This document shows positions 1 to 64,000 of a DNA stretch of 64,000 bases, piece after piece. Source of the stretch: Streptomyces vietnamensis (GTDB lineage Bacteria; Actinomycetota; Actinomycetes; Streptomycetales; Streptomycetaceae); contig NZ_CP010407.1 of assembly GCF_000830005.1 (NCBI RefSeq), positions 3,949,001 through 4,013,000 of the forward strand, written 5' to 3'. The notes under the pieces were generated by a model. It was not told the DNA's origin. It ran no database searches and saw only the letters and a program-made list of their open reading frames with translations. A program made the translations under genes and the position numbers. Position 1 is the stretch's first letter. Every line of letters starts with the position of its first letter.

Positions 1-212
1 GGCTCCTCCGCGCCTTCCAGGAGGTCGAGCTCGGCCGTGCGCCCGACGAAGTGGGCGGACCTACGGGGGACGTTGACGAGCCCGTCGGGGCAGCGCACGG
101 GGCGGGTGGCCTCGGCCGGCAGGACGGTCACCCGGTCGCCCGTGTGGACCCACCCGATGTTCCCGCCGGCCGCGACGGACCGCTCCCCCGACGCGGATAC
201 GTCCCCGCTCAC
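1..212 (-). CDS. Partial CDS: N-terminus of a second receptor-like (NB-ARC type) protein, runs off left edge
   Basis: The first about 70 codons are present. The GTG start overlaps the TGA stop of the preceding 132-aa membrane protein gene (GTGA), so the two are translationally coupled. The protein opens with ASGERSVAAGGNIGWVHTGD, a variant of the 20-residue motif found in both upstream genes. It continues with a linker and then 'GLVNVPRRSAHFVGRTAELDLLE', given here only as its key residues V-P-R-R-S-x-x-F-V-G-R. That block aligns with the segment just ahead of the P-loop in the complete NB-ARC protein at 626-2626 (L-P-E-R-T-A-L-F-V-G-R). I infer a second STAND ATPase. The nucleotide-binding domain itself lies outside the window, so the class is by analogy only. 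Confidence 0.7.
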   Translation of the reverse strand, partial: MSGDVSASGERSVAAGGNIGWVHTGDRVTVLPAEATRPVRCPDGLVNVPRRSAHFVGRTAELDLLEGAEE

Positions 213-607
213 GCGTCGCCCGTCGACACGCTCCCGATGTCCCCGCCGGCGGCGACGGAACGCTCGCCGGAGGCGGTCACGGGGCCGGTGGCGGGGGTGC
301 CGCCGCTGGGCATGGCGGGCGGCGCGGCCGGGGCCTGCGTCCCGTCACCGGTGACGACGGCCCCGATGCTCCCGCCGGCGGCGACGGCCCGGCTGCCGGA
401 GGCCTCCACGGCACCCTCGGACCGCCCGAACTGCGCCCACAGGGAGAGCCCGAGCCCGACGGCGGCGAGGACGACACCGGCGACGCTGGCGATCTGGTCG
501 GCCTTGCCGAGGTCGGTGAAGGCGACGATGAGGAGGGCGGCTACGCCGACGGCGGCGACGCCGATTCCGCTCCAGAGGAGGGGTTTTGAGGGGGTGGTGG
601 CTGCCAT
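209..607 (-). CDS. Small two-helix membrane protein with two C-terminal copies of the shared amyloid-like motif
   Basis: The product has 132 residues with an ATG start 18 bases after the stop of the NB-ARC gene. Two hydrophobic helices (about residues 10-30 and 38-58) are followed by a Gly/Ala/Pro-rich tail. The tail holds two copies of a motif, ASGSRAVAAGGSIGAVVTGD (69-88) and ASGERSVAAGGDIGSVSTGD (112-131). The same motif occurs at the N-terminus of the flanking receptor-like proteins. In bacterial amyloid signalling systems a membrane-acting effector carries the motif at its C-terminus and the NLR-like receptor carries it at its N-terminus, and this pair has that layout. I infer a membrane effector partner; no catalytic domain is visible. 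The gene ends with a GTGA overlap into the next gene. Confidence 0.75.
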   Translation of the reverse strand: MAATTPSKPLLWSGIGVAAVGVAALLIVAFTDLGKADQIASVAGVVLAAVGLGLSLWAQFGRSEGAVEASGSRAVAAGGSIGAVVTGDGTQAPAAPPAMPSGGTPATGPVTASGERSVAAGGDIGSVSTGDA

Positions 608-625
608 GCGCCCATGATGCGGGAC

Positions 626-2626
626 TCAGTCGCCCAACGACAGCCGTTCATGGGCGAGCTGGCGGATCATCGTGGTCAACAGCGTTCCGCCCAGGGTGGA
701 TTCGCAGTCGTCGAGGAGCTCCCGAACCAGGTGCCTGGCCTGGTCGACCTCACCGGCCTCGATCAGTACAACGACGTGAAATCCGCGTTGCACGAGGGTG
801 TTCGGGTGTGTCGGGCCAAACCGCCTCCGAGCTCCCACGACCCCGGCCTCTGTGAGTACGAGAGCCCGGTCCGTCCGTCCCAGTTCCAGGAGTACGGAGA
901 CGAGCGAGGTCTCGATACGGTCGATCAGAACGGCGTCCTCGGGCAGAACATCCCTGACCCGTGCAAGCAGCGACTCCAGTCCGGAACAGGCCGTCAAATG
1001 ATCGGAGTCGGCGGCGAGCAACGCGCACCGTGCTCCCAGGGTCTCCCGGGCGTCCTCACCCAGGGAGCGGATCGCTCGGTCCACGTTCTCCTGGAGCAGT
1101 TCCTCGGCCCGGCGAGGGTCCGACAGAAGGAGCGTCTTCGCCAGCTGCGCCCGGGCCTCGATCGTGCGAGCGTCGTCGGGGCCGTACAGCCGAACATGGA
1201 GCTCGAAGTACTCCTCGGGCAGCTCGACCATCTCCGGAGCATCATCGAACTGCTGCTCCAGCACCAAGTTACCCATGGCTTGCAGGGATCGCTCGTCCTC
1301 TGCCCCGTACAGGCGCCTGTAGCCGATCAGCGCCCGCGAGTAGAGCGAGAGCGCACGTCCGTCGGTGATCATTGCGAACAGCAACCCGGCCCAGTGGAAG
1401 AGCATGCACCACTGCTCGATGTCCTCCTTCGCTTGCGTGTACTGAGCGAAGGACGCTGCCTGGATCGCGTACGGCCGGCACACGTCCAGGTTCGCGAGGG
1501 CGCTCCCTCGTACTCCAGATACCGCCTGGACCAGCAACTCCCCCGCCTGCTCCTTCCCCTCACCCCCCGCCCGCACCACCGCCTGCACCAGCCGGTGCAC
1601 CCCGATCTCGGGGCCCTCCACGCTGATCATGCTGTGCGCCCGCAGCCGCCGCACCGCCTCCGTGACCTCCAGCGGACTCCCCAACGGTTCCAGCAACCGC
1701 CTCGGGATCCCCTCCGGGGCCCACCACGCCAGGATCGAGAGAATGCGGCCCGCCAGCGGGGTGTCGCGGAGGCGGTCCAGCGTCACCTGCCACACCCGCG
1801 CCACCGTCCGCCCCGCCTCGCCGCCCTCCGCCGTGAGGGCGTACGTCTCGGCCGGGTAGCGGGCCAGGAGGTCCAGGTACGCGCGCGGGGCGATACCCGC
1901 CTCGGCGCAGTACGCCGCCGCCTGGCGGAGGGCCAACGGGAGATGGCCCAGTTCCGCGCACACCTCCGCCACGCCGTCCCCGGGGCACACGCGCGTGAAG
2001 AGGGCCGCCGCCTCCGCCGGGTCCAGCTCCGGCACCGCGATCGTCTCCGCGATGTCCTGCCAGCCCGTGGCGCGGCGCGTGGTGATCACGACGCGGCCGC
2101 CCGTCGCCCGCGCGAGCAGCGGCTTCACGTCGGCCGGGTCGGAGACGTTGTCCAGGATCAGGAGCCAGTCGTCGTGGGTGGCCAGCCATTGGAGGGCCCG
2201 TTCCCGCAGGGCGTCGTCCGGGAGGGTTCCGACGTACGCGGGCTGCATGGCGCGGGCCAGGGCCGCGAGGCCCGCGTCCAGTTCCCCCGCCGTCTCGGCG
2301 GTGATCCACCAGACCGGGTTGTGGCTGTCGAGCCGGCCCGCCGCCCAGTGCGCGGCGAGGGTCGACTTGCCTATGCCGCCGAGCCCGCACAGGACCTGGA
2401 CGCCCGAGGGCGTGCCCGCGTCCAGTCGGGCCAGTTCCCCCTTACGCCCCACGAAGAGCGCCGTGCGCTCCGGCAGGTGGACGAGGCCCGTCTCCGGTAC
2501 GGGCAGCGCGGCCGGCAGCACGATGCCGTGCTCGATCTGCGTCGAGAAGTCCCCCGTGACGACCTTCCCGATGTCCCCGCCCGCCGCGACCGACCGCTCC
2601 CCGGACGCGTCCGCCTTCCCCCTCAA
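626..2626 (-). CDS. NB-ARC (STAND NTPase) protein with TPR-like C-terminus and N-terminal shared motif
   Basis: The protein has 666 residues. The motif ASGERSVAAGGDIGKVVTGD occupies residues 7-26. An NB-ARC core follows: P-loop GLGGIGKS (81-88), Walker B WLLILDN (154-160), RNBS-B-like VVITTRR (179-185) and a GLPL-type GHLPLAL (227-233). The C-terminal 300 residues are helical and repeat-like, ending in blocks such as 'ALVLTEAGVVGARRRFG' typical of TPR sensors. STAND ATPases of this form act as ligand-sensing switches in signalling or antiphage defence. The start is TTG at 2626, because an in-frame TAG (the stop of the DUF5063 gene) lies just upstream; AGGAAG precedes it. It is the middle gene of a minus-strand run with DUF5063 before it and a membrane protein after it. 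The function is inferred from architecture. Confidence 0.85.
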   Translation of the reverse strand: MRGKADASGERSVAAGGDIGKVVTGDFSTQIEHGIVLPAALPVPETGLVHLPERTALFVGRKGELARLDAGTPSGVQVLCGLGGIGKSTLAAHWAAGRLDSHNPVWWITAETAGELDAGLAALARAMQPAYVGTLPDDALRERALQWLATHDDWLLILDNVSDPADVKPLLARATGGRVVITTRRATGWQDIAETIAVPELDPAEAAALFTRVCPGDGVAEVCAELGHLPLALRQAAAYCAEAGIAPRAYLDLLARYPAETYALTAEGGEAGRTVARVWQVTLDRLRDTPLAGRILSILAWWAPEGIPRRLLEPLGSPLEVTEAVRRLRAHSMISVEGPEIGVHRLVQAVVRAGGEGKEQAGELLVQAVSGVRGSALANLDVCRPYAIQAASFAQYTQAKEDIEQWCMLFHWAGLLFAMITDGRALSLYSRALIGYRRLYGAEDERSLQAMGNLVLEQQFDDAPEMVELPEEYFELHVRLYGPDDARTIEARAQLAKTLLLSDPRRAEELLQENVDRAIRSLGEDARETLGARCALLAADSDHLTACSGLESLLARVRDVLPEDAVLIDRIETSLVSVLLELGRTDRALVLTEAGVVGARRRFGPTHPNTLVQRGFHVVVLIEAGEVDQARHLVRELLDDCESTLGGTLLTTMIRQLAHERLSLGD

Positions 2627-2635
2627 GCCCGGTCG

Positions 2636-3304
2636 CTACTTCCTGAGCGGACGGCCCCGCAGGCCCAGCGGCGTCGCGATCTCCTCCAGCATCACGCGGC
2701 CCGCCTCCTCCGCGAGGTCGTCCTCGGTGAGGTCCTCGTCGGTGTCGAGGCCGTCGAGGGCCGCGAGGGGCTGGTCGAGGCGGACGTGGGCGACGAGGGA
2801 CTGGAGGGCGCGGAGGGTGGCCGAGGCGGTGGGGCCCCAGTTGGAGAAGTACGAGAACTGCCACCACCACAGCGCCTCGCTGGTGCGGCCCGCGCGGTAG
2901 TGGGCGAGGCCGTGGCGCAGGTCGGTGACGATGTCGGCGAGGTTGTCGGAGATCCGGGCCGGGACGGGGGCCTTGCGCGGCTCATACGGGTCGAAGACCT
3001 CGGAGAAGACGTCGACCGGGTCCAGCATGACGGCGAACCGCTCGCGGAGCTCGTCGACGTCCGGCTCGGGGCCCGTGTCCGGCTCGTACCGCTCGTCCGG
3101 GACGATGTCCTCGTGCGCGCCGAGCCGGCCGCCCGCCAGGAGCAGCTGGGAGATCTCCAGGAGCAGGAAGGGCACCGCGCTGTCCGGCTCGTCGCCCTTG
3201 GCGACCTCGGTCGTCGCGACGATGAAGCTCTCGATCGAGTCGGCGATCTGGACCGCGAAGTCGTCCGGATCCTGCGTGACGGAGTGCAGTGTGGCGTCAG
3301 ACAT
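2636..3304 (-). CDS. DUF5063 domain-containing protein
   Basis: The product has 222 residues with an ATG start. It is acidic and Trp/Tyr-rich in the middle (ALWWWQFSYFSNWGPTAS) and matches the DUF5063 family that commonly sits beside recR in Streptomyces. No enzymatic motif is visible. The gene lies 47 bases downstream of recR on the same strand and probably shares its transcript. Its stop codon is only ten bases before the TTG start of the NB-ARC gene, so the accessory receptor module appears grafted onto the end of the recR transcription unit. The function of the family is unknown to me. Confidence 0.85.
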   Translation of the reverse strand: MSDATLHSVTQDPDDFAVQIADSIESFIVATTEVAKGDEPDSAVPFLLLEISQLLLAGGRLGAHEDIVPDERYEPDTGPEPDVDELRERFAVMLDPVDVFSEVFDPYEPRKAPVPARISDNLADIVTDLRHGLAHYRAGRTSEALWWWQFSYFSNWGPTASATLRALQSLVAHVRLDQPLAALDGLDTDEDLTEDDLAEEAGRVMLEEIATPLGLRGRPLRK

Positions 3305-3351
3305 CGAGCAGCCTCCCTGAGAGCACGCGGGCGAGCGCGCCGGCCCTGTCG

Positions 3352-3951
3352 TCATACATCTAGCAGCCTCCGCCCCTCGAAGGCACGGCCGAGGGTCACC
3401 TCGTCGGCGTACTCCAGGTCGCCGCCGACCGGGAGTCCGCTGGCGAGCCGGGTGACCTTCAGCCCCATGGGCTTGATCATCCGCGCCAGGTACGTCGCGG
3501 TGGCCTCGCCCTCCAGGTTCGGGTCGGTCGCGAGGATCAGCTCGGTGACGGTGCCGTCCGCGAGCCGTGCGAGCAGCTCGCGGATGCGCAGGTCGTCCGG
3601 GCCGACGCCCTCGATCGGGCTGATCGCGCCGCCGAGGACGTGGTACCGGCCGCGGAACTCGCGGGTCCGCTCGATCGCCACGACGTCCTTGGGCTCCTCG
3701 ACCACGCAGATGACGGTCAGGTCGCGGCGCGGGTCGCGGCAGATGTTGCACTGCTCCTGCTGCGCCACGTTCCCGCAGACCGCGCAGAACCTGACCTTCT
3801 CCTTGACCTCGAGCAGCGCCTGCGCGAGGCGGCGGACGTCCGTGGGCTCCGCCTGGAGGATGTGGAAGGCGATCCGCTGCGCGCTCTTGGGACCGACGCC
3901 GGGCAGCCTGCCCAGCTCGTCGATGAGGTCCTGAACCACGCCTTCGTACAC
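3352..3951 (-). CDS. recR: Recombination mediator protein RecR
   Basis: The product has 199 residues, the normal RecR length, and a GTG start. An N-terminal helix-hairpin-helix ([17 protein letters not shown]) is followed by a four-cysteine zinc finger (FCAVCGN...CNICRD, about residues 56-71). A Toprim domain follows, with the acidic residues in VVEEPKD and [13 protein letters not shown]. RecR works with RecF and RecO to load RecA onto single-stranded gaps. It lies downstream of the YbaB gene with a 66-base gap, the pair usually found together in actinobacteria. Confidence 0.96.
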
Positions 3952-4017
3952 CGGAACGCCCTTCTCGGAAGTGCTTGATTCTTACGGTAGTGGCTGGAAG
4001 CGAGCCTTAGAAGGGGC

Positions 4018-4359
4018 TCAGAAGCCCAGGCCCGGCATGCCGCCCATGCCCTGCGCCAGCGGGCCGAGCTTGGCCTGCTGGAGCTGCTGCGCGTTGTCGT
4101 TGGCGGCCTGCACGGCGGCGACGATCAGGTCGGCGAGGGTCTCGGTGTCCTCGGGGTCGACGGCCTTGGGGTCGATGACCAGGCCGCGCAGCTCGCCGGA
4201 GCCGGTGACGGTGGCCTTGACCAGGCCGCCGCCCGCCTGGCCCTCGACCTGGGTCGCCGCGAGCTCCGCCTGCGCCTGGGCGAGGTCCTGCTGCATCTTC
4301 TGGGCCTGCTGAAGGAGCTGCTGCATGTTGGGCTGGCCACCACCGGGAAACACGGTCAC
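4018..4359 (-). CDS. YbaB/EbfC family nucleoid-associated protein
   Basis: The product has 113 residues. The N-terminal helix is rich in Gln ([20 protein letters not shown]), and the central strand region ([22 protein letters not shown]) is the family signature. The C-terminus is rich in Gly, Met and Pro. YbaB proteins are small dimeric DNA-binding proteins encoded next to recR. It is the first gene of the minus-strand run ybaB-recR-DUF5063. The Streptomyces DNA polymerase III tau gene that often accompanies it elsewhere is not adjacent here. Confidence 0.95.
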
Positions 4360-4622
4360 TCACTCCTGCTGGTCTACGGGACGCCCCGCCGGTCTACGGA
4401 ACGTCGGTATGCCGAGCCTACGTGCTCCTCGACCGGGGCGCCGACGCAACTCTTTCGAGTGAGAAACTGCGGGCTCCTCTACCTGATCAACACCCTCTTG
4501 CGGGCGGAAAACCCGGGATTCCGGGCCCATCGCCCACCATTCGGCGGTAGGAAGGGCAGGCACCACGTGCACCGCACGTCACAGAAGGACATGAGCGCTG
4601 AGCTGAACAGAGGAGTCCCCCG

Positions 4623-5345
4623 GTGAGCCAGCAGCCGGAGATGCAGCCGCCGGGGCCCCCCGGGGGAGACGCCACCCGCGATCTGACCGGTACGCCGTTC
4701 CCCCTGGGCGACTGGGGCGAGCCGGCCGAACGGCTCGACGAGCTGTACCGCTGGGTCGAGACGAACGCCCTGCGCACCGCCGAGTGGTACCTCTCCGACC
4801 GCGTCTGGAAGCGCCGGGCCGCCCGGATCCTGCGGATCGGCACGGCCGTGGGGGTGATCGCGGGCGCCGCGCTCCCGCTGCTCGACCTGACCGGGGTCGC
4901 CGAGTCCGTCGCGAGCTGGGGCTATCTGTCGCTGCTGCTCGGTGCCGCCTGCATGGCCTGCGACCGGTACTTCGGGCTGACCTCCGGCTGGATAAGGGAC
5001 GTGGCGACGGCGCAGGCCGTGCAGCGCCGTCTCCAGGCGCTCCAGTTCGACTGGGCCTCGGAGAGCGTCCGGGAGGTCCTGGGCCCCACGGAGGGCACGG
5101 CGAGCGAGGCGGCCGAGCGATGTCTGGGCGTGCTGCGCCGCTTCTCGGAGGACGTGACGGAGCTGGTACGGGCGGAGACCGCGGACTGGATGGTCGAGTT
5201 CCGCTCGGGCCCGGCGCCGCTGGCGCTCCAGTCGGTCGGCGTGGTCCCGGCCAGGGCGGAGATCCCCCACCCCTCGGGCCGCTTCCCGCTGCCGCCGGGG
5301 ACCCGGCCGAACATGCCGCGCCAGCGGCCCCCGGAGACCCGCTAG
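4623..5345 (+). CDS. SLATT domain-containing membrane protein
   Basis: The product has 240 residues with a GTG start preceded by GAGGAGTCCCCC. After a Pro-rich leader comes a helical segment (residues 35-60). Two transmembrane helices follow (about 71-88 and 98-112) with a short loop, then a long C-terminal helix with the R-R-L-Q-A-L-Q-F-D-W pattern. This is the SLATT two-helix fold (SMODS and SLOG-associated). SLATT proteins are often the membrane-acting component of conflict systems, but many Streptomyces carry this one as a conserved orphan next to ybaB. No nucleotide-sensing partner is adjacent on this strand. The family call is good; a defence role is speculative. Confidence 0.8.
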   Translation: MSQQPEMQPPGPPGGDATRDLTGTPFPLGDWGEPAERLDELYRWVETNALRTAEWYLSDRVWKRRAARILRIGTAVGVIAGAALPLLDLTGVAESVASWGYLSLLLGAACMACDRYFGLTSGWIRDVATAQAVQRRLQALQFDWASESVREVLGPTEGTASEAAERCLGVLRRFSEDVTELVRAETADWMVEFRSGPAPLALQSVGVVPARAEIPHPSGRFPLPPGTRPNMPRQRPPETR

Positions 5346-5351
5346 GACCGG

Positions 5352-5372
5352 CCTCCGGGCCCCGGGGCCCGG
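5352..5372. terminator. GC palindrome after the SLATT gene
   Basis: A perfect palindrome centred in CCGGGCCCCGGGGCCCGG begins a few bases after the stop codon at 5345. It could end the plus-strand transcript. No T-tract follows, which is usual in Streptomyces. Confidence 0.45.
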
Positions 5373-5400
5373 AAGGCCCGCCGGGGCGGGCTTGTCCGGG

Positions 5401-5475
5401 GCCCGTCGGCGCAGGCCGGTCCAAGGCCCGCCGGCGCAGGCCGGTCCAAGGGCCGTCGGCGCAGGCCGGTCCGAG
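5401..5475. repeat. Three tandem copies of a 25-bp unit between convergent genes
   Basis: Three abutting 25-base units occupy 5401-5425, 5426-5450 and 5451-5475. Each contains CGGCGCAGGCCGGTCC, and only a few positions differ between copies. They lie between the ends of two convergent genes, ten bases before the stop of the minus-strand gene. The units do not copy either gene. Confidence 0.85.
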
Positions 5476-5484
5476 GCCCGGAGC

Positions 5485-6135
5485 TCAGCTCAGGATGATC
5501 ATCGAGCCCTGGGCGAGGCTCCGGGTCGCCGCCGCGTGCAGCCCCAGCCACACGTGCCGCTCCCGCGCGAAGGGATGGTCCTCGTACGGGACGGCCGCGG
5601 CCGGCTCCTCCAGGGTGGTGGGCCGCTCCGGCGGCTGCGGGGCCGCCGGCGGGTTCGCCGGGTCGATGCCGATCGAGGGCGCCACGAACTCCAGCTCCCG
5701 GAGCAGCCCGTACGAGGAGCCGAGCGGCCCGCCGCCTTCGAGGAGCTCGTCGCTGGCGAGCGGCACCGGGAAGTCCACCGGCACGTACGCGCCGGCGTGG
5801 TCGTAGTGCCAGACCAGGTGGGACTGCTGGGCGGTCGCCTCGAACATCTCCAGGAGCTGCTCGTAGTCCCCGCCGAGCTCGCCGACCGGCTCGACCGGCA
5901 GTCCGCACATCTGGAGCAGGTAGGCGCGGCGCAGGAAGTGCAGGGCCTCGTAGTCGAATCCTGCGACCGGGGCGACGTCACCGGAGAGCCCCGGCATGTA
6001 CGCGTACACGGGCACGGTCGGCATCCCGGAGGCGGTCAGCACGGCGTCGTAGGCGGCTATCTCTTCGGCGAAGGGATTGTCGGGGCTGTGGCACAGCACG
6101 TCGACGAGGGGGACCAGCCACAGGTCACAGGCCAA
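5485..6135 (-). CDS. Conserved hypothetical protein of Streptomyces
   Basis: The product has 216 residues. It opens with ACDLWLVPLVDVLCHSPDNPF, and mid-protein it has Y-E-A-L-H-F-L-R-R-A-Y-L-L-Q-M. I recognise no enzyme motif, signal peptide or transmembrane segment. It is probably cytoplasmic and acidic. The longest reading frame starts at a TTG at 6135, and the strong N-terminal conservation of 'CDLWLVPLVDVLCHSP' as I remember it from relatives supports a start near there. It faces the SLATT gene tail to tail, with no obvious operon partner. Confidence 0.7.
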   Translation of the reverse strand: MACDLWLVPLVDVLCHSPDNPFAEEIAAYDAVLTASGMPTVPVYAYMPGLSGDVAPVAGFDYEALHFLRRAYLLQMCGLPVEPVGELGGDYEQLLEMFEATAQQSHLVWHYDHAGAYVPVDFPVPLASDELLEGGGPLGSSYGLLRELEFVAPSIGIDPANPPAAPQPPERPTTLEEPAAAVPYEDHPFARERHVWLGLHAAATRSLAQGSMIILS

Positions 6136-6241
6136 GGGAGGCTCGCTCTCCGTCAGTTGCAGGGACGGCCAGGGTAGTCGGCTCGGCCGACGACGCCCAC
6201 CCGCTGACCACCTGCCCCCGGAGACCCTGCCTCAACCCGGA

Positions 6242-6940
6242 TCAGCGGTCGGTCCGCGCCTCCAGCCGGTCGGCCCATTCCAGCGAGTGCGCGTTGTAGT
6301 CCCGTACGACCTGGACGGCGGCCTCCCCGTCGCCGCGGGTGATCGCGTCGACCAGCTCCACGTGTCCGCTCCACAGCCAGCCGAGGACGTCCCGCTCGGA
6401 GCGCAGGTAGGGCACGGAGAAGACCCAGGCCTGGACGCGGAGCCGGTGCAGGAAGTCGGCGATGTGGTCGTTGGCGGAGACGAGCCGTCCCAGCTCGCGC
6501 CAGTAGCGGATGTCGTAGCCGATGAGGACGTCGAGGTCCCCGGCGCGGGCGGCGCGGGCGGCGGCCTCGCCCCGGCGCCGTATGGAGACCAGCGCGACCC
6601 CGATGCCGTGGTCGGGCTCCGGGGGCACGGTCCTCGGCGCGTGGCGGCGGAAGATGCCGTCGACGACGAGCATCCGGGCCTCGACCATGTCCCGGTAGTC
6701 GGCGATCGAGTACTGGTGGACGCGGAAGCCGCGGTGCTGGTCGGAGTCGAGGAGGCCCTGCGCGCAGAGGTCGACGAGGGCTTCGCGGACGGGCGTCGCG
6801 GAGACGCCGTACTGCTCGGCGATCTGCTTGACGGTGAACTCCTCGCCCGGCTGGAGACGGCCTGCGAGCACTTCGTCACGCAGCGCGTCCGCAATCTGCT
6901 GTCGCAAGGTGTTGCGCGTGACAGCTCCGCTCGCGGGCAT
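6242..6940 (-). CDS. GntR family transcriptional regulator (FCD/FadR-like)
   Basis: The product has 232 residues. The N-terminal winged helix (residues 10-70, with EEFTVKQIAEQYGVSATPVREALVDL as the recognition region) is followed by an all-helical FCD-type effector domain with metal-type histidines in 'SANDHIADFLHRL' and 'SGHVELVDAI'. FCD regulators bind small carboxylic acids. It lies 67 bases after the class III aminotransferase on the same strand, so it is the likely local regulator of that gene. Its Shine-Dalgarno sequence GGAGGGGG lies in one arm of a perfect stem (see 6946-6993). Confidence 0.9.
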   Translation of the reverse strand: MPASGAVTRNTLRQQIADALRDEVLAGRLQPGEEFTVKQIAEQYGVSATPVREALVDLCAQGLLDSDQHRGFRVHQYSIADYRDMVEARMLVVDGIFRRHAPRTVPPEPDHGIGVALVSIRRRGEAAARAARAGDLDVLIGYDIRYWRELGRLVSANDHIADFLHRLRVQAWVFSVPYLRSERDVLGWLWSGHVELVDAITRGDGEAAVQVVRDYNAHSLEWADRLEARTDR

Positions 6941-6945
6941 GGGTC

Positions 6946-6993
6946 GGCCCCCTCCGTCCGGTTTCGGACACCCTAGTCCAGGCGGAGGGGGCC
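6946..6993 (-). promoter_or_regulatory. Stem-loop that pairs the Shine-Dalgarno of the GntR gene
   Basis: An 11-bp perfect inverted repeat has arms GGCCCCCTCCG (6946-6956) and CGGAGGGGGCC (6983-6993). It encloses a second small dyad, GTCCG-N4-CGGAC (6956-6969). Read on the minus strand, one arm is the GGAGGGGG ribosome-binding site seven bases before the ATG of the GntR gene. The structure may be a terminator for the aminotransferase, a sequestered ribosome-binding site or, for the inner dyad, a GntR operator. Confidence 0.55.
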
Positions 6994-7007
6994 TCCTCGT
7001 TTCGCGG

Positions 7008-8369
7008 TCAGGCGGTGTGTTCGTCGGCCACCGAGAGGGCCGCGTCGAGGGCTGCGAGACCCTCCTTGACCTCCGCCTCCGAGGCGTTGCAGGCGGGAAC
7101 GGCGTGGGTGCGGTTCATGTTGATGAAGGGCCACAGGCCGTTCTTCTTCGCCGCGGCGCCGAACGCGGCCATCGGCGCGTTGGCCTCGCCGGCCGCGTTG
7201 TACGGGACGAGCGGCTCGCGCGTCTCCTTGTTCTTGACCAGGTCGAGCGCCCAGAACACGCCCATGCCGCGGACCTCGCCGACGGACGGGTGGCGCTCGG
7301 CGAGCTCGCGCAGGCCGGGGCCGAGGACGTTCTCGCCGAGGTGGGCGGCGTGCTCGACGACCTTCTCGTCGGCCATCACGTTGATGGTGGCGACGGCGGC
7401 GGCGCAGGCCAGCGGGTGACCGGAGTAGGTCAGGCCGCCGGGGTAGGGCCGCTTGTCGAAGGTGGCGGCGATCTCGGCGTTGATGGCGACGCCGCCGAGC
7501 GGCACGTAGCCGGAGTTGACGCCCTTGGCGAAGGTCATCAGGTCGGGCACGACGTCGAAGTGCTCGGCGGCGAACCACTTGCCGGTGCGGCCGAAGCCGG
7601 CCATGACCTCGTCCAGGACGAAGACGATGCCGTACTTGTCGCAGATCTCGCGGACGCCGGCCAGGTAGCCGGGCGGCGGGGTCATGATGCCGGCGGTGCC
7701 GGGCACGGTCTCCAGGATGATCGCGGCGATCGTCGCCGGACCCTCGAAGGCGATCGTGTCCTCCAGGTGCTGGAGGGCCCGCGCGCTCTCCTCCGCCTCG
7801 GTGGTGGCGTAGAAGGGCGAGCGGTAGAGGAACGGCGCCCAGAAGCGCACGACGCCCGCGGAGCCGGTGTCGGAGGCCCAGCGGCGCGGGTCGCCGGTCA
7901 GGTTGATCGCGGTGGAGGTGGCGCCGTGGTACGAGCGGAAGGCCGAGAGCACCTTGTGGCGGCCCGTGTGCAGGCGGGCCATGCGGACGGCGTTCTCGAC
8001 GGCCTCGGCGCCGCCGTTGGTGAAGAAGATCTTGTCCAGGTCGCCCGGGGTGCGCTCGGCGATGAGGCGTGCGGCCTCGGAGCGGACGTCCACGGCGAAG
8101 GCGGGCGCGAAGGTCGCGAGCTTCCCGGCCTGCTCCTGGATGGCGGCGACGACCTTGGGGTGCTGGTAGCCGATGTTGGTGTAGACGAGGCCGCTGGTGA
8201 AGTCGAGGTAGCGGTTGCCGTCGTAGTCCCAGAAGTACGAACCCTCCGCGCCGGCGACGGCGAGCGGGTCGATCAGTCCCTGTGCGGACCAGGAGTGGAA
8301 GACGTGCGCGCGGTCGGCGGCCTTGACGGCCGCGCCGGCCTGGGGATCGGGTTCGACATGAGGGGTCAT
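7008..8369 (-). CDS. Class III PLP-dependent aminotransferase (aspartate aminotransferase family)
   Basis: The product has 453 residues, normal for class III omega-aminotransferases. The fold-type I landmarks are present: substrate and cofactor segment SYHGATSTAINLTGD (about 150-164), acidic VFVLDEVMAGFGRTGKWF (the PLP-binding D and Q/E region), and the Schiff-base lysine in TFAKGVNSGYVPLGG. Members transfer amino groups from omega-amino acids such as beta-alanine, GABA or diamines to an alpha-keto acid. The substrate cannot be read from sequence. The downstream GntR gene on the same strand suggests inducible catabolism. Confidence 0.92.
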   Translation of the reverse strand: MTPHVEPDPQAGAAVKAADRAHVFHSWSAQGLIDPLAVAGAEGSYFWDYDGNRYLDFTSGLVYTNIGYQHPKVVAAIQEQAGKLATFAPAFAVDVRSEAARLIAERTPGDLDKIFFTNGGAEAVENAVRMARLHTGRHKVLSAFRSYHGATSTAINLTGDPRRWASDTGSAGVVRFWAPFLYRSPFYATTEAEESARALQHLEDTIAFEGPATIAAIILETVPGTAGIMTPPPGYLAGVREICDKYGIVFVLDEVMAGFGRTGKWFAAEHFDVVPDLMTFAKGVNSGYVPLGGVAINAEIAATFDKRPYPGGLTYSGHPLACAAAVATINVMADEKVVEHAAHLGENVLGPGLRELAERHPSVGEVRGMGVFWALDLVKNKETREPLVPYNAAGEANAPMAAFGAAAKKNGLWPFINMNRTHAVPACNASEAEVKEGLAALDAALSVADEHTA

Positions 8370-8488
8370 GGGACCGAGGGTAAGGAACCGCAGGTGGGAC
8401 CGGCCATGGCCATCTTGTCCACCGAGACCGCGACGGACCCGACACGTTGCGGGGTGGGGGGCCTCGGGCGCCCTCTAGGCTGCGGCGC

Positions 8489-9385
8489 ATGTTCATGCCA
8501 GGTCGCAGTGCCGCCACCTCGTTCACCGGCTGGGGGATGGTCCTCAGCGCCGGGGCGGCCGTGCTCGTCTCCCTCGCGGGGGTCTCCCCGCACGCGCCGC
8601 TCATACCCGCGCCGGCCCTCGCCGGCCTCTCCGTCCTCTTCGCCGCCGCCTGGGTCGTCGCCTCGTATCGGGCGGGCACCCGCACCCGGGACCCGCTGTC
8701 CAAGCCGTACCGGGAGACCCGCCGGCCGAACCGCGCCCTGCGGTACGTGCTCGGGTTCGGCGTCACCGTCTCCACCGCCGCCGCGCTCCTGACGGTCTTC
8801 ACCATCAGCGGCGAGTACGGCCGCGAGACCGAGCGCCTGGAGCGCGCCGGGTACGACCAGTACCGGGTCCCCGTGGTCCGCCTCGTGAGCAGGCCCGAGT
8901 TCCACGAGGGCGACGACGACGCCGACCCGTACTACACCACCGACCTCGTCCTGCGGATCCCGTACGAGACCGGCCCTCGCGAGGTCACCGTCCGCGGCAT
9001 GTACACCCGCGTGAAGCCGCCCGTGGCCGGTCGCACGAAGGTGAGCGCGTACTTCGCGCCCCGCGACCCGGAGGTGCCCGTCGTCGAGAACGGCATCCGC
9101 GACACTCGGTGGTTCTTCCTCGTCCCGTTCGCCGTCTGGGGCGGACCGTGGACCCTGATCGCGGGCGGGATCCTCTCGGGCTGCATGGACGACAGCGGGG
9201 TGCACCGCCTGCGCCGCTTCGAGCCGGGGCTCCATCTGCCCGCCCTCGGCATCCTCCTCCTCGGCCTGGTCCTGCTCCTTCCGGTGGCCGCGGGCTTCGA
9301 GGTGGCGGGCTACGACCGCCTCCCCGCCCTCCTCGCCGTCCCGACCCCGGCCCTGGCCTTCACCTGGCTGGCCAAGCGGGGCTGA
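8489..9385 (+). CDS. Membrane protein, DUF3592-like
   Basis: The product has 298 residues. Hydrophobic helices lie at about residues 10-32, 36-54, 80-105, 215-235 and 250-285. A soluble strand-rich segment between them (110-210, including DQYRVPVVRLVSRPEF and VTVRGMYTRVKPPVAGR) resembles DUF3592. The start is the ATG at 8489. A TAGGCT -10 hexamer ends seven bases before it, so the message may be leaderless. The gene stands alone between divergent and convergent neighbours. The function is unknown. Confidence 0.75.
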   Translation: MFMPGRSAATSFTGWGMVLSAGAAVLVSLAGVSPHAPLIPAPALAGLSVLFAAAWVVASYRAGTRTRDPLSKPYRETRRPNRALRYVLGFGVTVSTAAALLTVFTISGEYGRETERLERAGYDQYRVPVVRLVSRPEFHEGDDDADPYYTTDLVLRIPYETGPREVTVRGMYTRVKPPVAGRTKVSAYFAPRDPEVPVVENGIRDTRWFFLVPFAVWGGPWTLIAGGILSGCMDDSGVHRLRRFEPGLHLPALGILLLGLVLLLPVAAGFEVAGYDRLPALLAVPTPALAFTWLAKRG

Positions 9386-9395
9386 AGGGCCCGGC

Positions 9396-9977
9396 TCACC
9401 AGCAGGTGACCTGGCGGACGTGGACGAAGGCCTGGCCGGCAAGGAGCTCCGACACGGCGCTGCGCAGGAGCAGCGGATGCACGAAGCGGTCCGCCGCCGT
9501 CGGCGGGAAGCGCCACGCCAGGGGCCAGGTCCGACCGGTGAGGGCCGGGACCGGTACGTAACTCACATGGGCCGGTCCCGCGTTGAAGCGGGTCACCCCG
9601 CGCGGCCACGCCCGGTTCGCCGTCGAGCCCGGCGGTACGAGGAAGTAGACCCCGCGTCGGCCGTTCGCCTCGAGGACGACGGGCCCCGGGTCTCCCCCGG
9701 TGAGCGCCTCCATCCGGTCGGCCAACCGGCGCCCTTCGTCGCCGTCCATTCGAACGGCGTCGAATTGAACGCCCGCCTTACGGAGTTGGAATCCGGAGAC
9801 AGGAATCCAATCCACCTTCACTTCCCGATTCTCTGCATTCACGAGACCATGTTCCCGCGTCGGCGCCGGCGTTTTCCACGACTGAAGCGGGCGCGTCGGC
9901 AACCCCTTGACCTGCGTCAACACGCCCCGCACGCAGGCGAATTCGGCGGAGTACGAGGGCGCCCGGACGGGCTTCAC
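9396..9977 (-). CDS. Hypothetical protein, possibly related to bifunctional primase/polymerase N-terminal segments
   Basis: The product is up to 193 residues from a GTG at 9977; a second GTG near residue 46 gives a 148-residue form starting VNAENREVKVDW. The sequence G-V-Y-F-L-V-P-P-G-S-T-A and W-P-R-G-V-T-R-F-N-A resembles small Streptomyces proteins annotated as prim-pol related, but I see no catalytic acidic pair. The stretch 9740-9900 is clearly less GC-rich than its surroundings, which supports the shorter form or a horizontally acquired 5' part. It ends 11 bases from the convergent membrane-protein gene. Confidence 0.55.
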   Translation of the reverse strand: MKPVRAPSYSAEFACVRGVLTQVKGLPTRPLQSWKTPAPTREHGLVNAENREVKVDWIPVSGFQLRKAGVQFDAVRMDGDEGRRLADRMEALTGGDPGPVVLEANGRRGVYFLVPPGSTANRAWPRGVTRFNAGPAHVSYVPVPALTGRTWPLAWRFPPTAADRFVHPLLLRSAVSELLAGQAFVHVRQVTCW

Positions 9978-10014
9978 GGGCGCGGCGATCAGCGCGACGG
10001 AGCGCCTTCCCCGC

Positions 10015-10638
10015 CTACGCGGCGAGCTGAACCGCCAGTTCCTTCGCCAGGGACTCCGCCGTCGCGAACGACTCGGCGCGGGAGGCCTCGTACAGCGGGA
10101 TCAGTTCGGCCATCGCCGGGACGCGCGGGGCGGCGGTCAGCTCCGGGACGATGAAGGTGACGTCCAGGCCGAAGCCGGTGCCGAGGGCCAGCCGCAGGTA
10201 GTCCTCGACGTAGTCGTTGCCGTGCATCGGCGTGCCCTCGCGGTACGAGCCGCCACGGCTGGCGACGACGACGGCCCGCTTCCCGGCGAGCGTGGGCTTC
10301 TCTGCCATCGCGGTGCGGCCTCCGAGGAAGACGTGGTCGAGCCAGGCCTTCAGCGTGGAGGGGATCGTGTAGTTGTACATCGGGGCGCCGAGCAGGATCA
10401 CGTCCGCCTGCTCGGCCTCCTCGATGAGCTGCTTGCGCAGGGCGAACGCGGGCTCCTCGCCGTCGGCGTAGTAGGCGGCCGCCTCCAGGTGCGGAACCGG
10501 TTCCGCGGCGAGGTCGCGGTAGATCACCGTTCCTTCCGGGTGCTCCGCCTCCCACGCCGCGCGGAAGGCGGCGGTGACGGCGCGGGAGTGGGAGTCGTCG
10601 CCGCTGAAGGACGTGTCGATGTGGAGCAGCGTGGCCAT
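10015..10638 (-). CDS. azoR: FMN-dependent NADH-azoreductase (AzoR-like quinone reductase)
   Basis: The product has 207 residues with a flavodoxin-like fold. Visible landmarks are the N-terminal phosphate-binding loop (LLHIDTSFSGDDSHSRAV), the signature PMYNYTIPSTLKAWLDHV, and SRGGSY near residue 140, all typical of AzoR. These enzymes reduce quinones and azo compounds by two electrons with NADH. GGAG precedes the ATG. The promoter region holds an 18-bp SoxR-type box in a 19-bp spacer (10676-10706), which points to induction by redox-cycling compounds. A zinc-type quinone oxidoreductase gene lies just upstream on the same strand. Confidence 0.9.
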   Translation of the reverse strand: MATLLHIDTSFSGDDSHSRAVTAAFRAAWEAEHPEGTVIYRDLAAEPVPHLEAAAYYADGEEPAFALRKQLIEEAEQADVILLGAPMYNYTIPSTLKAWLDHVFLGGRTAMAEKPTLAGKRAVVVASRGGSYREGTPMHGNDYVEDYLRLALGTGFGLDVTFIVPELTAAPRVPAMAELIPLYEASRAESFATAESLAKELAVQLAA

Positions 10639-10675
10639 GGGATCGTCTCCTGGGTCGCAGGGGCTGGTGAGAGAG

Positions 10676-10706
10676 ATCCTTCTTCCTCAACCAAAGTTGA
10701 GGTCCA
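10676..10706 (-). promoter_or_regulatory. SoxR-type promoter ahead of the azoreductase gene
   Basis: The 18-bp dyad CCTCAACCAAAGTTGAGG lies at 10685-10702. On the minus strand it sits between a -35-like TGGACC (10701-10706) and a -10-like AAGGAT (10676-10681), with exactly 19 bases between them. The CCTCAA-N6-TTGAGG core and the over-long 19-bp spacer are the known hallmarks of SoxR/MerR-controlled promoters. No soxR gene is in the window. Confidence 0.75.
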
Positions 10707-10735
10707 GCCCCTTTCCCCTGTGACCCCGGTCACCC

Positions 10736-11698
10736 TCAGATCATCAGGATCATCCGGCCCGGCCTGTGTCCCGCCTCCGCCCTGCGGTGCGCCTCCGCGA
10801 CCTCCTCCAGGGGCATCACGTCGGCCACCCGGGTGACGAGCTCCCGGTCGGCCACCTTCCGCAGGCTCTCCGCGAGCCGGGCCGCGTCCGGCTTGGCCCG
10901 TACCGTCTCGACGCGGATGTCCCGCTCGGCGACCGGCACCCGGTCGGGGGCCAGCGCGGCGAACACGCCGCCGTCCTTGACCACCGGGAGCAGCTCGGGG
11001 CCGACGAGCGCGCCGTCGAAGACCCCGTCCACCCCGTCCGGGTCGCCCGCGCGCACCTTCGCGACCACGTCCTCCGGGAGGCCGCGCGTGACGACGTGGT
11101 CCGCGCCGAGGACGCGCAGTTCGGGCTCGTCGCCCTCGTGGGCGACGGCCACCACGCGCAGTCCGGCGGCATGGGCGTACTGGACGGCCAGGCGGCCCAC
11201 CACCGCGCTCGCGCCGGTCACGAGCAGCGTCGCTCCGGCCGGGAGGCCGAGCCGTTCGAGGCCCTGCTGGGCGGTGGCCGAGGCCAGCGGCAGGGACGCG
11301 GCCACGGTGTAGTCCACGTCGTCCGGGATCGGGGCCAGCCACTCCGGGTCGGCCCAGATGATCTCGGCGTACGTGCCGTCGCCCGTCAGCATCTCGAACC
11401 AGGGCACGAAGCCGGCCACCCGGGTGCCGACCGCCATCTCGGGCTTTCCGGGCACGGGATCGAGCAGCTTGCCCGCGAAGTCCGTCCCCAGGACGAACGG
11501 GGGCCTCAGGTCGCCGACCGCGTCGGCGTACCGGCCCGCGCGGATCCGCAGATCGGCCTGGTTCACCCCGGCCGCCTTCAGGCCCACCCGCACCTTGCCC
11601 GGGACGGCCCCGGCCTCCGGCTTCGGCCGGCGGGCCATTCGGAGGACCTCGGGTCCGCCGTAGGCGGTCACTTCGACGACACGCATGACGTCACGCAT
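10736..11698 (-). CDS. NADP-dependent zinc-less alcohol dehydrogenase/quinone oxidoreductase (MDR superfamily)
   Basis: The product is 320 residues from an ATG; a second ATG four codons in (MRVVEVTAYGGPEVL) is the more usual start for the family. An N-terminal GroES-like domain (VNQADLRIRAGRY, FVLGTDFAG) is followed by a Rossmann domain with LLVTGASAVVGRLAVQYAHAAG. The zinc ligands of classical alcohol dehydrogenases are absent, as in quinone oxidoreductases. Its stop lies 34 bases before the SoxR-type promoter of the azoreductase, so the two probably have separate promoters but related roles in handling electrophiles. Confidence 0.88.
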   Translation of the reverse strand: MRDVMRVVEVTAYGGPEVLRMARRPKPEAGAVPGKVRVGLKAAGVNQADLRIRAGRYADAVGDLRPPFVLGTDFAGKLLDPVPGKPEMAVGTRVAGFVPWFEMLTGDGTYAEIIWADPEWLAPIPDDVDYTVAASLPLASATAQQGLERLGLPAGATLLVTGASAVVGRLAVQYAHAAGLRVVAVAHEGDEPELRVLGADHVVTRGLPEDVVAKVRAGDPDGVDGVFDGALVGPELLPVVKDGGVFAALAPDRVPVAERDIRVETVRAKPDAARLAESLRKVADRELVTRVADVMPLEEVAEAHRRAEAGHRPGRMILMI

Positions 11699-11775
11699 GG
11701 GGTACTCCTCAGACGGAAGGCCCCCTCGTCGCCATTACACCCACGCTCCACAGCCACCAGCAACCTCTGTCCGCC

Positions 11776-11827
11776 CACCCGGGGAGGCCACCCGGGGAGG
11801 CCTCCCGGGGACGTCACCCGAGGACGT
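11776..11827. repeat. Four tandem copies of a 13-bp unit
   Basis: Units at 11776, 11789, 11802 and 11815 follow the pattern C(A/T)CCCG(G/A)GGA(G/C)G(C/T). They lie between divergent genes, upstream of the PstS-like gene. No gene fragment is copied. Confidence 0.75.
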
Positions 11828-11907
11828 CTCTGAACGAACGGCGAAGTCCAGGTGGCGGGCCGCTACGCCGCCCCCGTCCTCGTACAGGCGTCCGTACCGT
11901 CCCGGCC

Positions 11908-13434
11908 ATGGAGTGGATAACGCCGGAGAACCTCATCGCCGTGGGGACGGCCCTCGTCGGTGTCCTGGTCACGTTCGCCGTCGTCTGGATCGACCGGTTC
12001 TCGCCGCAGCGCAAGCGACTCGGCTACCGCGTGCAGCTCAACACCCCGCTCCACCGGGAGGAGAACCAGGACAGCGAGGTCACGACCGTGCGGGAGGGCC
12101 AGGTCGTGGGCATGGCCACGCCCACCGACGGGTCCACGCTCGTCCTCCTCCGCATCGAGAACGACCGCGAGCTCGACATCAGCTCCGAGGACTACGGCGC
12201 CTCCACCGACCCCCACGGCCTGAAGATCACCTTCGGCGAGCGGACCGTCCAGGGCGTCGTCGCCACCATCCCCTCCGCCTGGGACTCCGTACGGGAGGAC
12301 CTGGAGCGCTCCCCCAAGCTCGGCCGCAACGGCAACGCCGTCCTCGTCCCCAAGGTGGCCCTGGAGCGCGGGCAGTACTTCAAGCTGCTCGTCCAGCTCT
12401 CCGGCGGCGTCGCCGACCGGGACATCAAGATCGACGGAAGCCTCCAGGGCGGCTCCATCCGGCGCAACCGGAGCACCACCCCCGACGAGAAGCCGCCCAG
12501 GTTCAGCCCCACCGCCCGGAACGTCACCCTCGTCCTCACCGCCTGCGTCGTCGCCCTCGCCGCGCTCATCGTCCGCGAGCAGAACCCGCCGCCCATCGGC
12601 TGCGCCCGGGGCACCCTCACCCTCACCGGCTCGACGGCCTTCGCGCCCGCCCTGCGGGCGGCGGCGAAGCAGTACGAGGAGGACTGCGAGGGCTCCACGG
12701 TGGCCGTGGACGTGCACGGCTCGACCGCCGGGATACGGGAGCTGGCCCAGGCCGGACCGGAGAAGGGCGCCGTCATCGCCTTCTCCGACGGGCGCAAGCC
12801 CGGCGGCTTCCCCGAGCTGCGGGAGAACAGGGTCGCCGTCTCCCTCTTCAGCGTCGTCGTGAACGACGGGATCCCCCTCGACGACCTCACCCTCGACCAG
12901 ATCCGCCGCGTCTACCGGGGCGAGATCCGCAACTGGGGCGAGCTCGTCCCCGGCCTCGACCAGCCGGTCCTCCTCATCAGCCGCGACGCCAACTCCGGGA
13001 CCCGGCAGGTCTTCCAGCGCCGGGTCCTCCACCGCAACGAGCCCGCCAACTCCTCCCAGGACTGCCAGACCTCCGACGACCCCGAGTCGAAGGTCATCCG
13101 CTGCGAACTCGACTCCACCGAGCAGGTCCTCGCCACCGTCGCCAAGCTCCCCGGCGCCCTCGGCTACTCCGAACTCCGCGCCACCGACGGACGCAAGGGC
13201 CTGCACCGGGTGGCCGTCGACGGGCGGCGGCCCGTCGTGGACGAGATCGGCGCATCCCCCTACCCCTACCGGGAGATCGAGTACGCCTACACCTGGGGCC
13301 TGCCCCGGACCGACTCCCTGACCTCCAGCTTCCTCACCTACCTCCGGTCGGGGCGCGGCCAGGACGTCATCGGCGCGCACGGGCACCTGCCCTGCTCCAC
13401 CCCGAAGGGCCTGAAGGTCTGCGGGGAGGAGTGA
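11908..13434 (+). CDS. Membrane-anchored PstS-like substrate-binding protein with N-terminal beta domain
   Basis: The product has 508 residues. Transmembrane helix 1 is at about 9-27. A strand-rich soluble domain (35-180) and a second helix (205-222) lead into a periplasmic-binding-protein domain (235-505). That domain carries the phosphate-binding family signature LTLTGSTAFAPALRAAAKQY, VDVHGSTAGIRELA, and SRDANSGTRQVF (the S-x-x-N-S-G-T-R motif of PstS). There is no lipobox and no PstCAB transporter nearby, so transport is unlikely. The first domain would be cytoplasmic and the binding domain outside. A Ser/Thr kinase gene follows after 34 bases, so a sensor-kinase partnership is plausible. 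That role is inference. Confidence 0.82.
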   Translation: MEWITPENLIAVGTALVGVLVTFAVVWIDRFSPQRKRLGYRVQLNTPLHREENQDSEVTTVREGQVVGMATPTDGSTLVLLRIENDRELDISSEDYGASTDPHGLKITFGERTVQGVVATIPSAWDSVREDLERSPKLGRNGNAVLVPKVALERGQYFKLLVQLSGGVADRDIKIDGSLQGGSIRRNRSTTPDEKPPRFSPTARNVTLVLTACVVALAALIVREQNPPPIGCARGTLTLTGSTAFAPALRAAAKQYEEDCEGSTVAVDVHGSTAGIRELAQAGPEKGAVIAFSDGRKPGGFPELRENRVAVSLFSVVVNDGIPLDDLTLDQIRRVYRGEIRNWGELVPGLDQPVLLISRDANSGTRQVFQRRVLHRNEPANSSQDCQTSDDPESKVIRCELDSTEQVLATVAKLPGALGYSELRATDGRKGLHRVAVDGRRPVVDEIGASPYPYREIEYAYTWGLPRTDSLTSSFLTYLRSGRGQDVIGAHGHLPCSTPKGLKVCGEE

Positions 13435-13468
13435 TGCGGGAATTGCGGGTCTGGCATGCTCCTGTGGC

Positions 13469-15328
13469 GTGGAGTCATTGCACGCGGAAGATCCGGTCAG
13501 CGTCGGCCCGTTCCGTCTGATCGGCCGCCTCGGGGTCGGTGGGATGGGCCGGGTGTTCCTGGCGCGCTCGGCCGGCGGGCGGACCGTCGCGGTCAAGGTG
13601 GTGCACGCGGAGCTGGCCGCCCAGGACGAGTTCCGGCGCCGGTTCGCCCGCGAGGTCGCCGCCCTCGAACGGGTCGGCGGCACCGGCACCGCGCCCGTCC
13701 TCGGCTCGGACACCACCGCCGAATCCCCGTGGGTCGCCATCGGCTACGTACCCGGCCCCTCGCTGCGGACCGTCGTCGGCGACGAGTTCGGGCCGCTGCC
13801 GCCCGCCACCGTACGGGCCCTGGCCTCCGGGCTCGCCCGCGCCCTCGACCACATCCACGCCGCCGGACTCGTCCACCGCGACCTCAAGCCGTCCAACGTG
13901 CTCCTCACCGTCGACGGGCCGCGGATCATCGACTTCGGCATCGCCCGCGCCGTCGACCACGTCGCCGAGGGCGGCGACCTGACCACCACCGGGGCCGTCG
14001 TCGGCTCCCCCGGCTTCATGTCGCCCGAGCAGGTCCGCGGCGACCAGGTCTCGCCCGCGTCGGACGTCTTCTGCCTCGGCTCCGTCCTCGCGTACGCGGC
14101 GACCGGCCGCGCCCCCTTCGGCACGGCGGACAGCGGCGTCCACGCCACGATGTTCCGCATCGCCCACGACGAGCCCGACCTGACGGACCTCCCGCCCGAG
14201 CTCTCCGGCCTCATCCGGGCCTGCCTCGCCAAGGACCCGGCGGCCCGGCCCACGGCCACCGAGATCGTCGAGACGCTCCCGGTCGCGGACCCGTGGCTCC
14301 CGGCGGACGTCCTGGCGCGGCTCGGGCGGCACGCGGCGCAGCTCCTCGAGGCGGAGGGGAGCAGTGCTCCTCCGGTCTCCGAGACTCCCCCGCCGCCCAC
14401 GGGGGCGGCCTCCCCCACCCCCACCGCACCCGCCGCGCCCCGGCGCCGGGGCCGTACCGCGCTGCTCGCCGCCGTCACGGCGCTCGTCGTGGTGGCCGCG
14501 GCCGGCGTCGCGTACACGTACTGGCCGAAGAGCGGCGGCACCACGGGCGGCGGGGGCAAGAACGGCACCACCGGCCCCACCCGCGCCGCCGCCGGGATCG
14601 TCCCCGCCGCCTTCCTCGGCGCCTGGGAAGGCGTCCTCAAGGGCAAGGCGGACGCCCCGTACGAGACCAGCCGGATCGAGATCACCCAGGGCGCGGCGGG
14701 CGCCAAGGCCGCCGTCTACACCCACGTCACCGGGGAACAGCTCTGCATCGGCCGGGCCACCCTGATCTCCGCCACCGACAGCGAACTCGTCCTCGGCGAG
14801 GCCGAGATCACCGAGAGCGTGCCCGCCCAGCGCTGCACCCCGGCCGCCCGCCAGACCCTCACGCTGCGCTCGACCGACGTCGTCGAATGGGGCTCCGGCG
14901 TCGCCAGGGCCACCTTCCAGCGGGTCAAGGCCGGCGCGGACGTCGTCCCCGCCGCGTACGTCGGCAGGTGGAAGCAGGCGCCGGACACGGTGACCCAGCC
15001 CGACCCCGACCGCTGGACCTACGAGGTCACCATCACCCAGGGCCCGGTCGGCGCCCCGCTCGTCCGCTTCGAGCAGGCGTACCCGCGCACGGACGACGAG
15101 GGGAACCCGCTCTCCGGCACCGTCCGCTGCGCGACCACCGCCGTCGTCGGCGGCGCGGGCTCCCTCCTCGTCATCGGCCCGGAGACCCGCGACCCGGACA
15201 CCTGGGACCCGGACTGCGTCGAGAACGGCTCCAGCAACCTCCGGATCGTCCGGTACCAGGGCAAGGACCGGCTCCAGTCCTACGGGATGAGCGCGGACGG
15301 GGAGCCGGCGGAGTTCGTCCGGGACTAG
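13469..15328 (+). CDS. Transmembrane serine/threonine protein kinase (PknB type)
   Basis: The product has 619 residues with a GTG start. The kinase domain spans 13-270: glycine loop LGVGGMG (21-27), catalytic lysine VAVKVV (K43), HRDLKPSN (136-143), DFG (155-157) and SPGFMSPEQ activation segment (180-188). A Pro-rich juxtamembrane linker and one transmembrane helix (329-351) follow. The extracellular part has two related domains, each starting V-P-A-A-(F/Y)-(L/V)-G-x-W (about 377 and 494). Both end in basic and acidic strands, so it is an internal duplication, not PASTA repeats. It sits 34 bases after the PstS-like gene and probably forms an operon with it. Three 24-bp repeats copy its 3' end past the stop. 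Confidence 0.93.
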   Translation: MESLHAEDPVSVGPFRLIGRLGVGGMGRVFLARSAGGRTVAVKVVHAELAAQDEFRRRFAREVAALERVGGTGTAPVLGSDTTAESPWVAIGYVPGPSLRTVVGDEFGPLPPATVRALASGLARALDHIHAAGLVHRDLKPSNVLLTVDGPRIIDFGIARAVDHVAEGGDLTTTGAVVGSPGFMSPEQVRGDQVSPASDVFCLGSVLAYAATGRAPFGTADSGVHATMFRIAHDEPDLTDLPPELSGLIRACLAKDPAARPTATEIVETLPVADPWLPADVLARLGRHAAQLLEAEGSSAPPVSETPPPPTGAASPTPTAPAAPRRRGRTALLAAVTALVVVAAAGVAYTYWPKSGGTTGGGGKNGTTGPTRAAAGIVPAAFLGAWEGVLKGKADAPYETSRIEITQGAAGAKAAVYTHVTGEQLCIGRATLISATDSELVLGEAEITESVPAQRCTPAARQTLTLRSTDVVEWGSGVARATFQRVKAGADVVPAAYVGRWKQAPDTVTQPDPDRWTYEVTITQGPVGAPLVRFEQAYPRTDDEGNPLSGTVRCATTAVVGGAGSLLVIGPETRDPDTWDPDCVENGSSNLRIVRYQGKDRLQSYGMSADGEPAEFVRD

Positions 15329-15382
15329 CGACCGGAGTTCGCCCGGGGCTGGCGACCTGAGTTCGTCCGGGACCGACGGGCG
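15311..15382. repeat. Three 24-bp tandem units that copy the 3' end of the kinase gene
   Basis: Unit 1 (15311-15334) holds the last codons (E-F-V-R-D) and the TAG stop. Units 2 (15335-15358) and 3 (15359-15382) repeat it beyond the stop with the stop codon altered to TGG and CGA. Unit 3 abuts the stop codon of the convergent gene at 15383. Confidence 0.85.
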
Positions 15383-15700
15383 CTAGCGCGCGAGGAGTTC
15401 GAGCGCGGCCCGGACGGAGTCCAGGAGAGGCTGGCCGATCGCGCCGACGGTCACGGCCAGGTCCCGCAGCAGCACGAGCCCGCCGCGCCGCGCCTGCGGC
15501 ACCGCGAGGCCGGCCGAAGCCCCGTCGAGCCGCTCGGCGACCTCGGGCTCCACCTGACCGCGCAGCTCCTCGATGCGCGCCAGCACGTCCGCCAGGGCGC
15601 GCTCCAGGTCCGGCGAGGCGTGGTGGTGGACGATGCCCTGGTTGTTGGTGCCGCCGTGCATGTTGACGACGTCGCCGTAGAAGTTGTCCCCGGCCATCAC
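15383..15700 (-). CDS. Small helical protein with N-terminal GD-VNM-GG-GI motif
   Basis: The product has 105 residues and overlaps the DUF6232 gene by four bases. Residues 5-27 contain F-Y-G-D-V-V-N-M-H-G-G-T-N-N-Q-G-I-V, closely matching the C-terminal segment of the upstream protein. The rest (30-105) is predicted helical with alternating charged and hydrophobic residues (LERALADVLARIEELRGQV). I do not recognise a named family for the helical part. A shared short motif at the C-terminus of a membrane protein and the N-terminus of its operon partner suggests motif-templated interaction. That mechanism is inference. Confidence 0.75.
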   Translation of the reverse strand: MMAGDNFYGDVVNMHGGTNNQGIVHHHASPDLERALADVLARIEELRGQVEPEVAERLDGASAGLAVPQARRGGLVLLRDLAVTVGAIGQPLLDSVRAALELLAR

Positions 15701-16410
15701 TTCACCACTCCCGTATTGCCGCTGCCGCCGTACATGTTCACGGAGTCCCCGAAGAAGTAGTTGCCGTAGTTGGTGATCGCCAGCGTCCCCACGGTGGCGC
15801 GAAACTCCGCGTCCGGCTTGTCGATCGCCTCGGCGATCGAGCGGACGAGCTGGTTGAGGTACTCGCGCTTCCCGGTCACCAGGGCCGTGGACCGGCCGTT
15901 GGTCTCGATGGCGAGGACGTCGTGGGACCCGGCGAAGGCCACGGAGGCCATGTCGCCGAAGAAGTAGATCAGCAGGGCCACGGTGAAGAAGATGGCGAAC
16001 CCGAAGAAGCCGCCGAGCTCACTGCTGCTCGAATCGTACGAATCGTACGAACTCGGCGAGGACTGGTCCGCAAAGTACATGAGGATCAGGAGGACGGCGA
16101 TCGTGATCCCGCCTCGCTTCAGGAACCGGGCGACGGCCTCCCCGCGCCGGGGCCGGAGCACGAAGGTGTAGACGCGGACGATGTTCTCCAGCGGGTACGC
16201 GCCTCCGTGCACCCAGAGCAGCCGCTTGCTGATGACCAGTCCGGGACCGCCGGGCAGCGGCGGCGGGGCGGCCGGCCTTTCCGGTGGCGGTGCGGATGAC
16301 TGTGCCGGGGGCTGGGTCGGCGGCTGCGTCGGTGGCTGGGTCGATGGCTGAGTCGGCGGCTGGGTCGGTGGCTGGGGCGGCTTCGGTGGCGGCGTTTCGT
16401 TCGTTCCCAT
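15697..16410 (-). CDS. DUF6232 family membrane protein with C-terminal GD-VNM-GG-GNTG motif
   Basis: The product has 237 residues. A low-complexity N-terminus of repeated P-P-T-Q (10-45) is followed by a strand segment (GLVISKRLLWVHGGAYPLENI, 57-77) and two membrane helices (about 101-114 and 133-151). A second domain (160-210) leads to the C-terminal motif F-F-G-D-S-V-N-M-Y-G-G-S-G-N-T-G-V-V (219-236). The middle resembles DUF6232. The gene is first of a two-gene unit with a four-base overlap. The partner repeats the motif at its N-terminus. The P-P-T-Q run is encoded by a 12-base DNA repeat near 16310-16385, likely to vary in length between strains. Confidence 0.8.
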   Translation of the reverse strand: MGTNETPPPKPPQPPTQPPTQPSTQPPTQPPTQPPAQSSAPPPERPAAPPPLPGGPGLVISKRLLWVHGGAYPLENIVRVYTFVLRPRRGEAVARFLKRGGITIAVLLILMYFADQSSPSSYDSYDSSSSELGGFFGFAIFFTVALLIYFFGDMASVAFAGSHDVLAIETNGRSTALVTGKREYLNQLVRSIAEAIDKPDAEFRATVGTLAITNYGNYFFGDSVNMYGGSGNTGVVK

Positions 16411-16484
16411 GCATCCCCCCGAGGTGGAACGGCTACGACGTGCCCCTCATTACGCAGCCGAAACACCCGCCCCACAAGTCGAGT

Positions 16485-17402
16485 TCAGGCCTCCTGGGGT
16501 ACGACTTCGGCCGCCGCCCGCGCGTAGTCGTGGACCAGGAGGCGGGTGTCGTCGGCGCGCCAGGCGAGGGCGAAGCGGGTCGGGGAGACGCCGTCGACGG
16601 GGCGGACGACGACGCCGCCGCGGGTGAGCAGCGGGGCGTTGCCCTCGGCGACCAGGCAGATGCCGAGGCCGTCGACGAGGGCTTCGTACGTCTCGTCGGT
16701 GGAGCCGATCTCGGCGCCGATCCGGGCCGGGCGGCCGTCCCGCGCGTCCAGGGCCAGCCAGTGGTCGCGGAGTTCGGGGGCGACGTCCCCGGGCAGCGCG
16801 AGGAAGGGATCGTCGAGGAGGTCGGCGAAGTCGATCCGGTCGCGGCCGGCCAGCGGGTGTCGCTCGGGCAGGGCGATCAGGCGGGGCTCGGTGGCGACGA
16901 CGACCCAGCGGTAGCGCTCGGCGTCGACCAGCGGGAGCCAGACGAACGCCAGGTCGCTGGTGCGGTCGGCGAGCCCGGCGGTCGGGTCGTCCCAGCCGAT
17001 CTGGCGCAGCCGGAGCCGGGCCGCCGGGTGCTTCCCGGTGAAGCGGGACCGGATCGCGGGCAGCAGGCCGCCCCGGCCGGGGCTGGTCGACATGCCGATG
17101 ACGAGGGTGGCCTCCCGCGCGGCCCGGGCGGCGCGCACCGCGCCCTCGGCCTCCGCCCACGCGGCGAGCACCGCGCGGGCGTGCGGCAGCAGCGCCGTAC
17201 CGACCTCGGTGAGGCGGACGCCGTGCCGGTCGCGGTCGAAGAGGGGGGCGCCGAGCTGCCGCTCCAGGGCCCGGATCTGCTTGCTGAGCGCGGGCTGCGA
17301 GACGTACAGCCGCTCGGCGGCCCGCGTGAAGTGGAGCTCCTCGGCGACCGCGAGGAAGTACCGCAGATCCCGCCCGTGCACGTCCGTGATGGTCATGACC
17401 AT
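16485..17402 (-). CDS. LysR family transcriptional regulator
   Basis: The product has 305 residues. The N-terminal helix-turn-helix (DLRYFLAVAEELHFTRAAERLYVSQPALSKQIRALERQLG, given here as landmarks F-T-R-A-A and S-Q-P-A-L-S-K-Q-I) is canonical. A LysR substrate-binding domain follows (VIGMSTSPGRGGLLPAIRSRF from about 97). It is divergent from the SDR gene across a 91-base gap that holds an 8-bp perfect dyad, so it probably controls that gene and itself. The effector is unknown. Confidence 0.93.
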   Translation of the reverse strand: MVMTITDVHGRDLRYFLAVAEELHFTRAAERLYVSQPALSKQIRALERQLGAPLFDRDRHGVRLTEVGTALLPHARAVLAAWAEAEGAVRAARAAREATLVIGMSTSPGRGGLLPAIRSRFTGKHPAARLRLRQIGWDDPTAGLADRTSDLAFVWLPLVDAERYRWVVVATEPRLIALPERHPLAGRDRIDFADLLDDPFLALPGDVAPELRDHWLALDARDGRPARIGAEIGSTDETYEALVDGLGICLVAEGNAPLLTRGGVVVRPVDGVSPTRFALAWRADDTRLLVHDYARAAAEVVPQEA

Positions 17403-17440
17403 GGGCTATCACGACAGATCTTGGACGGACAACGTCCCGC

Positions 17441-17461
17441 TGTCCCAAGCTTGTTGGGACA
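17441..17461. promoter_or_regulatory. Candidate operator between the LysR and SDR genes
   Basis: TGTCCCAA (17441-17448), five bases, TTGGGACA (17454-17461) form a perfect 8-bp dyad in a divergent gap. It lies 33 bases before the SDR start. Its position fits a LysR-type binding site, although the arms lack the simplest T-N11-A form. A second dyad, GGACG-N5-CGTCC, lies at about 17423-17437. Confidence 0.6.
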
Positions 17462-17493
17462 GAGAGAAACAGAGACAGCAGAGGGACACGCAC

Positions 17494-18324
17494 ATGAGCA
17501 AGGTCTGGCTGATCACGGGTGCGAACAGCGGCTTCGGGCGCGCCTTCACCGAGGCGGCGGTCGCCGCCGGGGACGTCGTGGTCGCCGCCGCGCGCCGCGC
17601 GGGCACCCTGGACGACCTGGTCGCCGCCCACCCCGACCAGGTCCACGCCGTCACCCTGGACGTCACCGACCTGGCCGCCGTCGACCGCGTGGTGGCCGAG
17701 GTCGCCGAGCGGCACGGCCGCATCGACGTCCTGGTCAACAACGCGGGCCGCACCCACGTCGGTTCGGTCGAGGAGACCACCGACGAGGAGCTCCGCTCCC
17801 TCTTCGACGTGCACGTCTTCGGCCCCGCCGCCCTCACCCGCGCCGTCCTGCCCCACATGCGGGCCCGCCGCTCGGGCGCGATCGTGCAGGTCAGCAGCAT
17901 GGGCGGGCAGATGTCACTGCCCGGCTTCGGCGCCTACAGCGCGACCAAGTTCGCCCTGGAGGGCCTCTCCGAGGCGCTCGCCACCGAGGTCCGCCCGCTC
18001 GGCATCGACGTCCTCGTCGTCGAGCCCGGCGCCTTCCGCACCAGCCTCCTCGGATCGGGCGGCGTCAGCGGCGGCGGCATCGAGGACTACGCCGCCACCG
18101 TCGGCGCCACCCGCGCGTACGTCGAGACCGGCGGCGGCACCGAGGAGGGCGACCCGGCCAAGGCCGCCGCGGCCGTCCTCGCCGCCCTGAACGCCGACGA
18201 GACCCCGCTGCGACTCGCCCTCGGCTCCGACTCGATCGACGCGATCCACGCCCACCTCGACCAGGTCCGGGCGGACCTGAACGCGTGGGACAAGGTCGGC
18301 CGGGACACCAGGTTCGACGCGTAG
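17494..18324 (+). CDS. Short-chain dehydrogenase/reductase (SDR) family oxidoreductase
   Basis: The product has 276 residues from the ATG at 17494, preceded by GAGGGA. The nucleotide-binding TGANSGFG (8-15), NNAGRTH (about 84-90) and catalytic S...Y-x-x-x-K (SSMGGQ...AYSATK) are all present, so it is a complete classical SDR. Close relatives are often annotated as ketoreductases or short-chain alcohol dehydrogenases. The substrate is not evident. It is divergent from the LysR regulator and ends at a strong terminator shared with purA. Confidence 0.93.
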   Translation: MSKVWLITGANSGFGRAFTEAAVAAGDVVVAAARRAGTLDDLVAAHPDQVHAVTLDVTDLAAVDRVVAEVAERHGRIDVLVNNAGRTHVGSVEETTDEELRSLFDVHVFGPAALTRAVLPHMRARRSGAIVQVSSMGGQMSLPGFGAYSATKFALEGLSEALATEVRPLGIDVLVVEPGAFRTSLLGSGGVSGGGIEDYAATVGATRAYVETGGGTEEGDPAKAAAAVLAALNADETPLRLALGSDSIDAIHAHLDQVRADLNAWDKVGRDTRFDA

Positions 18325-18343
18325 CCGTCCTCCGTACGACACG

Positions 18344-18381
18344 CGAAAGGGCCCGCACCCCGGGGGGTGCGGGCCCTTTCG
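18344..18381. terminator. Bidirectional terminator between the SDR gene and purA
   Basis: A perfect 17-bp stem starting CGAAAGGGCCCGCACCC with a four-base loop lies between two convergent genes. It begins about 20 bases after the SDR stop and is symmetrical, so it can serve both strands. Confidence 0.9.
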
Positions 18382-18397
18382 GCGTACCGCTCGCAGC

Positions 18398-18453
18398 CTT
18401 ACAGGCTTACAGGCTTACAGGCTTACAGGCTTACAGGCTTACAGGCTTACAGG
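18398..18453. repeat. Seven tandem copies of an 8-bp unit overlapping the purA stop codon
   Basis: CTTACAGG is repeated seven times without change. The last unit (18446-18453) contains the purA TAA stop (18447-18449) and part of its last codons. The other six copies lie past the stop. An 8-base unit of perfect copies is a likely variable-number tandem repeat. Confidence 0.9.
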
Positions 18454-19730
18454 AAGGAGTTGATCTCGATCGTCTCGGTGCGGCCGGGGCCGACGCCGAT
18501 CGCGGAGATCGGGGCGCCCGACATCTCCTCCAGGGCCTTCACGTACGCCTGCGCGTTCTTCGGGAGGTCCGCGAAGGTCTTGGCCTTCGTGATGTCCTCC
18601 GACCAGCCCGGCAGCATCTCGTAGATCGGCTTCGCGTGGTGGAAGTCGGTCTGCGAGTACGGCAGCTCCTCGACGCGCTTGCCGTCGATCTCGTACGCGA
18701 CGCAGACCGGGATCTGCTCCCAGCCCGTCAGCACGTCGAGCTTGGTGAGGAAGAAGTCCGTCAGGCCGTTGACCCGGGTCGCGTAGCGCGCGATGACCGC
18801 GTCGAACCAGCCGCAGCGGCGGTCACGGCCGGTGGTGACACCGCGCTCGCCGCCGATGCGCCGCAGCGCCTCGCCGTCCGCGTCGAAGAGCTCCGTCGGG
18901 AACGGGCCGGCGCCGACGCGGGTCGTGTACGCCTTCAGGATGCCGATGACGCGGGAGATCTTCGTCGGGCCCACGCCCGCGCCCGTGCAGGCGCCGCCCG
19001 CGGTCGGGTTCGAGGAGGTGACGAAGGGGTACGTGCCGTGGTCGACGTCGAGCAGGGTGCCCTGGCCGCCCTCGAACAGCACGACCTTGTCCTCGTCGAG
19101 CGCGTTGTTGAGGATCAGGGTGGTGTCCGCGACGTACGGCTTGATCTGCTCCGCGTACTGGAGCATCTCCTCGACGATCTGCGCGGCGTCGATCGCGCGG
19201 CGGTTGTAGAGCTTGGCGAGGAGCTGGTTCTTGCCCTCGAGCGCCGCCTCGACCTTCTGGGTGAGGATCGACTCGTCGTACAGGTCCTGGACCCGGATGC
19301 CGACGCGGTTGATCTTGTCGGCGTAGGTCGGGCCGATGCCGCGGCCCGTCGTGCCGATCTTGCGCTTGCCGAGGAACCGTTCCGTCACCTTGTCGAGGGT
19401 GACGTTGTACGGGGTGATCAGGTGGGCGTTGCCGCTGATCAGGAGCTTCGACGTGTCGACGCCGCGCTCGTTCAGTCCGCTCAGCTCGGAGAGCAGGACC
19501 GCCGGGTCGACGACGACACCGTTTCCGATCACCGGGGTGCACCCCGGGGAGAGGATTCCGGAAGGGAGGAGGTGGAGCGCGTACTTCTGGTCGCCTACGA
19601 CGACCGTGTGGCCGGCATTGTTGCCGCCCTGGTAACGCACCACGTAGTCCACGGATCCACCGAGCAGGTCGGTGGCCTTTCCCTTGCCCTCGTCACCCCA
19701 CTGAGCACCGAGCAGCACAAGTGCGGGCAC
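18447..19730 (-). CDS. purA: Adenylosuccinate synthetase
   Basis: The product has 427 residues, the normal length. It begins [20 protein letters not shown], which holds the GDEGKGK P-loop. The switch and substrate elements [35 protein letters not shown] and the C-terminal base-binding region [18 protein letters not shown] are all visible. It joins IMP and aspartate using GTP, the first step from IMP to AMP. It is convergent with the SDR gene and divergent from the DAGK-like gene. Confidence 0.98.
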
Positions 19731-19811
19731 AGGCGTACACCCCTTCCGGGTGGGGCATGTCCAAGGTCAGGGGGCGTACGCCGCCTCACCGGTGTGCCCC
19801 GGAATAGACGA

Positions 19812-19839
19812 AGCCCCTGGCGCAATAGCGCAAGGGGCT
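19812..19839. promoter_or_regulatory. Hairpin between the divergent purA and DAGK-like genes
   Basis: Arms AGCCCCTGGCGC and GCGCAAGGGGCT (11 of 12 pairs) flank AATA. The hairpin lies upstream of both genes, so it is in the leader of one of them or insulates the two promoters. I cannot tell which from sequence. Confidence 0.5.
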
Positions 19840-19873
19840 CTTGCACAAAGATGCTACCCGAGGAAGGACCGAG

Positions 19874-20671
19874 GTGTCGGATCACGACCAGCTGCTGGTC
19901 ATCGTCGACCCGGTCGCCCGCCGAAGTGACGGCGAGTCCGTACGGATCGCGAAGGATGTACTGTCCGCAGGCGCTGAGGCGAAGATCTGCCTGCCGGACG
20001 GCCCCGAGGAATTCTCCCGGGCCCTGGCCCGCCGCGGCTCCCGGCGGCCCGTCGTGCTCGGCGACGACCGCGCGCTGCTGCGCACGGTGGCCCTGCTGCA
20101 CCGCGAGCGGGAGCTCGCCGACGGGGCCCTCTCGCTCGTCCCGATCGGCGCCCCGGACGCCCTGGAGGTGGCCCACGCGCTCGGCGTGCCGCGCTCCACG
20201 CCGGCGGCGGCCCGGGTCGCCCTGCACGGGGCCGTACGCCGCCTCGACCTGCTCGTCGACGACAGCGACGGGGTCGTACTCGGCGACCTCCTCGTCCCGG
20301 GCGTGCCCGTCCCCGTCGCCGCGGCGCCGTCCGTGTGGGGCACCTGCCGCTCCCTCGTCCGCACGCTGGTCCGCCCGGCGCCCGCGGCCGCGCCCGCCGC
20401 CCTGCTGCGGGTGGAGGCGGACGGGGTGCTGCTCGCCGACGTCGACGCGCCGGTGGAGGGCCTCACGGTCCGCCCGGTCGGCGGTACGGCCGAGGTGACC
20501 GTCCACCCGTCCTCGGCCCCCGCGCGGCACGCGACCGCCCGTACGGTCACGGTCTCGGGCCCGGACTTCCGCTACCGCGCGGACGGGCGGCTCACGGGGC
20601 CGGTGCGGCGGAGGACGTGGACGGTGCGGGCGGGGGCCTGGGGGCTGACATTGCCGGTGGAGGCCGCATAA
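19874..20671 (+). CDS. Diacylglycerol kinase-like protein with degenerate catalytic motif
   Basis: The product has 265 residues from a GTG at 19874, with AGGAAGGA six bases upstream. The N-terminus (LLVIVDPVARRSDGESV) resembles the NPxSG strand of DAGK catalytic domains. The position of the catalytic GGDGT reads LGDDR (about 60-64), and the following PxGTxNDxA reads PIGAPDALEVA. A C-terminal strand domain (165-265) like that of lipid kinases follows. The conserved glycine-rich ATP loop is therefore lost, and the protein is more likely a non-catalytic relative. It is divergent from purA. Confidence 0.75.
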   Translation: MSDHDQLLVIVDPVARRSDGESVRIAKDVLSAGAEAKICLPDGPEEFSRALARRGSRRPVVLGDDRALLRTVALLHRERELADGALSLVPIGAPDALEVAHALGVPRSTPAAARVALHGAVRRLDLLVDDSDGVVLGDLLVPGVPVPVAAAPSVWGTCRSLVRTLVRPAPAAAPAALLRVEADGVLLADVDAPVEGLTVRPVGGTAEVTVHPSSAPARHATARTVTVSGPDFRYRADGRLTGPVRRRTWTVRAGAWGLTLPVEAA

Positions 20672-20720
20672 CGTCTCGGGCGGGGAGACAGGGACCGCTA
20701 GCCAGGTGGGGGAACGTGCG

Positions 20721-22229
20721 ATGACGTGTGCGCTGGACGTCGAGGAGACGGCGGCGGGGCTGGAGCGCCACCGGCGAGGAACCGCCCTGCTGGTCGTCGC
20801 GGGGGTCGTGGCCCTCGTCCTGGCCGTCGCCGTCGAGCTGCTGGTCGCGGACACGTGGGCCTCCGACGCGACCTACTGGCTCTTCGCGCCCGGGTTCCTG
20901 GCGCTGTGCTTCGGGATCGGCTCATGGGGCAACGCGCGGCGGATGCGGCGGACCCTCGGCGCGGGCACCTGGTCGGCGCACCCCGCCGTGGCGATCGGCA
21001 GCAGCCAGTACGCGACGAGCGTCGTCCTGCGCTCCCCCGACGGCGCCGAGGCGTGGCCGCTGACCGTGATCACGACGCGGCAGCGGTACGAGCTGGTGCG
21101 GCCCGGTCCGGACGGCGTGCTGTGGTGGTGCGGCGACCCGCGCGTGGGCGGGGTCGTCACGACGCCCGGCAGCGGGCCGCTGATCTGGGCGAAGCCGATG
21201 CGCGGCGGACGCGTGCGGAGGCGGAGCGTCGCGCGCGCGGAGGCGGAGGGGCTGATGCGCCGGGCGGCGCCGCGGCAGCCGCAGGGGCCGCTGTCCAAGT
21301 CCGTACCCGGACCCGTACCCGTCACGGTGGACGACCCCTACGACCGCATCTACACCGCCCCCTACGACAACCTCTACGACAACCCCGACGCCGACCACGA
21401 GGACAGCCCCGACGACAGCCTCTACGACAACCCTGACGCCGGCCCCGAGGACCGTCCCGACCCCAGCCCCGACGACCGTCCCGACGCCGGTCCCGGCACC
21501 AGCTCTTCCGTGCGGCTCGACAGGGAGCCCACGCCGTCCGGGCCCACCTACGCGGAGCTCGCCGCGCACGCCCAGCGGCAGGCCACGCCCCTGGGCCGGG
21601 GCCGGGCGCCCCGCCCGGAGGCGGACGTGCGCGAGGTGGCCTGGTGGCGGGTGCGGAGCCTGCGGCGGGTCGCCGGGGTGCAGCGGGTCCTCGTCGCGCT
21701 CGCGTTCTGCGCGGCCCTGGGCGCGGCCGCGCTGACCGGGCCGCCGAAGGAGGACCTGCTGAAGCTGGGCGTCGCGGGCGCGCTGGCCCTGGGCGTTCTC
21801 GTGTACTCCTGCTACCAGCTGCTGACCACCGGCATACCCGCGGCACGCCTGACGGCCCGGGCCGCGGCCCGCCCCGGCTACGTGCAGCGCCGGTACGTCC
21901 TGCTGTACGACCCCCACGGCGGCGCGCCCGTCCTGGTGCTCTTCCCGATGTACGGCAGCGGGGGCGCCGAGGCCGAGGGGGTGCTCCCGCTGATTCCGCC
22001 GGGCTCGCAGAAGGAGCCGCGCCGCGGGCTTCCGGCCCTGCCCGTCGGCACCGTCTCCCTGCACGGCTGGCAGGACTTCACGCCGGACGACCGCATGCCG
22101 TTCGTGGTGCCGTGGATCGACGGGCGCCCGCTGTGGCCGGCGGGGCCTTACCGGGAGGCGGACGGGCGGCCGGATTTCACCGCGCTCCTCGAACGGCTCG
22201 CCCCGCCCCTGGAGACTCAGGCCTCCTGA
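20721..22229 (+). CDS. Hypothetical membrane protein with acidic repeat linker
   Basis: The product has 502 residues from the ATG at 20721 (GGGGGAA upstream); a GTG 15 bases earlier is possible. Two membrane helices (about 22-45 and 50-68) and a soluble segment are followed by a Pro/Asp/Tyr-rich linker (about 200-265) with repeated D-N-P-D-A and Y-D-N motifs. Two more helices (about 325-345 and 352-372) and a C-terminal domain follow (YVLLYDPHGGAPVLVLFPMYG). The two halves look alike in order (helix pair then strands). No family recognised. It overlaps the convergent regulator gene by 13 bases. Confidence 0.75.
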   Translation: MTCALDVEETAAGLERHRRGTALLVVAGVVALVLAVAVELLVADTWASDATYWLFAPGFLALCFGIGSWGNARRMRRTLGAGTWSAHPAVAIGSSQYATSVVLRSPDGAEAWPLTVITTRQRYELVRPGPDGVLWWCGDPRVGGVVTTPGSGPLIWAKPMRGGRVRRRSVARAEAEGLMRRAAPRQPQGPLSKSVPGPVPVTVDDPYDRIYTAPYDNLYDNPDADHEDSPDDSLYDNPDAGPEDRPDPSPDDRPDAGPGTSSSVRLDREPTPSGPTYAELAAHAQRQATPLGRGRAPRPEADVREVAWWRVRSLRRVAGVQRVLVALAFCAALGAAALTGPPKEDLLKLGVAGALALGVLVYSCYQLLTTGIPAARLTARAAARPGYVQRRYVLLYDPHGGAPVLVLFPMYGSGGAEAEGVLPLIPPGSQKEPRRGLPALPVGTVSLHGWQDFTPDDRMPFVVPWIDGRPLWPAGPYREADGRPDFTALLERLAPPLETQAS

Positions 22230-22714
22230 GCTCCCGCGTCCTTGTGGGCGCGCCAGCGGTCCATGATCCCGGCCATCTCGCCGTGCAGGAAGGCGAAGAA
22301 CTCGGCCGTCTCCGCGATGCGGCGGCCCGCCGCGCTGTCCGTCCCGAGGGTCGCGGCGCCCTCGTCGAGGACCTTCTCCCAGCGGGTGAGGGTCTGGTCG
22401 CGGCGGGTGAAGGTCTCGTACCAGAGCTCGTTGTGGAGGACGTACCGCTCGCGGCGGGTGCCGGGGTCGCGCTCGCGGCTGACCATGCCGACCTGGGAGA
22501 GGTAGCGGATCGCGCCGGAGACGGCGGCCGGGCTGATCCGCAGCTGGTCGGCCAGCTCGGCCGAGGTCATGGAGGCCGTCTCGGAGGCGAGGAGCGCGGC
22601 GAAGACGCGGCTCGCCATGCGCTGCATGCCGGCGGCGGTCATCTCGGCGGCGAAGCGCTCGACGAAGCGGGAGGCCGCCTCGTCCCCGGTCGTTTCCTTG
22701 GGCGTCGTCGTCAT
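22217..22714 (-). CDS. GbsR/MarR family transcriptional regulator
   Basis: The product has 165 residues. The winged helix includes SMTSAELADQLRISPAAVSGAIRYLSQVGMV (landmarks at about 48-78) and the wing RERDPGTRRERYVL, as in the GbsR subfamily. It is divergent from an ABC exporter, and the 75-base gap holds the dyad TTCACAA-GT-TTGTGAA. The likely role is ligand-responsive repression of the exporter and itself. Confidence 0.9.
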   Translation of the reverse strand: MTTTPKETTGDEAASRFVERFAAEMTAAGMQRMASRVFAALLASETASMTSAELADQLRISPAAVSGAIRYLSQVGMVSRERDPGTRRERYVLHNELWYETFTRRDQTLTRWEKVLDEGAATLGTDSAAGRRIAETAEFFAFLHGEMAGIMDRWRAHKDAGAQEA

Positions 22715-22753
22715 GTTCCCCACTCTAAGCGCGGATTCATGCGCTTCCTTAAC

Positions 22754-22769
22754 TTCACAAGTTTGTGAA
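22754..22769. promoter_or_regulatory. Candidate operator of the GbsR/MarR regulator
   Basis: TTCACAAGTTTGTGAA has perfect 7-bp arms and a 2-bp centre. It lies between the divergent regulator and ABC genes, 20 bases before the ABC start, where binding would block both promoters. Confidence 0.7.
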
Positions 22770-22789
22770 ATGAGCGTACGTTCTGAAGC

Positions 22790-23689
22790 ATGACGAAGGC
22801 AATCAGCGTCGTCGGACTCCACAAGTCCTTCGGGCGCACCCACGCCCTCGACGGCCTCGACCTCACCGTCGAGACCGGCGAGGTCCACGGCTTCCTCGGC
22901 CCCAACGGCGCCGGGAAGTCCACCGCCATCCGGGTCCTCCTGGGCCTCCTCCGCGCCGACTCCGGCGCCGCGCAGCTCCTCGGCCGCGACCCCTGGGCCG
23001 ACGCCGTCGAGCTGCACCGCCGCATCGCGTACGTCCCCGGCGACGTGACCCTCTGGCGCAACCTGTCCGGTGGCGAGGTCATCGACCTGTACGGACGGCT
23101 GCGCGGGGGCGCCGGGCTCGACAAGGCCCGGCGCGCCGAGCTGATCGAGCGCTTCGAGCTCGACCCCACCAAGAAGGGCCGCACCTACTCCAAGGGCAAC
23201 CGGCAGAAGGTCGCCCTGGTCGCCGCCTTCGCCTCCGACGTCGACCTGCTCGTCCTCGACGAGCCGACCAGCGGCCTCGACCCACTGATGGAGGAGGTCT
23301 TCCAGGACTGCGTGCGGGAGGCGAGCCGGCAGGGGCGGACGGTGCTCCTGTCCTCGCACATCCTCAGCGAGGTCGAGGCGCTCTGCGACCGGATCAGCAT
23401 CGTCCGCAAGGGCCGCACCGTCGAGTCGGGTTCGCTCGCGGAGCTGCGGCACCTGACCCGTACCAGCGTCACCGCCGAACTCGCCGGACCGCCCAACGGC
23501 CTCGCCCACCTGCCCGGCGTCCACGGCTTCGACGCGCAGGGCGGCCGCGTGAAGTTCCAGGTCGACACCGACAAGCTCGACGCCGTCCTCCGCTCCCTGA
23601 CCGCCTCGGGCGTACGGAGCCTGACCTCCACCCCGCCCACCCTGGAGGAGCTCTTCCTCCGGCACTACACGGACGGGGTCGCGTCATGA
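22790..23689 (+). CDS. ABC transporter ATP-binding protein
   Basis: The product has 299 residues. Walker A is GPNGAGKST (about 38-46), the signature segment reads YSKGNRQKV in place of the usual LSGGQ, and Walker B is [12 protein letters not shown]. The switch histidine follows in [13 protein letters not shown]. The C-terminal domain is typical of drug/efflux exporters of the DrrA class. The ATGA overlap with the permease gene shows coupling. Regulation is likely by the divergent GbsR/MarR protein. Confidence 0.94.
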
Positions 23690-25290
23690 CCCTCACCGGC
23701 ACCGGCGCCCTCCCGCGGACCGGGAGCTTCGCCGCCACCGGCGTCCTCACGCGGCTCGCGCTGCGCCGCGACCGGGTGGTGCTCCCCGTCTGGGCGCTCG
23801 TCACCGGCGGCCTGGTCGCGAGCGGCGCCGGCTCCCTGGAGGGTCTTTACGGCACGGCCGCCGAGCGGGCCGAGCTCGCCGCCTCCATGACCGCCAACAG
23901 CTCGATGCGCGCCATGTACGGGCCGGTCTTCGGCGACTCCCTCGGCGGGCTCGTCGCCTGGCGCTTCGGCACCTTCGGCGCGGTCCTCGCCGCCGTCGCG
24001 AGCCTGATCGTGGTGGTACGGCACACCCGCGAGGAGGAGGAGACGGGCCGTCAGGAGATGCTGTCCGCAGGGGCGGTGGGGCGCAGGGCCCCGCTGACGG
24101 CGGCGCTCCTCGCCGCGCTCACCCTCAACACGGCCGTCGCCCTCGTCGTCACCGCCGGCCTCGCCGGCCAGGGTGCGGCCGGGGCGCTCGCCCTCGGTCT
24201 GGCGATCGGCGGCACCGGCATGGTCTTCGCGACGGCGGCCGCGCTCGCCGCCCAGTTCACGGAGAGCGCGCGGCTCGCGAAGGGCCTGACGGCGGCCGTC
24301 CTGGGCCTGGCGTTCGTCCTGCGGGCGGCGGGGGACGCCGGTACGGCCGACGGTTCGTCCGTCCTCACGTGGCTCTCGCCGGTCGGCTGGGCCGAACACG
24401 TCCGCGCCTTCGCCGGCGAGCGCTGGTGGGTACTGCTCCTGCTCCTCGCGGCCGTCCTGGTGCAGACGGCGGCGGCGTACGCGCTGACCGCCCGCCGCGA
24501 CGTCGGCGCGAGCTTCCTGGCGACCCGGCCGGGACCGGCGGAGGGGCGGCTCGCGTCGGCCGGGGCACTCGCGTGGCGGCTCCAGCGCGGCACGCTCCTC
24601 GGCTGGTCGCTCGGCTTCCTGCTCGGCGGGCTCGTCTTCGGCGGGATGGTCGAGGGCGCGGCCGACATCGTCGGCGGCAACGAACCGGCCCGGGAGATCT
24701 TCGAGCGGATGGGCGGCCAGAGCGCCCTGACCGACGCCTTCCTCGCCACGATGGTGTCCCTCTTCGGGATGCTCGCGGCGCTGTACGCGGTCGGTTCCGT
24801 GCTGCGGCCGGGCACCGAGGAGACCTCGGGCCGGGCCGAACCGCTCCTGGCGGGCGCGCTCGGCCGGCTCCGCTGGGCCGCCGGGCACCTGGTGATCGCC
24901 TTCGCCGGCTCCGCCCTGATCCTGACCCTCGCCGGACTCGGCCTGGCCCTCTCGTACGGGCACGACCTCGGCCCCGTCCTGGGCGCCGTGCTCGCCCAGC
25001 TCCCGGCCGTGTGGACGCTCGCCGGGCTCGCGGTGCTGCTCTGGGGCGCGGCCCCGAAGGCCGCGACCGCCGCGTGGGGCGTGGCCGGGCTCTGTCTGGC
25101 CCTCGGCTGGATCGGCCCGGCGCTCGGCCTGCCGCAGACCGTCCTGAACCTCTCCCCCTTCGGGCACCTGCCGAAGCTGCCGGGCGGCCAGGAGATGACC
25201 TGGACCCCGCTCCTGGCCCTGACGGCCCTGGCAGCGGCCCTGACGGCGGCGGGCCTCGCGGGGCTGCGGCGGCGGGACCTGCTGACCTGA
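23686..25290 (+). CDS. ABC transporter permease (exporter type, 12 helices)
   Basis: The product has 534 residues with two similar halves of about six hydrophobic helices each. The first starts near '[24 protein letters not shown]' and the second near '[20 protein letters not shown]'; the shared feature is a polar R-G/R-D entry followed by the first helix. This duplicated layout is common in Streptomyces multidrug exporter permeases. It pairs with the preceding ATPase by a four-base overlap. The substrate is unknown. Confidence 0.9.
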
Positions 25291-25342
25291 GGCCCCTGTG
25301 CGCCTCAGGGCCCGTCTGACCATTCGCGCCGGATCAGACCCT
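25286..25342. terminator. Hairpins between the ABC permease and MarR genes
   Basis: CTGAGGC-N8-GCCTCAG at the permease stop and GTCTGA-N14-TCAGAC further on lie in the 50-base convergent gap. Either may terminate transcription. Confidence 0.5.
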
Positions 25343-25802
25343 AGGTTCGCGACGCGGGCATGAGCGTGCGCGCCAGCACCTCCAGCGCCTCCGTGACCTC
25401 CCGGAGGCGCTGCGGGTCGTCGGACCCCAGCGCGGCGGCGAGCGCGCCTTCGATGCGGGTGGCCCGCACCTCCGCCACCCGCTCGGACGCCTCCGCGGCG
25501 GGGCGCACGAGCACCCGGCGCCGGTCGGCGGGGTCCGGCACGGCCAGCACCGAACCGGCCTCCTTCAACCTGGCCACGGCCGTGGACACCTGACTCTGCG
25601 GCAGCCCGGTCCGCGCGGCGATCTCGCCGACGGCGCTGTCGGGGTGGGCGGCGATGTCGCCGGCGACGATCAGCACCAGCCGGGCGCTGCCGGCGTACCG
25701 GCCCTCGCCGCCGGGGGGCTCGGGCAGCGCGTCCTCGCCGATCTTCATCAGGACGCGGCCCAGGAGGAACAGTTCGGCTCCATTCACCCCGTCAACATAC
25801 AT
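25341..25802 (-). CDS. MarR family transcriptional regulator
   Basis: The product has 153 residues from the ATG at 25802 (TTG at 25820 is also open). The winged helix is clear: SAVGEIAARTGLPQSQVSTAVARLKEAGSV and wing PDPADRRRVLVRP. It is divergent from an alpha/beta hydrolase gene, and the shared gap contains a 13-base inverted repeat with one mismatch. The usual arrangement is repression of the neighbour until a small aromatic or hydrophobic ligand binds. Confidence 0.88.
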   Translation of the reverse strand: MYVDGVNGAELFLLGRVLMKIGEDALPEPPGGEGRYAGSARLVLIVAGDIAAHPDSAVGEIAARTGLPQSQVSTAVARLKEAGSVLAVPDPADRRRVLVRPAAEASERVAEVRATRIEGALAAALGSDDPQRLREVTEALEVLARTLMPASRT

Positions 25803-25855
25803 CGAACTCGATTCATCCAATCTGATTCATCGGGATTGATGCATCGAGTTGGATG
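25800..25855. promoter_or_regulatory. Candidate MarR operator region
   Basis: CATCGAACTCGAT (25800-25812) and ATCGAGTTGGATG (25843-25855) are inverted repeats with one mismatch. GATTCATC also occurs twice between them. The region spans the start of the marR-like gene and the promoter region of the hydrolase gene. Confidence 0.6.
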
Positions 25856-25916
25856 GAATAACGTCGACGAGGAGGACGGGGGGCGCGACGCCCTCCGCAC
25901 ACGAAGGGGGAGACCC

Positions 25917-26759
25917 ATGACCACGACGACTCCGACCGAGGGCACGCTCGACGTTCCGGGGGCGGTCCTGCACTACCAGGTCCGGGGCACCGGTCCGACG
26001 CTGCTGATCTCGCAGAGCGGCGAGGGCGACGCCGACCGCAGCACCGACCTCGTCGCCCGGCTGACCGACTCCTACCGCGTGATCACCTACGACCGTCGCG
26101 GCCTCTCCCGCAGCCGGCTCGACGCCCCGGAGCGGGGAGCGACGCTGGTCGAGCACGCCGACGACGTCCAGCGTCTCCTCGCCGCCCTCACCGACGCGCC
26201 CGCCCTCATGCTCGGCTGCAGCATGGGCGCCGTCATCGGACTGCACGTGGCCGTGCGCCACCCCGGACTGATCCGCACGCTCGTGGCCCACGAGCCCGTC
26301 GCCCCGCGCCTGCTGCCCGACGAGGAGCGCACGCGCCACGAGCAGGAGCTCACCGCCCTCCAGGAGCTGTACCGCCAGGAAGGCCTCTCCGTCGCCCTGC
26401 CGGAGATCGCCCGGACCCTGGGCATAGACCCCACCGGCGCCGACGCCGAGCCCGGTCTGACGCCCCAGCCGATGAACGCCCTGCGCGTGGCCAACTTCGA
26501 CCACTTCATCCGCCACGACTTCACGGCGATCGTCCACGACACGCTGGACCCCGCCGCCCTGGCGCACACCGGCACCCGCATCGTCCCCGCCGTCGGCCGC
26601 ACCACCCCGCGCACCGTCTTCGACCGCCGGTGCGCGGCCTCCCTGGCCGAGCTCGTCGGCGAGGAGCCGGCGGAGTTCCCCGGCGGACACAACGGCAACA
26701 CCAGCCACCCGGAGGCGTATGCGACGCGCCTCCGCCAGGTCCTGGCGGAGACATGCTGA
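25917..26759 (+). CDS. Alpha/beta hydrolase
   Basis: The product has 280 residues from the ATG at 25917, with GAAGGGGGAGA upstream. The nucleophile elbow is GCSMG (about 98-102) and the oxyanion region is near 'LISQSGEGD'. The catalytic histidine is probably in FPGGHNGNTSHPE close to the C-terminus. Relatives are often called alpha/beta fold hydrolases of unknown substrate. Divergent control by the MarR protein is likely. Confidence 0.9.
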   Translation: MTTTTPTEGTLDVPGAVLHYQVRGTGPTLLISQSGEGDADRSTDLVARLTDSYRVITYDRRGLSRSRLDAPERGATLVEHADDVQRLLAALTDAPALMLGCSMGAVIGLHVAVRHPGLIRTLVAHEPVAPRLLPDEERTRHEQELTALQELYRQEGLSVALPEIARTLGIDPTGADAEPGLTPQPMNALRVANFDHFIRHDFTAIVHDTLDPAALAHTGTRIVPAVGRTTPRTVFDRRCAASLAELVGEEPAEFPGGHNGNTSHPEAYATRLRQVLAETC

Positions 26760-26782
26760 GCCGAAGGGCCGGGGTGCGCCGC

Positions 26783-27979
26783 TCAGACCTCCACGAGCAG
26801 CTCCTCGAAGCCCCGGATGACGTACCCCGGCTTCCACACCGGTTCGGCGGCGAGCCTCAGACCCGGTGCCTGCCGCAGCAGCTCGCCGAAGACGGCGGTC
26901 AGTTCGAGGCGGGCGAGCGGGGCGCCGAGGCAGTAGTGGATGCCGGCGCCGAAGGTGATGTGCGGGTTGTCGGCCCGTTCGAGGTCGAGGACGTCGGCGG
27001 TGGGGCCGAAGCGGGCGGGGTCGCGATTGGCGGAGCCGAAGAGGAGGGCGACCTCGGAGCCGCGCGGGATGGTGACGCCGCCGAGCTCGATGTCGTCGAG
27101 GACCCAGCGCTCGAACATCTGGAGCGGGGTGTCGTAGCGCAGCAGCTCTTCCACAGCTGTGGACAACTTTTCGGGATCCGGCCGGACGTCCTGCTTGAGC
27201 AGCGTCCACCAGCCGTTGACCGTGGTGTTGACGGTGGCCTCGTGGCCCGCGTTGAGGAGCAGGACACAGGTGGAGATCATCTCCTGTTCCGTCAGCTCCT
27301 CCACCGCGATCAGGGACGAGATCAGGTCCTCCCCCGGGCTCTTCCGCCGCCGCGCGATCAACTCCCGCAGATAGTCCGAGAACTCGACCGAGGCCTCGAC
27401 CGCCCGCCGGGCCGTCTCCTCCGAGGGGTTCAGCTCGAACATCCCGCAGATCGCCGCCGACCAGGGCCGCAGCCGCCCCCGCTCCTCGTCCTCCGCCGGA
27501 ACGCCGAGCATCTCGGCGATCACCGCGACCGGCAGCGGCTCGGCGACCCGCGCGAGCAGATCGCCGCCGCCGTCGGCGACCAGTCCCCCGACCAGGTCCG
27601 CGGCCAGCCTCCGTACCGTCGGCGCCAGGTTCTCCACCGTCCTCGGTGTGAACGCCTTCGAGACGAGCCGCCGGATCCGGGTGTGGTCGGGCGCCTCCAG
27701 ATCGAGCAGCCCGTGGTCGTTGAGCGTGTGGAAGGGCTCGTACGCGGCGTCCGGCGCCGGACGCCCGAACTCCTCGTGCGTGAAGCGATGGGTGTACGTC
27801 CGGCCGAGGCGCCGGTCCCGAAGGAGCGCGGCCACGTCCTCGTAGTGCGGGATGAGCCACTGGCGGGTGGGGCCGTGCCAGTGCGCGCGGCCGGCGGCGC
27901 GCAGTCGGGCGTAGGCGGGGTAGGGATCGGCGACGAACTCCGCCGACCAGGGGTCGTACACAGCGTCAACAGCATCCAT
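26783..27979 (-). CDS. Cytochrome P450
   Basis: The product has 398 residues, normal for bacterial class I P450s. The I-helix oxygen-binding motif is LLNAGHEATVNT (A-G-x-x-T), the K-helix E-x-x-R lies in EELLRYDTPLQ, and the heme loop is FGAGIHYCLGAPLARLE with the axial cysteine. No ferredoxin or reductase gene is adjacent, so it must use partners encoded elsewhere. The gene contains a perfect DnaA-box-like TGTGGACAA at about 27158. The substrate is not inferable; hydroxylation in secondary metabolism or catabolism is typical. Confidence 0.95.
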   Translation of the reverse strand: MDAVDAVYDPWSAEFVADPYPAYARLRAAGRAHWHGPTRQWLIPHYEDVAALLRDRRLGRTYTHRFTHEEFGRPAPDAAYEPFHTLNDHGLLDLEAPDHTRIRRLVSKAFTPRTVENLAPTVRRLAADLVGGLVADGGGDLLARVAEPLPVAVIAEMLGVPAEDEERGRLRPWSAAICGMFELNPSEETARRAVEASVEFSDYLRELIARRRKSPGEDLISSLIAVEELTEQEMISTCVLLLNAGHEATVNTTVNGWWTLLKQDVRPDPEKLSTAVEELLRYDTPLQMFERWVLDDIELGGVTIPRGSEVALLFGSANRDPARFGPTADVLDLERADNPHITFGAGIHYCLGAPLARLELTAVFGELLRQAPGLRLAAEPVWKPGYVIRGFEELLVEV

Positions 27980-28004
27980 GCCCGGACGCTACCCCCGGAC
28001 CGGG

Positions 28005-28125
28005 CACCCCTCCCGTACCGGCGCCGCGCCCGAACTGGCACCCCTCCCGAACCGGCACCGCGCCCGTACCGGGCGCCCCTCCCCTACCGACACCGCGTCC
28101 AGTCCGGGCGCCGCGCCCGGACCGG
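28005..28125. repeat. About 3.5 degenerate copies of a 35-bp unit
   Basis: The unit reads roughly ACCGG(G)CACCCCTCCCG followed by ACCGGCGCCGCGCCC. It repeats between the P450 start and the response regulator stop, with several differences per copy. It covers almost the whole 150-base gap. Confidence 0.75.
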
Positions 28126-28129
28126 CGCC

Positions 28130-28792
28130 TCAGCCGCCGACGCGTACAAGGCCCGCCTCGTACGCGAAGACCGCCGCCTGTGTGCGGTCGCGCAGGCCCA
28201 GTTTCACCAGGATGCGGCTGACGTGCGTCTTGATCGTCGACTCGGCGACGACGAGGTGGCCGGCGATCTCGGCGTTCGACAGGCCCTGCGCGATGAGGAC
28301 GAGGACCTCCGTCTCCCGCTCGGTCAGTTCCCCGATCTGCGCCATCGCCGGCGGGCGCGGAGACGTCCCCGGCGCCTTCGCGAACTCGGTGATCAGCCGC
28401 TTCGTGACGGTCGGCGCGAGCAGCGCCTCGCCGGACGCGACGACCCGCACGCCCTCGGCGAGCTGCCGGGCCGAGGCGTCCTTGAGGAGGAAGCCGGAGG
28501 CCCCGGCGCGCAGCGCCTGGTACACGTACTCGTCGAGGTCGAAGGTCGTCAGGACGAGCACCTTCGCGTCCGCGTCGGCGGCGACGATCTCCCGGGTGGC
28601 CTCGATGCCGTTCAGCTCGGGCATCCGGATGTCCATGAGGACCACGTCGGGGTGGAGGGCGGCGACCTGCTCGATCGCCTCCCGGCCGTTGACCGCCTCG
28701 CCGACGACCTCGATGTCCGGCATCGCGCCGAGCAGAACGGAGAAACCCTCACGGACCATCATCTGGTCGTCGACGATCAGTACCCGGATCAC
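28130..28792 (-). CDS. NarL/LuxR family response regulator
   Basis: The product has 220 residues. The receiver domain has the acidic pair VLIVDDQ, the phosphoacceptor in VVLMDIRMPELNG (D54 region) and the conserved Lys in GFLLKDAS. The C-terminal LuxR helix-turn-helix (LTERETEVLVLIAQGLSNAEIAGHL) follows. It overlaps the histidine kinase gene by four bases and forms a two-component system with it. Confidence 0.95.
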   Translation of the reverse strand: MIRVLIVDDQMMVREGFSVLLGAMPDIEVVGEAVNGREAIEQVAALHPDVVLMDIRMPELNGIEATREIVAADADAKVLVLTTFDLDEYVYQALRAGASGFLLKDASARQLAEGVRVVASGEALLAPTVTKRLITEFAKAPGTSPRPPAMAQIGELTERETEVLVLIAQGLSNAEIAGHLVVAESTIKTHVSRILVKLGLRDRTQAAVFAYEAGLVRVGG

Positions 28793-30102
28793 GTCTGCTG
28801 CTCCTCACGGCTCACGGGGACGAAGGCCGCCACCTCGTACCCACCGTCCTCGGTCGCCCCGGCCGTCATCTCCCCGCCCAGCATCGTCACACGCTCCCGC
28901 ATGCCGGTGATGCCGTGCCCGGCGCCCGGCGAAGGCTTGACCAGGCCTCGGGCCGGGCCGTTGGCGATCCGCAGGCCGAGACCGCCGAGGACGTAGCTGA
29001 CCTCGACCTTCGCGGCGGCGCCCGGGGCGTGCCGCAGGACGTTCGAGAGGGCCTCCTGGACGATCCGGTACGCGGAGAGCTCCACGCCCTGCGGCAGCTC
29101 GCGCACCGCGCCGGTCACCGTCTTCTCCACGTCGAGCCCGGCCTCGCGGACGTTGTCGACGAGCGTGTCCAGGTCGCCGAGGGTCGGCTGCGGGGCGTCG
29201 GGCGCCTCGTAGTCCTCGGCCCGTACGACCCCGAGGATGCGGCGCAGCTCGGTCAGCGCGGCGACGGCGTTCTCCCGGATCGTGAGGAACGCCTGCTCCA
29301 GCTCCGGCGGCGGGTTCTCCACCCGGTAGGGCGCGGCCTCCGCCTGGATGGCGACCACCGACATGTGGTGGGCGACGACGTCGTGCAGCTCGCGGGCGAT
29401 GGTCGTCCGCTCCTCCAGGACGGTCCGCTTGGAGATCTCCTGCGCGGTGACGGTCTGCTGGGCGGTGACCTCGCGGGTCGCCTGGCGGCGGACCTGGAAG
29501 ACGGTGACGGTGAGGAGGACGAGGGCCGCGATGAACAGCAGCGGTACCGAGTCGGAGCTGCGCCCGACCCCGAGGAACATCTCGGCGAAGAGGCAGTAGC
29601 CCGCCGTCACCAGCCACATCCACACGGCCGTGCGGGGTCGGGAGCGGGCGGCGACGACGGCGAGGACCACCAGATGGGCGGCGAGCGAGTTCGCCGCCCA
29701 GGGCCAGCCGCCCTCGTAGCCGGCGATGTATCCGACGAAGGGGATCGACGCGAGCGAGGCCCAGAAGGCGAGGACGGGCCTGACCAGGGTGAGCATCACG
29801 ATCGCGGCCGGCGCGACGGAGGTCACGAACGCGAGCAACCCGAAGGCGTAGTAGATGCGGTCGTACCCCATGGCGAAGACGATCACGGCGCAGAAGGCGA
29901 CGACCGCGTGCGGGAGCAGACCGGCATAGATCCGTATCCGCGCCGGAAGGAAGCGCGTCGGGCCGCTCTCCACGTCCATGCGCGGCAGCGGCCGGTAGGC
30001 GAAGGCGTCGTGGAAGAGTTCCTGGCGCAGCCCGCCGAGCGCCACCTGCACCAGGCGGAACTCGGGGCTGCGGCTCGTCTCGGAGGACTGTGTCTGGGTC
30101 AC
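28789..30102 (-). CDS. Two-component system sensor histidine kinase (HisKA_3)
   Basis: The product has 437 residues from a GTG at 30102. Several N-terminal membrane helices (about 50-190) and a short linker lead to the dimerisation box ERTTIARELHDVVAHHMSVVAIQAEAA with the phosphoaccepting His, then an HATPase_c domain (VQEALSNVLRHAPGAAAKVEV, GHGITGMRERVTMLGG). No extracellular sensor domain is evident, so stimuli are probably membrane-linked. The cognate regulator is encoded next with an ATGA-type overlap. Confidence 0.94.
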   Translation of the reverse strand: MTQTQSSETSRSPEFRLVQVALGGLRQELFHDAFAYRPLPRMDVESGPTRFLPARIRIYAGLLPHAVVAFCAVIVFAMGYDRIYYAFGLLAFVTSVAPAAIVMLTLVRPVLAFWASLASIPFVGYIAGYEGGWPWAANSLAAHLVVLAVVAARSRPRTAVWMWLVTAGYCLFAEMFLGVGRSSDSVPLLFIAALVLLTVTVFQVRRQATREVTAQQTVTAQEISKRTVLEERTTIARELHDVVAHHMSVVAIQAEAAPYRVENPPPELEQAFLTIRENAVAALTELRRILGVVRAEDYEAPDAPQPTLGDLDTLVDNVREAGLDVEKTVTGAVRELPQGVELSAYRIVQEALSNVLRHAPGAAAKVEVSYVLGGLGLRIANGPARGLVKPSPGAGHGITGMRERVTMLGGEMTAGATEDGGYEVAAFVPVSREEQQT

Positions 30103-30188
30103 ACCGAAGACGGTACGGGGGGCGGGGGACCCGGTCGTCCCGCTGGATGCGGATCCTTCCGGGTCCCCCTTGAGGACTAGGGCAGGCC

Positions 30189-32444
30189 TCAGGCGACGCT
30201 GTTGAACTTGGTGCCCTCGCCCGCGTACAGGTTCGTCGTCAGGCGCGTGAACGGCGCCGTGGCCGAGCCGGTGGACTTGTAGACGTACGTGCCGCCCGTC
30301 CCGTACGCGATCAGGTCCGGGCGGCCGTCGGCGTTCACGTCGCCCGCGCCGACCAGCTGGGAGAAGGCCCCCCAGCCGGAACCGACCTTCACCCGGGTGG
30401 AGAAGCCGCCGGTGCCGTTGCCCTGGTAGAGCCACAGGACACCGGAGGTGTCACGGGCGACCAGGTCCCCGGCGGACGAGCCCGCGATGTTGCCGACGGC
30501 GGTCAGCTGGTTGTAGATCCCCCAGCCACCGCCGACCTTCACCCGCGCCGCGAAGGGGGCCGTGGCGCTGCCCGTGCCCTTGTAGAACCACAGTGCGCCG
30601 GAGGCGTCCGTGGCCAGGAGGTCGGGCTTCCCGTCGCCGTTGAGGTCCGAGCCGCCGGCGAGCTTGGTGTAGCCGCCCCAGCCGGAGCCGATCTTGACGC
30701 GGGTGTTGAAGGTGCCGTCGCCCTTGCCCTGGTACTGCCACAGCACGCCGGTGCCGTCGAGGGCGATCAGGTCTCCGACGGACGAGCCCGAGATGTTGCC
30801 GACGGCCTCGATCTGCTTGTACGTGCCCCAGCCCGTGCCCACCTTGCTGCGCTGGGCGGTCTTGATCTGGCCGCCCACCGGACGGTCGCGCAGGTCGTCG
30901 CGCCACAGCACGCCGGAGGCGTCCCGGGCGAGGACGTCGGTGGAGCCGTTGTTCGTGTAGTCGTGTGGGTTGGCCGTGCGGGAGACGTTCATGAGCCAGC
31001 CCTCGTAGGCGGGCGTGCCGGTGCCGCTGAGCAGCGTCGCCTCGGCCTCCACGCCGTAGGTGCCGTTCGGCGCGTCCACCCCTGCGATGACGCCGTCCCA
31101 GTCGAAGGAGAACAGGTTGCCGCTCGCGGGGGCGGTCAGGCGCTTCTTGAACTCCTTGCCGGTGGCCGTGTGCGTGAGGGTGACGTCCACGACGGCGTCG
31201 GTACGCGACAGCGTCCAGCCCAGGGTCACCTTGCCGCCGGTCTGGTCGAGGTTCACCGCGTCGGGGACGCTGGACTGCTCGATCGCCAGCCGCTGCCCGA
31301 CCACCGGGGCGCCCAGCTCCGCGACCTTGGTGACGGTCGGGGCGCCGTCCGCACCGGCCACGACGCGGAACAGTCCCTCGCCGTCCGCGGCCCGGGTGCC
31401 GAGCATCAGCGCGCTGCCGTCGGCCGCGGACTGCGCGCGCGAGGCCGAGACGCCGAGGTCGACGGTCTCGTCGGTGGTCAGGTTGCGGGCCTTGGCGAGT
31501 TGATCGGCGTTGCCGTAGACCAGCCACTCGCCCACGAGCGGGTGGTACCACTCGCCCTCGTGAGTGCCCAGGACGGTCTCTTTCTGCTCGCCCGTCTTGC
31601 GGTCGACGGACGTGATGTAGTCGCCGGTACCGGACCTGTAGCCGAACCAGGTCACGTGCGAGGCGGAGAAGCCCAGACCGCCGAAGCCGTACCCGGACTC
31701 GGGAGCGGCGTACGTCGCCGTGACCGTCCCGGCCGTCAGGTCGACCATGGCCCGGCCGCCGACCCGCTTGTCCGCCGGCCCCGTCTCGTACCCGACGAAG
31801 ACCTGGCCGTCGTGGGCCTGCGAGCCGAAGAAGTCGGTGGCGTCCGCGGGCAGACCCTCGATCTTGCGGGTGGTTGTCGTGGCGCCGTCCTTGGTCACGA
31901 CGTGCAGTTCCGCCGTGCCGTCGGCGTTGGTGATCTGCGCCAGCACGCTCGTCGGGCTCAGCACGGCCACGTAGTTGCCGTTCAGCGCGCCGAGGTCGAT
32001 GGACACCGTCGGCGCGGCCGGGTCGGCCATGTTCCGCAGGGTGAGCTGACGCATCTGGACGATCCAGTTGGCGTCGCCGAGGACGACCACGTCACCGGCC
32101 CCCAGGGACCAGCCCTCGGGGGCCTGGAGCGAGATCGCGGCACTGCCGTCGTACGGCGTCCACAGCAGGTCCCTCGTCCCGTCCTGTTGGAAGGAGTAGC
32201 TGAGGAAGCCGGAGGTGGCCGCGCCTCCGAGGTCGCTGCCCTTCGGGAAGACGGGAAGGGCGGTGTCGGCCGTCTCGGTCGGGGCCGAGACGGCGGCCGG
32301 CGTCGCCGCGAAGGCCGCCGGGGCGGTCGCCAGGGTGCCGGCGCCGAGGGCGGTGGCGGCGAGGGCGACCGTGACGGCCGTGGCGAGACGGGTGCCGGTG
32401 GTGCGGAGCTGCAAGGTGAAACCCCCACGAGGAAGATCGGACAC
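30189..32444 (-). CDS. Secreted FG-GAP/VCBS repeat protein
   Basis: The product has 751 residues. A signal peptide with an arginine-containing n-region and Ala-rich core ends near APAAFA-A-TPAAV (about 48). A beta-propeller-like region and an Ig-like segment (about 400-500) precede four FG-GAP repeats (about 505-751). Each repeat has D-(L/V)-(I/L)-A-x-D-x-(S/T)-G-x-L-W and G-D-(L/V)-N-x-D-G-(K/R)-P-D calcium-type loops. It is expected outside the cell, as a surface or adhesion protein or as a part of a larger hydrolase family without the catalytic domain. Confidence 0.85.
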   Translation of the reverse strand: MSDLPRGGFTLQLRTTGTRLATAVTVALAATALGAGTLATAPAAFAATPAAVSAPTETADTALPVFPKGSDLGGAATSGFLSYSFQQDGTRDLLWTPYDGSAAISLQAPEGWSLGAGDVVVLGDANWIVQMRQLTLRNMADPAAPTVSIDLGALNGNYVAVLSPTSVLAQITNADGTAELHVVTKDGATTTTRKIEGLPADATDFFGSQAHDGQVFVGYETGPADKRVGGRAMVDLTAGTVTATYAAPESGYGFGGLGFSASHVTWFGYRSGTGDYITSVDRKTGEQKETVLGTHEGEWYHPLVGEWLVYGNADQLAKARNLTTDETVDLGVSASRAQSAADGSALMLGTRAADGEGLFRVVAGADGAPTVTKVAELGAPVVGQRLAIEQSSVPDAVNLDQTGGKVTLGWTLSRTDAVVDVTLTHTATGKEFKKRLTAPASGNLFSFDWDGVIAGVDAPNGTYGVEAEATLLSGTGTPAYEGWLMNVSRTANPHDYTNNGSTDVLARDASGVLWRDDLRDRPVGGQIKTAQRSKVGTGWGTYKQIEAVGNISGSSVGDLIALDGTGVLWQYQGKGDGTFNTRVKIGSGWGGYTKLAGGSDLNGDGKPDLLATDASGALWFYKGTGSATAPFAARVKVGGGWGIYNQLTAVGNIAGSSAGDLVARDTSGVLWLYQGNGTGGFSTRVKVGSGWGAFSQLVGAGDVNADGRPDLIAYGTGGTYVYKSTGSATAPFTRLTTNLYAGEGTKFNSVA

Positions 32445-32528
32445 GACGGTGCGCGCCCGATCAGACTCGCGATCGGTTCGAAGGGTTGTACGGGAAGCCC
32501 GGGGAATTCGGGATTCCGGTCCGGCCGT

Positions 32529-33398
32529 TCACCAGGCCAGCTGGGCGATCTCCTCCGCCACCACCGCGCACGCGTCCGCCGCCGGGTCGATCAGCGGGAA
32601 GTGGCCGATCCCCTCCAGGAGCGTGAGGCCGACCTCCTCGCCCGCCTTCGCCGCCGCCTCCGCGTACGCCTCGGCCACGGCGTACGGGACGACGATGTCC
32701 TCGCGGCCCTGGACGACGGTGGTCGCGATGCCGGTCGGGAGGAGGACGGACGGGTCCGTGGAGGCGGCCCGTTCCTCGTACTTCGCCTCGCCGCCCAGGA
32801 GTTCCGTGACCGCGCCGCCGCACACCCCGAGCTCCACCGCCCGCGCGAAGTGGGAGATCGGGGCGAGGGCGACGACCCCGCGCAGCTCCGGCGGGGCGGG
32901 GAGCCGCCACGGGGAGCCGGCCGGCAGGACGTGCCGGGCGGCGGCCCACAGCGCGAGGTGGCCGCCCGCCGAGTGGCCGGTGAGGACGGTCCGCCTCGGG
33001 TCGGCCTGCGGGAGGTGCGCGGCGGCCAGGTCCGGTACGGCGTCCAGGGCGGCCGCCACGTCGTCGAAGGTCTCCGGCCAGCGCCCGGCCACCGGAGCCG
33101 TACCGCCCTGGTGGGGGAGGCCGGGGCCGCGCCGGTACTCGACGCTCGCCACGGCGAAGCCCCGGCGGGCCAGGAAGTCCACGAACGGAGTCAGGTGCTG
33201 CCGGTCGTACGGGGCCCGCCAGGCGCCGCCGTGCAGGGCGACGACGAGCGGCGCCCGGGTGCGCCCGTCGCGCGGGGCGTAGAAGTCGACCACCTGGTCC
33301 GGGTGGTCGCCGTACGCGGCGGTGGCGTCCGGGGCGACGGCCGGGTGCGAGAAGGCCGACGCCTCTTCGGCGGCATCGCGCGCGGCGGGGTCCGGCAT
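32529..33398 (-). CDS. Alpha/beta hydrolase, probable kynurenine formamidase
   Basis: The product has 289 residues. The oxyanion motif is LHGGAW (H-G-G-x-W as in the AFMID-type esterases), the nucleophile elbow is TGHSAGGHLALW, and the acid and base are in VVQGREDIVVPY and GIGHFPLID. It lies 106 bases after kynU on the same strand and near kynA. I therefore infer that it hydrolyses N-formylkynurenine to kynurenine. By sequence alone it could be another H-G-G-x-W carboxylesterase. It is not the KynB metal-dependent cyclase type. Confidence 0.75.
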   Translation of the reverse strand: MPDPAARDAAEEASAFSHPAVAPDATAAYGDHPDQVVDFYAPRDGRTRAPLVVALHGGAWRAPYDRQHLTPFVDFLARRGFAVASVEYRRGPGLPHQGGTAPVAGRWPETFDDVAAALDAVPDLAAAHLPQADPRRTVLTGHSAGGHLALWAAARHVLPAGSPWRLPAPPELRGVVALAPISHFARAVELGVCGGAVTELLGGEAKYEERAASTDPSVLLPTGIATTVVQGREDIVVPYAVAEAYAEAAAKAGEEVGLTLLEGIGHFPLIDPAADACAVVAEEIAQLAW

Positions 33399-33503
33399 GC
33401 TGTTCCAACCTCTCGGGTACGCGGCCGAATTGGCCTGACCTGCGGGGACGGTACCAGCACCGGACCCCTCGCAGATCAGGTGATCATCCGACCTGTCGAC
33501 GAG

Positions 33504-34772
33504 CTACCGAAGAACCTCCGCGAGGACCCTCGCCGCCCGCTCCGCGTCCGCGAAGCCCACGTACAGCGGCGTGAAGCCGAACCGCAGGATGTCCGGACGG
33601 CGCAGGTCCCCGACGATCCCGCGCTTGATCAGCTCGGTCATGACGGCGGGCGCGTCCGCGCAGCGCAGCGCCACCTGGCTGCCGCGCTCGCCGTGCTCCC
33701 CGGGGGTCACGGAGGTGACTCGGCCCTCGGGGACGTACGCCCGCACGCACTCCAGGAAGAAGTCCGTCAGGGCGAGGGACTTGGCCCGCACGTCCTCGAT
33801 CGCGACCCCGTCCCAGACGTCGAGCGCCGCTTCCAGGGCCAGCATGGAGAGGATGTCGGGCGTGCCGACCCGGCCCTTGAGCGCGCCCGGCGCCGCCTCG
33901 TAGCCGGGGGTCATCGCGAACGGGTCCGTGTGCGAGTTCCAGCCGGGCAGCGGCGAGTCGAAGGCCGCCTGGTGGCGCTCGGCGACGTACAGGTACGCGG
34001 GCGAACCGGGGCCGCCGTTCAGGTACTTGTAGGTGCAGCCGACGGCCAGGTCGACCCCGTGCGCGTCCAGGCCGACGGGCAGGGCGCCCGCGCTGTGGCA
34101 CAGGTCCCAGACGGCGAGCGCGCCCGCCGCGTGGAGCGCGGCGGTGAGCCCGGGCAGGTCGTTGAGCCGGCCCGTGCGGTAGTCGACGTGGTTGACGAGC
34201 GCGAGGGCCGTGCGGTCGCTCACCGCGGCCGCCATGTCGGCCGGGTCGCATGCCACGATCTCGTGACCCGTCATCCGCGCCGCGGACCGCGCGATGTACC
34301 CGTCCGTGGGAAAGGTCGTCGCGTCGACGAGGATCTCGTTCCGGTCGTCGCCGTTGATCCGGGCGGCCGCGACGACCGCCTTGAAGACGTTCACGCTCGT
34401 CGAGTCGCCGACCACGATCTGCCCCGGGGCGGCGCCTACGATCGGGGCGATCCGGTCGCCGATCCGCTCGGGCGCGGTCCACCAGCCGGACTCGTCCCAG
34501 GAGCGGATGCGCAGCTCGCCCCACTCGCGGGTGATGACGTCGGCCATGCGGGCCGGGACGTGTGCGGGCAGCGCGCCCAGCGAGTTGCCGTCGAGGTAGA
34601 CGGTCCCCTCGTCGAGGGCGAACTTCTCGCGGTGCCCGGCCAGTGCGTCGGCAGCGTCGAGTTCCAGGGCCCGCCTGCGGAGGCCGTCGGCGGCGTCGAG
34701 TTCCAGGGCCCGCTTGCGGAGGCCGTCGGCGGCTTCGGGCTCGGCGGCCCGCTTCAGGAGGTCGTCAGACAT
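33504..34772 (-). CDS. kynU: Kynureninase with duplicated N-terminal segment
   Basis: The product has 422 residues. The PLP fold-type I core is clear: VVGDSTSVNVFKAV, LVNHVDYRTGRL, WDLCHSAGALPVGLDAHGVDLAVGCTYKYLNGGPGSPAYLYV, with the Schiff-base lysine in CTYKYLNG. It cleaves kynurenine to anthranilate and alanine. The start codon overlaps the end of kynA. Residues 8-46 hold an extra tandem segment in which A-A-D-G-L-R-x-R-A-L-E-L-D occurs twice plus a diverged copy. The usual start context ('LDGNSLGALP') follows immediately. Confidence 0.96.
   Translation of the reverse strand: MSDDLLKRAAEPEAADGLRKRALELDAADGLRRRALELDAADALAGHREKFALDEGTVYLDGNSLGALPAHVPARMADVITREWGELRIRSWDESGWWTAPERIGDRIAPIVGAAPGQIVVGDSTSVNVFKAVVAAARINGDDRNEILVDATTFPTDGYIARSAARMTGHEIVACDPADMAAAVSDRTALALVNHVDYRTGRLNDLPGLTAALHAAGALAVWDLCHSAGALPVGLDAHGVDLAVGCTYKYLNGGPGSPAYLYVAERHQAAFDSPLPGWNSHTDPFAMTPGYEAAPGALKGRVGTPDILSMLALEAALDVWDGVAIEDVRAKSLALTDFFLECVRAYVPEGRVTSVTPGEHGERGSQVALRCADAPAVMTELIKRGIVGDLRRPDILRFGFTPLYVGFADAERAARVLAEVLR
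34647..34724. repeat. Two 39-bp in-frame tandem units in the 5' end of kynU
   Basis: Units 34647-34685 and 34686-34724 differ at only two positions. A diverged third copy follows. Each adds 13 codons and keeps the reading frame, lengthening a charged N-terminal helix of kynureninase. Confidence 0.85.
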
Positions 34773-35616
34773 GGCTGCGGGCCGTCCAGAGCTCGGGGAA
34801 CACGTTCTTCTGGGCCCGCTTCTCCAGCCAGGCCACGCCGGCGGAGCCGCCGGTGCCGGTCTTCGCGCCCATCGCGCGCCGGGTCGCCACCAGGTGGTCG
34901 TTGCGCCAGCGCCAGACCAGTTCGGCGACGTCGCTCAGGGCCTCGCCGAGCCGGACGAGCTCGCCGTTCTGGTCGGCGTCCGCGTAGATCCCGGCCCAGA
35001 CCGCCTCGACCTCGGGCGAGGGCTCGTACCGCTGCGCCAGGTCACGGCCGAGGACCTCCTGCGGGACGGGCAGGCCGCGCCGGGCGAGGAGCCCGAGGAC
35101 CTCGTCGTACAGGCTCGGCTCGTGCAGCGCCTTCTCCAGCTCGGCGTGGACGCGGGGCGCGCCCCGGTGCGGGACCAGCATGGACGCGGACTTCTCGCCG
35201 AGCAGGAACTCCATCCGCCGGTACATCGCCGACTGGAAGCCGGAGCCCTCGCCGAGCGCCGCCCGGTAGGCGTTGAACTGGCCCGGGGTGAGCTGGGCGA
35301 GCGGACGCCAGGAGTGGTTGAGCGCCTCCAGCTCGCGCACGGAGCGCTTGAGCGCGTCCATCGCGACGGGGACGCGGTCCTCGCGCAGGGCGCGGCTCGC
35401 GGTCTCCCACTCGTGGACGATCACCGTGAACCACAGCTCCATGACCTGGGTGGTGACCAGGAAGACCATCTCGCCGGGGTCGTCCGAGCGGAGGTGCTGG
35501 AGGTGGGTGAGGACGTCCGCCTGGACGTAGTCCTCGTACGGCGTCGTGCCCGCGAAGTCGAGGTTCGGTGCGTCGACGACCGATCCGGCTCCGGAGGCAT
35601 CGGGGAAGGTGGACAT
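34765..35616 (-). CDS. kynA: Tryptophan 2,3-dioxygenase
   Basis: The product has 283 residues, the bacterial TDO length. Landmarks are the N-terminal helix with TPYEDYVQADVLTHLQHLRSDDPGEMVFLVTTQVMELWF (landmarks Y-V-Q-A-D and Q-V-M-E-L-W-F), R-E-L-E-A-L-N-H-S-W-R-P, and the C-terminal W-R-W-R-N-D-H-L-V-A-T-R-R-A-M-G with the proximal histidine and GTGGSAGVAWL. It opens the indole ring of tryptophan to N-formylkynurenine using a heme iron. It is first of the kyn genes on this strand and overlaps kynU. Confidence 0.97.
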   Translation of the reverse strand: MSTFPDASGAGSVVDAPNLDFAGTTPYEDYVQADVLTHLQHLRSDDPGEMVFLVTTQVMELWFTVIVHEWETASRALREDRVPVAMDALKRSVRELEALNHSWRPLAQLTPGQFNAYRAALGEGSGFQSAMYRRMEFLLGEKSASMLVPHRGAPRVHAELEKALHEPSLYDEVLGLLARRGLPVPQEVLGRDLAQRYEPSPEVEAVWAGIYADADQNGELVRLGEALSDVAELVWRWRNDHLVATRRAMGAKTGTGGSAGVAWLEKRAQKNVFPELWTARSHV

Positions 35617-35765
35617 TTCTGTCTCCTCGATACGTGCTACCGGGTAGCGGTCCGCTCCACCGCGCGCGCTCTGCGGCGCGCCACGGGAGCTCCGGTCCCC
35701 TCGGGAGGCGCGCTCCTTCGCGCACGTCCCAAGCGCATCATGACACGAATCGGAGTTCGATCAAC

Positions 35766-35808
35766 AGGGACGCCCTCTCCCCCCGCGCGGGAGGAAAGGG
35801 CGCCCCGT
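35766..35808. terminator. Terminator-like stem downstream of the DUF3151 gene
   Basis: A long imperfect stem around GCGC pairs GGGACGCCCTCTCCCCCC with GGGAGGAAAGGGCGCCCC. It lies 16-58 bases past the stop of the minus-strand DUF3151 gene and ahead of the kyn promoter region. Confidence 0.65.
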
Positions 35809-35823
35809 CATGATCGGGAAGCG

Positions 35824-36237
35824 TCAGCCGAGCGTCTCCGCCGCGGTCTCCGAGGAGTCCCGCAGGAAGGTCGTGCAGCGCTCGTACTCGTCCTTCTCGC
35901 CGATGTCGCCGGCCGCCCGGGCCAGGGCGTGCAGCGCGCGCAGGAAGCCGCGGTTCGGCTCGTGCTCCCACGGCACCGGGCCGTGGCCCTTCCAGCCGTT
36001 GCGGCGCAGCGCGTCGAGGCCGCGGTGGTAGCCGGTGCGGGCGTAGGCGTACGACTCGACGACCGCGCCGCGCTCGTAGGCGTCGTCGGCGAGCCGGGCC
36101 CAGGCGAGCGAGGAGGTCGGGTACTTCGCGGCGACGTCCGCCGGCGCCGTTCCGTTCGCGAGCAGCTCGCGCGGACCCGGGTCGTCGGGCAGGTGGGTGG
36201 GGGCCGGTCCCCCCAGGAGGTTCTCGTGGATGGCCAT
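35824..36237 (-). CDS. DUF3151 domain-containing protein
   Basis: The product has 137 residues. It begins MAIHENLLGGPAPTHLPDDP and has the family's characteristic pattern P-T-S-S-L-A-W-A-R-L-A-(D/E)-x-A, Y-A-Y-A-R-T-G-Y-H-R-G-L-D-A-L-R-R-N-G-W. It is helical, probably a TPR-like small protein. The function is unknown. It lies 14 bases after the stop-side end of the MFS gene, so the two may be cotranscribed. Confidence 0.92.
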   Translation of the reverse strand: MAIHENLLGGPAPTHLPDDPGPRELLANGTAPADVAAKYPTSSLAWARLADDAYERGAVVESYAYARTGYHRGLDALRRNGWKGHGPVPWEHEPNRGFLRALHALARAAGDIGEKDEYERCTTFLRDSSETAAETLG

Positions 36238-36251
36238 GGGCCCAGTCTGCC

Positions 36252-37745
36252 TCAGGACCCCGCACCAGGGGCCGCGTCCCGCTGCCCGGGGTCGAGCGGC
36301 GGGGCCTGCACCCCGCAGTGGACCTTGCACTCCGGGTGGCAGCCCGCCGCCCCGGCCGGGGTCCGCATCGTCGTCCAGGCGAGGACCGCGCCCACCACCA
36401 GGATCCCCGCGCACATCGGCATCGCCCGCCGGAACGTCGCCCCGAACTCCTCCGCCGAGCGGTACGCCTCCGGGCCCATCCCGGCGAGCAGCGGCAGCGC
36501 GGCCACCGCGATCAGCCCGGCCGCGCGGGCGGCGGCGTTGTTGATGCCGCTCGCCAGGCCCGCCCGGGACACGTCCACCGAGGCGAGGACGGTCGCGGTC
36601 AGCGGGGCCACGAGGGTCGTCATGCCGAGCCCGAGGACGAGCATCGCCGGCAGCACGTCCGTCACGTACGAGGCGTCCTCCCCGACCCGCAGCATCAGCA
36701 GCATCCCGCCGGCGCACAGCAGCGGCCCCACCGTGAGCGGGATCCGGGGCCCGATCCTCTCCCCCAGCTCCCCGGACTTCGCGGACAGCAGCAGCATCAG
36801 CACGGTCGTCGGCAGCAGCGCCACACCGGCGCCGAGCGCCGAGTAGCCGGCGACCACCTGGAGCTGGAGGGCGGCCAGGAAGAAGAAGCCGCCGAACGCC
36901 GCGTACACGCACAGCGTGACCAGGTTGACCGCGGTGAAGAGGCGCGAGCGGAAGATCGACGGCGGCACCATCGCCCGCTCCCCGCGCCGCCGCTCCACCA
37001 CCACGAACCCGGCACCGACCACCACCCCGGCCGCCCCGGCCCACCAGGCCGCGCCGATCAGCGCGTACGTGACGAGCGCGAGCGCCGCCGCGCCCAGGAC
37101 CGCGCCGAGCACGTCGAAGCGGCCGTGCGCGGTCTCGTCCCGCGACTCCGGCACGTGCCGCAGGGCGACCGGCACGCAGAGCGCGGCGAGCGGCACGTTC
37201 AGCAGGAACACCCACCGCCAGCCGGGCCCGTCCACCAGCCAGCCGCCCACGAACGGCCCGATCGCCGCACCCACCCCGCCGAAGCCCGACCAGAGCCCGA
37301 CCGCCCGCGCCCGGTCGTCCGGGTGGAAGCTCGCCTGGATCAGCGCGAGCGAGCCGGGCGTGAGCAGCGCCCCGCCGACGCCCTGGAGGGCACGGGCCGC
37401 GATCAGCACCCCGGCGTTCGGGGCGAGCCCGCACAGCAGGGAGGCCAGGGCGAACCACACCACGCCGACGACGAAGACCTTCCGCCGCCCGAACCGGTCG
37501 CCGAGCGAGCCGCCGAGCAGGATCAGCCCGGCCAGGGTCAGCATGTAGGCGTTGACCGTCCACTGGAGGACGGCGAGGTCGGCGCCCAGGTCCTCGCCGA
37601 TGTGCGGCAGGGCTACGTTGACGACGGTCGAGTCGAGCAGCGCCATCCCGGACCCGAGGACGGTGGTGAACACGATCCACCGGCCGCTCCCCGAGGCCAT
37701 CCGCACGTCCCGCACGCCCGTACCCGCATCCGCACCCGCACCCAT
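36252..37745 (-). CDS. MFS transporter, DHA2 (EmrB/QacA) family
   Basis: The product is 497 residues from ATG 37745 (an internal ATG at MASGSGRW is an alternative). About 14 hydrophobic segments are visible. Motif D1-like L-D-S-T-V-V-N-V-A-L-P sits in helix 1, Q-W-T-V-N-A-Y-M-L in helix 2 and L-G-D-R-F-G-R-R-(K) between helices 2 and 3. These are the marks of proton-driven drug exporters with 14 helices. The substrate is unknown. Confidence 0.93.
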   Translation of the reverse strand: MGAGADAGTGVRDVRMASGSGRWIVFTTVLGSGMALLDSTVVNVALPHIGEDLGADLAVLQWTVNAYMLTLAGLILLGGSLGDRFGRRKVFVVGVVWFALASLLCGLAPNAGVLIAARALQGVGGALLTPGSLALIQASFHPDDRARAVGLWSGFGGVGAAIGPFVGGWLVDGPGWRWVFLLNVPLAALCVPVALRHVPESRDETAHGRFDVLGAVLGAAALALVTYALIGAAWWAGAAGVVVGAGFVVVERRRGERAMVPPSIFRSRLFTAVNLVTLCVYAAFGGFFFLAALQLQVVAGYSALGAGVALLPTTVLMLLLSAKSGELGERIGPRIPLTVGPLLCAGGMLLMLRVGEDASYVTDVLPAMLVLGLGMTTLVAPLTATVLASVDVSRAGLASGINNAAARAAGLIAVAALPLLAGMGPEAYRSAEEFGATFRRAMPMCAGILVVGAVLAWTTMRTPAGAAGCHPECKVHCGVQAPPLDPGQRDAAPGAGS

Positions 37746-37758
37746 GTCTGCATGGTCC

Positions 37759-37894
37759 CGCGAAGCCCGGTCTTCCGCCCCCCGACGGCTCAGCGCGAAG
37801 CCCGGTCTTCCGCCCGCTCGACGGCTCAGGTCGTACGCAGCCGGTTCGCCGTGCCCCGTCAGGCCGTGCGCAACCGGTTCGCCGCCCTGACCAG
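37759..37894. repeat. Two nested tandem duplications at the 3' end of the MalY-like gene
   Basis: A 35/36-base unit starting CGCGAAGCCCGGTCTTCCGC occurs twice (37759-37793, 37794-37829). Next, a 33-base unit at 37830-37862 resembles 37863-37894, the latter coding for the C-terminus (A-A-N-R-L-R-T-A) of the lyase. The first copy lies past the stop. Confidence 0.75.
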
Positions 37895-39022
37895 CGCGTC
37901 CACGCCCCGCTCGGCCTTGCTCCGGGGGCAGCCGACGTTCAGCCGGACGAAGCCGGGCGTGCCGTACACCCCGCCCGGCATGATCGCGACCTTCTCCACC
38001 GCCACGAGCTCCTCCTGGAGCCGGGTCTCGTCGATGCCGAGCGGCCGCAGGTCGATCCAGGCCAGGTAGCCGGCCTGCGGGGGCGCCCAGTCGACCTCCG
38101 GAAGCCCGTCCGCGAGGCGCTTCCGGAGCATGTCCATCGTCCCCGCCACGTATCCGCGCAGCTCGTCCAGCCAGGGGGCGCCCTGCCGGTACGCGGCGAT
38201 GTGGGCGGTCAGGGAGAGCACGGCGGGCGAGGCGAGCCCCTCGCCGGTCTCCATGCGCCGCACGAAGGCCTCGCGCTCGTCGGGGTCGCCGACGATGCCG
38301 TACGAGCCGGAGAGCGCCGGAAAATTGAAGGCCTTGGTGCCGGAGGTGACCAGGGCCCAGCGGCGGCCACGGCCCGGCTCGGCGATCCGGGTCCAGGGGA
38401 CGTGCCGGTGGCCGTCGGTCGTCAGGTCGGCGTGGATCTCGTCGCTGACGACGGCCGCGCCGTGCCGCTCAGCCAGCTCGGCGAAGGCGGTGAGCTCCTC
38501 CGCCGTCCACACCCGGCCGGTCGGGTTGTGCGGGGAGCAGAGCAGCAGCATCCGGCTGTCCGGGCGGGCCAGCTCCCGCTCCAGGGCCTCCGGGGCGCCG
38601 ACCGGGACGCCCCGCAGCTCGCGCCCGAGCCCGGTGACGGCCTTGCGGAAGCCGTCGTACGTGGGGGTGTGGACGACCACGCCGTCGCCGGGGTCGGTCC
38701 ACATCTGGAGGAGCTGCGAGAGCTGGGAGAGCACGGAGGGCGCGTACACCAGGGCCCCGGGGTCGATCTCGGCGCCGTACCGGCTCGCGTACCAGTGGCG
38801 GATCGCCTCCCGGAACTCCCCGAGCCGCCAGTCCGTGTAGCCGAAGACGCCGTGGTCGACGCGCTCGCGCAGGGCGGCGAGGATCTCCGGCGGGGAGGCG
38901 AAGTCCATGTCGGAGATGGTGAAGGGCAGCAGGTCGGGCACGCCGAAGCGGTCCGCGATGCCGTCCCACTGGACGGACCAGGTCCCGTGCCGGTCTATCT
39001 CCCGGTCGAAGTCGTACGCCAT
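37859..39022 (-). CDS. MalY/PatB family PLP-dependent cystathionine beta-lyase
   Basis: The product has 387 residues. Features are the N-terminal signature DLLPFTISDMDFASPPEI, the cofactor-phosphate region APSVLSQLSQLL, N-P-T-G (CSPHNPTGRVW), D-E-I-H-A-D and the Schiff-base lysine in TSGTKAFNFPALSGSYGI. MalY/PatB enzymes remove the thiol from cystathionine or cysteine conjugates. It lies after fbaA with a terminator between them, so it probably has its own promoter. Confidence 0.92.
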   Translation of the reverse strand: MAYDFDREIDRHGTWSVQWDGIADRFGVPDLLPFTISDMDFASPPEILAALRERVDHGVFGYTDWRLGEFREAIRHWYASRYGAEIDPGALVYAPSVLSQLSQLLQMWTDPGDGVVVHTPTYDGFRKAVTGLGRELRGVPVGAPEALERELARPDSRMLLLCSPHNPTGRVWTAEELTAFAELAERHGAAVVSDEIHADLTTDGHRHVPWTRIAEPGRGRRWALVTSGTKAFNFPALSGSYGIVGDPDEREAFVRRMETGEGLASPAVLSLTAHIAAYRQGAPWLDELRGYVAGTMDMLRKRLADGLPEVDWAPPQAGYLAWIDLRPLGIDETRLQEELVAVEKVAIMPGGVYGTPGFVRLNVGCPRSKAERGVDALVRAANRLRTA

Positions 39023-39046
39023 GCGGTCATCCTCCAGACATGACGA

Positions 39047-39077
39047 GGGCCCGGCACCCCAAGGGGTGACCGGGCCC
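39047..39077 (-). terminator. Terminator of fbaA
   Basis: GGGCCCGG and CCGGGCCC arms with an inner CACCCC/GGGGTG stem lie 14 bases after the fbaA stop. The stem ends about 25 bases before the MalY-like start. Confidence 0.85.
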
Positions 39078-39090
39078 GTCGTTCACAGGC

Positions 39091-40113
39091 TTACTTCAGC
39101 TTCGTGCCGGCCGAGCGCAGCGCGACACAGGCCTCGCCGACGCGGGCGGCCATGCCGGCCTCGGCCAGCTTGCCCCAGGTGCGCGGGTCGTAGGTGGACT
39201 TCTTGCCGACCTCGCCGTCGACCTTCAGGACACCGTCGTAGTTGCGGAACATGTGGTCCACGACCGGGCGGGTGAAGGCGTACTGGGTGTCGGTGTCGAG
39301 GTTCATCTTCACGACGCCGTTCTCCAGCGCGGTGGCGATCTCCTCGGCCGTCGAGCCCGAGCCGCCGTGGAAGACGAAGTCGAACGGGTCGGCCTTGCCG
39401 AACTTGGCGGCGACGCCGGCCTGGAGGTCCTTGAGGAGCTCGGGGCGGAGCACGACGTTGCCCGGCTTGTAGACGCCGTGGACGTTGCCGAAGGACGCGG
39501 CGAGGAGGTAGCGGCCCTTCTCGCCCAGGCCGAGGGCCTCGGCGGTGCGGATGGCGTCCTCGACGGTGGTGTACAGCTCGTCGTTGATCTCGTGGCTGAC
39601 GCCGTCCTCCTCGCCGCCGGTCGGGGTGATCTCGACCTCGAGGATGATCTTGGCGGCGGCGGCCTTCGCGAGCAGCTCCTGGCCGATGGCCAGGTTGTCG
39701 GCGAGGGTCTCGGCGGAGCCGTCCCACATGTGGGACTGGAACAGCGGGTTCAGGCCCTTGGCGACGCGCTCGGCGGAGACCTCGAGCAGCGGACGGACGT
39801 AGCCGTCCAGCTTGTCCTTCGGGCAGTGGTCGGTGTGGAGGGCGACCGTGATGTCGTACTTCGCGGCGACGATGTGCGCGAACTCGGCCAGGGCGACGGC
39901 GCCCGTGACCATGTCCTTGTTGTACTGACCGCCCAGGAACTCGGCACCGCCGGTCGAGATCTGGATGATGCCGTCGCTCTCGGCCTCCGCGAAGCCGCGC
40001 AGCGCAGCGTGCAGGGTCTGGGACGAGGTCACGTTGATGGCCGGGTAGGCGAACTTGCCTGCCTTCGCCCGGTCGAGCATCTCGTTGTAGACCTCGGGGG
40101 TTGCGATGGGCAT
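39091..40113 (-). CDS. fbaA: Fructose-bisphosphate aldolase, class II
   Basis: The product has 340 residues. Class IIA signatures are present: YPAINVTSSQTLHAALRGFAEAESDGIIQISTGG in part, the zinc ligands in LHTDHCPKD (about 106-114), EVEITPTGGEEDG, GNVHGVYKPGN and FHGGSGST. It cleaves fructose 1,6-bisphosphate in glycolysis and builds it in gluconeogenesis. It is read from its own promoter in the gap that also holds the parS site. Confidence 0.97.
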   Translation of the reverse strand: MPIATPEVYNEMLDRAKAGKFAYPAINVTSSQTLHAALRGFAEAESDGIIQISTGGAEFLGGQYNKDMVTGAVALAEFAHIVAAKYDITVALHTDHCPKDKLDGYVRPLLEVSAERVAKGLNPLFQSHMWDGSAETLADNLAIGQELLAKAAAAKIILEVEITPTGGEEDGVSHEINDELYTTVEDAIRTAEALGLGEKGRYLLAASFGNVHGVYKPGNVVLRPELLKDLQAGVAAKFGKADPFDFVFHGGSGSTAEEIATALENGVVKMNLDTDTQYAFTRPVVDHMFRNYDGVLKVDGEVGKKSTYDPRTWGKLAEAGMAARVGEACVALRSAGTKLK

Positions 40114-40231
40114 TCGTCCGCTCCTTGTGATGTGCGGGGTGTGTGCGTTGCTGTCCCTGACCTAGGGGCGACGTCATCGTCGCGGCCCATCTTTCCAGAC
40201 TCTTGTGCGGGCTCCCACGGGCGTGACAGGA

Positions 40232-40271
40232 CGAGGGGCGCGGTGTTTCACGTGAAACACCGCGCCCCTCG
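40232..40271. other. parS site inside a perfect 40-bp palindrome
   Basis: TGTTTCACGTGAAACA (40244-40259) matches the canonical 16-bp parS sequence bound by ParB exactly. The flanks CGAGGGGCGCGG and CCGCGCCCCTCG extend the symmetry to 40 bases without a mismatch. It lies 65 bases past the pyrE stop and 119 bases before the fbaA start, so transcribed RNA would form a strong hairpin and could also end pyrE. Streptomyces parS sites cluster around the origin. Confidence 0.92.
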
Positions 40272-40335
40272 ACAAAAACGCAGGTCAGGACCCTTCCGGG
40301 CGGGGTCCCGGACCTAAGTCACGACTTCGCGGCGG

Positions 40336-40884
40336 TTACGCCAGGCCGAGCTCGTCCAGCGCGTACGCGTAGAGGTACGGAACGCCCGCCGTGCCGCTGA
40401 TCTTCTCGCCGGCTCCGGTGGCCCGGTCCACGATCGTGGCCACGGCGACGACCTCGGCGCCGGCCGCGCGCGCCGCCTCGACGGCGGTCAGCGGCGAGCC
40501 GCCGGTGGTGGAGGTGTCCTCGACGATCAGGACGCGACGGCCCTTGATGTCCGGGCCCTCGACCTGACGCTGCATCCCGTGGGCCTTGGCGGCCTTGCGG
40601 ACGACGAAGGCGTCGAGCCGCTCGCCCCGCGCCGCGGCGGCGTGCAGCATCGACGTCGCGACCGGGTCGGCGCCAAGGGTCAGGCCGCCGACCGCGTCGA
40701 AGTCGAGGTCCTTGGTCAGTTCGAGCATGACCTGGCCGACCAGCGGCGAAGCCGCACCGTCCAGCGTGATCCGGCGCAGGTCCACGTAGTAGTCGGCTTC
40801 CAGACCCGAGGAGAGGGTCACCTTGCCGTGCACCACGGCCTTGTCCTTGATCTGCTGGAGCAGCTCAGCGCGTACGTCAGTCAT
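40336..40884 (-). CDS. pyrE: Orotate phosphoribosyltransferase
   Basis: The product has 182 residues. The PRPP-binding loop is RRVLIVEDTSTTGGSPLTAVEAARAAGA, and the N-terminal region has HGKVTLSSGLEADYYVDLRRITLDG. It makes orotidine monophosphate from orotate in pyrimidine synthesis. It follows the epimerase gene with a ten-base gap and so probably shares its message. Confidence 0.97.
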   Translation of the reverse strand: MTDVRAELLQQIKDKAVVHGKVTLSSGLEADYYVDLRRITLDGAASPLVGQVMLELTKDLDFDAVGGLTLGADPVATSMLHAAAARGERLDAFVVRKAAKAHGMQRQVEGPDIKGRRVLIVEDTSTTGGSPLTAVEAARAAGAEVVAVATIVDRATGAGEKISGTAGVPYLYAYALDELGLA

Positions 40885-40894
40885 GCCACTGAGC

Positions 40895-41686
40895 TTAAAG
40901 CCGCCGCCAGGTCCAGACGCTCTCGACCTCCAGGGGGTCGATCGGGGTGACCAGGCGCGGATGGGTGTTGAGCCCGTTCGGCGGGCCGGACTGCGGCTCG
41001 ACGCAGACCGCCTCCGCCGGCTCGTCGTAGATCACGACCCACTCGGCGCGGCTGGCGACCTTCAGCTCCAGCTCCTCCGGCCAGGTGAGGGTGACGTCGA
41101 CGCCGTCGGGCATGCCGAAGCAGTCGTCCCAGGGGCCGGGAAGGGGGTCGATGCGGCGGCCGGTGGGGAGGTGGTCGTCGCCGCGCTCCTCCTGCCAGGC
41201 GGGCGTGAAGTCGATCCGTACGTCCTGACCGCCCTGCCCGAGGTTGCGCAGGAACCAGGGGTGCCAGCCGGCCTGCGCCGGGAAGGAGTCGTCATAGGTC
41301 TCGACGCCGAAGCGGAGGGTGAGGGAGTCCTCGGACAGCTCGAAGACCTGGGTGACCCTGCCCTTGTACGGCCAGGGGTCGCCGAGCTCGCAGGTGAACA
41401 CGGCCTCGGTCGCGGAGGTCCGGGCGGTCTTCCAGGCGAGGTCGCGGACGGTGCCGTGGATGGCGTGCGGGGGCGCGTTGACCGGCAGCTGGTGCAGGGT
41501 GGCGCCGTTGCGGAAGCGGCCGTTCTCGGTCCGCCCGCACCAGGGCACCATCGGGAAGCTTCCGTACCGCTCGCCCTGGCGCAGGACCTCGGTGCCGGCG
41601 ATGCGCAGGCTCTCGATCCGGCAGCCGTGGTCGGGGTTGATGGTCAACTCGGCGTCGCCCGCCGTCAGTCGCGTCTGCATGCTCAC
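40895..41686 (-). CDS. Aldose 1-epimerase family protein
   Basis: The product has 263 residues. The galactose-mutarotase fold is shown by R-x-x-N-(G)-R-F (CGRTENGRFRNG), the catalytic His region NAPPHAIHGTVRD and HPWFLRNLGQ, and the late Glu segment VCVEPQSGPPNGLN. It interconverts alpha and beta anomers of sugars or sugar phosphates. It lies just upstream of pyrE on the same strand. Confidence 0.92.
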   Translation of the reverse strand: MSMQTRLTAGDAELTINPDHGCRIESLRIAGTEVLRQGERYGSFPMVPWCGRTENGRFRNGATLHQLPVNAPPHAIHGTVRDLAWKTARTSATEAVFTCELGDPWPYKGRVTQVFELSEDSLTLRFGVETYDDSFPAQAGWHPWFLRNLGQGGQDVRIDFTPAWQEERGDDHLPTGRRIDPLPGPWDDCFGMPDGVDVTLTWPEELELKVASRAEWVVIYDEPAEAVCVEPQSGPPNGLNTHPRLVTPIDPLEVESVWTWRRL

Positions 41687-41716
41687 GTACCGAGCCTAGG
41701 GCCTGGCCGGACCGTT

Positions 41717-42544
41717 TCAGCGGCGGCGGCGCAGGGCCCGGCCGACGACGACGGCGGAGGCGAGCGCGAGGGCCGCGGCCGGGGCGATCCAGCGCAGGGT
41801 GGCGCCCGCGCTCGTCGTCTCGGGCGCGGGGACGGGGGCGTACCGGCCGCGCGGCGGGGCGTGGTCGACCTCCTCGGCGCTCCGCCCGATCATGGTCCGG
41901 CGGGCGTGGGCGGCCTCGGCGGCGGGCTGCGGGGCGGGGAACTCGATCGGGGTCTCGCCGAAGTCCTCGCCCAGGCCCTCGCCGAACTCCTCGTCGAGGA
42001 GCGGGTCGAGGGAGGCCGGCGGCAACGGCACGTCGAAGACGGCGCTCCGGCCGGAGGGCTCCTCCACCCCGTCGTCGACCCCGTCGTCGTCGGTGGCCTC
42101 TTCGGGCGACGCGGGCTCCTCCGCCAGCGCGGCCAGGGCCTCCACGAACTTGTCGAGGAGCTTGGCGCCCGCCGTGGAGCGCGCCTCGTCCGTCGCGTCG
42201 GCGAGCCGGCCGGCCGCCGTGAGGGCGCCGGTGAAGCTGAGGCTGGTGCCCTCGGCCAGCGGGGTGAGGACGACGGTGAGGGACAGTTCGGCCGAGCCCT
42301 TGCCCCGGACCTCCGTGCCCTCGCCCTCGTAGGTGATGGCACCGTCCCGCTCGACGACGCGCAGGGCGCCCCGGTACGTGATGGTGTTGCCGCCGACCCG
42401 CACCTTCAGCCGGCCCGTGAGGGGGCCCGCCTCCGCGTCGGCGTCCCGCTGGAGACCGGGCACGCAGCGCACCACGCGGGCCGGGTCCGTGAGCGTCGCG
42501 CGCAGGGCTTCGGCCGGGACGGGGACGAACACCTCATGCTCCAT
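41717..42544 (-). CDS. SRPBCC (CoxG-like) family protein with C-terminal membrane anchor
   Basis: The product has 275 residues. The first 150 form a START/SRPBCC ligand-binding fold of the CoxG type (VPAEALRATLTDPARVVRCVPGL, YRGALRVVERDGAITYEGEG). An acidic low-complexity linker (about 150-235) and a C-terminal helix (TLRWIAPAAALALASAVVVG) followed by Arg residues anchor it in the membrane. Relatives are annotated as carbon monoxide dehydrogenase subunit G, but no CO dehydrogenase is nearby. The ligand is unknown. Confidence 0.88.
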   Translation of the reverse strand: MEHEVFVPVPAEALRATLTDPARVVRCVPGLQRDADAEAGPLTGRLKVRVGGNTITYRGALRVVERDGAITYEGEGTEVRGKGSAELSLTVVLTPLAEGTSLSFTGALTAAGRLADATDEARSTAGAKLLDKFVEALAALAEEPASPEEATDDDGVDDGVEEPSGRSAVFDVPLPPASLDPLLDEEFGEGLGEDFGETPIEFPAPQPAAEAAHARRTMIGRSAEEVDHAPPRGRYAPVPAPETTSAGATLRWIAPAAALALASAVVVGRALRRRR

Positions 42545-42590
42545 GGAAGCCGAGCCTACTCAGGCGGGGGCACGGCGTCGCCTGTTTGCA

Positions 42591-42710
42591 CCCGGCGGGC
42601 GGGTCAGGCCCGTACCGGCGCGCCCGGCGGGCGAGTCGGCCCCGTACCGGTGCGCACAGCAAGCTGACTCGCCCGGCGGGCGGGTCAGGCCCCGTACCGG
42701 GGGTGCACCA
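42591..42710. repeat. Three direct copies of the speE 3' end
   Basis: CCCGGCGGGCGGGTCAGGCC starts copies at 42591, 42623 and 42672. Only the last is coding and contains the stop (42685-42687). The outer copies repeat the same CGTACCGG segment past the stop with small changes. Confidence 0.8.
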
Positions 42711-44475
42711 GGGTCGAGGGCGGCGGTTCGGCGCCTCGGGTGCGTTCGGCGCGGCGCGCCGCGCTCTCCAGGGTCCCGGCGCCGAGCGAGCGCAGCCGGG
42801 GCACGTCGGGGGCGAGGCGGAGCGCGGGCGGCCGGTCGCCCCGTGCGGCCAGGAGGAAGCCCCAGTCCTCCGGCCCCCGCTCCGCGCCGCTGGTGCGGTC
42901 GGGTCCTGCGGCGAAGCCGGGGGTGCGGCCGCACGCGCTGTAGGGGCGGGTCGCGAACCCGGCGGCGTGCAGGGTGGCGTCGACGGTCCAGTAGGTGCGG
43001 GGCCGGCCGGTGACCGAGCCGGCGTGCACGACGAACCGTCCGGACTCCGTGAGCACCCGGGCCACCAGACCGTAGAACTCCTCCGAGTAGAGCTTGGTGC
43101 TGGGGGTGATCCCGGGGTCGGGCAGATCGGAGATCACCACGTCGTACCGTTCCTGCAGACGATCGGCTGCGCCCCTCAGCCAGTTGAACGCGTCCGCGTA
43201 GACCACGTGGACGCGCGGGTCGCGGAAGGCCTGCGCGTTGAGCGTGGCGAGCGCCGGGTCCGTACGGGCGAGGCGGACGACCCCCGGGTCGAGCTCGACG
43301 ACGGTGACGGAGCCGACCCCGTCGTAGCGCAGGGCCTCGCGGGCGGCCATGCCGTCGCCGCCGCCGACGATCAGCACGCGCGCGTGCGCGCCGTTCATCG
43401 CGGGGTGGACGAGGGCCTCGTGGTAGCGGTACTCGTCCCGGCCGGACACCCGGAGGCGGCCGTCGAGGAACAGGTCGGGCGGTTCCTCGCGGCCCCCGGT
43501 CACCACGACCTCCTGGAGGTCGGTGTGGACGGCGACCCGCACCCGCTCCCCGTACACGGCCCGGCGCGCGGCCTGTTCGAAGTCGTCGACGAGGACGGTC
43601 GCGGTGGCGAGGACGGTCAGGACGCACAGGTTCACGGCGACGAGCAGGGCGCGGGACCGGTCCGTCAGGTCGCGGCGGAACACCCAGAGGACGAGACCGC
43701 CGCCCGCGACCGCGTTGACCGCGCCGGTGACGAGCGCGCCGGTGAGCTGGCCGAGCCAGGGCAGCAGCAGGAACGGGAAGGCGAGGCCGCCGACGAGCGC
43801 GCCGACGTAGTCGGCGGCGAAGAGGTCGGCGACCGTCCCGGCGGCGTCGTCCTGCTCCCCGAGCGTGGCCTGCCGCCCGGGCCGCCCGGAGGGGCCGTCC
43901 CCGGCAGGGGCCTCCGCCGCGGAGGAAACCCGCGAGGAGTCACGAGAGGAAACCCGGGAGGAGTCACGGGAGGAAACCCCGGAGGAGCCCCGGGAAGAGG
44001 CACGGGAGGAGGCCCGTCCCGCCCCCTGTATGAGCGACATCAGGAGCGGGATCTCGGCGCCGATGAGCACGCCGATCGCGAGCGAGAACGCCACGAGCAC
44101 GTACCGCGATTCGCCGAGCCAGGCGAAGGCCGCGTACAGCACCATCGCCGAGCAGCCGCCGATCAGCGCGAGCCCGGCCTCGACCAGGCCGAAGCCGACG
44201 GCGGCACGGCAGCGCAGCCGCTTGGCGAGGAGCGAGCCCACCCCCATCGCGAAGACCATCACGGAGAGCACGACGGAGGCCTGGGTGACCGAGTCGCCGA
44301 TCAAGTAGGAGGCGAGGGCGACCAGTTCGAGCTCGTAGACCAGGCCGCAGGCGGCGCAGACGAAGACGACCGCGAGGACCGGGAACCGCACCGCCTCGCG
44401 AGGCGGCCGCACGGGCCGCCGCGCGGGCGGCCGGCGCACCCTCTTGGGTGGCATGGTCACGGTCGGCTCGATCAT
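42685..44475 (-). CDS. speE: Membrane-fused spermidine synthase-like aminopropyltransferase
   Basis: The product has 596 residues. The N-terminal half has about eight hydrophobic helices in two groups. The C-terminal half is a spermidine synthase domain (Rossmann): [30 protein letters not shown] with the GGGDG motif, [16 protein letters not shown] and [12 protein letters not shown]. Such fusions are common in actinobacteria. A Ser-Ser-Arg repeat linker is encoded by 24-bp tandem repeats near 43922-43993. The enzyme would transfer aminopropyl groups, but the actual amine is not known. Confidence 0.9.
43922..43993. repeat. In-frame 24-bp repeats in the speE linker
   Basis: Three consecutive 24-base units (43922-43945, 43946-43969, 43970-43993) encode S-S-R-x-S-S-R-D-like octapeptides between two helix groups. 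They read in frame and continue as a partial fourth unit. Confidence 0.8.
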
Positions 44476-44549
44476 GCCGTAACGCTACGTCACGACTGTC
44501 ACACCCCTTGTCACCCACACGAGTGCACATGGGGCGCCGAGAGGGCGCA

Positions 44550-45068
44550 TCAGAGCGTTGCGGGCATACGTGCGCCGATTCGGGTCCTGGTCACCACCAA
44601 CTGCCCCTCCTGCGGGTAGGCGTGCCAGGTGCGCCACCGCACCTGGCCCTCGTGACGCTGCGCGAGCATCGCCGTGAAGGCGTACGGGGAGCCGGGGAAG
44701 GTCCCCGCGAGCCCGTTGGGATGGTCGGCGACGAGCGCGAGCAGCTCCTGCGCACGGCCCGCGAAGGAGCCCTGCGACATCGTCTCGACGCACGCCGCGA
44801 ATTCGTACTCCCATTCGCCGACGCGCTTGGAGACGCCGAGCGGGAGCGGGGTGCTGCTGCCGGGCATGCAGGCCACGGTCTCCGAGCAATGGCGCCCCTC
44901 CTCCTCCAGGAGGACCTGGTGGGAGGCGCCGAGCAGCCTCAACTGCAGCTTGGCTCCGGAGAGTTCGAGATCGAGGACGGCGAGCGCGGGCAGCGGCTCG
45001 CGCCCGAGGGCCCAGGCCAGATCGGACGCGCGCGTATCGGTGTAGGAGGTTTTCAGGGTGGTGAGCAT
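44550..45068 (-). CDS. DUF2617 family protein
   Basis: The product has 172 residues from the ATG at 45068. The family pattern is visible: T-S-Y-(x)-D-T-R-A-x-D-L-x-W-A-L-G, then E-Y-E-F and H-P-x-G-L-x-G-x-F-P-G. The function is unknown. It is commonly found just after the spermidine synthase-like gene in Streptomyces, as here. Confidence 0.9.
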   Translation of the reverse strand: MLTTLKTSYTDTRASDLAWALGREPLPALAVLDLELSGAKLQLRLLGASHQVLLEEEGRHCSETVACMPGSSTPLPLGVSKRVGEWEYEFAACVETMSQGSFAGRAQELLALVADHPNGLAGTFPGSPYAFTAMLAQRHEGQVRWRTWHAYPQEGQLVVTRTRIGARMPATL

Positions 45069-45284
45069 GGGTCGGCTCCGCAAACACGGTTTGACGGGTG
45101 GGCCGGGGGCGCCCCGGAGAAGGTTCTGCGGGAGTGGGGGATCGCCGGCTCGGGTCCACACACGGTCCGAGGGCTGTCTCTGTCAGGAGCGAGAGAACCA
45201 TGTGCGCCGGGCGACTCGCAGCGTTTTTACCCAACTTGCCGTGTTTTCCAACCCCTTCGGGGCCCCAACAGCTCACTTGTTCAA

Positions 45285-45506
45285 TCAGCTGCCGCCGCCG
45301 CAGCCTCCGCCACCACAACCGGACCCGCAGGAACCGCCCGAACCGCAGGAGCTGCTGCCACAGCCGCCCCCGCCACCGCCGTCGGCCCAGCTGCCGCCGC
45401 TCCGGCCCTTGCGCCCGCCGCGCCGCTTGCGGCCCCCCGACTTCTTGCTGCCGGAGAACAGTCCGATGACCACCAGCGCGAAGACGATGAAGATCACGAT
45501 TTCCAT
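45285..45506 (-). CDS. Gly/Cys-rich single-pass membrane miniprotein
   Basis: The product has 73 residues. One N-terminal membrane helix (MEIVIFIVFALVVIGLF) is followed by a basic stretch (K-K-S-G-G-R-K-R-R-G-G-R-K-G-R) and a tail of almost only Gly, Cys and Ser with six cysteines. GGGGG lies 9 bases before the ATG. It is the downstream member of a tandem pair of similar architecture with the gene at 45588-45887. I recognise no named family. The shared conserved upstream block argues for a real, regulated gene. Confidence 0.7.
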   Translation of the reverse strand: MEIVIFIVFALVVIGLFSGSKKSGGRKRRGGRKGRSGGSWADGGGGGGCGSSSCGSGGSCGSGCGGGGCGGGS

Positions 45507-45529
45507 CTGTACTACCCCCGTTCTTCTGT

Positions 45530-45570
45530 GCGAGGGGGATGCCCCCTGCGACCTCCCGCCAAAGCGGACT
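45530..45570 (-). promoter_or_regulatory. Conserved block with ACTTGAGC(A/G)AGT dyad, copy 1
   Basis: The block around AAGCGGACTTGAGCGAGTTC is nearly identical to one at about 45912-45945. It contains an imperfect dyad ACTTG-AG-CGAGT. It lies 40-65 bases upstream of the 73-residue miniprotein gene, where an operator or upstream promoter element is expected. Confidence 0.55.
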
Positions 45571-45587
45571 TGAGCGAGTTCAGAGCT

Positions 45588-45887
45588 TCAGCTGCACGAC
45601 GAGGAGCTGGAACAGCTGGAGCAGCTGGACGACGAGCAGGACGAGCTCGAACACGAGGAGCTGGAGCAGGAGAACGAAGAGGACGAGGAGCAGGACGAGG
45701 AGGACGAGGAGGACGAGGAGGAGGAGGAGGACGAGGAGGAGGACGAACCGGCCCACCAACTGTCACCGCCGACACCCCCGCGGCTCCCGCGCTTCGTCCC
45801 GCTCATCCCGCTCATCCCGCTCGCGATGAGCCACACCCCGAACGCGAGCACGGCCGCGATCCCGAGGATGAAGAATGCGATGTCCAT
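45588..45887 (-). CDS. Ser/Cys-repeat single-pass membrane miniprotein
   Basis: The product has 99 residues from the ATG at 45887. An N-terminal helix (MDIAFFILGIAAVLAFGVWLIASG) precedes a short basic Gly/Arg loop. The last 50 residues are runs of Ser interrupted by about nine Cys in an S-S-S-C pattern. It has the same order (helix, basic loop, small-residue Cys tail) as the downstream paralogue. The tail DNA is a GAGGAC-type repeat, so the length may vary. No family recognised. It may assemble by disulfides outside the cell or form a matrix; this is speculation. Confidence 0.65.
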   Translation of the reverse strand: MDIAFFILGIAAVLAFGVWLIASGMSGMSGTKRGSRGGVGGDSWWAGSSSSSSSSSSSSSSSSSSCSSSSSFSCSSSSCSSSSCSSSSCSSCSSSSSCS

Positions 45888-46222
45888 GCCAGGGCGATCC
45901 CCGCTCCGGTCACCCGTCAAAGCGCACTTGAGCAAGTCCAGAGCTTGGCCCCGGACGGCGGTCATCGACCGGAGCCGGCCGATGCCGCTCACTCCTCCGC
46001 ACAGCCCCGCCGGCACGGACCGGCACCCGCGTCGAGCATCCGTATCCCAAAGAGCGTGCACTCCCTGTCGGGCCGTCATGTCCGGGCGCGCGCCTAGAGA
46101 AATCCCAAACGCCGTGCACCAAGCGCCTCGTACGCCCCGTCTTCTACCGTCGTACCCGACACCGGGGATCGCGTGACCCGCTCGGGCTCTTCGAGATCCC
46201 CTCGGCCTCGGAAAGGAAGCAC
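45888..46222. other. 335-bp gap: conserved block copy 2 and leader of the next gene
   Basis: No convincing gene is present. At about 45912-45945 lies the second copy of the conserved block, with AAGCGCACTTGAGCAAGTCC and the perfect dyad ACTTG-AG-CAAGT. It precedes the Ser/Cys miniprotein gene on the minus strand. The right end holds GGAAAGGAAG seven bases before the ATG at 46223. Confidence 0.6.
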
Positions 46223-46414
46223 ATGCAGCACAAGTCGATGTACGTGATCATCGCGGTCCTCATGGCACTGGTGGCCGCCCTCGCCGGCAGCCTCGTGGCT
46301 GTGGTCGACGGCGGGAAGCCCACGGTGGCGTTCAGGACCGGAGCGACGACCTTCGCCAGCGCTCTGACGCTCGTCCTCGGGGTCATGATCTGCCTGGGTG
46401 TGGTGGGCTCGTGA
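46223..46414 (+). CDS. Small two-helix membrane protein ahead of the methylase
   Basis: The product has 63 residues with a GGAAAGGAAG ribosome site. Two hydrophobic helices (about 6-28 and 40-61) flank a short polar turn (D-G-G-K-P-T-V-A-F). The stop TGA overlaps the GTG start of the methylase gene, so it is coupled to it. No family is recognised. Small membrane proteins preceding modification genes are unusual. Confidence 0.7.
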   Translation: MQHKSMYVIIAVLMALVAALAGSLVAVVDGGKPTVAFRTGATTFASALTLVLGVMICLGVVGS

Positions 46415-47910
46415 GCGACAGGGGAACCCACCGCGGAAGCGCGCGTACGGAGGACTCCGCCACACGCGAGGTCTACACGGAGGTGCGCGGTCACCGGGCA
46501 CGCCTCTCCCGTCTGATGAACGCCCATGACGCGGCCCGTCTCGTCATCGGACTGCTCTACCTGAGCCGGACCCCGCACGCCGCTCCCGGGTCGAGCGTTC
46601 CCGCGTGGCCGTGGCTGCGGGGCCTGGCGGCGGACCGTGGTGCGCGACTCGGACCCGCTGTGAGCCGGTGCCTCGCCCATGGGCTCCCCGAGACCGGCGC
46701 CGGTCTCGACGACACGGGCACAAGAGGCGGGGTCCCCGCTCTTCCTCCCGGCGCCGACGATCCGCTCCGGGGTCTCATCCTGGCGATCAGCTCCGTCCGG
46801 AAGCCCGGAGCGCTGCTCGACCTGTGCCTGGCCGACCTCTCGGCCGAGCAGGCCCGCGGAAACCACTACTTCACGCCCGGCGACGTGGCCCGCCTCATGG
46901 TGGGCGCCGCCGCCCCGCAGGACGGGCACCGCCTGCTGGATCCCGTATGCGGTTCGGGCGGGCTGCTGGTCGAGAGTCACCGCTACGTCCAGGAACGCAT
47001 CGGGCTGACCCCCGCCCTGACCCTGCGGGGCAAGGAGCAGCACGCCCCCACCTCACAGATCGCCCGCATGAACCTGGCCGTGCGGAGCATCGAGGCGCGC
47101 ATCCTCCCTCCCGGGGACAGCCTCGCGGAGCCGGAGCGCGACCCCTACGACATCATCCTGGCCAACCTTCCCTTCAATCAGCACGACTGGACGCCGGAGG
47201 GCGAAAGGGGCAGGGGCAGCGGGCAGCGTCACCCCCTCCCCTCCGATCCCCGATGGCCGGAGGAGCCTCCGCCCAGGGGATCCGGCAACGCCGCATGGAT
47301 CCAGCACATCGCGCACGCGCTCGCTCCGGCGGGCCGGGCGGCCTTTCTGATGGCGGACAGCGTGGCCAAGAGCCCCCAGCCCGCCACCCGAAGGCTGCGC
47401 GAGCGGCTGATGCGAGACGACCTCGTGGAGTGTGTGATCGCGCTGCCGCCCCGCGTGTTCGGCCACACCGATGCCACCGCCTGCCTCTGGGTGCTGAACA
47501 AGGACAAGCGCGCACGACGCGACTGGGGCACTGTCGACCGCCGGGGGCACGTGCTGTTCATCAACGCGCGGCGGGCCTTCGAGCGTGTCGCCAGGTCGAG
47601 CGCACGGCGGCTGGGCGACACACACTCCGAGCGGATCCTGGACACCCTGGCGGCTTGGCGTGGCACCGTGGCGGACGCTGACGCGACCGTGCCCTACCTC
47701 GACGAGCCCGGCTGGTCCCGCAGCTGCACGACGGAGGAGATCGCCCGGCGCCGGCACGAACTCATGCCCACCTCGTACGCCGCGGCTTCCCCCGGTCTCG
47801 AACACGACACGCTGAGCCGGATCGACCGGCTCAAGCACGAACTGGTCGAGAAGCTCAGCCGCGGGCACGAACTCGAGTCGCGGCTCCTGGACGTACTGGA
47901 GGAGATCTGA
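46411..47910 (+). CDS. N-6 adenine DNA methylase, type I (HsdM-like)
   Basis: The product has 499 residues. The N-terminal helical region and the motif X-like YFTPGDVARLM (153-163) lead to AdoMet motif I LLDPVCGSGGLLVES (176-189). The catalytic motif IV reads ANLPF (251-255), a variant of NPPF. The motifs are in the order of type I M subunits, with the C-terminal helices reaching toward an S subunit. The gene overlaps the HsdS-like gene by one base (TGATG). No HsdR is found upstream or downstream. Modification without restriction, or a restriction function elsewhere, is possible. Confidence 0.9.
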   Translation: MSDRGTHRGSARTEDSATREVYTEVRGHRARLSRLMNAHDAARLVIGLLYLSRTPHAAPGSSVPAWPWLRGLAADRGARLGPAVSRCLAHGLPETGAGLDDTGTRGGVPALPPGADDPLRGLILAISSVRKPGALLDLCLADLSAEQARGNHYFTPGDVARLMVGAAAPQDGHRLLDPVCGSGGLLVESHRYVQERIGLTPALTLRGKEQHAPTSQIARMNLAVRSIEARILPPGDSLAEPERDPYDIILANLPFNQHDWTPEGERGRGSGQRHPLPSDPRWPEEPPPRGSGNAAWIQHIAHALAPAGRAAFLMADSVAKSPQPATRRLRERLMRDDLVECVIALPPRVFGHTDATACLWVLNKDKRARRDWGTVDRRGHVLFINARRAFERVARSSARRLGDTHSERILDTLAAWRGTVADADATVPYLDEPGWSRSCTTEEIARRRHELMPTSYAAASPGLEHDTLSRIDRLKHELVEKLSRGHELESRLLDVLEEI

Positions 47911-49256
47911 TGGCCCCGGAGCCCCACAGCGACCGCATCAACACCATGGCCTCGGCGCCCCACAGCGACCGCATCAGCACCGAGGCATGGCAGGCGACCA
48001 CCCTCGCCGCATTCCCTCCGAAGGACGTCTTCACCACGTCCGGCGTCCTCGACGACGACGCGCCCGAACAGGCGGGCATCGTGAGCTCGACGCACGTCCG
48101 GGACGGAAGGATCCAGTCACCTCGAACCGGCGGGCGTGGCCCGGGGGGCGGTCCCCCCACCCGGGCGACCCTCGAGGAAGGCGATCTGGCCGTCGTACTC
48201 GTGAGGCGGACGGGCGACACGGCGGTCGTGACCGCCGAGTACGCGGGATGGACCGCGACCAGGTCGATCGGCATCATCCGCGCGGCCCCGCACCTCGTGA
48301 GATGGCTTCGCATCTGGCTGCAGACGCCCACGGCGAAGGCCCGGATCGACGAGGACGTGACGGCACACGTCGAGCCCACCGTGAGCCTGGACACGCTCCG
48401 CCACATGCGGTTCCCGCTCCCTCCGCCGGACGTGATCGCCACGTACCACCGGGCCTTCGGCCTCCTGGAGGAGTTGATCGCCCTCCGCGGGGAGGCCGCG
48501 CGCAGCGCGGTGGAGCTGGCCGACGCGATCCACGACGACTGGTCCTCCACGACCGCGGCATGGGGGACGCGGCCGCTTCGCGAAGTCGCCAGGGCGAAGA
48601 CGGGTACGGGTTCCGCGCGTTCGCTCGCCCCTCGTGCGGAGGGGCCCGGCGTCGACGCGATCACCCCGACCGACCTCTTCGGCCTCACGGTGCCCCATGT
48701 GGAGCGGTTCCGCCTGCGCGGCCCGGCGGATGCCCCGGGGACGTGGCCGCCCGGCACCTTCATGCTGAGCACCCGCCCCGACGGCGCGCACATCGCGGTG
48801 ACGCAGCACCCGGCGACACCCACCAGAGGTGTCGTGGCGGTGCGGCCCGTGGACGACGCGGACTGCTGGTGGCTGCTCCACGAGCTGAGGAGCCGGAGCG
48901 GCGACATCCTGCGGGAGGCCCAGGGACGGAACGCCCGGGAGATCTCCGCACGAGCCCTCTCCCGTCTGGACGTCACCTGGCCCGACTCCGCCACCCGCGC
49001 CGACTTCCACGCCGTGGCCGACCCGCTGCACGCCGTCGCGCGACAGCTGGTCTCCGAGGTCGTGACCCTGCACGACCTGAAGGACGCGCTCCTGCGCGAC
49101 ATCTCTGCGAAGGCCGGTGCCGTCCTGGAACGGGATCCGGAGCCGGACGACATGCACCTGCGCCCCACTCGCGCCCCCGCGATCCCACAACCGCGCCGGG
49201 CGACGGACGGCCATGCGTCAGGATGGTCCCCGGAGCATCCATGGGGATCCGAGTGA
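47910..49256 (+). CDS. Type I-like specificity (HsdS-like) subunit
   Basis: The product has 448 residues. The layout is two target-recognition-like halves with a helical spacer: V-E-P-T-V-S-L-D-T-L-R-H-M-R-F-P-L-P-P (about 150-168) and the later R-E-I-S-A-R-A-L-S-R-L-D-V-T-W-P. These resemble the ends of TRDs and conserved regions of HsdS. The N-terminus has a tandem P-H-S-D-R-I repeat, also visible in DNA. The first ATG overlaps the methylase stop, which favours it over the ATG at codon 13. It gives the methylase its target sequence. Confidence 0.8.
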   Translation: MAPEPHSDRINTMASAPHSDRISTEAWQATTLAAFPPKDVFTTSGVLDDDAPEQAGIVSSTHVRDGRIQSPRTGGRGPGGGPPTRATLEEGDLAVVLVRRTGDTAVVTAEYAGWTATRSIGIIRAAPHLVRWLRIWLQTPTAKARIDEDVTAHVEPTVSLDTLRHMRFPLPPPDVIATYHRAFGLLEELIALRGEAARSAVELADAIHDDWSSTTAAWGTRPLREVARAKTGTGSARSLAPRAEGPGVDAITPTDLFGLTVPHVERFRLRGPADAPGTWPPGTFMLSTRPDGAHIAVTQHPATPTRGVVAVRPVDDADCWWLLHELRSRSGDILREAQGRNAREISARALSRLDVTWPDSATRADFHAVADPLHAVARQLVSEVVTLHDLKDALLRDISAKAGAVLERDPEPDDMHLRPTRAPAIPQPRRATDGHASGWSPEHPWGSE

Positions 49257-49269
49257 GGACGGTGGAGAC

Positions 49270-50439
49270 GTGAACGCCAGGCCGCTGCTGAACCGAAGGC
49301 TGGACGGACTCGGGACGACGATCTTCGCGGAGATGTCGGCGCTGGCGACCGCGACGGGCGCGATCAACCTGGGTCAGGGCTTCCCCGACACCGACGGCCC
49401 CGAGGAGATCCGTGAGGCCGCCGTCCGCGCCCTGCGCGAAGGGCGCGGCAACCAGTACCCGCCCGGCCCCGGCATCCCGGAACTGCGCGCCGCGATCTCC
49501 GACCACCAGCGCCGCTTCTACGACCTGAGCCTCGACCCGGACACCGAGGTCCTGGTCACCGCGGGCGCGACCGAGGCCATCGCCGCCACCCTGCTGGCCC
49601 TTCTGGAGCCGGGGGACGAAGTCATCGCCTTCGAGCCCTTCTACGACTCCTACGCCGCCTGCATCGCGATGGCCGGAGCGAAGCGCGTACCGCTCACGCT
49701 GCGCGCCCCGTCGTTCCGCCCGGACCTGGACGAGCTGCGGTCCAAGATCACCCCGCGGACCCGTCTCCTCCTCCTCAACACCCCGCACAACCCGACGGGG
49801 ACGGTTCTCACCGCCGAAGAGCAGAGCGCCATCGCCGCGCTCGCCGTCGAGCACGACCTGCTCGTCGTCACGGACGAGGTGTACGAACATCTGGCGTTCG
49901 ACGACGCCGTGCACGTCCCGATCGCCACGTTCCCCGGCATGCGCGAGCGCACCGTCTCCATCTCGTCCGCCGGCAAGACCTTCTCCTTCACCGGATGGAA
50001 GGTGGGCTGGGCCATGGCGGCCGCCCCGCTCATCGCCGCCGTCCGCACCGCGAAGCAGTACCTGACGTACGTCAGCGCAGGCCCCTTCCAGTACGCGATC
50101 GCCGAGGCGCTCCGCCTGCCGGACGCGTACTTCGACGGTTTCCGCGCCGACCTGCGGCGCAAGCGCGACCTGCTCGGCGACGGCCTGCGCGCGGCCGGGT
50201 TCGACGTCCATCAGCCCCAGGGCACGTACTTCATCACCACCGACATCACCCCCTTCGGCGAGAAGGACGCCTACGCCTTCTGCCGCACCCTCCCCGAACG
50301 CTGCGGCGTCGTCGCCATCCCCAACTCCGTCTTCTACGACGATCCCGAAGCCGGCCGCAGCCAGGTCCGCTTCACCTTCTGCAAGCAGGACGACGTCCTC
50401 CAGGAGGCGGCCGGCCGGCTGCTTCGCCTGGCGTCCTGA
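49270..50439 (+). CDS. PLP-dependent class I/II aminotransferase (aspC/dapC-like)
   Basis: The product has 389 residues from the GTG at 49270, with GGTGGAG six bases upstream. Fold-type I marks are present: QYPPGPGIPELR, NTPHNPTGT, DEVYEHLAFD, and the Schiff-base lysine in SSAGKTFSFTGWKVGW. The actinobacterial relatives include N-succinyldiaminopimelate and aspartate aminotransferases; the exact substrate is open. The C-terminal codons fold into a strong terminator that contains the stop. Confidence 0.92.
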   Translation: MNARPLLNRRLDGLGTTIFAEMSALATATGAINLGQGFPDTDGPEEIREAAVRALREGRGNQYPPGPGIPELRAAISDHQRRFYDLSLDPDTEVLVTAGATEAIAATLLALLEPGDEVIAFEPFYDSYAACIAMAGAKRVPLTLRAPSFRPDLDELRSKITPRTRLLLLNTPHNPTGTVLTAEEQSAIAALAVEHDLLVVTDEVYEHLAFDDAVHVPIATFPGMRERTVSISSAGKTFSFTGWKVGWAMAAAPLIAAVRTAKQYLTYVSAGPFQYAIAEALRLPDAYFDGFRADLRRKRDLLGDGLRAAGFDVHQPQGTYFITTDITPFGEKDAYAFCRTLPERCGVVAIPNSVFYDDPEAGRSQVRFTFCKQDDVLQEAAGRLLRLAS

Positions 50440-50462
50440 CCCCACGGGTCAGGACGCCAGGC
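50426..50462 (+). terminator. Terminator overlapping the aminotransferase stop codon
   Basis: A perfect 17-bp stem starting GCCTGGCGTCCTGACCC with a three-base loop contains the TGA stop (50437-50439). Translation to the stop would compete with folding. Confidence 0.85.
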
Positions 50463-50533
50463 CCACGGGACGTTCACCCGGATGGGGGTGCGTCCGCGCG
50501 CGCCCGCCGGGTGCCGGGCCGATCGTCGGGTAG

Positions 50534-50574
50534 ACCGATTAACCGGGTAATGATCGGTTTCCCTCGCCCGGAGG
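50534..50574 (+). promoter_or_regulatory. Dyad and Shine-Dalgarno ahead of the mannosyltransferase-like gene
   Basis: ACCGAT-N13-ATCGGT (about 50534-50558) lies in a low-GC patch upstream of the gene. GGAGG at 50570-50574 is six bases before a CTG at 50581. The first annotated GTG at 50608 has no comparable ribosome site. Confidence 0.55.
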
Positions 50575-50607
50575 TGCACCCTGTCCGCCGAGACCCTCGA
50601 CCGCCCG

Positions 50608-51771
50608 GTGCCCCCGGCCGCGGTCCGGAGCGGCCCCCGTGACCGCCCGGCGCCCCGGAGCGCGCTGCGCCGGGCGGTGCCCGCGCTCGGGCTCTTCGCC
50701 GCCGCCCGGCTCACCGGTCTGCTCGTCCTCACCCTGTGGGCCCGGCACTCCGGCCGCTCGCCCCGGGCGCTCCTCGCGACCTCCTGGGACTCCGGGTGGT
50801 ACGCCGGGATCGCCGCGCACGGCTACGGGCGCGTCCTCCACGGCGCCCACGGCATGGTCCTGAACGACCTGGCCTTCTTCCCGCTCTACCCGGCGCTCGT
50901 GCGGGCCGTGACCACCGTCCTCCCCGTCACCGGGGGCACCGCCGGGCTGCTGCTCTCCTGGACGGCCGCCGGGGCCGCCGCCTGGGGCGTCTACCTCGTC
51001 GGGGAGCGGCTGCGCGGGCGCAGGACCGCCACCGTGCTCGTCCTCCTGTGGGGCCTGCTGCCGCACTCGGTCGTGCTGACCATGGCGTACACGGAGCCGG
51101 TGATGACCGCGTTCGCCGCCTGGGCGCTGTACGCGCTGCTCACCCGGCGCTGGCCGGCGGCGGCCGTCCTCGCGAGCCTCGCCGGGCTCACCCGGCCGAA
51201 CGGGGTCGCGGTCGCCGCCGCCGTCCTGGCCGCCGTCGTGGGCGAGCTGTGGCGGACCCGCGGCCGGTCGGGGCCGCGCGTCTGGGCGGCGGGCCTGCTC
51301 GCGCCGGCGGGCTGGCTCTCGTACGTGCTCTGGGTGGGCGTCCGGAGAAACGATCCGCTCGGCGGCTACTTCGCCGTGCAGTCCGGCTGGACCTCCCGCT
51401 TCGACCTCGGCAGGGGGTCCCTCGTCTTCGTACGGGACATGCTCGGCGGCCCCACGCAGTTCGGGTTCGCGATGGCACTGCTCATCACCGGCGCGGCGGT
51501 CCTGCTCTTCGCGCTCCTCGTGTGCGGGGAACGGCTGCCGCTGCCCGTCCTCGCCTACACGACGGTGCTCGTGGTCATCGCCGTCGGCGGCTCGGGCTTC
51601 TTCGAGTCGAAACCGCGCTTCCTGCTGCCGGCCTTCCCGCTGCTGCTGCCGCTCGCGGCGGCACTGACGAAAGCCCGGCCGAGGGCCGCGATCCTGGTGG
51701 TCGCGGCCCTGGCCGGGCTGTCGTGCTGCTACGGGGCGTACGCCCTGACGCTCGCGCGCATGGCGATCTGA
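50608..51771 (+). CDS. Mannosyltransferase-like integral membrane protein (GT family, PIG-V-like)
   Basis: The product has 387 residues from GTG 50608, or 396 from a CTG at 50581 with a better ribosome site. About ten helices are visible. The luminal loop motif W-D-S-G-W-Y (SWDSGWYAGIAAHGYG) holds the acidic residue of polyprenol-phosphate-dependent GT-C transferases, and NDLAFFPLYPALVR is the family hallmark. These enzymes move mannose from a lipid carrier to an extracytoplasmic acceptor. The gene follows a terminator and stands alone. Confidence 0.88.
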   Translation: MPPAAVRSGPRDRPAPRSALRRAVPALGLFAAARLTGLLVLTLWARHSGRSPRALLATSWDSGWYAGIAAHGYGRVLHGAHGMVLNDLAFFPLYPALVRAVTTVLPVTGGTAGLLLSWTAAGAAAWGVYLVGERLRGRRTATVLVLLWGLLPHSVVLTMAYTEPVMTAFAAWALYALLTRRWPAAAVLASLAGLTRPNGVAVAAAVLAAVVGELWRTRGRSGPRVWAAGLLAPAGWLSYVLWVGVRRNDPLGGYFAVQSGWTSRFDLGRGSLVFVRDMLGGPTQFGFAMALLITGAAVLLFALLVCGERLPLPVLAYTTVLVVIAVGGSGFFESKPRFLLPAFPLLLPLAAALTKARPRAAILVVAALAGLSCCYGAYALTLARMAI

Positions 51772-51794
51772 GCCGCCAGGGGCACGGGGAGGGC

Positions 51795-52331
51795 TTACGC
51801 CTCCTCGTCGCCCGCGGCCTTCTCCTCGGGGGACTCAAGGCCGAACTGCTCGACGATCCACTTGTCGAACTCGATGGAGGCGCGGACCCAGCTGACCGTG
51901 GAGGACACGAAGTGCTCCAGGGCGACGCCGGTGCCGATCAGCATCTGCGCCTCGCCGATGAGGCGGAGGGTGGCGGAGCCGTCCTCCTCCTCGTGCAGGT
52001 GCGTGTACACCTTGGGCCACAGGGTGCGGCGGTTCCAGTCGTCGATCGCGTCGAGGATCCTCGCGCGGTCGTCGGCGGCGTGCGGGCGGTCGTAGAACGT
52101 CCGCACCGAGAAGACCTGCTGCTCGCCCTCGCCGCGGAACATGAAGTACGTGCGGAACTCCTCCCACGGCGCCGCGAGGTCACCCTCGTCGTCGACGACG
52201 TACTTGAGTTCCATCTGCTCGAGGAGCTGCTTGACGAGGTCCTGGTCGGGGACGACGGGGCCCGCCGGTCCTGCGGCCTGAGGCTGGGGCTGGCCCCCGA
52301 AATTCGGAATCGAGGACGGGTCGATGCTCAC
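51795..52331 (-). CDS. YbjN domain-containing protein
   Basis: The product has 178 residues from a GTG at 52331. A short Pro/Gln-rich leader precedes the YbjN fold: LVKQLLEQMELKYVVDDEGDLAAPW, TYFMFRGEGEQQVFSVR and a C-terminal helix with VSWVRASIEFDKWIVEQFG. YbjN proteins are small, soluble and often stress-linked, and they bind type III-chaperone-like partners. The gene is convergent with the mannosyltransferase-like gene and downstream of clpB on the same strand. Confidence 0.88.
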   Translation of the reverse strand: MSIDPSSIPNFGGQPQPQAAGPAGPVVPDQDLVKQLLEQMELKYVVDDEGDLAAPWEEFRTYFMFRGEGEQQVFSVRTFYDRPHAADDRARILDAIDDWNRRTLWPKVYTHLHEEEDGSATLRLIGEAQMLIGTGVALEHFVSSTVSWVRASIEFDKWIVEQFGLESPEEKAAGDEEA

Positions 52332-52462
52332 CGTTATTTCCCTTCGTACGGATGCTCGCCATCCTCCCCCATGCCGGGCGGTACGTGGCAAGCCCCGCCG
52401 GACCGGAAACGGCGAGATCCGCTGCCGGCGGACACGATCCCGCGCGCCCCGGCCGTACGAGG

Positions 52463-52495
52463 ACGGGGACGGGGGCGGCGGGACCGCCCTCGTCC
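52463..52495 (-). terminator. Terminator of clpB
   Basis: GGGGACGGGGGCGG and CCGCCCTCGTCCCC pair at 13 of 14 positions around a five-base loop. The stem starts 13 bases after the clpB stop. Confidence 0.75.
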
Positions 52496-52507
52496 CCCTC
52501 ATGTCCT

Positions 52508-55102
<2,595 letters not shown>

Positions 55103-55166
55103 GTGCGGTGCTCCTCCTGGATTCTCGTGGGTCCTCTCCTTCTATGACTTCTCCAGGGTACACAAA

Positions 55167-55187
55167 GTTGAGTCGATCCCGCTCAAG
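55167..55187. promoter_or_regulatory. HAIR operator (HspR box) upstream of clpB
   Basis: GTTGAGT-N7-GCTCAAG fits the HspR-associated inverted repeat CTTGAGT-N7-ACTCAAG with one mismatch in each arm. It lies 65 bases before the clpB start. Confidence 0.85.
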
Positions 55188-55224
55188 GTATCGGAGGGAG
55201 TCCCGCCCCGGGTAGTTTCCGGGC

Positions 55225-55629
55225 ATGGCCACAGACCCGAGGAACCCCTCCGACTCGTACCTGAGCTTCTGGCGCGAGTACCACATGTGCACCCTGACCA
55301 CCCCGCGCCCGGACGGCACGCCGCACGTCGTCGCGGTCGGCGTCACGTACGACCCCGAGGGCGGGTACGCGCGCGTGATCACCAACAAGAACAGCCGGAA
55401 GGTCGCCAACGTCCTGGCGGCGGGCGCGGACGGCGCGCGGGTCGCGGTCTGCCAGGTCGACAAGGGGCGCTGGGCCACCCTGGAGGGTGTCGCCCGCATC
55501 CGTACGGAGGCGGAGACGGTCGCGGACGCCGTCGCCCGCTACGCCGAGCGCTACGGCCGCACGCCGTCGCCGAACCCGGACCGGGTCGTCATCGAGATCG
55601 CCCTCACCCGGGCGATGGGCCGCGCCTGA
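55225..55629 (+). CDS. PPOX-class F420-dependent oxidoreductase family protein
   Basis: The product has 134 residues. The split-barrel fold of pyridoxamine-phosphate-oxidase-like proteins is visible: Y-L-S-F-W-R-E-Y-H-M-C-T-L-T-T-P-R-P-D-G-T-P-H-V-V-A-V-G, S-R-K-V-A-N-V-L, and C-Q-V-D-K-G-R-W-A-T-L-E-G. Streptomyces homologues bind F420 or flavins. No partner is adjacent. The gene is divergent from clpB and ends at a bidirectional terminator. Confidence 0.9.
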   Translation: MATDPRNPSDSYLSFWREYHMCTLTTPRPDGTPHVVAVGVTYDPEGGYARVITNKNSRKVANVLAAGADGARVAVCQVDKGRWATLEGVARIRTEAETVADAVARYAERYGRTPSPNPDRVVIEIALTRAMGRA

Positions 55630-55656
55630 CACCCGCCGGCCGCGGACATGGGAACG

Positions 55657-55701
55657 CACAGCGGCGCCATCGCGTTTCAGGTCCGCGATGGCGCCGCTGT
55701 G
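55657..55701. terminator. Bidirectional terminator after the PPOX gene
   Basis: An 18-bp perfect stem starting CACAGCGGCGCCATCGCG, with a nine-base loop, lies between the convergent PPOX and Rieske-like genes. Confidence 0.9.
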
Positions 55702-55743
55702 TGGGGGAAGTGCCGGAGCGATCTACAACGACGGGGGAATCGC

Positions 55744-56061
55744 TCAGGCACTGCGGGGGGTGGCGGTGATGGCCTCTGGCTCGATCAGCTGGTGGTCGCG
55801 CTGGTCGAGGTTGACGAAGATCATGCCGTACCGGATGGCACAGCGGATGGGCTGCGGAGCGCCTCGGGGACGGCGCAGACAGCGGTACGCGCGGACGTCT
55901 TCGTCCTGTTCGCGGGCGACGACGATCGGCTCTCCGAAGAGCGTGACCTTCAGCGAGTCACCACGGTGGGGGATGGCCGTGGCGAGATCGACGAAGTGCC
56001 AACCGGAGCGATAGGCCGAGGCCATCTCCCGACGGAACCTGGGGTCATCGGGAACATTCAT
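55744..56061 (-). CDS. Rieske oxygenase-like remnant without its [2Fe-2S] ligands
   Basis: The product has 105 residues with an ATG start at 56061. The N-terminal part follows the start of Rieske oxygenase alpha subunits (WHFVDLATAIPHRGDSLKVTLFGEPIVVARE). The expected C-x-H-R-G is replaced by CLRRPRG, and the second C-x2-H is missing. The strand that normally follows much later (YGMIFVNLD) comes right after it. It looks like an internally deleted Rieske domain that kept its reading frame. It starts eight bases after the secreted DPGW-peptide gene and is probably translated from the same message. It cannot hold the cluster; another role, or decay, is likely. Confidence 0.75.
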   Translation of the reverse strand: MNVPDDPRFRREMASAYRSGWHFVDLATAIPHRGDSLKVTLFGEPIVVAREQDEDVRAYRCLRRPRGAPQPIRCAIRYGMIFVNLDQRDHQLIEPEAITATPRSA

Positions 56062-56069
56062 GCGCCCGA

Positions 56070-56288
56070 CTAGCTCCAGCCGGGGTCCTGCGCCGGAGCC
56101 ACGCTCCAGCCCGGGTCGCCGGGCAGCAGGGAGGCCGCGGTCAGGTGCCAGCCCGGGTCGAGCGGAGCGGCCTGGACCTGCGCCGGCTCCGAGCTCCAGC
56201 CCGGGTCGAGCACAATTCCCGCACCCACCGTGGCAGCCGCGATGAAGGCGACTCCGGCCGCCGCACGTATGAGCTTCTTCATCATCAC
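56070..56288 (-). CDS. Secreted peptide precursor with four DPGW repeats
   Basis: The product has 72 residues with GAGG seven bases before a GTG at 56288 (two ATGs follow at once). A signal peptide (KKLIRAAAGVAFIAAATVGAG) precedes a tail with four D-P-G-W units: LDPGWSS, LDPGWHL, GDPGWSV and the terminal QDPGWS. The repeat spacing is about 11-18 residues. The DNA repeats are not identical, so selection on the peptide is likely. It is the first gene of a two-gene unit with the Rieske-like remnant and is divergent from a LuxR-type regulator. A processed signal or surface peptide is the simplest idea, but it is inference. Confidence 0.75.
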   Translation of the reverse strand: MMMKKLIRAAAGVAFIAAATVGAGIVLDPGWSSEPAQVQAAPLDPGWHLTAASLLPGDPGWSVAPAQDPGWS

Positions 56289-56332
56289 CGAGCAACCTCA
56301 CTTGAAGGCAACGTCTGGATTCCAACCCCCGC

Positions 56333-56353
56333 GAGTAAGACGATGGCTTACTC
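56333..56353. promoter_or_regulatory. Candidate operator between DPGW-peptide and regulator genes
   Basis: GAGTAAG (56333-56339), seven bases, CTTACTC (56347-56353) form a perfect dyad in the 130-base AT-richer divergent gap. A second weaker dyad, GCATC-N10-GATGC, lies near the regulator start. Confidence 0.65.
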
Positions 56354-56418
56354 TCTGCGCCCGCACCACCAAACCCAGGCATCATGTTCCTGAGATGCAG
56401 GAGCCTGGGGGTGTACAT

Positions 56419-57399
56419 ATGCGGAAACAAGCGGACCAAACAGGTCACCCTCATTCGCATGCCGAACTGTGCGAAGCGGGCTCCGAGCTGTACGCGGCCG
56501 CTCTGCGGACCGGGCGAATACCCCGGTCAGAAGCGGTCGAGGCGCCGTGCCTCCTCGACCTCTCCCTGCTCCACCCCGACCCGGACGACGCGCAGTGGCT
56601 GCGCCCGGTGCCCCCCTCCGCGGCCCTCGCCCAGCTGCTCCAGCCCATCGAACGGGAGATACTCGACCGCCGGCGGCGCACCGTCGCCCTGTCGGACGCT
56701 TTCGAGCCGTTCATGGCCATCAGCGCCCACGACTCCCCCACCACACACGCCATCACCGTCCTCGAGGGCATCGACCGCATCAACTCGACCCTCGACCGCG
56801 TCGTGGCCAACTGCCGCAGCGAACTCCTCACCGTGCAGCCGGGCGGCGGTCGCCCCGCGCAGGCCCTCAGCGAGGCCCTGGACCGCGTCTCCCCGCTCCT
56901 CGGCCGCGGCATCAGCATGCGCACGCTCTACCAGCACACCGCGCGCCACACCGAGCTCACCCTGACCTATCTGGAGCACGTCGGCCCCGAGGTCCAGGTC
57001 CGCACCCTCGAAGAGATCATCGACCGGCTGATCATCGTCGACCGCGAGGTCGCCTTCATCCCGGCCCGCAGCGACCGCCAGGTCGCCCTGGAGCTGCGCC
57101 ACCCGGGCCTGGTCGCCTACCTCGGCGGCGTCTTCGACCAGTTCTGGCAGCTGGCGGTGCCGATACGGGAGGAGATCCCGTACGACGTGAAGACCGACGG
57201 CATCGGCGGCGTCCAGCGCTCCATCGCCAAGCTCCTCGTCGAGGGCCACGTCGACGAGGCCATCGCCCGCCGGCTCGGGATGAACGTGCGGACCTGCCGG
57301 GCGCACATCGCCAAGCTCGCCGCCGCCCTCGGCAGCGGGAGCCGGGCGCAGCTCGGCTATCTGATCGCCCAGTCCGGAATCCTCGAACGGGACAGCTGA
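56419..57399 (+). CDS. LuxR-type helix-turn-helix transcriptional regulator
   Basis: The product has 326 residues from the ATG at 56419 with GGGGG eight bases upstream. The C-terminal helix-turn-helix (DEAIARRLGMNVRTCRAHIAKLAAALG) is of the GerE type, although only about 40 residues remain after it. The long N-terminal part (about 20-270) is mainly helical and contains segments like LEHVGPEVQVRTLEEIIDRLIIVDREVAFIPARSDRQVALELRHPGLV (landmarks R-T-L and F-I-P) reminiscent of TrmB-like effector domains. It is divergent from the DPGW peptide, so peptide-linked or autoregulatory control is a testable idea. Confidence 0.8.
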   Translation: MRKQADQTGHPHSHAELCEAGSELYAAALRTGRIPRSEAVEAPCLLDLSLLHPDPDDAQWLRPVPPSAALAQLLQPIEREILDRRRRTVALSDAFEPFMAISAHDSPTTHAITVLEGIDRINSTLDRVVANCRSELLTVQPGGGRPAQALSEALDRVSPLLGRGISMRTLYQHTARHTELTLTYLEHVGPEVQVRTLEEIIDRLIIVDREVAFIPARSDRQVALELRHPGLVAYLGGVFDQFWQLAVPIREEIPYDVKTDGIGGVQRSIAKLLVEGHVDEAIARRLGMNVRTCRAHIAKLAAALGSGSRAQLGYLIAQSGILERDS

Positions 57400-57420
57400 A
57401 GAAACGGCGAAGAAGCGGCA

Positions 57421-57453
57421 GAGGCCCCCTCCACCGACGGTGGAGGGGGCCTC
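57421..57453. terminator. Bidirectional terminator between the regulator gene and hspR
   Basis: A perfect 15-bp stem, GAGGCCCCCTCCACC and GGTGGAGGGGGCCTC, flanks a three-base loop 22 bases after the regulator stop. Confidence 0.9.
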
Positions 57454-57458
57454 ATGGC

Positions 57459-57490
57459 CTCTGTATCTCTGTACCTCTGTACCTCTGTAC
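57459..57490. repeat. Four copies of an 8-bp unit beyond the hspR stop
   Basis: CTCTGTA(C/T) occurs four times in tandem, ending six bases before the hspR stop codon. It lies next to a terminator, as the 8-bp repeats beside purA do. Confidence 0.85.
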
Positions 57491-57496
57491 GAGGAG

Positions 57497-57931
57497 CTAC
57501 TCGCCGCGCTTCGGGCGCCACACCACGAGCGCGCTCGCCTGCTGCACGTCGGTGTACGGCACCAGGTCCCGGCGGTACGAGGCGTGCACCTGGGCCTCGC
57601 GCTGGCGCATCGTCGCCGCCGCGCCCTCGACCGCCGCCGACAGTTCGGACACCCGTGCCTGAAGCGCCGCGACCTGGTTCTCCAGTTCGATGATCCGCTT
57701 GATTCCGGCCAGGTTGATGCCCTCGTCCTGCGACAGCTGCTGCACCTGGCGGAGCAGCTCGATGTCACGGGCCGAGTAGCGGCGGCCCCGTCCGGCCGTG
57801 CGGTCCGGGGAGACCAGGCCGAGGCGGTCGTACTGACGCAGGGTCTGCGGGTGCAGACCGGAGAGCTGGGCCGCCACCGAGATGACGTACACCGGCGACT
57901 CGTCGGTCAGTTCGTACGGATTGCGTCTCAC
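57497..57931 (-). CDS. hspR: HspR, MerR-family heat-shock repressor
   Basis: The product has 144 residues from a GTG four bases after the dnaJ stop. A MerR helix-turn-helix and wing (SVAAQLSGLHPQTLRQYDRLGLVSPDRTAGRGRRYSARDIELLR, landmarks H-P-Q-T-L-R-Q-Y and R-R-Y-S) are followed by a coiled-coil. HspR with DnaK represses the dnaK operon and clpB by binding HAIR boxes, of which several are present. It is last of the operon dnaK-grpE-dnaJ-hspR. Confidence 0.96.
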   Translation of the reverse strand: MRRNPYELTDESPVYVISVAAQLSGLHPQTLRQYDRLGLVSPDRTAGRGRRYSARDIELLRQVQQLSQDEGINLAGIKRIIELENQVAALQARVSELSAAVEGAAATMRQREAQVHASYRRDLVPYTDVQQASALVVWRPKRGE

Positions 57932-57935
57932 CGGG

Positions 57936-59102
57936 TCACGCTCCCTTCGCGGCCTGGAACAGCTCGGCCCGCGGGTCCTCGGAGGCGGTCGCCTCGCGGA
58001 AGGTCTCCAGGGCCTCACGTGCCTTGTCGTCCAGCTCCTTCGGCACCGCCACCTCGACCGTCACGAGGAGGTCGCCGCGCGTGCCGTCCTTGCGGACCGC
58101 GCCCTTGCCCCGGGCGCGCATGGTCCGGCCGTTCGGGGTGCCCGCGGGCAGCTTGAGGGTGACCGCGGGGCCGCCGAGGGTCGGCACCTTGATCTCGCCG
58201 CCGAGCGCCGCCTCCGTGAAGGAGACCGGCACCGTGACGGTGAGGTTGTCGTCCCTGCGGCCGAAGACCGGGTGCTCGTCGACGTGCACGACGACGTACA
58301 GGTCGCCGTTCTGCCCGCCGCGCTCGCCCGGCGCCCCCTTGCCGCGGAGACGGATCTTCTGGTTGTCGCTGACGCCCGCCGGGATGCGGACCTGCATGGT
58401 GCGGGAGGACTTGGCCCGCCCGCTGCCCTTGCAGACCTCGCAGGGGTTCTCGGCGATGAGGCCGCGGCCCTTGCAGTCCACGCAGGGGTCGGTGAGCGAG
58501 AAGCCGCCGCCGCTGCCGCGCGAGACCTGCCCGGTGCCGACGCAGGTCGGGCACACCCGGGGGGTGCCGTTCTTGTCGCCGGTGCCCGAGCACGCCGTGC
58601 ACGGCTGCTGGCTGGACATCCGCAGCGGTACGGTCGCGCCCTCGATGGCCTCGGTGAAGCTGAGCGTCACCTCGGACTCGATGTCCTGGCCGCGCCGCGG
58701 CTGGGTGCGGGTGGCGCCCCCGCCGCGGTTGAACAGGCCGCCGAAGACGTCCCCGATCCCGCCGCCGCCGAAGCCGCCGGCCCCGCCCTGGGCGCCTCCG
58801 AAGAGGTCGCCCAGGTCGAAGTTGAACGAGCCGCCGCCGGGGCCGCCGGCCCGGAAGCCGCCGTTCCCGAAGAGGGCGCGGGCGTCGTCGTACTCCTTGC
58901 GCTTCTTGGGGTCGCCGAGGACGTCGTTCGCCTCGGAGATCTCCTTGAAGCGCGACTCGGCGCTCGCGTCACCCTTGTTGGCGTCCGGATGGTTCTCGCG
59001 GGCGAGCTTCCGGTACGCCTTCTTGATCTCGGCCTCGGTGGCGTCCTTGGGGACGCCGAGAACCTTGTAGTAGTCCTTCTCGACGAAGTCCTTCGTGCTC
59101 AT
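57936..59102 (-). CDS. dnaJ: Molecular chaperone DnaJ
   Basis: The product has 388 residues. The J-domain with H-P-D (ENHPDANKG) spans the first 70 residues. A Gly/Phe-rich linker follows, then a zinc-finger domain with four C-x-x-C-x-G-x-G units (CTACSGTGDK, CPTCVGTGQ, CVDCKGRG, CEVCKGSG) and the substrate domain. It stimulates DnaK ATPase. The order dnaK-grpE-dnaJ-hspR is the actinobacterial one. Confidence 0.98.
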   Translation of the reverse strand: MSTKDFVEKDYYKVLGVPKDATEAEIKKAYRKLARENHPDANKGDASAESRFKEISEANDVLGDPKKRKEYDDARALFGNGGFRAGGPGGGSFNFDLGDLFGGAQGGAGGFGGGGIGDVFGGLFNRGGGATRTQPRRGQDIESEVTLSFTEAIEGATVPLRMSSQQPCTACSGTGDKNGTPRVCPTCVGTGQVSRGSGGGFSLTDPCVDCKGRGLIAENPCEVCKGSGRAKSSRTMQVRIPAGVSDNQKIRLRGKGAPGERGGQNGDLYVVVHVDEHPVFGRRDDNLTVTVPVSFTEAALGGEIKVPTLGGPAVTLKLPAGTPNGRTMRARGKGAVRKDGTRGDLLVTVEVAVPKELDDKAREALETFREATASEDPRAELFQAAKGA

Positions 59103-59135
59103 CGACGTCCCTCCTCCCGCGCACGGGTACGGCTG

Positions 59136-61678
<2,543 letters not shown>

Positions 61679-61686
61679 TCAACAGA

Positions 61687-61707
61687 CCTGAGTGGAGGCG
61701 ACTCAAC
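61687..61707. promoter_or_regulatory. HAIR operator 2 upstream of dnaK
   Basis: CCTGAGT-N7-ACTCAAC fits the HspR box with one mismatch in each arm. The spacing between the two boxes (52 bases) suggests cooperative binding. A lone half-site ACTCAA follows at about 61725. Confidence 0.8.
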
Positions 61708-61838
61708 TCTTCGCCAGCCGGTCCACTCAAAGGGCGTGCCGATCCCCCGTTTGACCTGGTTCGCATGAAAGGGTCCGGACATAGTCAGGACATATCCCGC
61801 ATCCCTGTCCCAGGATCACCGCCGAAGGGTGTGAGCGC

Positions 61839-62318
61839 ATGACGGCGAAGCGCGCGTTCGACGTGGCGGGCGGGCTCGTCCTGCTCCTCGCGCTCTCACC
61901 CCTGATCGCCTGGACCGCCCTCTCCGTCACCCTCGGCGGCAGCGGCGCGGTGCTGCGCCGCCGGACGGTGGCCGGTCTGGAGGGGCGGCCCTTCACGATG
62001 CTGACCTTCCGCACGAAGGGCCCGCTGGCCGCGCTGCCGCTGCTGCTGCACGTGGTCGTGGGCCGGATGTCGCTCGTCGGACCGTGCCCGCTGGCCCCGA
62101 CCCACCGCGAGTGCGCGGGCGAGGGCCGCCGCCGGCTCTCCGTACGTCCGGGACTGACCGGACCGTGGCAGATCAGCGGCCGCTCGGAGCTGCCGTGGGA
62201 GGAGCGCGAACTGCTCGATCTCCACTATGTGGACCACCACTGGCTGGGGATGGATCTGCTGATCCTGGCGCGTACGCTTCCAGCAGTACGCAGACGTCGC
62301 GCGGCAAGGTTTGCCTGA
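61839..62318 (+). CDS. Truncated bacterial sugar transferase (PF02397 type)
   Basis: The product has 159 residues, against about 190-220 for the family's catalytic domain. It keeps the N-terminal helix with K-R-A-F-D, 'GRPFTMLTFRT' and the C-terminal M-S-L-V-G-P, R-P-G-L-T-G-P-W-Q-I-S-G-R and Y-V-D-H-H-W-L-G-M-D-L. Between F-R-T-K and P-L-L-L-H-V the usual segment with D-x-R-I-T and the catalytic Asp-Glu pair is absent. The MSLVGPRP motif reads PCP. I therefore doubt phosphoglycosyl transfer. It is divergent from dnaK; reading frame and codon bias are intact. Confidence 0.8.
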   Translation: MTAKRAFDVAGGLVLLLALSPLIAWTALSVTLGGSGAVLRRRTVAGLEGRPFTMLTFRTKGPLAALPLLLHVVVGRMSLVGPCPLAPTHRECAGEGRRRLSVRPGLTGPWQISGRSELPWEERELLDLHYVDHHWLGMDLLILARTLPAVRRRRAARFA

Positions 62319-62425
62319 GCGACACATATCACCGCGAGCGCCGCTACAGCGCGGCGCCGTGACCGGGTAATCTCAGCAGGAACTCAATAAGTTACCGCTT
62401 AGTAGGCCCGCCCGAGGAGCCCGTC

Positions 62426-64000
62426 ATGCAACTCGCCGCGATCATCGTGTCGATCGCCATCACGGTGGTGGCCGTCGCGCTGTTCGGCCGCGCCATCGTG
62501 CAGATCTACCGCTTCGTGCGGCTCGGCCAGCCGGTACCCGCCGGCACGCGCACCGGAGACCCCAAGGCCCGCACCATCACGCTGGTCAAGGAGTTCCTCG
62601 GCCACACGCGCATGAACCGTTGGGGCATCGTCGGCTTCGCGCACTGGTTCGTCGCGGTGGGCTTCTTCTCGCTGCTCCTCACCATCGTGAACGCCTTCGG
62701 CCAGCTCTTCCAGGCCGACTGGCTGATCCCGATCATCGGCGACTGGCTGCCGTACGAGATCTTCACCGAGTTCCTCGGCCTCATGACGGTCCTCGGCATC
62801 GTGACGCTCATCGTCATCCGCCAGCTGAGCAAGCCGACCAAGGCGGGCCGCAAGTCCCGCTTTGCCGGATCCAAGACCGGCCAGGCGTACTTCGTCGAGG
62901 CCGTCATCCTGATCGTCGGCGTCTGCATCATGACGCTCCGCGCCCTCGAGGGCGTCCAGCACCACGTGACGGGCTGGGAGCCGGGCTTCTTCGCCTCGTA
63001 CCCGCTGATCGCGCTGCTCGACGGCCTGGACCTGAGCACGATCCAGTACCTCACCTACTTCTTCGCGGCGCTGAAGATCGTCACGTCCTTCACCTGGATG
63101 ATCACGGTCTCCCTCAACACCAACATGGGCGTCGCCTGGCACCGCTTCCTCGGCTTCCCGAACATCTGGTTCAAGCGCAACGCCGACGGCTCCACCGCCC
63201 TCGGCCCGCTGCAGCCGATGACGACGGCCGGCAAGGAGATCGACTGGGAGGACCCGGCCGAGGACGCCGTCTTCGGCGTCTCCCAGGTCGAGCAGTTCTC
63301 CTGGAAGGGCATCCTCGACTTCTCCACCTGCACCGAGTGCGGCCGCTGCCAGTCGCAGTGCCCCGCCTGGAACACGGGCAAGCCGCTCTCCCCCAAGCTC
63401 CTGATCATGTCCCTCCGGGACCACGCCCACGCCAAGGCGCCGTACCTGCTCGCGGGCGGCGGCAAGGACATGGAGGGCAACGAGAAGGCCACGGAGGAGC
63501 AGCTCAAGGACGTCCCCGCCGCCGCCCTCGCCGAGGCCGAGCGCCCCCTCATCGGCACCGCCGAGGAGAACGGCGTCATCGACCCCGACGTCCTGTGGTC
63601 CTGCACCACCTGCGGCGCCTGCGTCGAGCAGTGCCCGGTCGACATCGAGCACATCGACCACATCGTCGACATGCGCCGCTACCAGGTGATGATCGAGTCC
63701 GCGTTCCCGTCCGAGGCGGGCACGATGCTCAAGAACCTGGAGAAGAAGGGCAACCCCTGGGGCCTGGCGAAGAAGCAGCGCGTCGAGTGGACCAAGGAGG
63801 TCGACTTCGAGGTCCCGATCGTCGGCAAGGACGTCGAGGACCTCACCGAGGTCGACTACCTCTACTGGGTCGGCTGCGCCGGCGCCCTGGAGGACCGCGC
63901 CAAGAAGACGACGAAGGCCTTCGCCGAGCTGCTCCACATCGCGGGCGTCAAGTTCGCGATCATGGGCGGCGAGGAGAAGTGCACGGGTGACTCCCCGCGC
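62426..64000 (+). CDS. Partial CDS: iron-sulfur heterodisulfide reductase-like protein (CCG family)
   Basis: The first 525 codons are visible and the gene continues past the right edge. Five or so N-terminal helices (1-240, with LFGRAIVQIYRFVRLGQPVPAGT) form a membrane domain of the cytochrome-b-like NarI type. Two ferredoxin clusters follow: CTECGRCQSQCP (about 294) and CTTCGACVEQCPV (about 394). The beginning of a cysteine-rich CCG domain (YWVGCAGALEDRAKKTTKAFAELLHIAGVKFAIMGGEEKCTGD in outline, landmarks W-V-G-C-A-G and E-E-K-C-T-G-D) ends the window. Such proteins pass electrons from a membrane quinol pool to a thiol or flavin partner. Confidence 0.93.
   Translation, partial: MQLAAIIVSIAITVVAVALFGRAIVQIYRFVRLGQPVPAGTRTGDPKARTITLVKEFLGHTRMNRWGIVGFAHWFVAVGFFSLLLTIVNAFGQLFQADWLIPIIGDWLPYEIFTEFLGLMTVLGIVTLIVIRQLSKPTKAGRKSRFAGSKTGQAYFVEAVILIVGVCIMTLRALEGVQHHVTGWEPGFFASYPLIALLDGLDLSTIQYLTYFFAALKIVTSFTWMITVSLNTNMGVAWHRFLGFPNIWFKRNADGSTALGPLQPMTTAGKEIDWEDPAEDAVFGVSQVEQFSWKGILDFSTCTECGRCQSQCPAWNTGKPLSPKLLIMSLRDHAHAKAPYLLAGGGKDMEGNEKATEEQLKDVPAAALAEAERPLIGTAEENGVIDPDVLWSCTTCGACVEQCPVDIEHIDHIVDMRRYQVMIESAFPSEAGTMLKNLEKKGNPWGLAKKQRVEWTKEVDFEVPIVGKDVEDLTEVDYLYWVGCAGALEDRAKKTTKAFAELLHIAGVKFAIMGGEEKCTGDSPR

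Follow-up and report, generated by a model that had tools for sequence, protein, structure and literature searches.

A divergent Streptomyces locus pairs a predicted secreted tetrapeptide precursor with a co-varying TrmB- and LuxR-like regulator

What is the function of a Streptomyces vietnamensis locus in which a small, predicted secreted product with repeated D-P-G-W units is transcribed divergently from a helix-turn-helix regulator? The locus has clpB on one side and a MerR regulator-dnaJ-grpE cluster on the other; it is part of the window, the 64,000 nt stretch at positions 3,949,001-4,013,000 of NZ_CP010407.1 (GCF_000830005.1). A sequence-only reading of this DNA had raised the possibility of a peptide-mediated switch, starting from a 72-residue peptide with four DPGW units behind a signal peptide. 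The open reading frame (56288-56070, minus strand) does carry four DPGW units behind a signal-peptide-like start; a GTG at 56288 would give 72 residues, whereas the conserved start is the ATG at 56285, which gives 71 (56070..56285, minus strand), and the precursors of relatives start with MMKKL. The units lie on the minus strand at 56196..56207, 56148..56159, 56106..56117 and 56076..56087, and the last of them, described earlier as sitting at the very C-terminus, is followed by one Ser and the stop codon and is thus near-terminal. The codons of the four units had been said to differ, but units 1 to 3 all read GAC CCG GGC TGG and only unit 4 reads GAC CCC GGC TGG. The codon argument was therefore mostly wrong for the window, and selection on the units is shown by the cross-species comparison given below instead. 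Among 8 signal-peptide-like small open reading frames found in the 64 kb with our own simple filter, this precursor is the only one with a [DEN]xxW motif, and it gave no Pfam or NCBIfam match up to E 1; of eight other precursors, compared with NCBIfam only, four had no match and four had weak matches far below the cut-offs. A gene for a 105-residue Rieske-like protein (55744..56061, minus strand) follows 8 nt behind the precursor, and the two genes probably form one operon. The 326-residue regulator, which is the proposed receptor, is encoded divergently at 56419..57399 (plus strand), as the earlier reading had it.

To determine how far this arrangement extends, 150 genomes were searched for the regulator, of which 19 had no match and nine (G018, G031, G048, G060, G063, G064, G086, G090 and G137) had a weak match only and were left out, leaving 122 Streptomyces loci. 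Precursor, Rieske-like gene and regulator occurred together in 122/122, so that regulator homologues without a peptide neighbour, named beforehand as the finding that would speak against a switch if common to most genomes, did not appear among the loci examined. The unit is DPGW in some species only, and its general form is [DEN]xxW. A first scan for at least two [DE]xxW motifs was positive in 94/122 loci; the other 28 proved to have just one unit or an N at the D/E position, so [DEN]xxW was used thereafter. The figure of 122/122 is partly by construction, since the assignment of precursors uses the motif and N-terminal strings, although it is also backed, apart from the motif, by the position of the reading frame and its likeness to a signal peptide; a signal-peptide-like stretch precedes the first unit in 122/122 precursors by our own simple filter (not SignalP). 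Control loci with other LuxR regulators had such a peptide reading frame in 0/30 cases, the controls being somewhat shorter (94,974 bases for 30, against 115,544 for 30 test loci). In other genera, 17/30 regulator loci were without such a reading frame by our filter, and in other families 8 of 11 loci had a match, counted in any orientation. A second set of 80 loci, for which 10 whose regulator matched one of the 122 exactly were set aside, contributed EPSW or EPTW units in L305, L310, L325 and L331; these four stand outside the residue counts made on that set.

We found that the precursors carry 1-12 copies of a unit [D/E/N]-x1-x2-W that is nearly invariant within a precursor and highly variable between loci. 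The unit was identical in 610/617 copy pairs within precursors and in 234/7381 pairs between loci, and the 122 loci hold 39 different tetrapeptides with 53 changes of the core on the tree. Within precursors the identity is highest in the core (−1 0.41, D 1.00, x1 1.00, x2 0.99, W 1.00, +1 0.65, +2 0.33), while between loci it falls to 0.23 at x1 and 0.18 at x2. Copies that are identical in amino acids nevertheless use different codons in 29% of pairs at x1 and 42% at x2. Over 119 loci, the core codons showed 11 nonsynonymous and 419 synonymous differences in 1668 comparisons, against 1289 nonsynonymous and 375 synonymous in 2088 for the spacers; L057, L104 and L112 are absent from this count and present in the unit statistics, where L112 is entered with 11 units (12 in the first scan). 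A single unit is all that 26/122 precursors possess, so many copies are not essential. The precursor of locus L349, from an S. venezuelae-like genome, has four EPSW units.

The regulator had been described as LuxR-type, which holds for its C-terminal domain, while the remainder is TrmB-like and phospholipase-D-like. Fold assignment gives a TrmB-like winged helix with a coiled coil at residues 12-107 (56452..56739, plus strand), a phospholipase-D-like domain at residues 109-249 (56743..57165, plus strand), in which we place the proposed tetrapeptide pocket on the strength of the co-variation below, and a LuxR-type helix-turn-helix at residues 260-325 (57196..57393, plus strand). The full TrmB-type domain set of winged helix, coiled coil and phospholipase-D-like domain is present, with alignments that cover residues 12-251. 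For the C-terminal domain the window protein scores 17.4 bits against PF00196, under the cut-off of 23.5, and its fold matches LuxR DNA-binding domains; tandem paralogues of L348 exceed that cut-off. Neither an autoinducer-binding domain nor a TPR was among the Pfam matches up to E 1, and with residues 12-107, 109-249 and 257-326 taken by other folds there is no space for TPRs.

If the regulator reads the unit, the two should change together between species, and at x1 they do. Residue 136 is Leu with x1 Pro in 18/18 loci, Met with Ser in 46/46 and Val with Thr in 24/24, and residue 157 is Asp with Ser in 46/46 and with Thr in 24/24, yet acidic in 0/52 loci with Pro, Ile, Leu or Val at x1. In the window, where x1 is Pro, the codons of Leu136 and Val157 lie at 56824..56826 and 56887..56889 (plus strand). 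When the ligand domain was kept out of the tree, co-change with x1 reached 15/23 against 3.3 expected, with a family-wise p of 5 × 10−5 that is the floor of the test. Edge-disjoint tree pairs gave the same picture, as residues 136/157 differed in 23/25 pairs with different x1 and in 1/27 pairs with the same x1 (p 2.6 × 10−11). The 27 exclude same-x1 pairs whose distance fell below half of the different-x1 group's median; a looser cut retained 36 pairs with the same x1, with one difference at 136 and one at 157 among them. Residue 136 alone reached p 1.6 × 10−10 among 179 columns in the pair test. The x1-residue rule, written down in advance, held in 87/89 further loci, and its two misses were L129, which combines DPVW with Ile157 outside the stated set, and L154, which has an alignment gap at 136. 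Within this test, L129-L168 contributed 29 loci after removal of eight from genomes already used and three duplicates.

The signal appears to be local. Taken as a whole, the ligand domain co-changed with x1 more than expected when the tree was built without that domain (414 against 309 expected, p 0.0008) but not when the domain was included (215 against 232 expected), which places the x1 signal in few residues. A coarser first co-change test had put 3/205 columns for x1 and four for x2 under p 0.005, with about one expected, and summed co-change of the helix-turn-helix domain was under expectation. For x2 no column survived correction in the pair test, and for residue 145 the two trees gave family-wise p values of 0.12 and 0.004. 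With respect to the first position of the unit, Asp143 occurs in 9/9 N-type loci and also in 6 D-type loci.

Paralogous peptide-regulator pairs are present in the same genome and also in two other families. In 26 of 27 paralogue loci with a motif reading frame (L181, with DAAW, was left out as doubtful), residue 157 is acidic in 19/19 pairs with Ser or Thr at x1 and in 3/7 others, and residue 136 tracks x1 within lineages only. Same-strand tandem regulators behave similarly at 157, which is acidic in 52/52 at S/T loci and in 1/30 at I/P/L loci, without strict tracking at 136. Convergent third regulators, all at S/T loci, break the rule in 53/53 cases. For the paralogue L035 no motif reading frame was found. 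The peptide of L036 lies downstream of its regulator and is convergent with it.

The linkage in 122/122 loci and the co-evolution of the regulator's ligand-like domain with the unit support the peptide-mediated switch proposed earlier. We suggest, with a probability of roughly 0.75 and on comparative sequence evidence, that the locus is a one-component peptide-signalling system in which a cytoplasmic receptor reads the tetrapeptide; binding of the tetrapeptide by the ligand domain is strongly supported by co-evolution. The precursor would be exported by the Sec route, as its signal peptide predicts, and presumably cut around the units to free a signal [D/E/N]-x1-x2-W, perhaps plus one residue, with multiple copies raising the yield per precursor. 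A peptide importer could then take the signal into the producing cell and related cells, where it would bind the phospholipase-D-like domain of the divergent regulator. There, residues 136 and 157 would read x1, and binding would alter the action of the DNA-binding domains on the shared gap and other targets. Joint switching of signal and pocket between species may create mutually deaf dialects. The unit changes between species together with one spot on the receptor, which points to a family of peptide signals and receptors in bacteria that has not been described before. Paralogous pairs with other tetrapeptides exist within a genome, so a single cell may have several channels at its disposal.

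The regulator might instead bind the units of precursor still awaiting export and so report on secretion or protein folding within the cell, with no re-import. A receptor taken as cytoplasmic because no export signal was noticed, the neighbouring protein-quality genes (clpB and the MerR regulator-dnaJ-grpE cluster) and the avidity that several units per precursor would offer all fit such a sensor. We consider it unlikely, since a housekeeping role has no need of 39 tetrapeptides and 53 core changes in 122 loci, and since, on visual inspection, the very short forms in other families have the unit at or close to a signal-peptidase site, which fits release. A role at the wall or outside the cell, such as adhesion or binding, with a regulator that merely controls the gene and a unit-residue match that stems from common descent, would suit a secreted, repetitive and divergently transcribed product. 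It is the least probable of the readings, highly improbable in our view, because the edge-disjoint pairs remove common descent, the convergent regulators of the same loci break the rule, and neither the helix-turn-helix domain nor any Rieske-like column stands out.

Modified ribosomal peptides can have multi-copy cores behind a leader, and the units could likewise be cores of an antimicrobial or surface peptide that the Rieske-like protein modifies and the regulator senses for feedback. The Rieske-like gene, directly behind the precursor here and present in every locus, fits this reading and encodes the only candidate for a modifying enzyme. Rieske proteins usually bind their cluster through two Cys and two His in the pattern CxH and CxxH. 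The Rieske-like protein had been said to lack its cluster ligands, and both His positions are indeed now Arg (Arg63 in 119/122, Arg77 in 122/122), with both Cys kept (Cys61 in 118/122, Cys74 in 120/122). It resembles the N-terminal domain of Rieske ring-hydroxylating oxygenase alpha subunits (phmmer to 2bmo, E 0.0011; Foldseek best E 7.9 × 10−4 to 5aeu, model pLDDT 72; PF00355 17.2 bits, under the cut-off of 20.3), but its 105 residues leave no space for their catalytic domain. Its matches are confined to the genus Streptomyces, yet peptide-regulator pairs occur outside it, and 0 of 39 columns tested co-vary with the unit at p < 0.005. We therefore regard a modified product as improbable, and favor the tetrapeptide signal read by a cytoplasmic receptor.

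Among the known systems close to this proposed arrangement are the RRNPP regulators of Bacillota (Rap, Rgg, NprR, PlcR and PrgX), where signal and receptor pairs also change fast. Published criteria for RRNPP systems are a short Sec-exported propeptide beside a cytoplasmic regulator of 250-500 aa, and the same account describes Actinomycetota signals as typically small molecules made by enzymes (PMC10075063). The likeness extends to a short propeptide adjoining its regulator, export being predicted here; the differences are that RRNPP receptors are TPR proteins whereas this receptor joins a TrmB/phospholipase-D-like fold to a LuxR-type helix-turn-helix, and that a four-residue unit is present up to 12 times and the host phylum is Actinomycetota. 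Compared with the archaeal regulators TrmB and TrmBL2, the receptor has an extra C-terminal LuxR-type helix-turn-helix, and the ligand suggested by co-evolution is a peptide rather than a sugar. Acyl-homoserine-lactone receptors of the LuxR type differ in their ligand domain, which here is phospholipase-D-like, with no autoinducer-binding domain among the Pfam matches up to E 1. Fungal alpha-factor-type pheromone precursors are likewise secreted proteins that repeat a single signal several times, but the present system is bacterial, with a four-residue unit and a proposed cytoplasmic receptor. Among the open-access literature matches listed, we recognised no description of such a peptide or regulator.

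Many antibiotics used in medicine come from Streptomyces and related bacteria, whose known hormones are for the most part small molecules synthesised by enzymes. Judged by gene order and lengths, rather than by S. coelicolor sequence, the receptor corresponds to SCO3664 in the S. coelicolor group, whose locus L348 has the unit DTIW. One report describes an SCO3664 insertion mutant that over-produces actinorhodin, and SCO3664 as down-modulating it (PMC6585502). Based on this mutant, we propose that the natural role of the system may be to keep antibiotic production in check until there is a change of signal state. On balance we also lean, with less assurance than for the locus itself, towards a widespread tetrapeptide language in Actinobacteria, with several [D/E/N]xxW precursor and TrmB-LuxR receptor pairs per cell, a residue code, and dialects that gate antibiotics and other group behavior. 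With a genetically encoded peptide signal and a receptor readable from its sequence, a cheap synthetic tetra- or pentapeptide would become a chemical key to a regulator implicated in restraining actinorhodin, and the co-diversification of signals and receptors would have a ready test bed. The paralogous pairs could possibly serve as orthogonal switches for waking silent clusters, and confirmed binding would extend TrmB-like regulators from sugars to peptides.

As for where the regulator might act, a GAGTAAG-N7-CTTACTC dyad in the shared gap had been put forward as its site. The dyad exists (56333-56353) but is present in only 1/122 orthologous gaps, and was rejected as the operator. A scan for sigma-70-type promoters found none. 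Perfect 7-bp dyads of any sequence are enriched (19/122 gaps, against 3/122 when shuffled). Three other elements recur across the gaps: GACGATG (56339..56345) in 110/122, CATCATG (56380..56386) in 122/122, and TCCTG-N5-6-CAGGA in 90/122, which takes the form TCCTG-N5-CAGGA at 56388..56402 in the window and is a candidate operator.

The divergent locus for which a sequence-only reading had proposed a peptide-mediated switch holds all three of its genes: a predicted small secreted precursor with four DPGW units (56285-56070, minus strand), a Rieske-like protein gene (56061-55744, minus strand) and a regulator gene (56419-57399, plus strand). In this 9.15 Mb genome its neighbours are clpB and a pyridoxamine-phosphate-oxidase-like gene at one end and, at the other, a MerR-family regulator gene, dnaJ and grpE. 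Where the oxidase-like and Rieske-like genes converge, a perfect 18-bp inverted repeat with a 9-nt loop (55657-55701), probably a two-way terminator, separates them, and four tandem copies of the 8-bp unit CTCTGTA[C/T] (57459-57490) lie between the regulator and the downstream MerR-type gene.

Searching 150 Streptomyces genomes with the regulator gave matches in 131 at E <= 1e-40, and the best locus of each of 122 strong-match genomes (30 from the first search and 92 fetched later) formed our main set. The Rieske-like gene is present at 122/122 loci, being merely 38-44% identical in three (L096, L111 and L114). Between it and the regulator, a small ORF with at least one [D/E/N]xxW unit and a signal-peptide-like stretch ahead of the units was likewise found at 122/122 loci, a count that holds partly by construction, as the motif helped to choose the ORF, though neither position nor signal peptide depends on the motif. 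The linkage of regulator and peptide that the earlier reading had suggested looking for across Streptomyces is conserved at all 122 loci examined. In the species collection, among the best 80 of the matches listed, the peptide was parsed at 76 loci and is present on reading at the other four. Searched for on its own, the Rieske-like protein occurred in 321 of 392 Streptomyces genomes, in 51 of 200 genomes at the family level (all in one genus of 17) and in 23 of 296 at the class level (again one genus of 114); by the search's own grouping, no other genus among these 200 and 296 genomes carried it. A record titled Microtetraspora glauca (locus L285) carries the protein and matches in length a genome that the search puts in the same genus as the other carriers, and one genome (G063) combines a Rieske-like match with only a weak regulator match, possibly reflecting loss or an assembly gap.

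We then considered the tetrapeptide, of the form [D/E/N]-x1-x2-W. At least two units occur in 96/122 precursors and a single unit in 26/122, with a maximum of twelve, and 364 of the 365 tryptophans from the first unit onward fall within a unit. Copies within one precursor are identical in 610/617 pairs, and the same tetrapeptide is shared by two different loci in 234/7381 pairs; 39 tetrapeptides occur among the 122 loci, including DPGW, EPSW, EPTW, DSGW, DTGW, DIGW, DLSW, DSTW and NSSW. The edges are sharp, with within-precursor identity of 0.41 at position -1, 1.00, 1.00, 0.99 and 1.00 across the unit, 0.65 at +1 and 0.33 at +2; the first and last unit positions are conserved through the choice of motif, from which x1 and x2 are free. 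Amino-acid-identical copies use different codons in 29% of pairs at x1 and 42% at x2, and at the 119 loci parsed, amino-acid differences were found in 1289/2088 codon comparisons of spacers vs 11/1668 of the core. Because the copies often differ synonymously while the spacers mostly differ in amino acid, it is selection that keeps the units alike inside a genome, and the unit changes between species, as one would predict for an element that a specific partner recognises in trans.

The regulator is the proposed partner. In a structural model (pLDDT 79), residues 12-251 match TrmBL2 and TrmB, residues 109-249 match phospholipase-D-like domains and residues 257-326 match a LuxR-type DNA-binding domain; the corresponding domain of TrmB binds sugar, according to the title of structure 2f5t. 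Regulator columns were screened for changes that coincide, branch by branch on the tree, with those of x1. At residue 136, 14/19 changes fell on x1-change branches vs 2.2 expected, and 15/23 vs 3.3 expected when the ligand domain was left out of tree building, with a family-wise p of 5e-5 on both trees, the floor of the test. Residue 157 ranked second (family-wise p 0.0086, and 5e-5 on the tree without the ligand domain). Summed co-change of the DNA-binding domain with x1 was below expectation, and 0/39 tested columns of the Rieske-like protein were under p 0.005 for co-variation with the unit. The resulting table looks almost like a code: x1 Pro pairs with Leu136 (18/18 loci), Ser with Met136 and Asp157 (46/46), Thr with Val136 and Asp157 (24/24), and Ile, Leu or Val (34 loci) with Val, Ile or Ala136 and Gly, Ala or Ser157. 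An acid at 157 facing the Ser or Thr hydroxyl would be chemically sensible. For x2, co-variation with residues 145, 149 and 153 is suggestive only; Gly pairs with Arg145 (36/36 loci) and Arg or Lys with Ser or Phe145 (8/8).

The rule was fixed in writing before 60 more loci were fetched and before 29 already fetched were scored. It held at both residues in 60/60 and 27/29, respectively, the two misses being a DPVW locus with Ile157 and an alignment gap. No held-out regulator is identical to a training regulator, but relatives share ancestry, so the stronger evidence comes from edge-disjoint tree pairs: a difference at residue 136 or 157 was seen in 23/25 pairs with different x1 vs 1/27 similarly distant pairs that share x1 (p 2.6e-11). 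With a looser cut (25 vs 36 pairs, 179 columns tested), residue 136 gave p 1.6e-10 and the next column was 157 (p 8.5e-4); on the other tree the values were 2.2e-9 and 9.8e-3. Among 66 further titled loci nothing contradicted the rule at residue 136, with Leu in 58/59 P-type loci (the other being a gap), Met in 3/3 S loci and Val in 4/4 L/I/V loci.

Paralogous regulators offered a wider comparison. The window's own genome encodes six more at E <= 1e-15, and 5/6 of their loci have a predicted small secreted motif ORF (DSQW x2, DTGW x3, DFVW x2 and single units in two). With the same filter, such ORFs were found at 29/30 main loci, 13/30 loci from further genera in the family and 8/11 loci from two other families, and at 0/30 ordinary LuxR-type regulator loci from 20 partly overlapping genomes. 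In 26 paralogous pairs, residue 157 is acidic in 19/19 with x1 Ser or Thr vs 3/7 others (Fisher p 0.0023); residue 136 is less portable (Thr: Val 6, Leu 4, Ala 1; Ser: Leu 4, Met 3, Ile 1). Among these loci, L036 encodes, downstream of and convergent to its regulator, a peptide (L036:999-1430) with two DFVW units in a Pro- and Cys-containing mature part, L195, outside Streptomyces, has five NLNWD units 987-1400 from the regulator start, the top copy number among paralogous pairs, and some forms are very short, such as that of L224 with 39 residues, its unit directly behind the hydrophobic stretch.

Of the 92 main-set loci taken with broad flanking sequence, 72 contain additional regulators. 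In same-strand copies residue 157 is acidic in 52/52 at S/T loci vs 1/30 at I/P/L loci, and residue 136 does not strictly follow x1. Convergent copies occur, among these 92, at S/T loci only and have Val136/Ala157 in 53/53, as in L348:3709-4893, where the tetrapeptide would call for Asp157; since this pair is constant, the convergent regulator probably senses something else and serves as a control for the residue rule inside the same loci.

The gap between precursor and regulator contains CATCATG in 122/122 loci, CATCATGTTCCTG in 108/122, GACGATG in 110/122 and TCCTG-N5-6-CAGGA in 90/122. These are candidate operators; the 7-bp dyad that the sequence-only reading had singled out at 56333-56353 is not among the conserved elements.

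The sequences show that the genes are linked, that a conserved unit is repeated and comes in species dialects, that it co-evolves with two residues of a ligand-type domain, and which fold the regulator has. We propose that the precursor would be exported and cut, and the peptide re-imported to bind and switch the regulator, which would control the shared gap. Such a system would work like the RRNPP systems; however, it is not a member, because another fold replaces the TPRs of RRNPP receptors. A passage of PMC10075063 describes Actinomycetota signals as typically enzyme-made small molecules and those of Bacillota as oligopeptides. For Streptomyces or certain Actinobacteria, passages of quorum-sensing reviews name gamma-butyrolactones; no Streptomyces peptide signal was seen in those passages. 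We found no description of such a peptide-regulator system in searches of open-access literature, and within that scope we could match the receptor and signal family to none described.

The Rieske-like protein of locus L348 (genome G696) is identical to P0207, named for S. violaceoruber, a species close to S. coelicolor. L348 encodes a primary regulator, a 327-aa tandem regulator and a 394-aa convergent regulator; its precursor ends in DTIWS and its receptor has Val136 and Asp157, in line with the code. Judged by gene order and lengths, the window's regulator very probably has its ortholog in SCO3664. Table 1 of PMC3282765 assigns SCO3665 (327 aa) and SCO3666 (394 aa) to the LuxR family, and at L348 the primary regulator falls below the LuxR cut-off that the tandem and convergent regulators pass, which would explain why these two alone appear there. 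In PMC6585502, the SCO3664 insertion mutant, the gene being called only 'regulator', is among those with >50-fold actinorhodin; both SCO3664 and SCO2686 are classed there as down-modulators. The Rieske-like SVEN_3427 of S. venezuelae (P0134) agrees with that of locus L010, whose precursor has EPSW x4. Across the 122 loci the Rieske-like protein mostly keeps both Cys and has Arg in place of both His, and we tentatively suggest a non-redox helper. Its C-terminus is conserved, reading ATPRSA at most loci. With its lost ligands and this C-terminus it is an unusual protein in itself.
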